Part shown: positions 1-36,448 of the stretch, in pieces
Position numbering within the stretch: position 1 is the stretch's first letter
Layout: every line of letters begins with the position of its first letter
Source: Defluviitaleaceae bacterium
Lineage (GTDB): Bacteria > Bacillota > Clostridia > Lachnospirales > WQUN01
Direction of reading: 5' to 3'
Length of the DNA: 36,448 bases
NCBI GenBank assembly: GCA_009786975.1
Contig: WRGX01000216.1
Span: 1-36,448 of the forward strand
Made by a program: the position numbers and the translations under genes
The notes under the pieces: model-generated
The model's database searches: none
What the model was told of the DNA's origin: nothing
Seen by the model: the letters and a program-made list of their open reading frames with translations, nothing else

Positions 1-2
1 TC

Positions 3-98
3 GATGTTGTTGACCCCAGTATCCACGGCGCACCTCCCACTTTCCAATGCCAACAATGCACAGGCATCATGTTTCCTGCTGACATGAAAAACACTTAG
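3..98 (+). CDS. C-terminal tail of an unidentified protein (partial)
   Basis: A reading frame is open from the left edge to a TAG stop at 96-98. Its last residues include a CxxC pair (FQCQQCTG), and the composition looks protein-like, which suggests a small zinc-ribbon or similar tail. The family is not recognisable from 31 residues. The stop codon lies at the very start of the long hairpin at 95-261. The alternative is that this stretch is non-coding: a weak resemblance to part of a family A repeat (GTGGATACTGGGGT on the minus strand) can also be argued. Confidence 0.4.
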   Translation, partial: DVVDPSIHGAPPTFQCQQCTGIMFPADMKNT

Positions 99-261
99 GG
101 CGTGTTGCCACTACGCGAATGGCACGATTTTTGAGGCAAATTTTCGTCTGTTTTCGTCGCTTCCGCCGCCTCGACCTAGCGGGTCGCAAGAAGGAAGCGG
201 CGGAAACAGGCGGAAATTTGACCAAAAAGCGTGCCATTTGCGTAGTGGCAACACGCCCTAA
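95..261. repeat. Long imperfect inverted repeat (MITE-like hairpin), 167 bp
   Basis: The left arm begins TTAGGGCGTGTTGCCACTAC. The right arm ends with its complement GTAGTGGCAACACGCCCTAA. The two arms of about 80 nt pair almost along their whole length, with scattered mismatches and a small loop near 170-180 (CGACC/GGTCG). It exactly fills the space between the stop codon at 96-98 and the stop codon of the convergent LysM gene at 266-268. It could be a non-autonomous insertion or a large bidirectional terminator. No transposase and no clear target-site duplication are visible. Confidence 0.75.
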
Positions 262-265
262 ACCG

Positions 266-1513
266 CTACGGCATCGGCGTAATTTCCAGCGACCGCCCCG
301 CAGGAACATTATCGCGATTCGTAATATTATTTGTGGCGACGATATGGTCGATGGCGCGCGTTTCGTCAACCCCGGGGAAATAGCGGCGCGCGATGCGCCA
401 AAGGCTTTCGCCGGCTTGGACGACGTGGGTTGTCGGAAGCGTTGCCGCGCCGGGAGTTGTTCCGGACGGCGTTGTCGTGTCGGCTTCGCCCGGGCCTGTT
501 ATGCCGTTTTCGGGCGGCGGCGGCGCGTACGGGTCAATTCCGTGGTCGCGCAACATATTTAAATAGTAGTCGCGTTGCGTCCGCGCTTCGTTCCGTTCGC
601 CAACGACTTGTGAGAATTGGGCTTCCGATTCCTGTCTAATGGAAGTAACTTCGCCTAAAGCCAAATAAAGGTCGTTTTCCGCTTCGCGAAGATTCCCGCG
701 CGAGGCAACAAGTTGCCACGTCAAAAACGCGACAATTCCAAGCATAAATATCGCCGTTCCCGCCATAATAAAACGAAGCGGACTAATCGGCTCGGCACTG
801 TTCGGGTCGTTTCTCATGCGATTTGTGCGGACATCGGCGCGACCGCCGCGAACAGGGCGATTCGTATTACGCGGAGGCGAAAACAGCTCGCCGGCGTTGT
901 ATCTGCGGCGGAAGGACTCCATATCTTCTTCGGATTGCGGCTCTTCGCCCGGAGGCATATTTTGCGGCACGCCGGAGTGCACGGGATGTTCAACGTTTAC
1001 GCGAACCGCAGGATTCGGCGCGGGATTTCTGCGACGCGCGCGTTCGCGGCCGGGGCGTTCAGGCGGAGCATCGGGCGTTTCACCGTGAAGCATTCTGTTT
1101 GTTGCCGATTCGCGCCGACGCGGACGTTCGGGCTCTTCATGCTCGGGGGGAGGCGGCGGCGGAGAGATTTCCAGAGGGTGCGCGGGCGGTTTAAATTTTT
1201 CACGACTTTTTGTGGGATTGCGGTCCGGGTTTCTGTTCGCACTTCTTTCAGGACTGCGGTCCGGACTGCGGTCCGGACTTCTATCCGGATTCCCGGCCGA
1301 ATTTCGCGTGGGGCTTCTGTCGGGGCTGCGGTCGAACCCGGAAACAAACGCGCTTTTTACGGGAGTCGGCGCGTCGGAACTTTCTGCTGCCGACTCGTCT
1401 TCGTCTCCTTCGTCGTTATCGAAAAGCCGTTTTACGGCGGCGCGTGAAAGCTCCTCGCTGTAAAAAGCATTTTTATCTTCACCCGAATCGGGCATATTTT
1501 CGTTTTTATTCAT
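266..1513 (-). CDS. Membrane-anchored LysM-domain protein
   Basis: The protein has about 415 residues in three parts. The N-terminal 230 residues are cytoplasmic-looking, disordered and rich in Pro, Arg, Asp and Ser, with a degenerate SPDR repeat. One transmembrane helix follows (FIMAGTAIFMLGIVAFLTW), then a short helical stretch and a C-terminal LysM domain (HVVQAGESLWRIARRYFPG to the end) that would bind peptidoglycan outside the membrane. The ATG at 1513 is chosen because TAGGGGAGC lies about 8 nt upstream. An upstream alternative at 1534 lacks this. The promoter at 1546-1574 precedes it. The gene is convergent with the partial gene at the left edge. A cell-wall or spore-envelope role is inferred only from the LysM domain. 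Confidence 0.75.
   Translation of the reverse strand: MNKNENMPDSGEDKNAFYSEELSRAAVKRLFDNDEGDEDESAAESSDAPTPVKSAFVSGFDRSPDRSPTRNSAGNPDRSPDRSPDRSPERSANRNPDRNPTKSREKFKPPAHPLEISPPPPPPEHEEPERPRRRESATNRMLHGETPDAPPERPGRERARRRNPAPNPAVRVNVEHPVHSGVPQNMPPGEEPQSEEDMESFRRRYNAGELFSPPRNTNRPVRGGRADVRTNRMRNDPNSAEPISPLRFIMAGTAIFMLGIVAFLTWQLVASRGNLREAENDLYLALGEVTSIRQESEAQFSQVVGERNEARTQRDYYLNMLRDHGIDPYAPPPPENGITGPGEADTTTPSGTTPGAATLPTTHVVQAGESLWRIARRYFPGVDETRAIDHIVATNNITNRDNVPAGRSLEITPMP
1252..1345. repeat. 12-bp tandem repeats inside the LysM protein gene
   Basis: GGACTGCGGTCC-like 12-bp units, each itself palindromic, recur with decay through this stretch. On the coding strand they specify the SPDR tetrapeptide repeat of the disordered N-terminal part. 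This is probably a low-complexity expansion of the coding sequence, not an inserted element. Confidence 0.6.
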
Positions 1514-1545
1514 AATCGGATGCTCCCCTATCATAAATTAAGGTA

Positions 1546-1574
1546 ATTTTAGTTGTTTTGCAAAAAACTGTCAA
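1546..1574 (-). promoter_or_regulatory. Predicted sigma-A promoter of the LysM gene
   Basis: On the minus strand, TTGACA (1569-1574) and TAAAAT (1546-1551) are separated by 17 nt, upstream of the ATG at 1513. Confidence 0.65.
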
Positions 1575-1682
1575 TATCACGCAAAAATTGCGCTTGCCAA
1601 AAATTAACGACATAAAAAAAAGAAGCGTGCAAATAATAGACTCATAAGGCGAAAGCCAATAAATATAAAAGGAGAAACAAAA

Positions 1683-1880
1683 ATGACAAACACGAATTCT
1701 TCAGTACCTCAAGCACGTGAAGCCCTTAACAAATTCAAATACGAAGTTGCCAACGAAATCGGCGTACCCTTAAAACAAGGCTACAACGGCGACCTCACGT
1801 CCGCACAAGCCGGTTATGTTGGCGGATACATGGTTAAAAAAATGATTGAAGCACAAGAACGCCAAATGGCGGGCAACTAG
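1683..1880 (+). CDS. Small acid-soluble spore protein, alpha/beta type
   Basis: This 65-residue protein has the alpha/beta SASP signature. KYEVANEIGVPL matches the germination-protease recognition region (K-x-E-[IVF]-A-x-E). GDLTSAQAGYVGGYMVKKMI matches the conserved C-terminal DNA-binding helix region. These proteins coat spore DNA and protect it from UV and heat, and the GPR protease degrades them at germination. The Shine-Dalgarno AAAAGGAG sits 8 nt before the ATG. A strong terminator follows. Expression from a forespore sigma factor is expected from the family, but I could not place a convincing sigma-G promoter. The gene is good evidence that the organism sporulates. Confidence 0.93.
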   Translation: MTNTNSSVPQAREALNKFKYEVANEIGVPLKQGYNGDLTSAQAGYVGGYMVKKMIEAQERQMAGN

Positions 1881-1890
1881 GTAAGAAATA

Positions 1891-1934
1891 AAAAATTGCA
1901 TCGTCCGGTTATATCGGACGATGCAATTTTTTTT
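1891..1934 (+). terminator. Intrinsic terminator of the spore-protein gene
   Basis: A perfect 12-bp stem, TTGCATCGTCCG paired with CGGACGATGCAA around a 7-nt loop, is followed by eight T. An A run precedes it, so it could also act on the other strand. It lies 10 nt after the stop codon. Confidence 0.9.
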
Positions 1935-2063
1935 GTGGACCGGGAAACTGCTTCCGGCTTCGAGAGAATGCGTCGCCGCCGACACGTGTCCCCGGTGGCG
2001 CGGGAAACGTTCGCTTCGCTCACTGCGCCCGTAGTGCCCACCGCGCGCTTGGCGCGCTTTTTT
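1935..2063 (+). repeat. Family A element with optional module M
   Basis: The order on the plus strand is CCGGGAAACTGCTTCCGG hairpin, TTCGAGAGAA, GACACGTGTCCCCGG, module M (1997-2036, core AACGTTCGCTTCGCTCACTG), then GCGCGCTTGGCGCGC (2043-2057) and six T. It lies between the spore-protein terminator and the 3' end of the minus-strand regulator at 2073. The T-tailed hairpin reads as a terminator for plus-strand transcription. Confidence 0.85.
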
Positions 2064-2072
2064 GTTTGCACA

Positions 2073-2408
2073 TTAGTCTTTTTCTTTGAGGTCGCGAACA
2101 GCTTTTACGATGTTGACGATGCAAGCGAGTTCTTCTTCGTTGAAGTCCGAAATAAGGCTGTCCAATTTTTCACGAACATGCTTTTTTTGCGGCTTTTCGT
2201 TTGCGTCTGATTCTACGAAAAACTGGTCGGTCGGGACGTTAAAAATTTTCGACAGTTTAAATAAATTAAACGCCGACGCACCTCTGTCGCCGCGCTCGAT
2301 AAGCCCGACAGAGCTGGGTGTGTGTCCCAAAAGGCTCGCAAGCTCATCGGTCGTAATGTTGCGAGCGATTCGCTCTCTGCGAATGTTGGTGCCTACTAAG
2401 GCACGCAT
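2073..2408 (-). CDS. XRE-family transcriptional regulator
   Basis: About 111 residues. The N-terminal half is a Cro/CI-type helix-turn-helix (NIRRERIARNITTDELASLLGH, then SSVGLIERG, then FKLSKIFNVPTDQFF). The C-terminal half is a charged helical tail with no recognised domain. The start is uncertain. The mapped promoter puts transcription initiation near 2461, so the upstream ATG at 2477 is outside the message. A strong GGGGGTGAG lies at 2427-2435, directly before an in-frame ATT, while the first ATG downstream is at 2408. The gene is divergent from the second regulator at 2565, a common layout for a repressor and a partner controlling one intergenic operator. Targets are unknown. Confidence 0.8.
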   Translation of the reverse strand: MRALVGTNIRRERIARNITTDELASLLGHTPSSVGLIERGDRGASAFNLFKLSKIFNVPTDQFFVESDANEKPQKKHVREKLDSLISDFNEEELACIVNIVKAVRDLKEKD

Positions 2409-2467
2409 CTCTGCTTTATTGATAATCTCACCCCCACAAATTAGATTTTTTTTCCGTACGTTTTTTG

Positions 2468-2496
2468 ATTGTAGCATGGGTAGCCGAAAACATCAA
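2468..2496 (-). promoter_or_regulatory. Predicted sigma-A promoter of the leftward XRE gene
   Basis: TTGATG (2491-2496) and TACAAT (2468-2473) on the minus strand have a 17-nt spacer. Confidence 0.65.
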
Positions 2497-2505
2497 GCGA
2501 CAATA

Positions 2506-2534
2506 TTTACTATGTTTTGACAATTTGTTATGAT
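2506..2534 (+). promoter_or_regulatory. Predicted promoter of the rightward HTH gene
   Basis: TTTACT (2506-2511) and TATGAT (2529-2534) have a 17-nt spacer, upstream of the start at 2565. It is nearly back-to-back with the leftward promoter, so one bound repressor could affect both. Confidence 0.5.
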
Positions 2535-2564
2535 GAAATAAATTTGTTGTGTGGGGGTATGCGG

Positions 2565-2786
2565 ATGGACACTGTTTCGGCTGTTCGGGGGCGTATTTTA
2601 CGCCTTTGCGGCGAGCGAAACATCACAATAGACAAGCTGGCCTCCAACGCAGGGTTGCCTCCCTCGTCCGTAAAAAATATTATTTACGGACGAAGCAAAG
2701 ACCCGAAAATAACCACGATTAAAAAAATTTGCGACGGGTTTGACATGACATTGTACGAATTTTTTGCTTTTGAAGAGTTTCAATGA
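2565..2786 (+). CDS. Small Cro/CI-type HTH regulator
   Basis: This 73-residue protein is almost entirely one HTH_3-like domain: RGRILRLCGERNITIDKLAS, then GLPPSSVKNIIYG, then TTIKKICDGFDMTLYEFF. Proteins of this size and pattern are DNA-binding repressors without a sensor domain. The ATG at 2565 is preferred over the one at 2559 because GGGGGT ends 6 nt before it. The stop codon lies 2 nt before the first GCGCGCTTGGCGCGC hairpin of the tandem array, which would serve as its terminator. Confidence 0.82.
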   Translation: MDTVSAVRGRILRLCGERNITIDKLASNAGLPPSSVKNIIYGRSKDPKITTIKKICDGFDMTLYEFFAFEEFQ

Positions 2787-2788
2787 AA

Positions 2789-3083
2789 GCGCGCTTGGCG
2801 CGCTTTTTTTGTACGCCGGGAAACTACTCCCGGCTTCGAGGGAATGTGTCGCCCTTGACACATGTCCCCGGTTTCCAAAGCGCGCTTGGCGCGCTTTTTT
2901 TGTACGCCGGGAAACTGCTCCCGGCTTCGAGGGAATGTGTCGCCCTTGACACATGTCCCCGGTTTCCAATGCGCGCTTGGCGCGCTTTTTTTGTGCGCCG
3001 GGAAACTGCTCCCGGCTTCGAGGGAATGTGTCGCCCTTGACACATGTCCCCGGTTTCCAAAGCGCGCTTGGCGCGCTTTTTTT
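2789..3083 (+). repeat. Tandem array of family A elements (three 91-bp periods, four terminal hairpins)
   Basis: GCGCGCTTGGCGCGC starts at 2789, 2880, 2971 and 3062, an exact 91-bp period, each followed by seven T. Between them lie the GCCGGGA/TCCCGGC hairpin, TTCGAGGGAA, the TGTGTC/GACACA hairpin and CCCCGGTTTCCAA. Units differ at only a few bases, so duplication is recent. Frames are open through the array on both strands, but the repeat itself explains them. This and the following palindrome fill the gap between 2786 and 3229; nothing else is seen except the promoter at 3179. Confidence 0.95.
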
Positions 3084-3090
3084 GTGTGCG

Positions 3091-3133
3091 CAAAAAAGAG
3101 TCGGCGAGTGACACTCGCCGACTCTTTTTTTTT
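3091..3133. terminator. Family B palindrome, copy 1 (bidirectional terminator-like)
   Basis: GAGTCGGCGAGTG paired with CACTCGCCGACTC (3098-3124) is a perfect palindrome around one A. It is flanked by six A on the left and nine T on the right, so it can terminate both strands. Confidence 0.85.
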
Positions 3134-3178
3134 GCGAGGAAAATGAAAATAAAAAAACGCTTAAAACTCGTTTTTTTA

Positions 3179-3208
3179 TTGCATTTTCGCACGATACTTT
3201 GATATACT
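3179..3208 (+). promoter_or_regulatory. Predicted sigma-A promoter of the housekeeping operon
   Basis: TTGCAT (3179-3184) and TATACT (3203-3208) have an 18-nt spacer, 20 nt upstream of the GTG start at 3229. Confidence 0.65.
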
Positions 3209-3228
3209 GTTAAAAAGGCGGTTTTTTG

Positions 3229-4584
3229 GTGCGTAGGTTTCTTACAGCGGTTGTATTTTTTTTGCTTTTTTGGGGAAGTCTTGATGTTTTTGCCCAGCCC
3301 CTTGCGGACTCCCCTTCGGCGATTCTCGTTGAGCAAACGACGGGTCGCGTGCTTTACGCGCGAAACGAGCGGGAACGCCGCTACCCCGCGGGCTTGACGA
3401 ACATGCTTACCGCGCTTGTGGCAATCGAACATCTCGCGCCGGGCGATGATTTAATCGTCGGCTCGGAAATCCGCGGGATGCCGTCGGGCTTTGGCGCGGG
3501 CGTGCATTCCGAGGGTGAAATTATTTCGGTGCAAACGCTGTTAAATTCGCTGTTGGTGCGTTCGTCGGGCGAGGCGGCGCGGGTTTTGGCGATTAATACG
3601 GTGCGCCAAGCCGGAGGCCGCAGAAATATCCCTTATAATGAAGCGGAACATGCTTTCGCCGCCATGATGAACGAAAAAGCGCGCGGGCTTGGTGCGCAGG
3701 GTTCGAATTTTGCAAACCCCTTCGGTTCGCACGCCGATAATCACTTCACAACGGCGTACGATTTGGCGGTTATCACGCGCGCATTTATGGACAACCCGAT
3801 TTTGGCAGAAATCGCAGGCACTCGCGAATACGAAACGCAGCACGAAACTTGGACAAACGCAAACCAAATGCTCCCCCGCGCACCCATGGGCTATGCGTAT
3901 ATGACGGGCGCAATGGCGGGGTTTACGACGCCTGCCGGGCATGTTCTCGCAGGCGCGGCATACGACACGCATCTCTCTCTCGGGTTTGTTACAATCGTGC
4001 TTGGCGGAACCGACGCGGAACGCTGGCAGGACACGCGCCGCCTTATGGACCACGGGTTTAACAATTTCCGCTTTCGCGAAATCGCCCGCGAGGGCGAAGT
4101 GCTTGAAACCGTTTTAATCGAAAATCCGCGCTTGGGCGATTCCGAAATGCTTGAAATAATCGCGACAGCGTCATATACCGCGCTTTTAAGCCGCTTCGAG
4201 TACGACGAGCTTGCGCGGGTAATCACGTTTGACCCGATGTTATATGAACGACATGAATATGAAGAACCAATCGTCCTTCGCGCGCCGATTGAATACGGCG
4301 AGGCGGTCGGCACGGTTTCATATATATTGAACGGCGAGGTGTTGTTTGAGTCGGCGATTTTGCCGTCACGCGAGGTAATTCCGCGCACTTTTGACAGCGA
4401 TATGGACTATTATCTCGCCATCTTTTTCGAAAATGTTTTTACGAGACGCGCACTGCCGTACTGGTTCGGGATTTTCGGCGTGGCGTTCGGGATTTTCGGC
4501 ATTGTTCTGGCGGTTAAGGCACATAGCCGCGTAAGCCGAAAAGCCGTGCGCACCTCAAGCCGAAGCAAATACGGTCGTTATTAA
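3229..4584 (+). CDS. D-alanyl-D-alanine carboxypeptidase-like protein (S11 fold), catalytic residues lost
   Basis: About 451 residues: signal peptide (RRFLTAVVFFLLFWGSLDVFA), S11/DacF-like penicillin-binding domain, beta-rich C-terminal domain and a final transmembrane helix with a basic tail (YWFGIFGVAFGIFGIVLAV). The family fold is clear from ILVEQTTGRVLYARNERERR and NPFGSHADNHFTTAYDLAVI. The three active-site motifs are degenerate, numbering from the TTG at 3226. SxxK is replaced by GLTN (56-59), SGN by SGE (114-116), and KTG by MTG (226-228). It should therefore not have carboxypeptidase activity; a structural or binding role is inferred. GTG 3229 is chosen because AAGGCGG lies 8 nt upstream; TTG 3226 is possible. 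First gene of the operon. Confidence 0.8.
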   Translation: MRRFLTAVVFFLLFWGSLDVFAQPLADSPSAILVEQTTGRVLYARNERERRYPAGLTNMLTALVAIEHLAPGDDLIVGSEIRGMPSGFGAGVHSEGEIISVQTLLNSLLVRSSGEAARVLAINTVRQAGGRRNIPYNEAEHAFAAMMNEKARGLGAQGSNFANPFGSHADNHFTTAYDLAVITRAFMDNPILAEIAGTREYETQHETWTNANQMLPRAPMGYAYMTGAMAGFTTPAGHVLAGAAYDTHLSLGFVTIVLGGTDAERWQDTRRLMDHGFNNFRFREIAREGEVLETVLIENPRLGDSEMLEIIATASYTALLSRFEYDELARVITFDPMLYERHEYEEPIVLRAPIEYGEAVGTVSYILNGEVLFESAILPSREVIPRTFDSDMDYYLAIFFENVFTRRALPYWFGIFGVAFGIFGIVLAVKAHSRVSRKAVRTSSRSKYGRY

Positions 4585-4594
4585 AATAAGGGGG

Positions 4595-4678
4595 GATTAA
4601 GCATGAAAAATCTAAGAAAGGAACGCGGGCGACCCATTTTAAATGGCGATTTATACGCTCGGCGAATGGCGAAAAAAT
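4595..4678 (+). repeat. Family D leader repeat, copy 1
   Basis: The copy holds its own ribosome-binding site and start (GGGGGATTAAGCATG), then AAAAAT, AAAGGAACGCGGGCGA, a variable centre and CGGCGAATGGCGAAAAA. Related copies lie before ogg (18880-18962) and, in tandem, before the GH5 gene (21340-21488). Confidence 0.7.
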
Positions 4679-4695
4679 TATGCCAAAAAGTATGA
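4603..4695 (+). CDS. 30-residue leader ORF carried by the family D repeat
   Basis: ATG at 4603 is preceded by AAGGGGGGATT at good spacing. It opens a 30-codon frame (begins MKNLRKERGRPILNGDLY) that stops at 4693-4695. Its stop overlaps the ATG at 4692 of yicC (ATGA) and runs past the canonical yicC start at 4680, which has no ribosome-binding site of its own. The ogg copy starts GTG AAA AAT and shares ERGRPI.NGDL, so the peptide frame looks conserved. Translational coupling is inferred. Confidence 0.5.
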   Translation: MKNLRKERGRPILNGDLYARRMAKKLCQKV

Positions 4696-5585
4696 CAGGG
4701 TTCGGACGCGGAGAATGCACGATGCACAACAGAAAGTTCAGGATAGAAATGAAATCGGTAAACCACAGGTTTAGTGATTTTTCAATAAGAACACCGCGCT
4801 TCCTCGCACCCTTCGAGGAGCGAATCCGCGCCCGAATTTCAAAGGACATTGTGCGCGGAAAAACCGATATGTGGATAAACTTCGAAAGTTTCGCGGAGGA
4901 CGATATGAAAATCCACATAAATTCGGTCTATGCCGACGCGTATATGAAAGTCATATGGGATTTAAGCAAACGGTACGGCATAGGCGACCCCGACACCGTC
5001 GCGCTGGAGCTTTTGGCAAAAACGCCCGACGTTATCGTGCATGAAAAATACGACGATGTAATGGATTTGGACTCGGCGGACGAGATATGGGCAGGGCTTT
5101 CCGACGCATTAGAAAAAACCCTTGCGCAGTTTAACCACATGCGCGAAACCGAAGGCGAGGCCCTCATCCGCGATATAAGCGAAAATTATATACGCGCCAA
5201 AGAGATTGTTAAGGAAATTCGCAAGCAGGCACCCCGCGCGTCGGAACAATACGCAGAACGGCTAAAAGAGCGGGTAAACGAATTGATGGACAAGTTTGGC
5301 GACACCGCCGACGACTCGAGGCTTTTAACCGAAATCGCCCTCCTTGCCGACAAAACCGACATAAACGAAGAAATGGCGCGCCTGGAAAGCCATTTGAGCC
5401 AACTTTCGGAAATGATACACGAAAACGGCGCGATAGGCCGCAAAATGGACTTCCTCGCGCAAGAGCTTAATCGCGAGGCAAACACAATCGGCTCGAAATC
5501 GCACGACGTGCAGCTTACACGCTCCGTCGTCGAGTTGAAAAGTCTAATCGAAAAAATTCGGGAGCAAGTCCAAAACATCGAATGA
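4680..5585 (+). CDS. yicC: YicC family protein (endoribonuclease-type)
   Basis: This 301-residue protein has the N-terminal YicC domain (MTGFGRGE, then EMKSVNHRF and FLAPFEERIRARISKDIVRG) and the C-terminal DUF1732 region (GRKMDFLAQELNREANTIGS). The family is widespread, and the E. coli member is an endoribonuclease affecting small RNA stability. Firmicute homologues lie next to remA and gmk, as here. The start MPKSMTGFGR matches the usual length. ATG 4692 (MTGFGR) overlaps the stop of the small leader ORF and is the alternative. The 3' end forms the first unit of a 16-bp tandem repeat. Confidence 0.92.
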   Translation: MPKSMTGFGRGECTMHNRKFRIEMKSVNHRFSDFSIRTPRFLAPFEERIRARISKDIVRGKTDMWINFESFAEDDMKIHINSVYADAYMKVIWDLSKRYGIGDPDTVALELLAKTPDVIVHEKYDDVMDLDSADEIWAGLSDALEKTLAQFNHMRETEGEALIRDISENYIRAKEIVKEIRKQAPRASEQYAERLKERVNELMDKFGDTADDSRLLTEIALLADKTDINEEMARLESHLSQLSEMIHENGAIGRKMDFLAQELNREANTIGSKSHDVQLTRSVVELKSLIEKIREQVQNIE

Positions 5586-5641
5586 TATTTTAATCGAATG
5601 ATACTTTAATCGAATGATATTTTAATTGAATGATATTTTAA
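5578..5641 (+). repeat. Four tandem 16-bp repeats between yicC and remA
   Basis: TCGAATGATATTTTAA is repeated at 5578, 5594, 5610 and 5626, with one substitution each in units 2 and 4. Unit 1 contains the yicC stop (GAATGA). The array ends just before the remA ribosome-binding site. It probably arose by slippage from the yicC 3' end and adds AT-rich spacer before remA. Confidence 0.9.
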
Positions 5642-5667
5642 TCGACACTTTAGGAGAGGTGCAAAAG

Positions 5668-5934
5668 ATGGGTTCAAAACTGATTAACGTCGGATTTGGC
5701 AACACTGTCCCCGCAGGAAGAATTATCGCGATTGTCGGCAATGATTCCCTGCCGGTTAAGCGAAATATAGGCGAAGCGAAGGAGAAGCACATGCTTGTTG
5801 ACGCGACCCAAGGGCGAAAAACCCGCGCCGTAGTTTATACCGACAGCGGGCATCTTGTTCTGTCCGCACTGCAACCCGAAACAATCGCGAATCGTTTTGA
5901 AACAAGCAACGACGCCGTCAGCGGCGAGATTTAA
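5668..5934 (+). CDS. remA: RemA-family extracellular matrix regulator (DUF370)
   Basis: This 88-residue protein matches the RemA family almost end to end: [20 protein letters not shown], then REN-like spacing, [20 protein letters not shown] and [13 protein letters not shown]. In Bacillus, RemA is a ring-forming DNA-binding activator of biofilm-matrix and osmoprotection genes. Clostridia keep it beside gmk with unknown targets. The ATG at 5668 has AGGAGA at 5652-5657. A TTG 42 nt upstream lies inside the 16-bp repeat array and is rejected as start. Only 3 nt separate it from gmk. Confidence 0.93.
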
Positions 5935-5937
5935 AAA

Positions 5938-6582
5938 ATGCCGCCCTTAGTGGAAGCAGGAATGCTGGTGATAATTTCGGGGCCGTCGGGGTCGGGCAAG
6001 GGGACGGTTGTAAAGCGTTTGAGTCCGGAAAACGGCTACGCGCTAAGTATTTCCGTCACAACGCGCTCGCCGCGCGTTGGCGAAGAACACGGTCGCGATT
6101 ATTTTTTCGCGACGGAAGACGAGTTTAAAAAAATGCGCGCGGAAAACGAGCTGCTTGAACACGCCGCATACGTCGGAAATTTTTACGGCACGCCGCGAGC
6201 TTACGTCGAGGAGCAAATCGAAAACGGCAAAATCGTTGTGCTTGAAATCGACGTTTACGGCGCGTTGCAAGTTAAGGAAAAATTCCCGTCGGCAATTTTA
6301 ATTTTTCTTATCCCGCCGTCACTCCCCGAGCTTTCCGCACGGCTTAACAATCGCGGAACCGAAGACGCCGTTACAATCGACCGCCGCCTTAAAAAAGCCC
6401 TCGAAGAATTGCCCCTTATAAATCGCTACAATTACCTCGTTATCAACGACGACGTACCCGACGCGGTTAATAAAATAAACAGCATCGTAACGGCGGAGCG
6501 ATTAAAACCTGCGCGTTCGGCAAAAATTATTGAAGAATTCATAGCCAGTAAACCGGTAAACCGGAACGCAAAGGAGTCTTGA
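5938..6582 (+). CDS. gmk: Guanylate kinase
   Basis: Converts GMP and ATP to GDP and ADP in the cytoplasm. About 214 residues. Visible motifs are the P-loop GPSGSGKGT near residue 15, SVTTRSPRVGEEHGRDYFF of the GMP-binding region, YVGNFYGTPRAYVEE, VVLEIDVYGALQVK and the lid region LNNRGTEDAVTIDRRL. The ATG at 5938 gives a short N-terminal extension. ATG 5962 (MLVIISGPSG) fits the family start equally well, and neither has a well-spaced ribosome-binding site. It is tightly packed behind remA and before rpoZ, the usual Firmicute order. Confidence 0.95.
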   Translation: MPPLVEAGMLVIISGPSGSGKGTVVKRLSPENGYALSISVTTRSPRVGEEHGRDYFFATEDEFKKMRAENELLEHAAYVGNFYGTPRAYVEEQIENGKIVVLEIDVYGALQVKEKFPSAILIFLIPPSLPELSARLNNRGTEDAVTIDRRLKKALEELPLINRYNYLVINDDVPDAVNKINSIVTAERLKPARSAKIIEEFIASKPVNRNAKES

Positions 6583-6620
6583 AATGATGACCATGCAAAC
6601 TCGAAAGGAGAAATTTTAAC

Positions 6621-7115
6621 ATGCTTACACCGTCCTATTCGCAACTTATGGAGACAATCCAAGAGGGTGAAAAACTCGACAGCCGCGTCACAAGCCGCTA
6701 CACCGTTGTTCTTGCGGCGGCAAAGCGCGCGCGGCAAATAACCGATGGCGCGAATCCGCTAACCTACGCACCGACGGACCGCGCCGTTTCTATTGCCGTA
6801 AAAGAAATGAGCGAAGGCAAACTTCGCATAAAAATTCAGGACAGCCTCTTGGATGAAGACTACATCCGCCTGAAAAAAGACCCCTTCCGCTACCGCACAG
6901 CAGTCTCCAAGGACGATTTGCGCGAAGATTTGAAAGAGGACTACATGCCCATTTCGTACGATATGGACGCAGACGACGACCGCGGCGAAATTTTCCCGAC
7001 GGAGGAATCGGAAGAAACCGCGCCCGTCGCAAAAGACGTGGACGATTTGGATATATACGAAGATACAGGCGATGACGCGGACGATGATACCGATATTGCA
7101 GATGTTGCCGAGTAA
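6621..7115 (+). CDS. rpoZ: RNA polymerase omega subunit with long acidic tail
   Basis: The first 70 or so residues match omega: LTPSYSQLMETI, then SRYTVVLAAAKRARQI and KAVSIAVKEMSEGKL-like sequence. Omega helps assemble and stabilise RNA polymerase by holding the beta-prime tail. The protein is 164 residues, about twice the usual length. The rest is a very acidic Asp/Glu-rich tail (for example DDADDDTDIADVAE) of unknown role. GAAAGGAG lies 11 nt before the ATG. The 3' end overlaps the priA start. The genomic position between gmk and priA supports the call strongly. Confidence 0.88.
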   Translation: MLTPSYSQLMETIQEGEKLDSRVTSRYTVVLAAAKRARQITDGANPLTYAPTDRAVSIAVKEMSEGKLRIKIQDSLLDEDYIRLKKDPFRYRTAVSKDDLREDLKEDYMPISYDMDADDDRGEIFPTEESEETAPVAKDVDDLDIYEDTGDDADDDTDIADVAE

Positions 7116-9384
7116 TTTTGCACTTATTTGCGTTGATATTTTGCACGGCGATGTTGACCGTTTATTTTTTTACAAAATTCCGGCGGGGCTTGAAATTTCC
7201 GTCGGTCAACGCGTGCGCGTGCCGTTTGGGTTGGGCGATTCGATTAAAATCGGCTATGTAATGGAAGTTACACAAACGCCGACGGATGATATCGCGCCGG
7301 AAAAAGTCAAAGAAATACACAGTCGGCTCGACGATTTTCCCGTTCTTACGCTGGAAACAATCGAGCTTGCGTTTTGGATGCAAAAAAAATATTACACAAC
7401 GCTTGCGGCGTGTGTACGCGCGATTGTTCCCGGCTCGAAAAGCGACGGGAAATTTCCTGTCGCGCGGAAAAAGCCGAAATTTTCGGAAATTACGCCGGTC
7501 GACATCACTTTGACCGACGAGCAAGAACACGCCGTTTCGCAAATTCTTCAAGCCGTTTCGGTTTCGGCTTCGGCTTCGGTTCCGCCTGACGGAGAACGCG
7601 GGACTGCCGACACAGATTCACGCTGTTTGACCTTTTCCTCGTCTGAAAAAGTATCAGAGCGCGCTCGACGCGCTATTTTACTGCATGGAGTAACGGGCAG
7701 CGGAAAAACCGAAGTTTACTTACACGCAATCGAAAAAATTTTGGCCGAGGGGCGGCAGGCAATCGTTCTTGTTCCCGAAATCGCGCTTACGCCGCAAATG
7801 GTCGCGCTTTTTTCCGCGCGATTCGGCAGTGCCGTCGCCGTAACGCACAGCCGCCTCACCCAAGCCGAACGCTTTCAAATTTGGAAAATGGCACTATCCT
7901 CCGAAATTTCGCTTGTAATCGGGCCGCGTTCCGCCGTTTTCGCGCCGTTTCCGCGCCTCGGACTCATCGTTATCGACGAGGAACACGAACATACCTACCA
8001 TTCCGAAACCGCCCCAAAATACGACGCCCGCGAAGTCGCCTTAAAACGCGCGGAAATTTGCGACGCCGCCGTTGTTTTGGGTTCGGCCACGCCAAGTCTT
8101 GAAAGCTATTTTAAGGCGCGGGAAAAATTGATGATGTTGGTGCCACTAACCGCAAGGATTAATAAAACCTTGCCGGAAATCCATATCGTTGACATGCGAA
8201 ACGAGATGCGGCGGGGGAATGCGTCGATTTTTTCGCAAAGTTTTTCGGACGCGCTTGCGGAAACTTTGGCGGCGGGTCGGCAGGCGATTTTATTTTTGAA
8301 TCGGAGGGGGCATTCGTCGTTTGTTAGCTGTCGGTGGTGCGGGCATGTTATGGGGTGCGAAAGTTGCAGGGTTAATCATACATATCATGCGGACAAAGGG
8401 CGGCTTTTGTGCCATTATTGCGGCAAGGGGACGGCGATGCCCGCGCGGTGTCCGATTTGCGAGTCCGAGCATATAAAGAAGTATGGGACGGGGACGCAGA
8501 AGGTCGAGGCGGAAATCACCGAGCTTTTCCCCGACGTGAAAGTCCTGCGCATGGACATGGACACCACGCGCGGCAAGCATGGTCACGCGAAAATTTTGGA
8601 CGCGTTTCGCGCGGGCGAGGCGCAGATTTTAATCGGCACACAAATGGTCGCTAAGGGGCTGGATTTTCCGAACGTTACGCTCGTTGGCGTAATCGCGGCG
8701 GATATGTCGCTTCATACCGGCGATTTTCGCGCAGGAGAGCATACGTTTCAAATTTTAACGCAGGTGGCGGGACGCGCGGGACGGCGCGCCAAGCGCGAAA
8801 TGGACGCCACGGGCGCAGTGAGCGAAGCGAACGTTTCCCGCGCCGCCAAGGGCGCAGTGAGTTCCCGCGCTACCGAGGACTCATGTGTGCAGTCCGGGCA
8901 TTCTATCGAAGCCGGAAGTGAAGCCGGAAGCCATGAAAAAAGATACCAAGGAAAAGTCTTCATCCAAACTTTTAATCCCGAGCATTACGCAATCGCCCTC
9001 GCCGAAAAAGGCGATTACGAAAAATTTTTTGCACATGAAATCGCGTTGCGCGAGGCTATGATTTATCCGCCGTTTTCGCATGTTTTTTCGGTAATGCTTA
9101 CCGGGACGCAGGAGCGCGAGGTTGTCGCGGCGTTGCAAACGCTTGCCGCAATTATGGAATATGTTGCAAAGCGCGACGGGAAGGAACGTTTTGAATTAAT
9201 GGGGCTTTCACCCGCTTTTGTTTCGATGATAAAGAAACAATTCCGTTGGAAACTTCTTGTAAAATCGCGCGAGGAAGCCACGCTCGTCGCATTTGTGTTA
9301 TATTGTATAAAAAAATTAAAGCAGAGCAATCCGCTTAAAAATATGACTTTGCACCTCACACTTAACCCTATAATGATGGAATAA
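7102..9384 (+). CDS. priA: Primosomal protein N' (replication restart helicase PriA), with repeat-derived insert
   Basis: Superfamily 2 helicase that reloads the replisome at stalled forks. About 760 residues: N-terminal 3'-DNA-binding domain (DVDRLFFYKIP, RVRVPFG), Walker A GVTGSGKTE (196-204), Walker B DEEHEHTYHSE, eight zinc-binding cysteines (CRWC, CESC, CHYC, CPIC, about 410-455), and MVAKGLDFPNV plus QVAGRAGR of the C-terminal RecA-like lobe. ATG 7102 fits the family start and overlaps rpoZ by 14 nt. Residues 562-615, right after GRAGR, are a family A plus module M insert. Native sequence resumes at QGKVFIQTFNPEHY. A second low-complexity insert lies before Walker A (7557-7672). Neighbouring helicase motifs are intact, so function is likely kept. 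Confidence 0.95.
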   Translation: MLPSNFALICVDILHGDVDRLFFYKIPAGLEISVGQRVRVPFGLGDSIKIGYVMEVTQTPTDDIAPEKVKEIHSRLDDFPVLTLETIELAFWMQKKYYTTLAACVRAIVPGSKSDGKFPVARKKPKFSEITPVDITLTDEQEHAVSQILQAVSVSASASVPPDGERGTADTDSRCLTFSSSEKVSERARRAILLHGVTGSGKTEVYLHAIEKILAEGRQAIVLVPEIALTPQMVALFSARFGSAVAVTHSRLTQAERFQIWKMALSSEISLVIGPRSAVFAPFPRLGLIVIDEEHEHTYHSETAPKYDAREVALKRAEICDAAVVLGSATPSLESYFKAREKLMMLVPLTARINKTLPEIHIVDMRNEMRRGNASIFSQSFSDALAETLAAGRQAILFLNRRGHSSFVSCRWCGHVMGCESCRVNHTYHADKGRLLCHYCGKGTAMPARCPICESEHIKKYGTGTQKVEAEITELFPDVKVLRMDMDTTRGKHGHAKILDAFRAGEAQILIGTQMVAKGLDFPNVTLVGVIAADMSLHTGDFRAGEHTFQILTQVAGRAGRRAKREMDATGAVSEANVSRAAKGAVSSRATEDSCVQSGHSIEAGSEAGSHEKRYQGKVFIQTFNPEHYAIALAEKGDYEKFFAHEIALREAMIYPPFSHVFSVMLTGTQEREVVAALQTLAAIMEYVAKRDGKERFELMGLSPAFVSMIKKQFRWKLLVKSREEATLVAFVLYCIKKLKQSNPLKNMTLHLTLNPIMME
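7557..7672 (+). repeat. Low-complexity insert in priA with a possible decayed family A element
   Basis: About 38 extra residues separate LTDEQEHAVSQILQAVS from LLHGVTGSGKT. The DNA begins with TTCGGCTTCGGCTTCGG repeats and ends with GCGCGCTCGACGCGC, close to the family A hairpin GCGCGCTTGGCGCGC. The middle shares only short words with the consensus, such as GCCGACACA. Insert status is likely; assignment to family A is tentative. Confidence 0.45.
8784..8940 (-). repeat. Family A element with duplicated module M, inside priA
   Basis: On the plus strand the order is GCGCGCCAAGCGCG, GGACGCCACGG, module M (8811-8844), a shortened second M (8850-8871), GACTCATGTGTGCAGTCCGG, TCTATCGAAGCCGGAAG and a repeat of GAAGCCGGAAG. 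The insert is about 162 bp, a multiple of three, and is translated within PriA. The orientation places the T tract before the hairpin in the priA message, so it should not terminate. Confidence 0.85.
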
Positions 9385-9534
9385 AATAATTCACGCGAGA
9401 GACAGCGGGCGAATGTGTCCGTTGCGAAAATCGGTAATCGTGTGACGAAAAAATGGAGTAAAATAATTCACGCGGAAGACAGCGGGCGAACGTGCCTGTT
9501 GCGAAAATCGGTAATCGTGTGACGAAAAAATGGA
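9376..9534 (+). repeat. 77-bp direct duplication between priA and def
   Basis: Two copies (9376-9452 and 9453-9529) differ at only a few bases, and the first bases of a third (ATGGA) follow. Each copy runs from ATGGA(A/G)TAAAATAATTCA through CAGCGGGCGAA to ATCGGTAATCGTGTGACG. The first copy includes the priA stop. The unit end ATGGAGTGA supplies the def ribosome-binding site. Confidence 0.9.
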
Positions 9535-9543
9535 GTGACATTG

Positions 9544-10095
9544 ATGGCCCTCAGGACGGTTCGCAGGGAAGGCGACGAGATTTTAAAAAAGAAATGCAAG
9601 CCGGTAAAAGACATAAACCCGGCAATTATTCAACTTTTGGACGACATGAAGCAAACGATTCGCGAGCTTGACGCCGTTGGCGTTGCCGCACCGCAAATCG
9701 GGATGCTTAAGCGTGTCGTTGTTGTTGAATTCGAGGATGAATTATACGAAATGATAAATCCGGAAATAATTGAGTCGGAGGGCGACCAAAAATGTAACGA
9801 AGCGTGCTTGTCGGTTCCGGGGCGTTGTGGCGACGTTGTGCGGCCGTTTAACGCCAAAATTAAGGCGACGAATCGCGAGGGCGCGGAATATATAATCGAA
9901 GCCGACGATTTTTTATCCTCGATAATGTGCCACGAACTTGACCACCTCGACGGCGTGCTTTTTATTGACAAAGCGACGAATATTCAAATGATTAACGAGG
10001 AGCAAATGCGGGCGCGGAAACGCGCGCGGAAGAAGCGAATACAGGAGCGAAAATTGAAGCGGCAGGGGGTTTACGCAGGAGGACGGCGGCGGTGA
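9544..10095 (+). CDS. def: Peptide deformylase
   Basis: Removes the formyl group from N-terminal methionine of new proteins using a metal ion. About 183 residues. The three family motifs are GVAAPQIG, EACLSVPG (Ala for the usual Gly, next to the metal-ligand Cys) and HELDHLDGVLF (two His ligands and the catalytic Glu). The C-terminus is strongly basic (RKRARKKRIQERKLKRQG), which could contact the ribosome. The ATG at 9544 follows TGGAGTGA at good spacing. The stop overlaps the fmt start by GTGA, so def and fmt are translationally coupled, as is usual for this functional pair. Confidence 0.95.
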   Translation: MALRTVRREGDEILKKKCKPVKDINPAIIQLLDDMKQTIRELDAVGVAAPQIGMLKRVVVVEFEDELYEMINPEIIESEGDQKCNEACLSVPGRCGDVVRPFNAKIKATNREGAEYIIEADDFLSSIMCHELDHLDGVLFIDKATNIQMINEEQMRARKRARKKRIQERKLKRQGVYAGGRRR

Positions 10096-11057
10096 AAATT
10101 ATTTTTATGGGGACGCCGACATTTGCGGCGGAGTCGCTTGACGCGATTTTGAAATCGTCGCACGAAGTTGTCGCGGTTTGCACGCAACCCGACAGACCCG
10201 CAGGGCGCGGGCATAAACTTACGGCAAGCCCGGTGAAGGAGCTTGCGGCGGCGCATGGTTTGCCGATTTTTCAGCCGGAAACCCTGCGATTTTCCGACGA
10301 GAACGCGAAAAAAGTCCGCGAGGAACTCGAGGAGTTCGGCGCGGATATTTTTGTTGTCGCGGCGTATGGCTTACTGCTTCCGAAGGGCGTCTTGACTATG
10401 CCGCCGCTGGGTTGCGTGAATGTTCACGCCTCATTGCTCCCAAAATATCGCGGTGCGTCGCCGATTCACGCGGCGATTTTAAACGGCGACGCGGCGACGG
10501 GGATTACCATAATCCACATGGACGCGGGGCTTGATACCGGTGATATGATTTTGCAAAAACGGCTTGAAATCGGGGCGGACGAGCGGTTTGCGGAACTGCA
10601 TGACCGCATGGCTGTTTTGGGCGCGGAGGCGATTTGCGAGGCGTTGGCGCAGCTTGAAAACGGAACGGCGGCACGGGTTGTGCAGGACAACGCGCTCGCA
10701 AGCCACGCGCCGAAACTGCAAAAATCTGACGGACGGATTGATTGGTCGGATTCAAGCGAGAAAATTTTTAATCAGGTGCGCGCGCTTGCGTGTTTTACGC
10801 AACGGGACGGGCAGGTCATTAAAATTTGGGATGTTGAAAAATCGACCGATGACAGTTTTCGGGAGCAGTTTCCCGGCGTATCAAAAAAATTTTCTCCCGG
10901 AGAAATTATTTCAGCAGAAAAAGGCCTGCTCGTTAAAACCGGCGACGGTGCGATTCGCATAACCGAGCTTCAAGCCGTTGGCAAAAAAAGAATGCCTGCG
11001 TCGGATTTTTTGCGCGGGCAGAGGGTTGGTGTGTCGGACAGGTTTAGATGGGTTTGA
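10092..11057 (+). CDS. fmt: Methionyl-tRNA formyltransferase, with short repeat remnant
   Basis: Transfers a formyl group from 10-formyl-THF to initiator Met-tRNA. About 321 residues. Visible motifs are the N-terminal FMGTPTFAAESL, AYGLLLP, NVHASLLPKYRGASPI (catalytic HxSLLP region), DTGDMI and the C-terminal tRNA-binding domain ending TELQAVGKKRMPASDFLRG. GTG start with AGGAGG 9 nt upstream. Residues about 257-263 (REQFPGV) come from 20 bases identical to the end of family A, between IKIWDVEK and SPGEIIS. This loop varies in the family. It is the last gene of the operon; rsmB and others that often follow fmt are absent. Confidence 0.95.
   Translation: MKIIFMGTPTFAAESLDAILKSSHEVVAVCTQPDRPAGRGHKLTASPVKELAAAHGLPIFQPETLRFSDENAKKVREELEEFGADIFVVAAYGLLLPKGVLTMPPLGCVNVHASLLPKYRGASPIHAAILNGDAATGITIIHMDAGLDTGDMILQKRLEIGADERFAELHDRMAVLGAEAICEALAQLENGTAARVVQDNALASHAPKLQKSDGRIDWSDSSEKIFNQVRALACFTQRDGQVIKIWDVEKSTDDSFREQFPGVSKKFSPGEIISAEKGLLVKTGDGAIRITELQAVGKKRMPASDFLRGQRVGVSDRFRWV
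10861..10888 (-). repeat. Family A remnant inside fmt
   Basis: GGGAGCAGTTTCCCGGCGTA (10861-10880) matches the end of the family A consensus exactly and is followed by TCAAAAAAA. It is in frame and in the same gene-relative orientation as the other intragenic copies. Confidence 0.75.
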
Positions 11058-11130
11058 TATACAAAAATCAAACAGAAATAAAGGAAATGCTGGTAAGTGA
11101 AAGACAGGCATCAGTACGCACAGTCTAGGG

Positions 11131-11247
11131 CAAGTGACGCACTGCACCGGGTACACATGTCGGTGGCGACGCGTTCCCGCGAAGCCGGAAGAAGTTTACT
11201 CGCCCATAAAAATCGAGTCGGCGAGTGTCACTCGCCGACTCGATTTT
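11131..11247 (-). repeat. Decayed family A element joined to family B palindrome, copy 2
   Basis: CACCGGGTACACATGTCGG, GACGCGTTCCCGCGAAGCCGG and GTTTACTCGCCCATAAAAA follow the family A order with substitutions. The initial hairpin (CAAGTGACGCACTG) is largely lost. The family B palindrome GAGTCGGCGAGTG/CACTCGCCGACTC lies at 11215-11241 within AAAATC...GATTTT and may end fmt transcripts. I see nothing between 11058 and 11130. Confidence 0.75.
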
Positions 11248-11269
11248 GAAAAAAAATTTTTTTAAAAAA

Positions 11270-11353
11270 GCGCGCCAAGCGCGCATTGGGCACCGGGGGC
11301 ATATGTCGCGGGCGACGCATTCCCTCGAAGCCGGGAGCAATTTCCTTGCCCAT
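11270..11353 (-). repeat. Family A element downstream of the PBP gene
   Basis: GCGCGCCAAGCGCGC, TTGGGCACCGGGGG, CATATGTCG, GCGACGCATTCCCTCGAAGC, CGGGAGCAATTTCC. On the minus strand the hairpin is followed by six T, so it reads as a terminator behind the PBP gene. Confidence 0.88.
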
Positions 11354-11380
11354 AAAAAAAACGCGCATACGCGCGTTTTT
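11354..11380 (-). terminator. Intrinsic terminator of the PBP gene
   Basis: ACGCGC/GCGCGT stem around a 4-nt loop, followed on the minus strand by eight T. It lies about 20 nt after the stop codon at 11395. Confidence 0.8.
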
Positions 11381-11394
11381 ACAGTTTTCAAAAA

Positions 11395-14300
11395 TCAATC
11401 CAACCCCGGAATCGGTACGGTATGAACAAACGGCGACGGTGTGTCGTCGGCTCCGGACGCTTCGCCGCCGGGGGTGCCGAGACCTTGCCACGGCGGAAGC
11501 GTCGGTATCGGCGCGGGGGTTGGTGTAGGCAGAAGGGGCGTAAAGGGTTCAATGAACGGGCCGGGCGGGGGCGTTGTTTGGGGCGATGGGAATCCGTCGG
11601 GGATACCCGGAATTTCGACATTGTGTACGACGTTTCCGTCGGGGGAAGTTGGCGCGCCCGCGCCCGGGCCCTGAACAAACATGCCAAGCTCGGGGTCAAA
11701 AATCATCGGATTCTGCCATAAATCGCCCACATTTACCCCGCCGCAATTACACACTATTCCCCGCAAAACATCGCCGGGGAAGTGCATGTGGCGGTCGCGA
11801 ATCGTTCCCTCGAGATGGTCAACAGACCACGGGCGAACAAGCCCGACGCGCGTTACGACTGTCCCGTAGGGGTATTCGCGGTTGCATCCCGGGCCGGCAA
11901 GTCGTCCGTGAACACTGCAATATGTGTGGCGTTGATGCACGTTGCAGGTTTGCGAGGGGACCATGCCGGGGGCGAAAATTTCGTTGCGCACGCGGTCGCC
12001 GCGCGGGTCGATGCGGCAAAGCTCGCTCGGCAAATGCCCGGAGTCGAGGCAAACCGCCGCGGAAACTATGCCCGGCGGGCGCGTAAACATAGCCGGCGAC
12101 AAGTCCATATGAATCTCTTCCATTATTGTGCGCCATAACGGCGTGTGGAACTGGTTTGTTCCGCGAGCCATGGGCTGATTATTATCGTTGCCGAGCCAAA
12201 TTGCCGCCGTAAAATACGGCGTGTAACCCGTGAAACCGAGGTCGGCGTTGTTTTGCGATGTTCCGGTTTTTCCCGCAAGCCCCATTTGCCCGCGAAGCCC
12301 CGACGCCGCCGTCCAGTTTGCGCGCCCGCCTGTCGCGCCTGCCCGCGTCATGGTGTCCTGCATTGTGCTGGTCAAAAGATATGCCGTTGTGTCGCGCAAA
12401 ACGCGTTGGGGATTATGATAATTTTCAAGCAAAATATTGCCCTCGTGGTCAAGCACCGTTGTGTAAAGCACGGGGCGGTTGAATTCGCCGCCGTTCGCAA
12501 TTGTCGCATACGCGCCCGCGAGTTCGATTAAATACATACCCCGCGTCATTCCGCCCAAAACAATCGCGGCCCCGTCGTGCGGATGAAGCGTCGAAACGCC
12601 CATAAGCTCAAGGTAGCGTATCATTGTCGTGACGCCCGCAGGGCCGGGAACAACCGTCGGGTCTGCCCCCGCGCGCGCGGAAACAACGTTGCCGGACGCA
12701 TAAATCGCATTTCGCGCCGTTGTCAGCCCGCGGAAAACCCTGCCGCCGTCCCAGTGATTTCGCGGTTGCCAGCCCCGCCCGCCCGGATTCGGCAGGTAGA
12801 ACGGGATATCATCAATGACCGTCGAGGGTTGCATCATGCCAAGCTCAAAAAGCGGCGCGAACGGCACAAGCGGCTTCATTTGACTGCCGGGGGAGCGCGT
12901 CGACTGGGTTGCGCGGTTAAGTGCGCGGTTGCCCAGCGACTCACCGCGAACGCCTCGAATCGCAACAACGTGTCCGGTGTGGTGGTCGATTAAAACGAAC
13001 GCGCCTTGGGGTTGCGGCACTTTAAACAGGCGGTATTCTACGATTTCGTCGGCGTGTGTGAGATGCTGCTCGTGCAAACGTTCGATAAACGCATCGACTT
13101 CCTCCAAGTTTGCAACGGAATGCGGCGGAAAATCCTCTCTGCGCCGCAGTTGCGTAATCGTATTGTAAACCGTCATCGAATATCGCACTTCAATCGAAAA
13201 GCCTACGTTCGGCCAAAGCGATTCGTCCAAAAAGGCGCGGTCAACAATTTCCTGAAGGTGCATATCCTGCACGGAATTTATCGTTATCCCGGTTTCGAAA
13301 ATTCTGCGGTCTGCCTCCGCCCCGGTGATTCCGAGCCGTTCAATCATGTCAACGCGAACCTGCGCCAAAAGTGCGGAGGTGTAGCAGTCGAAACGCGCGA
13401 TTATATCGCGGATATCGCCTGCGGCGGTTCGATAAATCGTGTCGTAAACAAGACCAAGCATAATCGGCTCGCCGTCCTCGTCGTACATCGGCTCGAAGGT
13501 GTAGGGGTCGATGACCTGCCGCGCCGCGATGGCTTCTTCGTATTCCTCCGTCGTGATTAAGCCGTTGCGTTCGTACATATTATACAAAACGAGCTGCGCG
13601 CGCCGCCAGTTATCGTGGGGGCGGGTGTCGGGGGGGAAGCGCGAAGGATTTTGCGTAATCGCCGCGATTACGGCGGATTGCGCGATTGAAAGCTCGCTTA
13701 CATCGAGGCCGAAGTAAAACTGCGCCGCCGCCTGCACGCCGTAGTTCGACCGCCCCAAATTTATCATATTCAAATACGACTGCATGATAAAATATTTCGC
13801 TTCCATATGCGGGTCTTCGTAGCCGTACCGTTCAAACGCCTCCGTAAGCTCCCGTTCGAAGTTCACGGCAAGATGCTGTTCCTGTAGCTTTGTAATGATA
13901 TCGTTGTCGATTTCAAGCATGTTTTTAATTAACTGTTGCGTAATTGTGCTTGCGCCTTCGGTTTGGCGACCGGGCTGGGTCGCGACCCAAACGGCGCGGG
14001 CAATTCCGCGGGGGTCAATGCCATTGTGTTCGAAAAATCGTTCGTCTTCGATTGCGATAAAAGCGTAAATCAAATGGCGCGGCATCTCGTCGATACGCAC
14101 AAATTCGCGGTTCATGCCCCTGTGAAGCGTTTCGCGAACTTCCCCCGTTCTTGCGCAAACTATATGCGAGGAAAGTTCCATGCCGTCTTGTATGCTTCCG
14201 CCCGTCATATGGGGGTCAATCGCGCGAGGTGAAACAGGTCCGAGCGAGCTGAAATCAAGGTCCGGCGCGCCTTCAAGTATCCCGATGTAAACGCCGATTC

Positions 14301-14439
14301 CCGCGCCCGCGCCCGCAAACACAGCAATCATCAGCAGCGACAGCGCAACACGCAAAAAAAGCAAGCCGAATTTGTTCCGAACACGCATGGTATGCGGTTC
14401 GCGCTTGCGCTTTTTATTTCCCGGTTGTGAGTAGTCCAT
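11395..14439 (-). CDS. Class A penicillin-binding protein (PBP1A type)
   Basis: Bifunctional peptidoglycan synthase of about 1014 residues. A cytoplasmic basic start and one transmembrane helix (about 25-55) precede a glycosyltransferase domain (EDERFFEHNG with catalytic Glu near 131, EGASTITQQLIKN). The transpeptidase domain follows: SxxK as SQMK with Ser519 and Lys522, SGN in YASGNVVS, and KTG at about 724 in AGKTGTSQN. The tail after about 860 holds several Cys (CNVHQRHTYCSVHG, CNCGG) and then a Pro/Thr-rich stretch with PTPTPAPIPTLPP. ATG 14439 is chosen for AAGGAG upstream; an ATG 30 nt earlier lacks one. All catalytic motifs are intact, unlike the DacF-like protein at 3229. Confidence 0.95.
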   Translation of the reverse strand: MDYSQPGNKKRKREPHTMRVRNKFGLLFLRVALSLLMIAVFAGAGAGIGVYIGILEGAPDLDFSSLGPVSPRAIDPHMTGGSIQDGMELSSHIVCARTGEVRETLHRGMNREFVRIDEMPRHLIYAFIAIEDERFFEHNGIDPRGIARAVWVATQPGRQTEGASTITQQLIKNMLEIDNDIITKLQEQHLAVNFERELTEAFERYGYEDPHMEAKYFIMQSYLNMINLGRSNYGVQAAAQFYFGLDVSELSIAQSAVIAAITQNPSRFPPDTRPHDNWRRAQLVLYNMYERNGLITTEEYEEAIAARQVIDPYTFEPMYDEDGEPIMLGLVYDTIYRTAAGDIRDIIARFDCYTSALLAQVRVDMIERLGITGAEADRRIFETGITINSVQDMHLQEIVDRAFLDESLWPNVGFSIEVRYSMTVYNTITQLRRREDFPPHSVANLEEVDAFIERLHEQHLTHADEIVEYRLFKVPQPQGAFVLIDHHTGHVVAIRGVRGESLGNRALNRATQSTRSPGSQMKPLVPFAPLFELGMMQPSTVIDDIPFYLPNPGGRGWQPRNHWDGGRVFRGLTTARNAIYASGNVVSARAGADPTVVPGPAGVTTMIRYLELMGVSTLHPHDGAAIVLGGMTRGMYLIELAGAYATIANGGEFNRPVLYTTVLDHEGNILLENYHNPQRVLRDTTAYLLTSTMQDTMTRAGATGGRANWTAASGLRGQMGLAGKTGTSQNNADLGFTGYTPYFTAAIWLGNDNNQPMARGTNQFHTPLWRTIMEEIHMDLSPAMFTRPPGIVSAAVCLDSGHLPSELCRIDPRGDRVRNEIFAPGMVPSQTCNVHQRHTYCSVHGRLAGPGCNREYPYGTVVTRVGLVRPWSVDHLEGTIRDRHMHFPGDVLRGIVCNCGGVNVGDLWQNPMIFDPELGMFVQGPGAGAPTSPDGNVVHNVEIPGIPDGFPSPQTTPPPGPFIEPFTPLLPTPTPAPIPTLPPWQGLGTPGGEASGADDTPSPFVHTVPIPGLD

Positions 14440-14487
14440 GAAATTTTTTCTCCTTGAATTGGCGAGCAATTGGTGAGCGTTAACAGA

Positions 14488-14516
14488 ATTTTAACATACT
14501 TTTTGGCAAACTACAA
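14488..14516 (-). promoter_or_regulatory. Predicted sigma-A promoter of the PBP gene
   Basis: TTGTAG (14511-14516) and TAAAAT (14488-14493) on the minus strand have a 17-nt spacer, about 50 nt before the ATG. Confidence 0.55.
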
Positions 14517-14579
14517 TACGGACGGATGGGGGGAATTCCACGCGGAATTCCACGCCAAAAAAAGGTGAATTGAAATTGT

Positions 14580-14762
14580 AAAAAATCGAGTCGGCGAGTG
14601 ACACTCGCCGACTCGATTTTTTTTGCGCAGTTTTATGGCAAAAAAAGCGCGCACTGCGCGCACCACGGGCGCAGTGCGCGAAGCGAACGTTTCCTGCGCC
14701 ACTGTAGACAAGTGCCGGAGGCGACACATTCCCTCGAAGCCGGGAACAGTTGCCCGGCGTAT
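14580..14762 (-). repeat. Composite repeat: family B copy 3, linker, family A with module M
   Basis: The family B palindrome lies at 14588-14614 with A and T tracts. The linker GCGCAGTTTTATGGCA follows and also joins B to A at 19205-19235. The A element (14647-14762) starts GCGCGCACTGCGCGC, then module M (GGGCGCAGTGCGCGAAGCGA), AAGTGCCGGAGGCGACACAT, CCCTCGAAGCCGGGAACAGT. On the minus strand the hairpin precedes a T tract, ending transcripts from the gene at 15024. Confidence 0.88.
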
Positions 14763-14801
14763 AAAAAAATGATGATGTTAGTGCCACTAACATCATCATT
14801 T
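14763..14801 (-). terminator. Perfect hairpin, terminator-like (family E)
   Basis: AAATGATGATGTTAGTG pairs with CACTAACATCATCATTT around one base. On the minus strand it runs into eight T. It probably terminates transcripts from the DUF6514-like gene. Confidence 0.75.
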
Positions 14802-14870
14802 CGCATGGGGTACACAAATCAAGGTGGGTGCATCGGGTTTCCAACCGCCACCACGAGGCATCTGCGCCCC

Positions 14871-14903
14871 TTGTTCGCCTTCATTCGCCTTCATTCGCCT
14901 TCA
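14871..14903 (+). repeat. 10-bp tandem repeat
   Basis: TTCGCCTTCA occurs three times in a row between the terminator and the 104-bp hairpin. No function is apparent. Confidence 0.7.
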
Positions 14904-14910
14904 ATGGTTC

Positions 14911-15014
14911 ATACTTTTTCCGCTCAAAAAATTGGAATTCGCCCCTCCGTCACACGTCCGCTTTTCACTTGTTTCGTAAGGGCGAATTTCAATTTTTGAG
15001 AGTGGAAAAAGTAT
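14911..15014. repeat. 104-bp inverted repeat (MITE-like hairpin)
   Basis: ATACTTTTTCCGCTCAAAAA on the left pairs with TTTTTGAGAGTGGAAAAAGTAT on the right. The pairing continues imperfectly through GGAATTCGCCC / GGGCGAATTTC, giving 36-nt arms and a loop of about 32 nt. It ends 9 nt from the stop codon of the gene at 15024. No other copy was seen here. Confidence 0.75.
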
Positions 15015-15023
15015 CATTCGCTT

Positions 15024-15449
15024 TTAGCGGCTGTCCATCCAGTCGTCCGCCATTTCAAGAAGCGTAATCGGCGTAACAGTTCCCGCCGCGAACGCGCGAG
15101 CCATAGCAAAAATCACGTCGCGGTCGTCGGTTATGCCGTGCGTTTCTTCGCTTTCTTGAGGGTCAGGAAACTGCTCCCGGCTTCGAGGGAATGCGTCGCC
15201 GCCGACACATGTTCCCGGTGTCCAATGCGCGCCTGGCGCGCTTTCTTGAGGCATCCCGTCGGGCGCGCGGGATGCGTTGGCTTCGCTCGCGTCCGACGGG
15301 GTGCGTTTTTCGACGCGCAGGGCGTAGTATTCATCCCCGTCGTCGTTTAAGTAAGTTTGTACGATGTAGCTTAAAATCCACGTTTCTCCGGTTTCGGTGC
15401 TGATTTTTTCGTTCGAAACCATCTCATTTTTTTGCGCATTCGCAACCAT
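15024..15449 (-). CDS. DUF6514-like protein carrying a repeat-derived insert
   Basis: A 141-residue protein. Residues 15-48 (ETGETWILSYIVQTYLNDD, YYALRVEK) and 101-140 (THGITDDRDVIFAMARAF, AAGTVTPITLLEMADDWM) match my recollection of the short clostridial DUF6514 family of about 95 residues and unknown function. Between them lie about 51 residues from module M and a family A element (SEANASRAPDG, SAPGAHWTPGTCVGGDAFPR). AAAAGGGGA lies 8 nt before the ATG. It is downstream of recN on the same strand. The family call is from memory and moderately sure; the insert is seen directly. Confidence 0.65.
   Translation of the reverse strand: MVANAQKNEMVSNEKISTETGETWILSYIVQTYLNDDGDEYYALRVEKRTPSDASEANASRAPDGMPQESAPGAHWTPGTCVGGDAFPRSREQFPDPQESEETHGITDDRDVIFAMARAFAAGTVTPITLLEMADDWMDSR
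15163..15304 (+). repeat. Family A element plus module M variant inside the DUF6514-like gene
   Basis: CAGGAAACTGCTCCCGGC, TTCGAGGGAATGCG, GCCGACACATGTTCCCGG and GCGCGCCTGGCGCGC (15227-15241) match the consensus closely. The module M variant (GCGCGGGATGCGTTGGCTTC) lies at 15252-15304, bounded by CCCGTCGG and CCGACGGG. It is in frame and in the non-terminating orientation relative to the gene. Confidence 0.88.
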
Positions 15450-15566
15450 TTATCCCGTCCCCTTTTCTGCTCATCTGTACACAATTAGTCTACATCAAGG
15501 GCTCGGAGGTTGCCATCCACAATTAGTAACATTTGCCAAATTTCGAGGATATTTTTTACAATTTTT

Positions 15567-17303
15567 TCAAATTTTTTTCAGAGCGTCGGCTTGGCTTTTC
15601 ATCTCGCTTGCGGATTGGAGCGTTGCCGATGTAATGGCGGCGCCGCCTGTTAATCGGGCGAGTTCGCGGATTGTACCGTCGGTGCAAAGGGGGGCAACGC
15701 TTGTGATTGTGCGGCCCGTTCGCTCGGCTTTTTCGATTAGGAAGTGCGTGTCCGCCATTGCAGCGATTTGTGGCAAATGTGTGATACATAAAATTTGTCG
15801 CGTGCGTGAAACCGCCGCCAGTTTTTCTGCTACTTGTTGCGCCGTTCTGCCCGACACGCCTGTGTCAACCTCGTCGAAAATTACGGTGGGCACGCGGTCC
15901 GACATTATCGTTTTTATAGCGAGCATGATGCGCGACATTTCGCCGCCGCTGGCGATTTTTCGCAGGGGTTTGGCGGGTTCGCCCGGGTTCGGCGAAATCA
16001 TAAACTCGATTTCGTCGTTGCCGTCAGCCGCGAACACGGTTTTTTGCTTGATTTGAATAAAAAGCTCCGCGTGTTGCATTCCGAGGTCGCGTAAAATTTC
16101 GGTGATTTCGGCGGAAAGTCGGGCGGCGTGGGCGGTGCGAATCGCGTTCATTGTTGCGCAAACCGCTGTTATTTCCGCGGAAATTTCCTTGCGACGCGCG
16201 CGGATTTTTCGCGCTTCGACTTCGGCGTTCTCAACGCTGTCCAGCTTTTGCGCCAAATCGTCTCGCTTCATTAGAATAGTCTCGACCGTTGCGCCGTATT
16301 TTTTTTTCAGCCTGTAAATCGTGTCGAGGCGCGTTTCCATTGCGTCGAGGGCGTGCGGGTCGGCGTCGAGTTCGCCTTCATAATCGCGAAAATCTCGCCC
16401 GATTTCGCGGATTACTGCGTTTACGTCAACCAAAGCGGTATGTAAATGTTCCTTCGACGGGTCAATCCGCGCGATTTCCGCGGCAAGCGCGACTGCTTTC
16501 GCGGTGGCGTCGGCGGCGGGCATACTCGGGCGTCCCTCAAAAAACCCCGCATAAAGCAGGGCCACAATGTCCGACGTGTTCCGACTCAAACGCTCGAGCC
16601 CCGCAAGCCTGTCCCGCTTTGCCGTAAGCGCGTCCTCTTCTCCCGGCTTCAGCGCGGCGGCTTCGATTTCGTTTAGCTGGAACCGCCAAATTTCAAGCTG
16701 TTCCGCGCTTGTTCCCGCTTCGATTTTTTTAAGCTCGCGCGTGGCCTCTTTATAGCGCGACAAATGTCCCGCGAGGGCGGTTTTCATCTCCGCCAGTTCA
16801 TCTCCGCAGAAATAATCCAGCATTTCAAGCTGTTTCGCCGGGTCGAGAAGGCTTTGATGCTCGTGTTGGCCGTGCAATTCAACAAGCAACTCCGCCGCGC
16901 TTTTTAACACGCCGACGGTAACGGTGCGGCCATTTATACGGCAAGTTGACTTGCCTGTGTCAGCCTGCATCGCGCGCGAAAGCATGAGTTGCCCGCCGTC
17001 GAGTTCTATCCCCAACGCAATAAGCCCCTGTTTTAAAGCAGCGGAAGCAGAATCCGGCTTCGAGAGCACGCGAGGCACCCGACACATGTTATCGGTGTCA
17101 AAAATACCTTCGACGCTGGCGGAGGGTGCGCCTGTGCGGATTAGGTCGCGGGAGGTTCGTCCGCCGAGCAAAAAATTTATGGAGTCAACAACAATGGATT
17201 TTCCCGCGCCGGTTTCGCCCGAAAGCACGTTAAGCCCGGGCGCGAACGCTACTTCGACCTCGTCGATAAGCGCGACGTTTTTTATACGTAAATTCACTAT
17301 CAT
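15567..17303 (-). CDS. recN: DNA repair protein RecN, with repeat-derived insert
   Basis: SMC-like ATPase acting early in double-strand break repair. About 578 residues: N-terminal Walker A (GETGAGKSIVVDSINFLLGG, 29-48), LHGQHEHQSLLDP, coiled-coil centre, ABC signature LRKIASGGEMSRIMLAIK, Walker B VIFDEVDTGVSG and QILCITHLPQIAA. ATG 17303 overlaps the argR stop (ATGA). Residues about 69-89 (DTDNMCRVPRVLSKPDSASA) are a family A insert between SVEGIFD and GLIALGIELDGG, a loop region in the family. Motifs elsewhere are intact. Confidence 0.95.
   Translation of the reverse strand: MIVNLRIKNVALIDEVEVAFAPGLNVLSGETGAGKSIVVDSINFLLGGRTSRDLIRTGAPSASVEGIFDTDNMCRVPRVLSKPDSASAALKQGLIALGIELDGGQLMLSRAMQADTGKSTCRINGRTVTVGVLKSAAELLVELHGQHEHQSLLDPAKQLEMLDYFCGDELAEMKTALAGHLSRYKEATRELKKIEAGTSAEQLEIWRFQLNEIEAAALKPGEEDALTAKRDRLAGLERLSRNTSDIVALLYAGFFEGRPSMPAADATAKAVALAAEIARIDPSKEHLHTALVDVNAVIREIGRDFRDYEGELDADPHALDAMETRLDTIYRLKKKYGATVETILMKRDDLAQKLDSVENAEVEARKIRARRKEISAEITAVCATMNAIRTAHAARLSAEITEILRDLGMQHAELFIQIKQKTVFAADGNDEIEFMISPNPGEPAKPLRKIASGGEMSRIMLAIKTIMSDRVPTVIFDEVDTGVSGRTAQQVAEKLAAVSRTRQILCITHLPQIAAMADTHFLIEKAERTGRTITSVAPLCTDGTIRELARLTGGAAITSATLQSASEMKSQADALKKI
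17041..17100 (+). repeat. Decayed family A element inside recN
   Basis: AATCCGGCTTCGAGAGCACG, CCCGACACATGTTATCGGTG and TCAAAAA follow the consensus in order. The GCGCGC hairpin is lost. It is in frame and in the non-terminating orientation for recN. Confidence 0.75.
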
Positions 17304-17716
17304 GCGAGTCGCCTCGACAATTCCGCCGCCTCCGCCTCGGTTCGCACGACGCAAAAAACGGTATCGTCGCCCGCGACGGTTCCCAAAATTTCCTCATATT
17401 TCATAGCGTCAAGCGCGACCGCAACCGCCATCGCCATGCCGCCAAGCGTTTTCAAAACAAGCATGTTTCCCGCAAAATCCACATCGATAAGCCCCTCGCG
17501 GAACACTCGCGTAAGCGGATTTACTTCCGTTCCGTCGGGAGCCACATATTTTTTGCCCGCGGGCTTAATAAGCCCAATCTCGCGAATATCGCGGCTTACG
17601 GTAGCTTGGGTTGCCGCAAATCCCGCCGCAATAAGCTCCGCCGTAAGCTCCTCTTGCGTGAAAATATTTTTTGTGCGAACAAGGTCAAGAATTGCGTGTT
17701 GACGCGATTGTTTCAT
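17300..17716 (-). CDS. argR: Arginine repressor ArgR
   Basis: A 138-residue regulator. The N-terminal winged helix (RQHAILDLVRTKNIFTQEEL, then ATQATVSRDIREIGLIK) binds ARG boxes. The C-terminal hexamerisation and arginine-binding domain shows LVLKTLGGMAMAVAVALDAM and GTVAGDDTVFCVV, with the conserved GDD. ATG 17716 is preceded by GGAAGGGG. The upstream frame lacks a signal and crosses the promoter, so it is rejected. Arrangement argR-recN with overlapping ATGA is the standard Firmicute order. Confidence 0.95.
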   Translation of the reverse strand: MKQSRQHAILDLVRTKNIFTQEELTAELIAAGFAATQATVSRDIREIGLIKPAGKKYVAPDGTEVNPLTRVFREGLIDVDFAGNMLVLKTLGGMAMAVAVALDAMKYEEILGTVAGDDTVFCVVRTEAEAAELSRRLA

Positions 17717-17742
17717 GTTTTTTGCCCCTTCCGATAATTTCG

Positions 17743-17772
17743 AGTATAGCACAAAATAAATCGCGGGTTCAA
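17743..17772 (-). promoter_or_regulatory. Predicted sigma-A promoter of argR-recN
   Basis: TTGAAC (17767-17772) and TATACT (17743-17748) on the minus strand have an 18-nt spacer, 27 nt before the ATG. Confidence 0.65.
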
Positions 17773-17958
17773 ATGTTCTCGCTTGTTCGCTGATGAAAAA
17801 TCTTGCTTGCGTACAAATATTGTTGCTTTTGTTCATGCTGTTGAATTGCAATTATGCCGACATACTCTATTTCCGGACAGTTCCTTAGGATAACGTGATG
17901 AACCGAACCGCAGGCTTGATTTTTTGGCGTTTATGGGTATCCTGAACTCCCGAAATAT

Positions 17959-18951
17959 TCATAATTGCCGAAACCCATTAGTGTCCCCATCCCCCGTGCG
18001 AATATAATGAAACAAAAACTGTTGCGCGATGCCGGAAAAATTTTTTATTTCCGGAGGGAAGCCCTTGGGGAACCAGCGCGACATTGCGCGGCGAATCCAA
18101 ACGTCGGCGGGATAGCGTTCGACGCGACCGAATCCGTAAAGCAAAACACATTCCGCAACCTTCGGCCCGACGCCGCGAATTTTTTGCAAAACTTCGCACA
18201 GCTCGTCGGATGAAAAATTTTCACACGCGTGCAAGTCGATTTCGCCGCTTGCCACGCGCCTCGCCGCGTCCAGTACATATCCCGCGCGATAGCCCAAGCG
18301 CAGGGGCGCAAGGTCGACTTCGCTCAACCCGGCAAGTTTTTCGGGCGTGGGAAAATCGAAATAGTGCATGGCTTCGAGAGAACGCTCCGCCACGTGTCCG
18401 CAGTTTCCACCGTGCGCTTGGCGCACCCCGAAATTTTCGCACAATGCCTCCACCATTTTTTTTATGCGCGGAATATTTGCGTTTTGGCTCAAAATAAACG
18501 AAACCAACGTTTCCCACGAATTTTGGCGCAAAAGCCGCAAACCCGGCGAAAATTCCACCGCATTTTTCAGATGCTCGCTGCACTCCGAAAAAAGCGCGCG
18601 TAAATTTCCGTAATCCCGCTCGATGTCAAAGTAATTTTTCCATATTTTTTCAAACTCATCCTCCGAAACATCATGCAAAATCACTTCGCCGTTTGCGCGC
18701 GAAATTTCCAGCCGCCGCCCCTGCGCAATGCCGACAAAGAGTTCTCGGTTTTGAGCGCACGCGTCGCCACTTGCCCCCGGTTTCCACAGTGCGCTTGGCG
18801 CACACCAGCGAAACGCCTGCCCACAGTCAAGCGTTTGCGCAAGGTCAAAATCGATGCCCTTTAATATGTAATTCACACTTTTCACCATTCGCTGAACGCA
18901 CAAATCGCCATTAAAAATCGGACGCCCGCGTTCCTCTTGTTCATTTTTCAC
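17959..18951 (-). CDS. ogg: 8-oxoguanine DNA glycosylase (Ogg1 family) with two repeat-derived inserts
   Basis: Excises oxidised guanine from DNA. About 330 residues. Visible: N-terminal LDCGQAFRW, FILSQNANIPRIKKMVEALCE, and the HhH-GPD core IRGVGPKVAECVLLYGFGRV with catalytic Lys and YPADVWIRR with catalytic Asp. GTG 18951 is preferred for AAGGGGTGAG upstream; it makes the family D leader the N-terminus. ATG 18888 (MVKSVNYILK) is the canonical-length alternative. Residues about 51-71 (CAPSALWKPGASGDACAQNR) and 175-195 (RQAHGGNCGHVAERSLEAMH) are family A copies, each between conserved blocks. The frame also runs upstream through intergenic repeats; that part is not gene. Confidence 0.88.
   Translation of the reverse strand: MKNEQEERGRPIFNGDLCVQRMVKSVNYILKGIDFDLAQTLDCGQAFRWCAPSALWKPGASGDACAQNRELFVGIAQGRRLEISRANGEVILHDVSEDEFEKIWKNYFDIERDYGNLRALFSECSEHLKNAVEFSPGLRLLRQNSWETLVSFILSQNANIPRIKKMVEALCENFGVRQAHGGNCGHVAERSLEAMHYFDFPTPEKLAGLSEVDLAPLRLGYRAGYVLDAARRVASGEIDLHACENFSSDELCEVLQKIRGVGPKVAECVLLYGFGRVERYPADVWIRRAMSRWFPKGFPPEIKNFSGIAQQFLFHYIRTGDGDTNGFRQL
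18367..18428 (+). repeat. Family A element inside ogg (distal insert)
   Basis: GGCTTCGAGAGAACGC, GCCACGTGTCCGCAGTTTCC and GTGCGCTTGGCGCAC follow the consensus. The terminal hairpin keeps its symmetry through compensating changes (GTGCGC/GCGCAC instead of GCGCGC/GCGCGC). Confidence 0.8.
18739..18802 (+). repeat. Family A element inside ogg (proximal insert)
   Basis: GTTCTCGGTTTTGAGCGCAC, GTCGCCACTTGCCCCCGG, TTTCCACA and GTGCGCTTGGCGCAC. It carries the same GTGCGC/GCGCAC variant hairpin as the distal ogg copy. In frame, non-terminating orientation. Confidence 0.78.
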
Positions 18952-18962
18952 ACTTCTCACCC
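18880..18962 (-). repeat. Family D leader repeat, copy 2
   Basis: On the minus strand AAGGGGTGAGAAGTGTGAAA, GAGGAACGCGGGCG, TTTTTAATGGCGATTTGTGC and GTTCAGCGAATGGTGAAAA. Here the leader frame stays open into ogg, so it is probably translated as the Ogg N-terminus. Confidence 0.7.
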
Positions 18963-18988
18963 CTTGCATTTTATCACAAACAGCAAGA

Positions 18989-19170
18989 AAAAAAGCGCGC
19001 CAAGCGCGCAGTGGACACCGGGGAAATATGTCTGCGGCGACGCGTTCCCTCGAAGCCGGAAGCAGTTTCCCGGCGTATGAAAAAGCGCGCCAAGCGCGCA
19101 GTGGACACCGGGGAAATATGTCTGCGGCGACGCGTTCCCTCGAAGCCGGAAGCAGTTTCCCGGCGTATGA
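18989..19170 (-). repeat. Two tandem family A elements (90-bp period)
   Basis: GCGCGCCAAGCGCGC starts at 18995 and again at 19085. The two 90-bp units are identical from there to the end (GAAGCAGTTTCCCGGCGTATG-type ending). On the minus strand the hairpins precede T tracts. With 19171-19361 this accounts for the whole gap between ogg and the GH5 gene. Confidence 0.92.
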
Positions 19171-19319
19171 AAAAATCGAGTCGGCGAGTGTCACTCGCCG
19201 ACTCGATTTTTTTGGCGCAGCTTTATGGCAAAAAAGCGCGCCAAGCGCGCAGTGGACATCGGGGACACGTGTCGGCGGCGGCGCGTTCCCTCGAAGCCGG
19301 GAGCAGTTTCCCGGCGTAG
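19171..19319 (-). repeat. Composite repeat: family B copy 4, linker, family A
   Basis: The family B palindrome is at 19178-19204 with A and T tracts, then GGCGCAGCTTTATGGCA as linker, then a full A element from GCGCGCCAAGCGCGC (19236) through GTGGACATCGGGGACACGTG and CCTCGAAGCCGGGAGCAG. The composite matches 14580-14762. Confidence 0.9.
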
Positions 19320-19321
19320 TG

Positions 19322-19361
19322 CAAAAACAGGGCGTGTTCCCTACATGGGAACACGCCCTGT
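19322..19361 (-). terminator. Intrinsic terminator of the GH5 gene
   Basis: A perfect 15-bp stem, ACAGGGCGTGTTCCC with GGGAACACGCCCTGT around TACAT, runs into TTTTT on the minus strand. It lies 25 nt past the stop codon and would end the whole transport operon. Confidence 0.88.
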
Positions 19362-19386
19362 CTTACATTAACGCCCTCAATCACCC

Positions 19387-21339
19387 CTACGGCGCAACCA
19401 AATCAAACGTAACTTCAATAGAGTGAATCCGCACCCCCGCATAATTCGCAAGCAACCGCGGGTTTGCGTTCGCATCTTCATCTTGGAAAACGCGCGCTCC
19501 CGCAGGAATGCCCGCAACCCAGCCATTGTACAAATTCACACGGGTTGTATTTCCGTCGTCGCTTGTCGTGAATGGAACGCCGATTTGCTCGGCTTCGTTG
19601 CCGTTTACCAAAATGGATGTGATGTTTACATAATATCCCGGAAACAGCGACTCGCCGTTGAAAATCCCAAGCGCGGAGAAGGTAATTCCATTCGCGCCGC
19701 CACCGGGTACGCCTCCGAAGTTCAGTCCAACGGTGTAAGTCCCTTCGCCCGTAATTTCAACGTCGGCAGCGACAACGCCGCTTGTTATGCTTTCCGGCCG
19801 ATAATCGTCGCCAACGCTGTATTGCACCGACCAATCCGTGCTTGTGAACATAATCCACGCAACCGCCATGTCGTCGGGAATTATCGTAACGGGGCGATTA
19901 CGCGCCATTTCCATCGTATTTTCCATGCTTTCGCGCGCTGCCGCAATTATATCGGCGGTAGTCAGGCCTTCGCGGGCTTCGACGCTTCGGCTTTGGAAAA
20001 GCTCCAAAATATCCGGCTCGGTAAGGGTTCGCGTGAAACGCCTGTCGAACATTCCGCCGGCTCCCCTGTCCCATAAAATCGGCGAAAAACCGTGATAATC
20101 GCTTAAATCCAAGAAATTCGTAAAAAATTTCAGCCTGTCGGGCCCCTCGTTATCCAAGACGCCCCATTCGCCCAAAACTATGCCGTAACCCTGCTCGGTG
20201 AAAAAAGTCAAACGGCCCAGCAAATCATTCATTTCCTCGACTTCCGTTACTGTCCCCCAGTGGTCCACGCCGGAAACGTCGCCCGTAAAACTCCACGGGG
20301 TGTAGTAATGAACGCTTAGTAAAATTCGGCCGCGCGGGTCTGTGGGCAGCTCAAAGCGCGGGTCCAGGGTCATCATAACGTCGGTGTTATAGCCCTTCAT
20401 CAGCAAAAAACGGTCGGGATTGTACCCGCCCTGCGAACGAATCAGGTCAACAAAAACTTGGGACAAATATGTGAGAAGCTGATAATTTTCCGTTACGGAG
20501 AAAATTCCGCCGGGACTGAAAGCGGTTGCGTCGTTAAAACGACTGCCCCATTCCTCGTTGGACGGCTCCAAAATAAGGCGCATGTCGTAATCGGCAAAAT
20601 GCTCGCCGATTTGCGTCCACATCGCAACGAACATTTCATGCGCAAAATCTCGCCGTTCCTCCTCGGGATGCCCGAACATGCTCCACCATCCGTGGTCCCA
20701 ATGCGCGTTAATAATAACGAACATGTCCTCGTTCAAAGCGTAATTTACGATTTGTTCAACGCGCTCGAGGTAGTCGATGCCTATTGTAAGGTCGCCGTTT
20801 TCGAAGTCCATCGCGTTTGTCCACGCAACGGGAATTCGCAGGGTGTTAAAGCCCGCGTCGCGCATTCCCGTAATCATTTCCTGCGTCGTAACGGGGTTGC
20901 CCCACATTGTTTCGTAAACGGAAGTGTGTTGATTCGGCACACGATTCGCGGAATTCACCGCTTCCATCGTATTGCCCAAATTTATTCCGTTGCCCAAAAG
21001 CCGCGCCATCTCAAGAGATGTTACATACGCGAGACTTTCGCAAGGCGGCGGCTGAACCCGCTCGCTATCCTGCGTGCCGCCCGAATCGGCTGTCGGCGTC
21101 GCGTCATTCGAAGCATTATTCGAAGCATTATTCGAAGCACCGGTCGCAACGCCATCCGCAACATCGGTCGCAACATCATTCGAAGCGTCATCCCCTGCGC
21201 CCTCCGGACTTTCCTCCGGCGCATCTTCAAAAACGGGCGAGGCCGGGTACTCATACCCGGCCTCATCCGTCCCGCCGCAAGCGGCAAAAAACAACATCCC
21301 CACAGCGGCAAAAATTAAAATTTCAAAATATTTTCTCAT
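19387..21339 (-). CDS. Lipoprotein glycoside hydrolase family 5 (endoglucanase type) with C-terminal binding domain
   Basis: A 650-residue secreted enzyme. Lipoprotein signal with lipobox Cys21 (GMLFFAACGG), then an Asn/Ala/Asp-rich linker (about 35-95, NNASNNASND) and a GH5 catalytic barrel (about 105-480): NGINLGNTMEA, TLRIPVAW, INAHWDHGWW, acid/base Glu262 after Asn261 (PSNEEWG), HYYTPW and nucleophile Glu391 (GEWGV). The C-terminal 130 residues (TYTVGLNFGGVPGGGANGIT) form a beta-sandwich like that of carbohydrate-binding modules. GH5 enzymes of this type usually cut beta-1,4-glucan or related glycans; substrate is not settled by sequence. Last gene of the transport cluster, so it likely feeds the importers. 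Confidence 0.88.
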   Translation of the reverse strand: MRKYFEILIFAAVGMLFFAACGGTDEAGYEYPASPVFEDAPEESPEGAGDDASNDVATDVADGVATGASNNASNNASNDATPTADSGGTQDSERVQPPPCESLAYVTSLEMARLLGNGINLGNTMEAVNSANRVPNQHTSVYETMWGNPVTTQEMITGMRDAGFNTLRIPVAWTNAMDFENGDLTIGIDYLERVEQIVNYALNEDMFVIINAHWDHGWWSMFGHPEEERRDFAHEMFVAMWTQIGEHFADYDMRLILEPSNEEWGSRFNDATAFSPGGIFSVTENYQLLTYLSQVFVDLIRSQGGYNPDRFLLMKGYNTDVMMTLDPRFELPTDPRGRILLSVHYYTPWSFTGDVSGVDHWGTVTEVEEMNDLLGRLTFFTEQGYGIVLGEWGVLDNEGPDRLKFFTNFLDLSDYHGFSPILWDRGAGGMFDRRFTRTLTEPDILELFQSRSVEAREGLTTADIIAAARESMENTMEMARNRPVTIIPDDMAVAWIMFTSTDWSVQYSVGDDYRPESITSGVVAADVEITGEGTYTVGLNFGGVPGGGANGITFSALGIFNGESLFPGYYVNITSILVNGNEAEQIGVPFTTSDDGNTTRVNLYNGWVAGIPAGARVFQDEDANANPRLLANYAGVRIHSIEVTFDLVAP

Positions 21340-21488
21340 TTTTTCGTCATTCGCTGAACGTACAAATTTCTAATGGAATTCGTCGCCCGCGTTCCTTTTT
21401 TCGATTTTTAACCCTTTTTCGTCATTCGCTGAACGCACAAATTCCTGATGAAATTCGTCGCCCGCGTTCCTTTCGCCGATTTTTCACC
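21340..21488 (-). repeat. Two tandem family D leader repeats before the GH5 gene
   Basis: Units at about 21340-21414 and 21415-21488, 75-bp period. On the minus strand each has AAAAATC, AAAGGAACGCGGGCGACGAA, AATTTGT and CGTTCAGCGAATGACGAAAA. The upstream unit opens GTG AAA AAT as in the ogg copy; the downstream one has GTT. The leader frame ends TGA, and the GH5 ATG lies 7 nt after the second TGA. Confidence 0.82.
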
Positions 21489-21489
21489 C

Positions 21490-22470
21490 TTAGTCCTTTT
21501 TCTTCATCACGAAGAACACAATGCCACCAACAACCGCAAGTGCCACAACAATCAGGACAATTACGAGTACCGCGTTACCGCCGTCATCCGCTGCAGGAGC
21601 GGGAGCGGGTGTGGGCGCAGGGGTAGCGTCGGGGGTTTCATCGGGAGTTTCATCAACGACGTCTTCGGTGATGTCCTCGGTAATGGGAACAGGGTCAATT
21701 TGAACGGGTTCTTCTTCTGGTTCGTCAACATCTGCGGGTTCTTCAACGTCGTCGGGTTCTTCCCCGTTTTCATCCGCTTCCTCGCCGTTTTCATCTTCTT
21801 CCGGCTCGTCCTCGGGTTCATCTTCGGGTTCGTCCTCGGGTTCATCTTCGGGTTCGTCCTCGGGTTCATCTTCCGGCTCATCTTCGGGTTCGTCCGGCTC
21901 GGGCTCGGGCGCGGCGGCTCCGCCAAAGGGATTGGCTGCGCCGGCTTCCGTTATCGCCATACGTACTTCAATTCTGCCGAAAGACCCGATACCGCCGTCG
22001 GTCAAAGAACCATAAACCGGTCCCGCAAGCGGCATATCTTCTTCGGCCCAATAATTCGTAAGCGAAACGCGAATGCCGCCGTCGTAAGCGATACCTACGG
22101 CATCGGCATTAAAACTGACGGGGCTGCCGTCAATGGTAATGCTTTCAATAAACGCATCGTAATTTTCAACATAAGCCATGTTCGCCACGCGTATATCGGT
22201 TTGAATAACAAAGGCATAACCCCATCCCGCATGAACATGCGCCCAAGTCGAGCCGCCCGCGTCCAAAACAACGGTAAACGGTTCGCCCGTGGTGAAGGCT
22301 GTGCTTTGATTTTCATGCGTTTGCCACTCGGGAAAATAATACTCGGGATGCATCATTGTTCCGCCGAAAAAAGCGTTTCCGCCTTCTTCAACAACTGCAA
22401 AAGCAGGCACGGCAAGCATCGAGCCAAAAATGGTCAACGCGATCAAAACAGCAAAAATGTTCTTTTTCAT
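21490..22470 (-). CDS. Secreted surface protein with acidic repeat stalk and C-terminal membrane anchor
   Basis: About 326 residues. Signal peptide (MKKNIFAVLIALTIFGSMLA), a beta-rich N-terminal domain (about 25-185, with YAFVIQTDIRVAN and GGIRVSLTNYWAEED), then a long Glu/Pro/Asp stalk with about eight EPED units, a Thr/Pro/Ala stretch, one transmembrane helix (LVIVLIVVALAVVGGIVFFV) and KKKD. The domain is not recognised; its place between a binding protein and a GH5 glycanase suggests a glycan-binding surface protein. ATG 22470 is chosen for AAAGGTG 9 nt upstream. The stalk DNA is a 12- and 24-bp repeat at about 21797-21905. Confidence 0.75.
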   Translation of the reverse strand: MKKNIFAVLIALTIFGSMLAVPAFAVVEEGGNAFFGGTMMHPEYYFPEWQTHENQSTAFTTGEPFTVVLDAGGSTWAHVHAGWGYAFVIQTDIRVANMAYVENYDAFIESITIDGSPVSFNADAVGIAYDGGIRVSLTNYWAEEDMPLAGPVYGSLTDGGIGSFGRIEVRMAITEAGAANPFGGAAAPEPEPDEPEDEPEDEPEDEPEDEPEDEPEDEPEDEPEEDENGEEADENGEEPDDVEEPADVDEPEEEPVQIDPVPITEDITEDVVDETPDETPDATPAPTPAPAPAADDGGNAVLVIVLIVVALAVVGGIVFFVMKKKD

Positions 22471-22493
22471 GTGATTCATCACCTTTCAGATTT

Positions 22494-23948
22494 TTAGCGA
22501 CCTAAAAACTGGTCAAGCATAGCTTGATGTGAGCCGCGATGCGCTTCGACTGCCTCGATGGGTGTGGCGTATTGGTTGAACAGATAAATCGAGACGTCGT
22601 TCATAATCGCGGTATATGCTGTTCCGCCAACACGAAGCATCCATCCGAAGTCAAATCTTCCGTTCTCGCCGATATCATGAAGCATACGCCAAACGTCTTC
22701 CTCGTGACGGAAAGTGCTCATCGGCCAGTTAACGCTGTCTTGGAAATGACGCCATTGACCGTCGGGACCGGGCCAAGCGTGCAACTCTTCCATTACCATA
22801 AACACAGCTTCAGGGTCTTCAACACCAACGGGAATCGCAAGCCCTCCCGGCCAGCCCTGGAACCATGTACCGCCGGAAGTATTCGCGGGGCCGTGCGGCC
22901 ACGGAATAATGTGATAATCAAATGCGATATCGCCCGAAGACCATGTCATAGCCGGCCAAAAAACGCTGTTTCCTTCTTGGAACGACCAGAAATTCCGTCC
23001 CCAGTCGCCGATTTCCGCGCCGATAACAGGGTTGTAGAACCAAAGGCGTTCGCGGAAAATAAGGTCAACAAGCTCTAAAGCCTCGATTGTATTCGGGTGA
23101 GCCATGCCGAAATTATAATTATCGTCAACGAGTATGCCGTCGTTTGCGGCGATGAGGCTCCAAATTAATTCGCCGTGATTTCCTGCCATACCGAAATGCC
23201 CGGGAACATCACTTGCGCGACGCATGATATAAAGGAAATTTTCCCAATTCCACTCGCCCGAGTTGTAAAGCGCGACAGGGTCGGGCAAGCCGAGGCTGCG
23301 AATAAGGTCCATGTTTACGCCAACACCAACGCCGGTTGCGTTATACATATGCGTATTAAATGTCCAGTAATTATCGTTGAAGAAAACACCCGGTGTCGAG
23401 TGTATTTGCGCCCCAAGGGTGTCCGATGTAGGCGGCGCAATCGAGCCGAGAGGCATAATCAAATTACCCGTAACCGACGAGAAAACCATATGCCCCGGCA
23501 TGTGCATAATGTCAATGTTTGGCGTACCCGCCGCCGCGCTTGCAGTAAGCATAGGCACAACTTCGCCGTATCCGAAAACTACTTCCTCAAATTCGACGTT
23601 CCAATCCTCGCGGATGCGTTGGGCATTTTCCCAAATAAGCATCGCCGCTTCAAAGTCTTCCGTTTCTGCGGGGTCAGGCTCTTCAAAGAGGTATGTTGAC
23701 AAATAGCCCGCCCAGTAGTTGCCCACGCGAATTACGCGCCCGCCCAAATCACGCGGCGGATGAATTCCGCGATGCGCCCCGATAGCCTCCAAGTCGGCGG
23801 AGCCATCGTCGCCTCCAACAGATGCGTCGCCATTTTCCACAGTCGGCGGTGCATCGATTCCGGCATCGTCCCCGTTCTCACAAGCGCAAGCCGTAAGCCC
23901 AAGCGCGAGAACAAGAAGCATCACCGAAACAATTAAAATTCGTTTCAT
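22494..23948 (-). CDS. Extracellular solute-binding lipoprotein of a carbohydrate ABC importer
   Basis: A 484-residue protein with a lipoprotein signal (ILIVSVMLLVLALGLTACAC) and a Gly/Asp-rich linker, then a family 1 binding-protein fold (VIRVGNYWAGYLS, NIDIMHMPGHMVF, LPDPVALYNSGEWNWENFL, GGLAIPVGVEDPEAVF). It captures a sugar outside the cell for the permeases at 23974 and 25005. It is Trp- and aromatic-rich, as in oligosaccharide binders. AGGAGG precedes the ATG at ideal spacing. The ligand is unknown; the GH5 enzyme downstream hints at glucan oligosaccharides. Confidence 0.88.
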   Translation of the reverse strand: MKRILIVSVMLLVLALGLTACACENGDDAGIDAPPTVENGDASVGGDDGSADLEAIGAHRGIHPPRDLGGRVIRVGNYWAGYLSTYLFEEPDPAETEDFEAAMLIWENAQRIREDWNVEFEEVVFGYGEVVPMLTASAAAGTPNIDIMHMPGHMVFSSVTGNLIMPLGSIAPPTSDTLGAQIHSTPGVFFNDNYWTFNTHMYNATGVGVGVNMDLIRSLGLPDPVALYNSGEWNWENFLYIMRRASDVPGHFGMAGNHGELIWSLIAANDGILVDDNYNFGMAHPNTIEALELVDLIFRERLWFYNPVIGAEIGDWGRNFWSFQEGNSVFWPAMTWSSGDIAFDYHIIPWPHGPANTSGGTWFQGWPGGLAIPVGVEDPEAVFMVMEELHAWPGPDGQWRHFQDSVNWPMSTFRHEEDVWRMLHDIGENGRFDFGWMLRVGGTAYTAIMNDVSIYLFNQYATPIEAVEAHRGSHQAMLDQFLGR

Positions 23949-23973
23949 TTTATTTCCTCCTTTATTTTTTTAT

Positions 23974-24999
23974 TTATCCTACTATTCCGCTGCGCTCCAA
24001 GCCTTCTACAAAGTAGCGTTGCAGGAACAGGTAGATTACCATAATCGGCAAAATCGCCAAAACAACTCCAGCAAAAACAACGAGCTGTTCAAGCGCGGGG
24101 TCATTTATATTTTCCAATTGCGCGAACGTCGAACCAACGCCGCCAATCATAGCCGCCATCAAGTTGTTTCCGGGGTTAAGCATAGAGCTGTAGAACGTAT
24201 CGTTGTAATGCCAAACAAACGAGAACAATAAAACCGTAACAATAGCGGGCGTCGCGTTCGGCATCATAACCTTTATAAATGTGCCGAAGAAACCCGCGCC
24301 GTCAATCAACGCCGCCTCTTCAATTTCCTTTGGAAGCCCCCGGAAAAACTGCCGGAAAATATAGATATACAGCCCCGAGCGAAGCCCAAGCCCCGTAAGC
24401 GTCAAAAAAAGAAGTGGCCAATGCGACCCCAAAAGGTTAAAATCCAGCCCCAAAAAGAACCTGAAATTCACAAACATCGGCACAATGTATACCTGAACAG
24501 GCACAACAATTGTAATGATGACCATCGCGAAAATAAAATTCCTGCCGGGGAAATTAAACCGAGCAAACCCATAGCCCACAAGCGACGCAATAACAACGTG
24601 CAAAAGTGCGAACGACACCGAAAAGCCCATGGTTCTCGCCAAAGTCCCGGAAAAAATCGTACCGCCCAAAATATCGAAACTTACATCCGTAAACGGAATC
24701 GAAATAGTAATATCGTTACCCGTTAAAAAATTCATATGCGTCATTGCGTGTCCGTAATGTTCAAGGGTCGGCTCGTTCGGCAAAAGAAAAACCATCGGAT
24801 TGATAATATCCCGCGGCGACATAATAGAATTCGCCACAATGCCGATAAGCGGGCTGAGAATTACATAGCACACCCCGATTACAATAATTGCCATGCAAAT
24901 GCCCAAAATAAAGCCTTTGACTTTATTTTGCCACTTCTGCATCGTGTTTTCATAATTTTCAGCGTTAAACCATTTTAATCTTTGCAATTTTTGAGTCAC
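23974..24999 (-). CDS. Carbohydrate ABC transporter permease (CUT1, MalG-like)
   Basis: About 341 residues with six predicted membrane helices and the cytoplasmic EAA loop that contacts the ATPase (EEAALIDGAGFFGTFIKVMM). The first helix is GFILGICMAIIVIGVCYVIL; a long periplasmic loop follows, as in this family. GTG 24999 is chosen because GGGTGAT precedes it; a GTG at 25008 would overlap the previous stop. It pairs with the permease at 25005 and the binding protein at 22494. Confidence 0.88.
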   Translation of the reverse strand: MTQKLQRLKWFNAENYENTMQKWQNKVKGFILGICMAIIVIGVCYVILSPLIGIVANSIMSPRDIINPMVFLLPNEPTLEHYGHAMTHMNFLTGNDITISIPFTDVSFDILGGTIFSGTLARTMGFSVSFALLHVVIASLVGYGFARFNFPGRNFIFAMVIITIVVPVQVYIVPMFVNFRFFLGLDFNLLGSHWPLLFLTLTGLGLRSGLYIYIFRQFFRGLPKEIEEAALIDGAGFFGTFIKVMMPNATPAIVTVLLFSFVWHYNDTFYSSMLNPGNNLMAAMIGGVGSTFAQLENINDPALEQLVVFAGVVLAILPIMVIYLFLQRYFVEGLERSGIVG

Positions 25000-25004
25000 G
25001 ATTA

Positions 25005-25925
25005 TCACCCGTTCACATAAAATACATACTTTGAAACAATCCAGCCAACAAGCAAGAGGAACATACAAGCAACAAGCCCGCTGACAATTGACATCGCGGA
25101 CGAAATCCCGAATTGTTGCATTTCAAAGAAGAAACTCGTAGCGGTTTCAACAACGGGACTGTGCGAATAAAGGTCAACGATGGTGTAAACCACGTTAGTC
25201 AAAATTAACGGACTGACCATCGGGAACGTAATTTTCCAAAATGTTTCATACCCCGTCGCGCCTTCAATTTGCGCAACTTCGTACATTTCGGCGGGAATTG
25301 CCTGTAACGCCGCCAGGAAAATCAAAATTTGCACGCCCGACATCCTCAAAATTTCGTTCAATCGGAAAATCGAGTCCACAATAAACCCGACCAAATCATC
25401 GGGAAGCCCAAAGTCGCCCAAAATAAACGTAATCGCCTCGGGCGAAAAACCTGCCATCTCCGCCATAACATCGGGAGGAACATTAGTCCGCCCACCCATC
25501 ATCATGCTCATACTAAGCTCAAGCGCGGTCAAAATCGCGGGCGTAGCCATGATTACCGGCACAAAGAAAATCATACGCACGAAACTGCGCCCGATAAAAT
25601 GCCGATTCAAAATCATCGCCATAAACAAACTGAAAAAAATAATCAGCGGAACATACCAAACCATATCGATTAGCGACTCAATAAGCTCGCGGTTAAACGT
25701 GCCGTGCTGAAACAGCACAAATTGGAAATTCTCAAGCCCAACGCCGTCCATTACAAGCCCCCCGACCTCCGGCACAATCCGAACGTCGTTAAAGCTGTAA
25801 ATCACGGCCTGAACCATGTTAAGCAGAAAAAAACCAACCAAACCGATAAGGAAGGGCAAAATAAATAAATAGCCCGCAATCGCTTGTTTTTTCCGCATGG
25901 TTAAGCCCTTTCGCTCCCCTGTCAT
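25005..25925 (-). CDS. Carbohydrate ABC transporter permease (CUT1, MalF-like)
   Basis: About 306 residues, six predicted helices (AGYLFILPFLIGLVGFFLLN first), EAA-type loop YEVAQIEGATGYETFWKITF. ATG 25925 overlaps the upstream stop (ATGA), giving coupling; ATG 25898 with AAAGGG 7 nt upstream is an equally good start (MRKKQAIAGY). It forms the membrane channel with the 23974 permease. No ATPase lies nearby, so a shared MsmX-type ATPase encoded elsewhere is inferred. Confidence 0.88.
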   Translation of the reverse strand: MTGERKGLTMRKKQAIAGYLFILPFLIGLVGFFLLNMVQAVIYSFNDVRIVPEVGGLVMDGVGLENFQFVLFQHGTFNRELIESLIDMVWYVPLIIFFSLFMAMILNRHFIGRSFVRMIFFVPVIMATPAILTALELSMSMMMGGRTNVPPDVMAEMAGFSPEAITFILGDFGLPDDLVGFIVDSIFRLNEILRMSGVQILIFLAALQAIPAEMYEVAQIEGATGYETFWKITFPMVSPLILTNVVYTIVDLYSHSPVVETATSFFFEMQQFGISSAMSIVSGLVACMFLLLVGWIVSKYVFYVNG

Positions 25926-28555
25926 ACGCTACCCCCGTTTCTCACATAGAACCCTTCGGCCTCGATGAAGACATCCCCGTTTTCGAAGGGTTCGCGTGTA
26001 TGATTTACATAAATTCGCGTGCCGTCTTCAAAAACGGTAACCGTAACCTGCGCCGTTCCCGTTACGCCGATTTCCCCGCCCTGCAAAATAATAAAATCGT
26101 CGATGCGAACGGAGCGAAGGTTTCTGTAGATATCATTGAAAATGCGATAATGTTCAATCGCGGCTTCCATCCAGTTTGTATACTGCGTGGAATAGAAGCG
26201 TTCGTGCGGTGAAAATTGCGCGTGACGCGTGGGTTGCGCGGAAAGTATATAGCGCGGCGACGCGCCCGTTGCAAGCGAGTTCAGCAAAACGATTTCCGGG
26301 CTGTAATTCTCACGCATATTCGCGGGCGTTCCGGCAAATTCAATAAACCCGTGAACAACCATCGAGTAAAACGGGACTTCGTAATCAATAATTTTAAACA
26401 TATCCGCTTCCGTCGGAACGTCAACCAAGTGTGACGCAAACGCGAAGGAGTAATCATTACCGCCGGATACAACAAGGCTGGGAATTTGCGCATTAATGCG
26501 GCCCATTTGCTCCATAGCAATCAAACGGGAATGTTCGCGGTCAACGGCGTCTCGGCGATACATGCTTTCCGTCATAACGCTTCCGAGGTCCGTAAGCATC
26601 AAGCCGTCAAGCCCTGCACGCCTTTCGAAATTCGGCAGGAAGTCGTCAACGTGAAACGGCAACGCCGCAGGATGCACCATCAAATGCCACCCATTCCGAT
26701 GCATCGAAAAACGCGTACTTAACGAATCCCGCGCGCTTTGCGACATAAAGCCGACAAATCCCGCAGGGTCTCGCGCACCTTCAAAGGTGGAATTAAAATT
26801 GCGCGAAAACCAGTTCGTAAATTGGAAATTTACCGCGGGATGAAGTCCACCGTAATTCGCTTGCAATCGAGAATTTAAATTTCGAAGCTCGGCGGCATTG
26901 CCCACATCATCAATAATATTTACATTTCGAGCAACGTCGTGATTAATTCCACGGTTAAACCAGCCGTGAAGCTGCATCTGAATCGTATCGACTCCGTTTT
27001 CATTTAAAATATCAACGAAACGATTCGCGTCCGCAATTGTAGTCATGGCTTCCGTTGACATGTACGGCGTTCCCAAAATATGACGCTGGATGTCAATCCC
27101 GCCGATTATATCCAAATAAAACGAACGGTCACGGTTTCCGACAAGCGGCGTAAGCACGCCTTGGCTTACAAGAAAATCCTGATAAGCGCGCGCCATTTCG
27201 CCGACCCCGGGATTATCACCCGCGATGAAATGATACATTACCGCGATGTCGCCGGTGAACGGATATGTTTGGATAATCGTTAAATCCGACGTGGTTGTGC
27301 CGGGTATGGCAGACATGCTTAAAATCGTGGAATCGCGTAAGGTAAAGCGGAACCACGCGTTGTTATACGAATTTGTACGCCCCGCAACGTCGGCAACAAC
27401 CGTCGTAAGTGCTTGGCCGCTGTAAACGTGCGCAAGCATTGCCGCGCCTTCGTTTTGAATTCCGAAAACCGGCAACCGTGCGGCCTGCGTAACTTGCGGC
27501 CGCATATTGCTCATTAAATAATCAAACCCATACATCGGGGCTTCAAACATAGCTTCTCTGTGCTTGCCGTTGTTAAAATTAATTATTCCGCCGGAGCCGC
27601 TCGGGACAAGGATAAATCCTTCGTCGTCGGAACCGCCCGCACCGAAAAACGGCAACAAGTCAAGTTGGAAAATATTTGAGTCATCGCCGACAACCTCAAT
27701 CTCCCTAAGCGGAATATTCACCTTCAACGCGTCATCAACAAGCACAAATTCCATGACAATCAGAAAAAAATTCCTGTCCAGTTCAAGTTCAATTCCGGCG
27801 GCGGCATTGTCCGCGACCAGTTCTTCGTAGGTGTATCCGATGTCCTCGAAGATGCGTATCATTCTGGCACTTTCGATATGGTTGTCGCGAATCGCGCCCG
27901 ACATTTGCATAAAACCTTCATAGTCGCGCGATTCAAACCAAAAACGCCTGACACGTTGCCATTCCTCGGGGTCAACATACGGCAAAACACGGGTGTTAAA
28001 CCGCTCGATTTCCATGAAAAACGGAACTGCGTCAATCCCCATATTCATATCCCCGACTTGGTATTCGATTCTCAAGCCGTTGTCAATCGAAAAAATTTCA
28101 AACTGGTATTCATGCGCAATGGAGTCGTCATAAAGCCAGCGGGTGTGTGACCTCCGGAGATTATCGAAAAATCCGAACCCCAAATTAGACCGCATAACGT
28201 TTTGCTGGAACGGTATCGCGATGGGGTCATGGCTTGTTCCGGGCGGGGCTGAATGCCAAGTATGGCTGTTGCGCCTGTCGTAAACGGCGATTATCGTCGT
28301 GTAGGGGTCAACGTAAAGCTCCAAAAATTCGGACTGCGCGGCTTGAACCATCCCCGGCACACTTGTCCCGCCCATTGGCGTAAACGCTCGCGATTCCCCC
28401 AAATCAAACGTACGCGTAAGATGCGAAAAATCGTACGCGTTAAAACTGTTTACATAAATAATGTACGCCGTAACGCCAAGGGCAATAACCAAAACAAAGA
28501 TAAGCCGATTTCGCCACGCCCTAATGGTCTGCTTGCTGATTCGTTCTTTTTTCAC
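25922..28555 (-). CDS. DUF5696-like large extracytoplasmic protein
   Basis: About 877 residues. One N-terminal membrane helix (LIFVLVIALGVTAYIIYVNS) and a large outside part: beta-rich first half, then a barrel-like second half (DTIQMQLHGWFNRG, GLHPAVNFQFTNW, GLDGLMLTDLGSVMTESMYR, PSLVVSGGNDY). This matches my knowledge of DUF5696 proteins, found beside sugar ABC transporters and YIP1 genes in Firmicutes; a glycosidase-like fold has been suspected but not shown here. GTG 28555 is chosen because AGGGGGTGA lies 5 nt upstream. A GTG at 28564 overlaps the YIP1 stop. Confidence 0.72.
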   Translation of the reverse strand: MKKERISKQTIRAWRNRLIFVLVIALGVTAYIIYVNSFNAYDFSHLTRTFDLGESRAFTPMGGTSVPGMVQAAQSEFLELYVDPYTTIIAVYDRRNSHTWHSAPPGTSHDPIAIPFQQNVMRSNLGFGFFDNLRRSHTRWLYDDSIAHEYQFEIFSIDNGLRIEYQVGDMNMGIDAVPFFMEIERFNTRVLPYVDPEEWQRVRRFWFESRDYEGFMQMSGAIRDNHIESARMIRIFEDIGYTYEELVADNAAAGIELELDRNFFLIVMEFVLVDDALKVNIPLREIEVVGDDSNIFQLDLLPFFGAGGSDDEGFILVPSGSGGIINFNNGKHREAMFEAPMYGFDYLMSNMRPQVTQAARLPVFGIQNEGAAMLAHVYSGQALTTVVADVAGRTNSYNNAWFRFTLRDSTILSMSAIPGTTTSDLTIIQTYPFTGDIAVMYHFIAGDNPGVGEMARAYQDFLVSQGVLTPLVGNRDRSFYLDIIGGIDIQRHILGTPYMSTEAMTTIADANRFVDILNENGVDTIQMQLHGWFNRGINHDVARNVNIIDDVGNAAELRNLNSRLQANYGGLHPAVNFQFTNWFSRNFNSTFEGARDPAGFVGFMSQSARDSLSTRFSMHRNGWHLMVHPAALPFHVDDFLPNFERRAGLDGLMLTDLGSVMTESMYRRDAVDREHSRLIAMEQMGRINAQIPSLVVSGGNDYSFAFASHLVDVPTEADMFKIIDYEVPFYSMVVHGFIEFAGTPANMRENYSPEIVLLNSLATGASPRYILSAQPTRHAQFSPHERFYSTQYTNWMEAAIEHYRIFNDIYRNLRSVRIDDFIILQGGEIGVTGTAQVTVTVFEDGTRIYVNHTREPFENGDVFIEAEGFYVRNGGSV

Positions 28556-28560
28556 AGCCG

Positions 28561-29196
28561 TCACCCCCTAAAAATTATTTCGTCGTAAACACTCTGTATA
28601 AACATGAGAACTTGGAACAGCAAAGTAGAAAGCATCGTAAGCAAAAACACGATTACAATAAGCGCGACAAACGTAAGAAACATCGTGATTATGGCTTTAG
28701 TCGCCGTATAATTGTGAACCGTTACAAGCCCGATAAACGCAAGGAACAGAAAATACGCCATCCCCACGCTCAAAAGCATAAAATAAAACCCGGTTTCCTC
28801 GTACGCCAAAACATTACTTAAAAGCGTGGCAGGTATCATCGTAAGCACCAAAGGCGTCATCGCATAACACACGGCCATAAAAATTTCCTTTAATTTTCCC
28901 TCGCCGTCCGTGAGCGACGTCACAGACCAGTTCGCGACGCAAAACAGAACCAACATGCTTGTAAGCGTTGTAAAATCCATCAAGCTGTTCAGTGCCAAGG
29001 GATTGTGCGGGGTAACAATGCTGGCGGTATATTGCGCCATAAAAGAATACGATATGCAAACCACAAGAAAATTGAATGCGGCAATCCACAATCGCCCCTC
29101 TTTTTCGAATTTCATGGCGCGAAATCCATCGAAGGGATGGATTAAAATATACAAGGGAAGGCCATAGAAAGTTAATATTTTTTTCAGCGCGCTCAT
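28561..29196 (-). CDS. YIP1 family membrane protein
   Basis: A 211-residue protein with about five hydrophobic helices. FEKEGRLWIAAFNFLVV, CVANWSVTSLTDGEGKLKEI and YAMTPLVLTMIPATLLSN match the bacterial Yip1 domain pattern. Its function in bacteria is unknown. Its ATG overlaps the stop of the NHL gene by one base (TGATG) and its stop adjoins the DUF5696-like gene, so the three are translated together. The NHL-YIP1-DUF5696 order recurs beside sugar transporters in Firmicutes, as far as I recall. Confidence 0.78.
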   Translation of the reverse strand: MSALKKILTFYGLPLYILIHPFDGFRAMKFEKEGRLWIAAFNFLVVCISYSFMAQYTASIVTPHNPLALNSLMDFTTLTSMLVLFCVANWSVTSLTDGEGKLKEIFMAVCYAMTPLVLTMIPATLLSNVLAYEETGFYFMLLSVGMAYFLFLAFIGLVTVHNYTATKAIITMFLTFVALIVIVFLLTMLSTLLFQVLMFIQSVYDEIIFRG

Positions 29197-30665
29197 CAGT
29201 CCTCATCCTCCGCTGTTTGATAGCCCTTTACTTTTACCAAAATTCTTAAACCTGCAACGATAGCGATTAAAACAATGCCGACAGTTAAAACAGCGGGCAA
29301 CGCTTCGTGCATCACGTCGATGCGGTGCCGCCTGAAGGCTATGGAATAATGCTGCATATCCATGCCTCTGTACAAATAATACATAGCGGCAACATTATCG
29401 CCCGACGCAAGCATGGAACGTCCTATTCCCGCCCACGCAAGCGCGAAATTTTCGTCAAGCGAGACAAGCCTGCGCCAGTAATGCACTGCGTCTTCCTCGT
29501 CACCCCTGTGGCGCGCGGCTATTGCGGAATTAACAAGTCGCCCGTATTCGGTAGGCTCGAAATACACGACGCGTCCGCGCCCTGCATCCAAAATCATAAT
29601 GTTTTCGCCAAGCATTTCAATTGCGACGGGGCGGTTTGTCATTCCGTGAAGCGTGCCTATGCCGGAAAAAACGTAAAGCAAATTACCCTCCGCATCGTAC
29701 GTATACACACGCCCGCGTGTGGAGTCCAGTGTGGAAAATTTTCCGTAGGGACGCGCGATTATATCAATAAACTGCGAAGGCCCGGTAAGCCAGCCGCCGG
29801 CGGGACGGAACCACTGGTCGCCGTCAATGCCGACATTGTCGTTAAAATTTTCGATTACATTGCCGCCACGCGGGTTCAAGCGCATGACTTGGTCGTTTGT
29901 TCCCCACGGTTGGATGTTTGTTGTTAAAACAAATCCGTAAGAGTCCAATGCCATGCTTTGAAATTCCGTTGGGATAATGCGCGCTTGTATGGCGCGTTGC
30001 TCTCGGGTTTGAAAATTTCGCCAAAGCAGTTCGAGCGGGCTTGCGTTTACGGGAATCGAGCCGAAGTATCCCAAGAAGTCACCCTCGGGCGAAAACATCA
30101 TCATTCCCTCGTATACGCGCTGGACAATAACAAGCACACGCCCGCTTCTGCCCACTAAGACTTGCTCGGGCAAGAACGCGAAATCGTCTTCAAGTTCCTC
30201 GACATCAGGCTCGGTAATTTGCCTTAAAAAATTGCCGTTACCGTCCAAAACCACGATTCTGTGGTTATTCGTGTCGGCGATATATTTGTGTCCGCTTGGG
30301 GTTACGAAAATGCTGTTGGGGTTACTGAAGGAATCCGCCTCGCCGTCGCGAGTAAATGCATCGATAACGCGAATCAAATTTAGCTGATTGTCAAAACCGA
30401 TGATGCGATTGTTGCCTCTGTCCACGATGTAAATTATTGTTTCGCACGGCGCGACGTGTATATCCGAAGGCTCGTTAAATTCGCCCAAAGTCGGGCAGAT
30501 GTCGCTTGCCACAAATGTGCGCACGGGAACATACGCCGCAGGAGCGGGTACGAGCCTGCCCCAGTAATCATAGGTGTAGCCTTGATACGGCGTGTCTGCC
30601 GCAACCGGCACCGCCAAAATTACAGCGGCAAGCAAAAACAACGAAATTGCTAAAATTCGCTTCAT
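29196..30665 (-). CDS. Secreted NHL-repeat beta-propeller protein with C-terminal membrane anchor
   Basis: About 489 residues. Signal peptide (ILAISLFLLAAVILAVPVAA), then NHL-type propeller repeats (NEPSDIHVAPCETIIYIVDR, GNNRIIGFD, SNPNSIFVTPSGHKYIADTN, NHRIVVLDGNGNFLR), a TPR-like helical stretch (EEDAVHYWRRLVSLDENFAL), and a final membrane helix (VLTVGIVLIAIVAGLRILV). ATG 30665 has AAAGGGG 7 nt upstream; the longer frame starts inside poor context. NHL propellers bind proteins, RNA or glycans; here an extracellular scaffold for the transport system is inferred. Confidence 0.78.
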   Translation of the reverse strand: MKRILAISLFLLAAVILAVPVAADTPYQGYTYDYWGRLVPAPAAYVPVRTFVASDICPTLGEFNEPSDIHVAPCETIIYIVDRGNNRIIGFDNQLNLIRVIDAFTRDGEADSFSNPNSIFVTPSGHKYIADTNNHRIVVLDGNGNFLRQITEPDVEELEDDFAFLPEQVLVGRSGRVLVIVQRVYEGMMMFSPEGDFLGYFGSIPVNASPLELLWRNFQTREQRAIQARIIPTEFQSMALDSYGFVLTTNIQPWGTNDQVMRLNPRGGNVIENFNDNVGIDGDQWFRPAGGWLTGPSQFIDIIARPYGKFSTLDSTRGRVYTYDAEGNLLYVFSGIGTLHGMTNRPVAIEMLGENIMILDAGRGRVVYFEPTEYGRLVNSAIAARHRGDEEDAVHYWRRLVSLDENFALAWAGIGRSMLASGDNVAAMYYLYRGMDMQHYSIAFRRHRIDVMHEALPAVLTVGIVLIAIVAGLRILVKVKGYQTAEDED

Positions 30666-30691
30666 GCCAATGCCCCTTTTTTTAGAAATTT

Positions 30692-30760
30692 GCATCCGGC
30701 TTCGAGAGAATGTGACGCATGTGACACATTCCCTCGGTACCCATCGCGCGCTTGGCGCGC
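30692..30760 (+). repeat. Family A element between two genes of the transport operon
   Basis: CATCCGGCTTCGAGAGAATG, GTGACACATTCCCTCGG and GCGCGCTTGGCGCGC (30746-30760). The last base of the hairpin is the first base of the reverse-complemented stop codon (30760-30762) of the permease gene. The centre has rearranged into a 12-bp stem, CGAGAGAATGTG with CACATTCCCTCG. It is oriented so as not to terminate the operon message. Confidence 0.85.
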
Positions 30761-31701
30761 TAGTCTTTCATTCCGGACGTTGTAAGCGTTTCAATCATTT
30801 GGCTTTGCGCGATTATGAAAAACGTAACGGGTATTATCATCATTAAGAACATTACGGCCGCGCTTTCACCGGCGCGGGCGATGCCGCCGCCCGCGATTTG
30901 ACCCATCGCGAAGGAAAGCGGTTTAAGCTCCTCGCTTCGTATAAATATGCCGCCGGTTGTCGCCCATAATCCTTGAAATTGCAGGATAATAAGCGTAAGC
31001 CACGCGGGCTTTACGTTCGGCATTACGATTGACCAATAAATTCTGTACTCCGACGCACCGTCGATTCGCGCGGATTCAACCAGCGAGTCGGGAATTTGCT
31101 CCATGAATTGCTTCATTAAATACAACCCAAGCGGCGCGGAAAACGCGGGCAAAATAATCGCCCAATACGTGTCAATCAGCCCCAGCGATGAAATTATTAT
31201 AAAGTTCGGAATCGACGTTACAACGGCGGCAAACATTAGGGAAAGCACCACCATTGAAAACATCATTTTTCTGCCGGGCAATTCCACTTTAGCAAGCGCG
31301 TACGCCGCCGAAGACGCAAACATTAAATGCCCAAGCGTTCCGCCCAAGGTAATTATAAGCGTATTAACGGCGTAACGCGAAAAAGGCACCCACGTCGCCT
31401 GCATCGATACGAACAAGTCCGAAAAATTGCTTAGGGTCGGATTTCGTACGACGATTTGCGGCGGGAAAAGGAACAGCTCATCCAGCGGTTTTAACGCGTT
31501 ACTTACTGTCAAAAACAGCGGGAAGCCCATGAATACGGCAAGGAGCCCCATGAAAATAAACAGCACAACGGTTCCGCCCGTTGAGCGGTTTAGCCGCTTC
31601 GTGCGCTTGGCAAGTTTGCCGATTTTTTTTCCATGCTCGTCATAAATATATTGCGGCTTGGGAAATTTTTTTCTGAAAGAAGTCTTTAATGCGGCAACCA
31701 T
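30760..31701 (-). CDS. Carbohydrate ABC transporter permease (CUT1, MalG-like), second system
   Basis: A 313-residue protein with six predicted helices (GTVVLFIFMGLLAVFMGFPL first) after a basic cytoplasmic start of about 40 residues, and the EAA loop VESARIDGASEYRIYWSIVM. It is separated by 1 nt from the MalF-like gene upstream. The C-terminus ends MIETLTTSGMKD, the usual family ending. The TAG stop touches the family A hairpin, so the insertion left the reading frame intact. Confidence 0.9.
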   Translation of the reverse strand: MVAALKTSFRKKFPKPQYIYDEHGKKIGKLAKRTKRLNRSTGGTVVLFIFMGLLAVFMGFPLFLTVSNALKPLDELFLFPPQIVVRNPTLSNFSDLFVSMQATWVPFSRYAVNTLIITLGGTLGHLMFASSAAYALAKVELPGRKMMFSMVVLSLMFAAVVTSIPNFIIISSLGLIDTYWAIILPAFSAPLGLYLMKQFMEQIPDSLVESARIDGASEYRIYWSIVMPNVKPAWLTLIILQFQGLWATTGGIFIRSEELKPLSFAMGQIAGGGIARAGESAAVMFLMMIIPVTFFIIAQSQMIETLTTSGMKD

Positions 31702-31702
31702 T

Positions 31703-32626
31703 CTATGTTCCCACCCTTCGCAAAAGATGCTGAACCGTCTTGTTCGTGGTTATCATCATAATGAACAAAATCGTGGCGATTGCCGAAGCGAATCCCATTT
31801 CGAAGCGTATCCAGCCAAAGTCCATCATGTGTGTGACGATGGTTTCGCCGGCGTAGTTTACGCTGGGAAGCCCCGCGAGAGTCGTTGAAATTTCCGCAAC
31901 GTTGAAGGACGTCGTGATTTGCATAACCGCACCGAACATTAACTGCGGCTTCATGGACGGAAGCGTGATAAACCAAAGTTCCTGCCAGCGGTTTTGAATC
32001 CCGTCAACCGCGGCGGCTTCGTACATTGATTTATCCACGGTTTGAAGGCCCGCGATAAACGCCAAAAAGCCCACGCCCAGCGAAAGCCATAATTGCACCA
32101 GCAGAAGGAGCGGCAAAATATAATCGGGGTCGCGGAAGAAGTTTATCGGGTCGGTTTCAAGCCCCCAGCGCAACAAAAATCCGTTCACCAAGCCATAGCG
32201 GTCGCCCGATAAAAAGAAGCCCCATATGAAAAATACATTGCCCGAAATCGACGGCGCGTAAAAAATTACCGTCATTACGGCGCGAAGTTTGGGCCTCATT
32301 TCATTTATAATCCACGCGAGACCAAAACACAGGACATACGAAAGCGGACCCGTTACAACCGCAAAAATAAGCGTGTTTTGCAGGGCAATCATAAATACTT
32401 CGTTTTCCAAAAACAAACGAATGTAGTTTTCCCAGCCGACAAACTGCGGCGGCTGCAGCATATTAAAGCTGGTAAAACTGAGCGCGATTGCCATAAGAAC
32501 CGGCAGTACCGTAAACGCGAAAAACAGAATGAAATACGGCGCAAGAAGCGTATAGCCTTGCCTTGTGCGTTTCATTCGAACCCAAGTGGACGCTTTGCGC
32601 GGTTTTGTATTATTCAAGTTTAACAC
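31703..32626 (-). CDS. Carbohydrate ABC transporter permease (CUT1, MalF-like), second system
   Basis: A 307-residue protein. Six predicted helices (LLAPYFILFFAFTVLPVLMA first), a periplasmic loop with LFLENEVFMIALQNTLIF and EAA loop YEAAAVDGIQNRWQELWFIT. It follows the large binding protein at 32642 after 15 nt and pairs with the 30760 permease. A later start (MKRTRQGY) is possible. Confidence 0.9.
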   Translation of the reverse strand: MLNLNNTKPRKASTWVRMKRTRQGYTLLAPYFILFFAFTVLPVLMAIALSFTSFNMLQPPQFVGWENYIRLFLENEVFMIALQNTLIFAVVTGPLSYVLCFGLAWIINEMRPKLRAVMTVIFYAPSISGNVFFIWGFFLSGDRYGLVNGFLLRWGLETDPINFFRDPDYILPLLLLVQLWLSLGVGFLAFIAGLQTVDKSMYEAAAVDGIQNRWQELWFITLPSMKPQLMFGAVMQITTSFNVAEISTTLAGLPSVNYAGETIVTHMMDFGWIRFEMGFASAIATILFIMMITTNKTVQHLLRRVGT

Positions 32627-32641
32627 CCCTTTTTGCCATTG

Positions 32642-35572
32642 TTATTCTATCCCAAATTCCCGACGTTTTGCGCGCAGTTCGTCGTTTATGCGGCGCGTTG
32701 CGTCGGTTAAGGCGTCGCGGGGGCTCATGTTTACGCTGTCAAGCTCCACCACGGTGAAAAACGCATTACGCACTTGACGCGGCGTGAAATATCCGCCCGG
32801 TACCTCGGGAATGCCTCTTACATGTTCAAATTGCGCAAGAAGTTGCCTGTAGTCTTGAACGGGCCACGGCATTTGGCCAAAGGCCTCGAGATTCGCGGTT
32901 GGGTGACGCGCCGCCGAACCCATCAGGGATTCCATTTCGCGACCGAAGCGCGTTTGCGTTTCCGCAGAGGTCCACCACTTCATAAATTCCCAAGCGGCAT
33001 CGGGGTCGCTTACTTCATCAAGCATCATTACGCCGGAACCTCCGGCGGCAACGGCGCGATTTATCGAGTCGTCGGGCTGAACCGTTCCGGGGACGGGCCT
33101 AAAGCCCCACAGGCCCCGAATTTCCGGCGCGAAAACGTGAAGCATATTATAGAAGGAATAGTCCACAATCGCCAGCGGCATTTCGCCTTGACGGAAGCGG
33201 TTGGGGAAGTCAAATTCTCTGTCGAGGTCGTATTCCGTGAAAAAGCGGGTGAATTCGCGAAAGGCGTTAAGGGCGACGCCGCTGTCTAAGGTCGAAAGGG
33301 AGCCGTCTTCATTATAGAATTCTCCGCCGGCTTGATACAGGAACATCGCAAAAGCCCCGAGGGGCTGGTCCCCAACCAAAATTCCGAAGTCCATGTGATT
33401 TATCGCCAAGGTTTCGATGGCGATACTTACTTCGGCCCATGTCTCCGGCGGCTCGAGGTCGATTTCATTCAAAATATCCCTGCGGTAAAACAGCATCGGG
33501 AACGTTATCGTTTCGGGCAGGGCGTAAACAGCTCCGCCAAAGGAGTACGGAACCATTGCTGCCGGCGGGAAACGTTGCGTCACTTCTTCAAAGTCCGCAA
33601 AAGTCGTGAGGTCGCGAATCGCGCCGCGCACACCAAAGTCCATCGGCACATTGTTGCCCACGGTCAGCGCGACGTCGGGGCCCTGCCCCGTTACGGTCGC
33701 GGGCAGAAGCGTTCCCATATCCACAAGCATCAGCGTGACGTCGATGCCCGTATGCGGGGTAAATGTTTCGTCAATCATATTGCGAATAATATTCGCTTGG
33801 TCGCGACCCGTGCCGACCCATACTTCTATGCCGACTCCTGCGCCTATCGTGTTGTAATCTATAATGAAGGACCAAATCAGCGAAAGGATTTCGTGCCAAA
33901 TTTGACGCCACCATCTCGACCCGTTGTCCGGTTCGGGCGCGTCGTGGGGGAGGATATAAATTGCGTCAACGGAAAGCATTTGTTCGCGCACGATTATTAG
34001 CCATGTGCCGAGGGAGCCGACGCCTTGTCTGTATTGCGACAAACGATTCGGCACTTCTTCGACGTCGTTGTACAGAATTGCCAAAACCGTCGAAAGGTTG
34101 CGAATCATAGAGTCTCTGTCGCCGCGCCCGACTGCCATTTCCGAAAGGCCTTCGAACACGCGGTCCAGCCTTTCGCGTTCGTCGCGCAGGGCTTGCTCGA
34201 GGTGCGGCAGGCGGCGGCCGATTTGGTAATCACGGGCGGATTCGGGAGCGGTTCCCGTTATCATTACGATTTGGCGATACAACGAGTTTAAGTGAAGCAT
34301 GGATTCTTGAATTTCGCGGACGTATTCGGCATATCCGCCCAGCACCGCCTCCATACGAATTGTATGCGTTCCGGCGGGCAGCCAAAACATGAAGGGGTTG
34401 TCGTTATTATCGCTTAAAGTGTCCACTCGCCAGCCGTTATCGAACCCGAAGGCGATGGCTTCCATTTCGGAGAAGGGAACTTCGCCGTTTATCGAGATGC
34501 GGCGGAAGGAATTCGCGCCTCTGTGGTAGTGTTGGCGTACGTTTAGGGCGATATTGTACAGCCCGTCCGTCGGGACTTCGAAGTCCCATTCAATCCATGC
34601 GCCCGGCTCGGACCACGCGCTTCCGCCGATTGAGTTTACGCGTATGTAACGCGCGCTGTAGGGGTAGACGCCGGGGCCGGAATTATCGGCTTGCGGCGCG
34701 AGAAGCGGCGAAGATTTGCGGGCCGCGTCCTGCCCTTCGATGCGAATTACTTCGACTTGCGAGACGCTTGGGCGCGCAAGCGCGGCTTGGGCGGCGGAAA
34801 CTTCCGCGTAGGGACGCACCTCCGGTGCTTGATGCACGCGAATTTGACGAATCACCATCGGTTCGCGCTGTGAAAAGAAACCGATTGTGTTTCGCCCTGC
34901 CTGAAAGTAAAATGAAAGCGGCTCGTTAAACGAGCCCATATTGTCGCGAATTAAAGCCTCGTTCCATGAATGTTCTTCCACTTGAACGGGGCGACGGTCG
35001 TTGCCTTGCTCGTCGCGTTGGATATAGTCCAGTTGGTTTACCCAGATGCGCGGGAGTTCGACGGGATTCGCCTCTATGAAGGGCTTTTCGCCGTTGATAA
35101 CAACAGCGCGTTGGATGCCCGAACTTCTTCCCGCGACGGTGTAGTACAGCACGGAAATATTGTAAAGTCCGGCTTCGGACACGTAGAAATCCCATTCGAT
35201 TAAGCCTGTTTCGTCCGTCCAAACCGACGTGCCGGGCATATCCTCAAAATTTTCGCCGTCGAAGTTTTCAAAATAATACATATCCATACCCGCGACAACG
35301 GAAAAATCTCCCGCTTCTATTATATACTCGGCGTCGGGACGCGGGGTGGCTCGGTGAGTTTCCCTGAATTCCTCAAAACTGTCGTGGACTCCGAAGGCGT
35401 TTAGCATGGCGAGGTGGTATTGCATTATTTCGGCTTCGGTTTGGGCTTCCGGTCGGGCTTCGGTTTCCGCTCGGACTTCGGTCGGCGCGATTGGGGCTAT
35501 GCCCGAAAACACAAAAGTAAATGCTAAAAAAAAGCACAACAATTTTCGTGCGCTTATCTTCATTTTCATCAT
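32642..35572 (-). CDS. Large extracellular solute-binding protein fused to two carbohydrate-binding-like domains
   Basis: 976 residues, about twice the usual binding-protein size. Signal peptide, then two homologous beta-sandwich domains (about 80-260 and 275-410) sharing IEWDF.V...GLYNI and INGE.PF; then a helical stretch (about 425-520) and a family 1 solute-binding domain from about 600 (IEVWVGTGRDQANIIRNMID, GPDVALTVGNNVPMDFG, ALPETITFPMLFYRRDIL, AAWEFMKWWTSAETQTRFG). No lipobox is seen. The domains resemble CBM6/35-like modules and may hold the polymer near the transporter; this is inference. First gene of the operon. ATG 35572 or 35563, both near GGGGAAAGG. Confidence 0.85.
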   Translation of the reverse strand: MMKMKISARKLLCFFLAFTFVFSGIAPIAPTEVRAETEARPEAQTEAEIMQYHLAMLNAFGVHDSFEEFRETHRATPRPDAEYIIEAGDFSVVAGMDMYYFENFDGENFEDMPGTSVWTDETGLIEWDFYVSEAGLYNISVLYYTVAGRSSGIQRAVVINGEKPFIEANPVELPRIWVNQLDYIQRDEQGNDRRPVQVEEHSWNEALIRDNMGSFNEPLSFYFQAGRNTIGFFSQREPMVIRQIRVHQAPEVRPYAEVSAAQAALARPSVSQVEVIRIEGQDAARKSSPLLAPQADNSGPGVYPYSARYIRVNSIGGSAWSEPGAWIEWDFEVPTDGLYNIALNVRQHYHRGANSFRRISINGEVPFSEMEAIAFGFDNGWRVDTLSDNNDNPFMFWLPAGTHTIRMEAVLGGYAEYVREIQESMLHLNSLYRQIVMITGTAPESARDYQIGRRLPHLEQALRDERERLDRVFEGLSEMAVGRGDRDSMIRNLSTVLAILYNDVEEVPNRLSQYRQGVGSLGTWLIIVREQMLSVDAIYILPHDAPEPDNGSRWWRQIWHEILSLIWSFIIDYNTIGAGVGIEVWVGTGRDQANIIRNMIDETFTPHTGIDVTLMLVDMGTLLPATVTGQGPDVALTVGNNVPMDFGVRGAIRDLTTFADFEEVTQRFPPAAMVPYSFGGAVYALPETITFPMLFYRRDILNEIDLEPPETWAEVSIAIETLAINHMDFGILVGDQPLGAFAMFLYQAGGEFYNEDGSLSTLDSGVALNAFREFTRFFTEYDLDREFDFPNRFRQGEMPLAIVDYSFYNMLHVFAPEIRGLWGFRPVPGTVQPDDSINRAVAAGGSGVMMLDEVSDPDAAWEFMKWWTSAETQTRFGREMESLMGSAARHPTANLEAFGQMPWPVQDYRQLLAQFEHVRGIPEVPGGYFTPRQVRNAFFTVVELDSVNMSPRDALTDATRRINDELRAKRREFGIE

Positions 35573-35680
35573 CCTTTCCCCACGTGTTCCCCATCTTAAT
35601 ATGAAACATATAAAAATACAAGATTATTTATGTTTTTTTTATATTGAATCAATAGAAGCAATTTGCGTCGATTTGCGGAG

Positions 35681-36448
35681 TCAATTTGCGGAACAATCCG
35701 AAACACCGCGCACAATCCGCGGCAGACCTGCGTAATCGCTTGAAATTTCTACATCGCTGAAGCCCTCGTCGCGCAGTAAATCCGCAACTTCGACCGGTCC
35801 GATTTCGAAAAACAACGCCCCGCCTTCGCGCAGGGCATTTTTTGCTTGGGGGATTAAACGGCGATAGAGGTCGAGTCCGTCGGGGCCGCCGTTTAGGGCG
35901 AGATGTGGCTCGTGGTCGCGGACGGAGGGGGATAGGGTTTGCATTTCGGCGGCGGTGATGTATGGCGGGTTTGAGATGATTATGTCGAATTTTTCGTCGG
36001 CGGAAGGCATGTTCGGCTTCGAAGGCATGTGTCTTTTTTGTGGGCCGGGAAATTGCTTCCGGCTTCGAGGGAATGTGCCGACTTCGACACATGTCCCCGG
36101 TGTCCAGTGCGCGCTTGGCGCGCTTTTTTGAAAAATGTTATCGCTTATGAGGTCGGATTCGATAAATTTCACGCGCGCGGAAAGCCCCAGTTTTTCCGCA
36201 TTTTTTTTCGCAAGCGCGAGGGCGTCGGGGGAAATGTCGGTTGCGGTGATTTCGGCGCGGTCGCCCAAAACATGCGCAAGTGCGAGGGCGATACAGCCGC
36301 TTCCGGTGCAAACGTCGAGTATGCGCAGGGGTGTGTTTTTTTGTGCGTGAAAATCGAGTCGGCGAGTGTGACTCGCCGACTCGATTTTATTTTTGGCAGG
36401 GAAACTGCTTCCGGCTTCGAGGGAACGCGGCGATTCCGACACATGTCC
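35681..36448 (-). CDS. prmC: Peptide chain release factor N5-glutamine methyltransferase PrmC, C-terminal part, with repeat-derived inserts
   Basis: Methylates the GGQ glutamine of release factors using SAM. The methyltransferase core is clear: LRILDVCTGSGCIALALAHV (SAM motif I), ITATDISPDALALAKKNAEK, the catalytic NPPY in FDIIISNPPYI, then GPDGLDLYRRLIPQA. The N-terminal domain lies beyond the right edge. Two inserts interrupt the core: family A plus family B before motif I (SLEAGSSFPAKNKIESAS), and family A plus a partial copy between ESDLISDNIF and EKFDIIISNPPY (about 40 residues, KSAPSAHWTPGTCVEVGTFP). Both are in frame. Catalytic motifs are intact, so activity is plausible. The frame is open to the window edge. 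Confidence 0.9.
   Translation of the reverse strand, partial: GHVSESPRSLEAGSSFPAKNKIESASHTRRLDFHAQKNTPLRILDVCTGSGCIALALAHVLGDRAEITATDISPDALALAKKNAEKLGLSARVKFIESDLISDNIFQKSAPSAHWTPGTCVEVGTFPRSRKQFPGPQKRHMPSKPNMPSADEKFDIIISNPPYITAAEMQTLSPSVRDHEPHLALNGGPDGLDLYRRLIPQAKNALREGGALFFEIGPVEVADLLRDEGFSDVEISSDYAGLPRIVRGVSDCSAN
36001..36127 (+). repeat. Family A element plus partial second copy inside prmC
   Basis: A short partial (GGCTTCGAAGGCATGTGTC, near 36014) is followed by a full copy: GGGCCGGGAAATTGCTTCCG, CTTCGAGGGAATGTGCCGAC, ACACATGTCCCCGGTGTCCA and GCGCGCTTGGCGCGC (36109-36123). In frame, non-terminating orientation for prmC. Confidence 0.9.
36350..36448 (+). repeat. Family B copy 5 and family A element inside prmC (cut by window edge)
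   Basis: The family B palindrome is at 36356-36382, with a central change (GTGTGAC instead of GTGTCAC) and a shortened T tract. The A element follows from 36393 (GGGAAACTGCTTCCGGCTTC, GACACATGTCC) to the edge. The 39-bp B unit is 13 codons, translated KIESASHTRRLDF. Confidence 0.85.

Follow-up and report, generated by a model that had tools for sequence, protein, structure and literature searches.

The ogg gene of this Defluviitaleaceae genome contains two copies of a dispersed repeat, here called family A, and both carry the same uncommon hairpin. The question is whether this reflects selection on the hairpin or a common origin of the two copies. A preliminary description of the locus had taken them as independent inserts and had left both answers standing. 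The window, i.e., the whole stretch of 36,448 nt that was analysed, is contig C216 of a 2.2-Mb genome in 219 contigs (G000). The nearest named record to this genome is the MAG Defluviitaleaceae bacterium Emb289P1bin119 (G003), whose isolate name suggests a termite-gut habitat for the host. In the species tree, G009 groups with G000 (support 93/95); this closest relative has an ogg about 76% identical to that of G000. The genomes compared are incomplete MAGs, with contig ends falling in repeats. Family A was profiled in 405 kb of G000, a sample of the 2.2 Mb, in which genes were called with a custom script.

The host gene (17959-18888, minus strand; Pfam OGG_N and HhH-GPD) encodes an 8-oxoguanine DNA glycosylase of 309 aa. 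Copy 1 (18358-18427, minus strand; nhmmer E 1e-13, model positions 6-81) is translated in frame 0 as residues about 155-176, and copy 2 (18728-18804, minus strand; nhmmer E 2e-14, model positions 6-88) in frame 1 as residues about 29-50, giving the peptides VRQAHGGNCGHVAERSLEA and CAPSALWKPGASGDACAQNREL, respectively. In place of the GCGCGC-CAA-GCGCGC of the family, both show GTGCGC-CAA-GCGCAC on the minus strand, at 18412-18426 in copy 1 and 18789-18803 in copy 2. On the plus strand, GTGCGCTTGGCGCAC is found exactly at these positions, and the ogg coding strand reads its complement, GTGCGCCAAGCGCAC. Each stem is paired at 6/6 positions, with -8.1 kcal/mol. The shared variant, its retained pairing and the use of two reading frames are thus as first described; the inserts are where they were originally placed, although the hairpin of copy 2 runs to 18803, one base beyond the end given (18802). 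With up to three mismatches, GTGCGCTTGGCGCAC has 20 matches in the window, against 2.4 expected from shuffles.

The protein appears to tolerate both segments. In a 41-sequence alignment, K243 and D262 are invariant; they correspond to the lysine and aspartate that act in catalysis in this family. An AlphaFold2 model built on the same alignment shows an intact OGG fold (mean pLDDT 88.4, pTM 0.88), and the nearest solved structures are 4ejy and 3f0z. Low pLDDT is restricted to the two inserts (at residues about 31-50 and 160-175) and to the C-terminal residues, so that the two family A segments are the only internal loops predicted with low confidence.

The homologues of ogg in relatives come from Clostridia MAGs, Oscillospiraceae and Ruminococcus MAGs among them. 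Copy 1 takes the place of an EKLPCGE loop found in relatives. The ogg of G009 lacks either insert and has ordinary short loops instead, as do nearly all other relatives. The insertions are not clean relative to G009, some loop codons having been swapped out, and no target-site duplication was seen in this comparison. The exception is G003, which has a family A insert of its own in the loop of copy 1 and an unrelated stretch at the position of copy 2; neither G009 nor G003 has family A at the latter position. The G003 insert consists of two tandem copies with the hairpin GCGCGT-CAA-ACGCGC, in which a different base pair is changed. Because G009 groups with G000 yet has an empty, outgroup-like loop, this loop was probably entered twice, in G000 and in G003; the alternative is one old insertion followed by loss in G009.

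Family A is a dispersed repeat of ~90 bp, with a consensus close to AAAAAAGCGCGCCAAGCGCGCAGTGGRCACCGGGGACATGTGTCGGCGGCGACGCGTTCCCTCGAAGCCGGGAGCAGTTTCCCGGCNNATAAAAAA and the layout AAAAAA-GCGCGC-CAA-GCGCGC ... CTCGAAGCCGG ... CATAAAAAA. Its T-strand ends in GCGCGCTTGGCGCGCTTTTTT, a hairpin resembling an intrinsic terminator. Folding of the consensus gives a local hairpin together with a branched structure (A-strand z -3.6), and the consensus has no terminal inverted repeats. Tandem arrays in head-to-tail order, with a period of 90-91, are common among the copies. In the 405 kb of G000, 140 copies were found at E<1e-3, which extrapolates to about 760 genome-wide (estimate 700-800); at least 199 were found directly in the genome. 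G003 and G009 have more than 100 copies each, as lower bounds, and the signal is weak in G002 and G005. Among the 38 genomes of the family searched, a single genus was positive, and family A was not detected in the others. No matching Rfam family and no match in phage and plasmid collections were identified; one viral contig matched an 18-nt core, which looks like chance, as the contig has 63% GC and the rest of the element is missing. No reverse transcriptase (PF00078) was detected in the incomplete G000 and G003 genomes, and no publication describing repeats of this kind from Clostridia or from bacteria of the termite gut was found.

Within the window, three copies with canonical hairpins, terminator-like on the minus strand, lie just upstream of ogg on the plus strand (18989-19084, 19080-19174 and 19230-19324); two of them form a perfect 90-bp tandem. 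Another array of three copies, with a period of 91, is found at 2805-3081 on the minus strand, where the plus strand is the terminator-like T-strand. Further copies are located at 1929-2062 (minus strand, with an additional hairpin module), 11141-11212 and 11265-11359 (plus strand, both intergenic), 14673-14768 (plus strand, with the 5' module GTGCGCGAAGCGAAC) and 30684-30761 (minus strand, between co-directional genes). In some copies (8807-8844, 14663-14700), a short module, GTGAGCGAAGCGAACGTTTCCCGCGCC, is found in place of the family A hairpin or ahead of it; this module also occurs within genes of G000 and G003.

Other repeats share these intervals. Another palindrome, GAGTCGGCGAGTG..CACTCGCCGACTC, which is perfect and has A- and T-runs on its flanks, occurs 45 times in the 405 kb of G000, in the window at 3090-3155, 11207-11272, 14580-14645, 19170-19235 and 36348-36413. 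It lies within 60 nt of 33 of the 93 intergenic family A copies. The samples of G003, G009 and G002 yielded no copy of it, and the palindrome TCGGTGCGGGTAG..CTACCCGCACCGA of G009 looks like its counterpart. A third repeat of about 75 bp is seen at or near gene starts, including that of ogg (18879-18977, 21331-21480 and 4577-4675), its core TGTGCGTTCAGCGAATG being on the minus strand in the first two intervals. A 12-bp tandem repeat, TCGTCCTCGGGT/TCATCTTCGGGT, lies within a predicted gene at 21710-21901.

The presence of family A in coding sequences is not limited to ogg and extends to many genes of an essential type. In the window, a full-length copy lies within a DUF6514 gene (15024-15449; copy at 15152-15246, minus strand), a partial copy within recN, after the Walker A region (15567-17303; copy at 17033-17102, minus strand), a decayed copy within priA (7084-9384; copy at 8844-8918, plus strand) and another within a predicted methyltransferase ORF (36034-36128, minus strand). 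In the 405 kb of G000, 39 of the 140 copies are inside coding sequences, the host genes including those for RecG, pyrimidine nucleoside phosphorylase, an RlmD/RumA-like protein, PurH, MurJ, RecN, PriA, an ABC transporter and a radical SAM protein. For ogg, recG, purH, recN and rumA, the family A segments are extra, corresponding to gaps in the orthologues; RumA contains six copies in two blocks, both of which are gaps in four relatives. This RlmD/RumA-like gene (G000:C215:26951-28921) encodes 656 aa, compared with the usual 450-530 or so, and is apparently still open. In G003, recG and purH have further long in-frame inserts besides family A-like copies.

The in-gene copies are strongly oriented. 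In G000, 34 are A-coding and five T-coding (p 2.4e-6), and counting by host gene gives 23:5 (p 0.0009). When G000 and G003 are taken together, the A:T ratio is 30:2 for hairpin-bearing copies and 26:14 for hairpin-less ones (Fisher p 0.004); many T-coding copies of G003 are tandem units in two genes, so that the copies counted here are not all independent. Hairpin and T-tract together are absent from every T-coding in-gene copy of the two genomes. The A/T-tract has been lost in most in-gene copies; few of them would therefore terminate transcription today in either orientation. The 34 A-coding copies of G000 use all three frames (16/7/11), which agrees with the original suggestion that the peptide is not what is conserved.

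Outside genes, co-directional gaps show the same lean (25:10), which fits selection against terminators and also any transcription-linked insertion bias. The terminator-like end of family A is enriched in convergent gaps and, in co-directional gaps, is mostly directed against the flanking genes. Two other sources of the orientation were considered. Gene strand predicts it and GC skew does not, which speaks against a replication-strand bias, although the skew is weak. Stop codons do not account for it, since the T-strand frames are open as well, as judged from the consensus. The simplest reading of the bias would be that copies which ended transcription prematurely were selected against when they inserted.

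Does the hairpin itself behave as a conserved structure? Between genomes, the stem differs: it is GCACGC/GCGTGC almost throughout in G009 and GCGGC/GCCGC with a different loop in G002, while G005 keeps GCGCGC with another loop and G003 has several variants. The strongest single case is the GCGCGT/ACGCGC stem of the two G003 copies in the ogg loop that in G000 contains copy 1. For 31 distinct hairpins, 93.5% of the cells are paired vs. 88.6% after shuffling, changes on both sides of the stem number eight vs. 1.3, and the covariation is 0.219 vs. 0.115, with all three values above those of every one of the 500 shuffles; the list of variants was compiled by hand, and the shuffles ignore relatedness. 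The covariation across copies, proposed as a check in the preliminary description, is present on these terms, and the comparison favours a hairpin kept as a structure at the level of the family, with the proviso that template switching can mimic such a signal.

Template-switch repair is known to act on short palindromes, and the paired changes may be mutational, with quasi-palindrome template switching or gene conversion among copies restoring the symmetry of the hairpin. This course of events is possible, though rather unlikely. It would account for the single variant found in both tandem ogg copies of G003, and rare bases are about as frequent in the hairpins of in-gene copies (6.9%) as in the body of the repeat (8.1%), with no clear excess of conservation in the former. 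The orientation bias of hairpin-bearing copies, on the contrary, suggests an effect on phenotype, but such an effect does not require selection for pairing.

For the ogg pair in particular, a second alternative is that the inserts arose independently, each with its own paired C-G to T-A change, and so directly demonstrate that the hairpin is selected. We consider this unlikely. Copy 1 (segment 18376-18408) and copy 2 (segment 18753-18785), both on the minus strand, lack the identical six nucleotides, model positions 42-47. This deletion is present in two of the 165 family A copies with data, both in ogg, and a degenerate pattern for it, allowing up to three mismatches, matched only these two copies genome-wide. 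Both also combine the rare GTGCGC hairpin with an uncommon GTGGAAAC motif. As the deletion is unique to them, the copies are probably not independent, contrary to the preliminary description; one probably seeded the other. Outside the hairpin they are identical at just 31 of 42 positions, so their split is not recent, a divergence that independent origins would also explain.

The GTGCGC variant is rare in the genome: there are nine exact copies in the 2.2 Mb, seven of them inside genes, while the canonical hairpin is found in 107 of the 177 aligned family A copies. A phylogeny of the copies had been proposed earlier as the check on sisterhood; without the hairpin columns, the tree (75 columns for 166 rows) is too short to resolve the matter (AU p 0.44 for a pairing of the two ogg copies and 0.30 for a grouping of the nine GTGCGC copies). 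Parsimony on this tree counts nine changes to GTGCGC for nine copies and, with no GTGCGC clade resolved, would agree with independent origins. Against them, the AU test is compatible with one GTGCGC clade, the majority of these copies have TCTCTCGAAGCC in common, as a single subfamily would, and GTGCGC hairpins are present in G003 too, so that the variant may be ancestral. GTGCGC thus seems to be an older subfamily of family A. If the ogg copies form one lineage, as is probable, their paired change counts once, and a hairpin shared by likely siblings does not suffice to prove selection. Of the two explanations first offered, seeding is the better supported for the ogg pair; selection on the hairpin also finds support, from the covariation across species instead.

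Taken together, family A is probably a dispersed, non-autonomous and selfish repeat that stands mostly on its A-strand in genes, has its hairpin maintained as a structure and is represented in ogg by sister copies. Its dispersal, the in-frame insertions at sites that are empty in orthologues, the orientation bias, the covariation between species and the ogg-specific deletion were observed directly; mobility, terminator activity and selection as the source of the bias are inferred from them. Such a repeat would copy itself into intergenic gaps and protein loops and be translated in whichever frame results. Insertion of the T-strand into a gene would cut the transcript at the predicted terminator, leaving A-strand copies to survive as coding strand. 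If the copying machinery or an RNA requires the hairpin, stem bases would change pairwise between species. The ogg copies would derive from the older GTGCGC subfamily, either by one seeding the other or from a common source with the deletion. A terminator-like end on one strand predicts that orientation decides which insertions survive. The species-specific paired changes and the apparent repeated entry of the repeat into one ogg loop in two species would provide a natural experiment on the origin of new protein segments.

A bolder version is decidedly speculative: an undescribed active mobile element, bounded by its own terminator and moved via a transcript or single-stranded hairpin, would re-enter loops and reshape housekeeping proteins. 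The loops re-entered in sister species would include that of copy 1 in ogg and perhaps those of recG and purH.

Among known repeats, REPs are small palindromes that cluster downstream of genes and in part lie within genes for replication and repair (PMC3733652). Family A likewise combines palindromes and clusters with in-gene copies in genes of this kind, but it is very unlikely to be a REP family with a GTAG or CGTC tag that depends on a REP-associated tyrosine transposase for its movement. The corresponding Y1 transposase (PF01797) was not detected in G000, G003 and G009, all incomplete; no GTAG tag adjoins the hairpin, the flanks being AAAAAA and NNTGG; and the copies form head-to-tail tandems with a period of 90, not head-head dimers. 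In G009 copies CGTC stands before TCGAAGCCGG and in G002 copies before TCGAAGCCGT; G000 (CCCTCGAAGCC) does not have it there, and it adjoins no stem. Unlike in REP/RAYT systems, the unit is also longer. A role of the inserts as peptide modules with a function, maintained by selection on their sequence, is hardly credible: frame 0 is somewhat commoner (16/34) and an RQA(R/H)...SLEA peptide recurs, but all three frames are in use, the repeat enters proteins with no relation to one another, the segments in ogg lie in low-confidence loops, and the closest relative, G009, lacks both.

Correia/NEMIS, ERIC (RU-1), RU-2 and other bacterial MITEs, sometimes fused in-frame to genes, are roughly 100-170 bp in length (PMC2229807). 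Family A is non-autonomous like these, but, unlike most MITEs, has no terminal inverted repeats in its consensus and no target duplication at the ogg sites compared with G009. Its T-strand end, where a GC stem of 6 bp closes a 3-nt loop and at least five T follow, has the form of an intrinsic (Rho-independent) terminator, with the difference that the hairpin is part of a longer repeat. A close parallel is provided by the Rickettsia palindromic elements (RPE-1 to RPE-7) and their Wolbachia equivalents, which are found between genes and in-frame in intact housekeeping genes, and which related species often have at orthologous loci (PMC3767692, PMC2229807). Like these, family A is short, palindromic and in-frame in genes with empty orthologous sites. 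In contrast to the RPEs, which belong to the Rickettsiales, it resides in Clostridia, has neither 12-bp terminal inverted repeats nor an element-wide hairpin, forms ~90-bp head-to-tail tandems, ends like a terminator on one strand, shows a biased in-gene orientation and is translated in all three frames of one strand. Judged by these features, family A is probably distinct from the RPEs, with a terminator-like end of its own. If the explanation proposed here is true, in-frame palindromic repeats, best known from Rickettsia and Wolbachia, extend to gut Clostridia at high copy number.

Follow-up and report, generated by a model that had tools for sequence, protein, structure and literature searches.

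The window analysed here is the entire contig C216 (36,448 bases) from the metagenome assembly of a 2.2-Mb Lachnospirales genome, G000 (219 contigs, 92.3% complete), and it stops within prmC. Its last 768 bases carry a minus-strand frame that is open over 255 codons (36448-35681), is cut at the contig end and constitutes the 3' part of the sole prmC found in the assembly. The frame matches TIGR03534 (E=2.6e-52) in two stretches, of which 150-246 is the best, and the motif I block gives a match of its own at 36140-36346; both SAM motif I (LDVCTGSGCI; 36290-36319, minus strand) and the catalytic NPPY motif (35960-35971, minus strand) are present. Alignment with PrmC from nine congeneric species placed one insert site on either side of motif I. 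Site 2, an insertion of ~43 codons (36002-36130, minus strand; residues ~107-149, between ESDLISDNIF and FDIIISNPPY), is missing from all nine and holds a full-length copy of a repeat termed A (36035-36128, minus strand) together with part of a second, its ~20-nt conserved core GACACATGCCTTCGAAGCCGA (36008-36028, minus strand). The hairpin and T tract of A at this site, GCGCGCTTGGCGCGCTTTT, lie antisense to prmC (36109-36127, plus strand). Site 1 comprises residues 1-35 ahead of motif I, the stretch GHVSESPRSLEAGSSFPAKNKIESASHTRRLDFHAQ, and is itself cut at the contig end; it contains an equally truncated A copy with the in-frame peptide GHVSESPRSLEAGSSFPA (36386-36448, minus strand), followed by the palindromic stem of a second repeat, B (36354-36384), with the sense flank TCGATTTTCACG. 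The gene-sense T tract of this B copy, GATTTTCACG, has a run of 4, compared with a median run of 7 in intergenic copies, and of the 144 B cores detected in a 3-mismatch search this copy alone has the centre GTGTGAC, the others reading GTGACAC/GTGTCAC bar four singletons.

These observations bear out an earlier note on this DNA, which had claimed two separate insert sites in prmC, a full and a partial A copy at the second, and a B copy with a broken T tract and an altered centre; its example peptide requires correction, the predicted tryptic peptide being SAPSAHWTPGTCVEVGTFPR. PrmC of G009, a relative in the same genus, is without both inserts, and its flanks are 73-77% identical to those of G000. 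PrmC of G003, also of this genus, has its own A-derived insert of ~70 residues in the site-1 linker, and since that insert is read in a different frame, an independent insertion into a permissive linker is suggested.

Repeat A is a unit of ~90 nt in which a GCGCGC-CAA-GCGCGC hairpin stands beside an A tract (a T tract on the opposite strand), accompanied by the conserved core CATTCCCTCGAAGCCGG and a second stem, GCCGGGA..TCCCGGC. It is palindromic and hairpin-forming: stem pairing is preserved above the level of shuffled sequences, the G009 version reading GCACGC/GCGTGC, and the sense consensus has a secondary structure of -48 kcal/mol. A 38-nt module, CCACGGGCGCAGTGAGCGAAGCGAACGTTTCCCGCGCC, is found beside the A hairpin or in its place in some copies (window 8807-8844 and 14663-14700), and A looks modular as judged from such copies. 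Repeat B, TCGAGTCGGCGAGTGNCACTCGCCGACTCGA, is a near-perfect palindrome that lies between A and T tracts. Both the antisense strand of A and either strand of B have the form of an intrinsic terminator, a GC-rich hairpin followed by a T run, and intrinsic transcription termination by both repeats is predicted on this basis; the sequence GCGCGCTTGGCGCGCTTTT occurs at 138 intergenic places in half of the genome. No Rfam family was detected in the window.

A survey of 1.09 Mb of G000, covering 49% of the genome in stretches and using a home-made gene caller, revealed 375 A copies in 241 islands, many of them tandem, as well as 142 copies of B. In the window, a tandem array of three A copies lies between genes (2786-3085, minus strand) and is followed by B at ~3090-3140. 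The abundance of A in G000, 345 copies per Mb, is far beyond chance; its density was 166 per Mb in G003, for which the sample was skewed to contigs already known to hold A, and 59 per Mb in G009, while none was found in 0.4 Mb of the further relative G001. With the prmC copy of A as query, 3 of 60 relatives gave a match, namely G003, G009 and, weakly, G005. An exact 30-mer of A had no match in named genomes and a shorter A core matched in G003; single matches of the shorter core in Merdimonas, a Lachnospiraceae MAG and Oceanobacillus were at about chance level and were set aside. A search of a phage collection for A gave no match. The single IMG/VR hit, a contig (L262:860-950), contains an A copy with the same reading as one in G003 (L167:5454), and may represent a prophage of that species.

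The association of A with B is also a genome-wide feature, as the 3' end of A is at most 25 nt away from 80 of 142 B copies, where ~3% would be expected. The mixture of the two families at site 1 of prmC, pointed out in the earlier note, is thus real but not special: with B so often directly 3' of A, it represents the standard composite.

Although A is concentrated outside genes (2.2 copies per kb, compared with 0.08 per kb within them), a depletion that would be expected if most gene insertions are removed, prmC is far from being its only host. In the surveyed half of G000, 41 reading frames that look coding on either side of the repeat hold 53 A copies, grouped in 46 islands. The hosts, named via NCBIfam, for some with a best match below the curated cut-off and with L140:8121-12743 left out, include LigA, MurJ and HydG (two sites each), RlmD (two multi-copy sites), RNase R, MnmG, Tgt, PurK, PurH, ThiI, NAD kinase, HelD, PriA, RecN, pyrimidine-nucleoside phosphorylase and V-ATPase subunit I. 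The window itself contains A-derived in-frame segments in priA (8844-8919, plus strand), recN (17043-17106, minus strand) and an ogg-like DNA glycosylase gene (18366-18426, minus strand, with a weaker second one at 18729-18803), and a full A copy in frame within a 141-aa reading frame of no assigned function (15152-15246, minus strand). In RlmD, three tandem A copies directly follow the SAM motif HCGVGT. The RlmD frame (L110:6951-8951) encodes 666 aa, compared with 450 in G009, and holds six A copies and one B copy at two sites; for a test on a single protein, RlmD may be the best choice.

When every A island was compared with the proteins of G001, G003 and G009, an orthologous protein was found on both sides of 22 islands, and the two sides were in frame in all 22, with none frameshifted. 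Residue-level alignments showed the extra residues to be absent from relatives in most of the islands printed; a few of the 22 are without a clean insert, among them L139, L158:13190 and the ogg pair. The host proteins thus appear to carry extra loops of 20-120 residues that have no counterpart in relatives. All three sense frames of A are used (21/17/8), and antisense reading is rare. Six-frame stops number 1.65 in A and 5.06 in random 90-mers, but selection for a stop-free A was rejected, as the difference from dinucleotide shuffles of the consensus gave p=0.21.

That the inserts are cut out of the RNA or skipped by translational bypassing, leaving proteins of normal length, might be proposed from the strong secondary structure of the sense consensus and from the position of the inserts within conserved folds. 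If that happened, neither frame nor stop codons would matter, whereas all 22 islands open to comparison are in frame; this frame preservation argues against excision or bypassing. The copies are, moreover, truncated and of variable length and are read in all three frames, so we consider removal or skipping highly improbable.

The absence of the N-terminal half of prmC from the assembly raises the alternative that the gene is a decaying pseudogene in which repeats pile up at no cost. PrmC_N (PF17827), which would lie past the contig end, was not found in the assembly by profile search, nor did the N-terminus of G009 PrmC find a counterpart there. However, DUF1385, the usual upstream neighbour of prmC, was also not found in the G000 assembly, and of 85 contig ends, 22 have A no more than 100 nt away; with both the neighbour and the N-terminal domain missing, the gene was most likely cut where the assembly broke at a repeat. 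Other observations likewise count against decay. The frame is open through both inserts, no second PrmC was found in the assembly, and the columns that are invariant in 20 homologues, which include motif I and NPPY residues, are all preserved in the retained part. Substitution rates are dN 0.10-0.23 and dS 0.68-1.30 against G009 and G003, giving a dN/dS of roughly 0.1-0.2 in either half, and the retained domain is, judging from these ratios, under purifying selection in both halves. An AlphaFold2 model, of the kind the earlier note had called for, has a pLDDT >90 for the bulk of the methyltransferase core and of 35-66 in the inserts; in the model the catalytic fold is undisturbed, and the inserts appear as floppy loops. 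The same insert pattern also recurs in some 40 other genes, and we regard decay of prmC as unlikely.

The orientation of A within genes is strongly biased (46:7), with the hairpin and T tract facing antisense. Among in-gene copies that keep the hairpin module the split is 32:1, compared with 68:32 where co-directional genes flank A (Fisher p=4e-4), and through this shared orientation the terminator-like hairpin-plus-T points antisense. The bias cannot be put down to stop codons, since more frames are open in the orientation that is disfavoured. Within frames that are coding on both sides, all complete A-type terminators are antisense; six that were first scored as sense lie in the first 70 codons with non-coding sequence upstream, and were rejected as spurious N-terminal extensions. 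The raw split in G003 is weaker (13:9), and the antisense A copies there look like short core fragments, as judged by their peptides.

B copies in reading frames differ in their T tracts. Sense-side runs have a median of 4 in ORFs (15 copies, some of which sit in doubtful N-terminal extensions) and of 7 between genes (p=7.5e-6, or p=1.6e-5 when the prmC copy is omitted), while antisense-side runs are less reduced (median 5, p=0.008). The suggestion of the earlier note that the prmC copy of B has lost terminator function is in line with this genome-wide shortening on the sense side. It describes a trend rather than a rule, since the B copy in the RlmD frame (L110:8331-8353) retains a T6 tract.

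These features invite the explanation that A and B are kept as transcription terminators of the host, their copies in genes being a by-product of that use and not of selfish spread. The concentration of A outside genes fits such a role, as do the intergenic T runs of B, whose median of 7 is pooled over both sides and which give B the shape of a bidirectional terminator. Against it, A has no preferred terminating orientation: its orientations are balanced between convergent genes (31:35) and between divergent genes (25:21), and the 68:32 split between co-directional genes runs against termination. Tandem arrays and species-specific expansions look instead like proliferation, and we see little likelihood that host use accounts for the repeats.

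The reading that we favour, and regard as probable, is that PrmC was hit twice by a proliferating mobile repeat, A with or without B, whose copies in genes are kept only if they are in frame and non-terminating and are then read as disordered loops. A would be a hairpin-forming, stop-poor interspersed repeat of ~90 nt that, often with B joined at its 3' end, spreads as non-autonomous mobile DNA. Purifying selection would spare copies in genes only where they keep the frame, contain no stop codon and do not cause termination of sense transcription; this filter would leave the hairpin-plus-T of A antisense and allow the sense-side T tract of B to decay. The ribosome would then read through a retained copy, adding a disordered surface loop to the protein. 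Mobility of A and B, their termination activity, translation of the inserts and harmlessness of the loops are elements of this scheme that we infer. More tentative is the broader claim that a frame-agnostic, stop-poor repeat of a Bacillota genome lies in frame in about eighty genes (extrapolated from 41 in half of the genome), with termination as the survival filter that sets orientation; here our judgement is nearly balanced, leaning slightly to doubt. If true, many essential enzymes would bear loops encoded by selfish DNA.

No Y1 transposase (PF01797) was found in G000, G003 or G009, the three A-bearing genomes, and a RAYT/Y1 transposase as mobiliser was thereby ruled out. A search of 33 single full copies gave no sign of a target-site duplication (flank similarity 3.79, compared with 3.77 for shuffled flanks). 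The consensus ends are A tracts and not inverted repeats, and A was, for lack of terminal inverted repeats and target-site duplication, rejected as a MITE. REP elements are short, palindromic, high-copy and often clustered sequences that are mobilised by RAYT (Y1) transposases and are extragenic by definition. A resembles them in being short, palindromic, high-copy and often clustered, but differs in the absence of a Y1 transposase from the three genomes and in its presence within genes.

The chief known case of palindromic repeats lying in frame in many protein genes is Rickettsia; there, the relaxed selection that goes with an obligate intracellular lifestyle offers a possible explanation. 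The RPEs, as far as the cited description goes, are palindromic sequences of ~150 bp that lie in frame in unrelated protein genes, each with one conserved peptide (Ogata et al., 2000, 2002, reviewed in PMC10969869). A, at ~90 nt, shares with them the occurrence of short palindromic repeats in frame in many unrelated genes, with 41 genes involved, 22 of 22 tested islands in frame and insert-free orthologues in relatives. It differs in its host, a relative of Defluviitaleaceae in the unrelated phylum Bacillota, and in its reading: copies use three sense frames and, in rare cases, an antisense one, in contrast to the single conserved peptide described for each RPE. Judged against the description of the RPEs, A is further set apart by its orientation-biased module resembling a terminator, by its tandem arrays and by its composite with B. 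Because A has no single conserved peptide, we do not class it among the RPEs but liken it to them in its manner of working, and it is by analogy best read as an RPE-like protein-coding mobile repeat in Lachnospirales. No report of repeat A was found in open-licence papers. The SPRITE elements of Streptococcus pneumoniae resemble Rho-independent terminators, have A- and T-tract ends and no detectable target duplication, and are reported to occur in 30 copies, enriched between convergent genes near 3' ends (PMC3049150). B has the same terminator-like form with A- and T-tract ends, but is found also within reading frames and adjoining A. The enterobacterial elements RU-1/2/3 are small mobile repeats whose open frames form in-frame fusions with genes through more than one frame, and they were not found within conserved domains (PMC2759123). 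A is likewise a small repeat with open frames, more than one of them in use, but it lies within catalytic folds (PrmC, RlmD, LigA and RNase R).

The density of A in G000 and the existence of sister species of the same genus without the repeat mean that many essential enzymes occur naturally both with and without an insert, making it possible to test how far folds tolerate random loops and, in the same system, whether transcription termination determines which insertions survive.

Other repeats were also observed in the window. A third interspersed family of ~75 nt, CATTCGCTGAACGCACAAAT...GTCGCCCGCGTTCCT, occurs at 21331-21480, 18879-18977 and 4577-4675; 62 copies were counted in half of G000 and one in G009, with none in sampled G003 or G001. 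A 16-bp unit, ATCGAATGATATTTTA, is repeated in tandem at 5577-5656, between a YicC-like gene and the next small gene, and a 77-nt tandem duplication with 92% identity (9376-9529) starts at the priA stop codon region.
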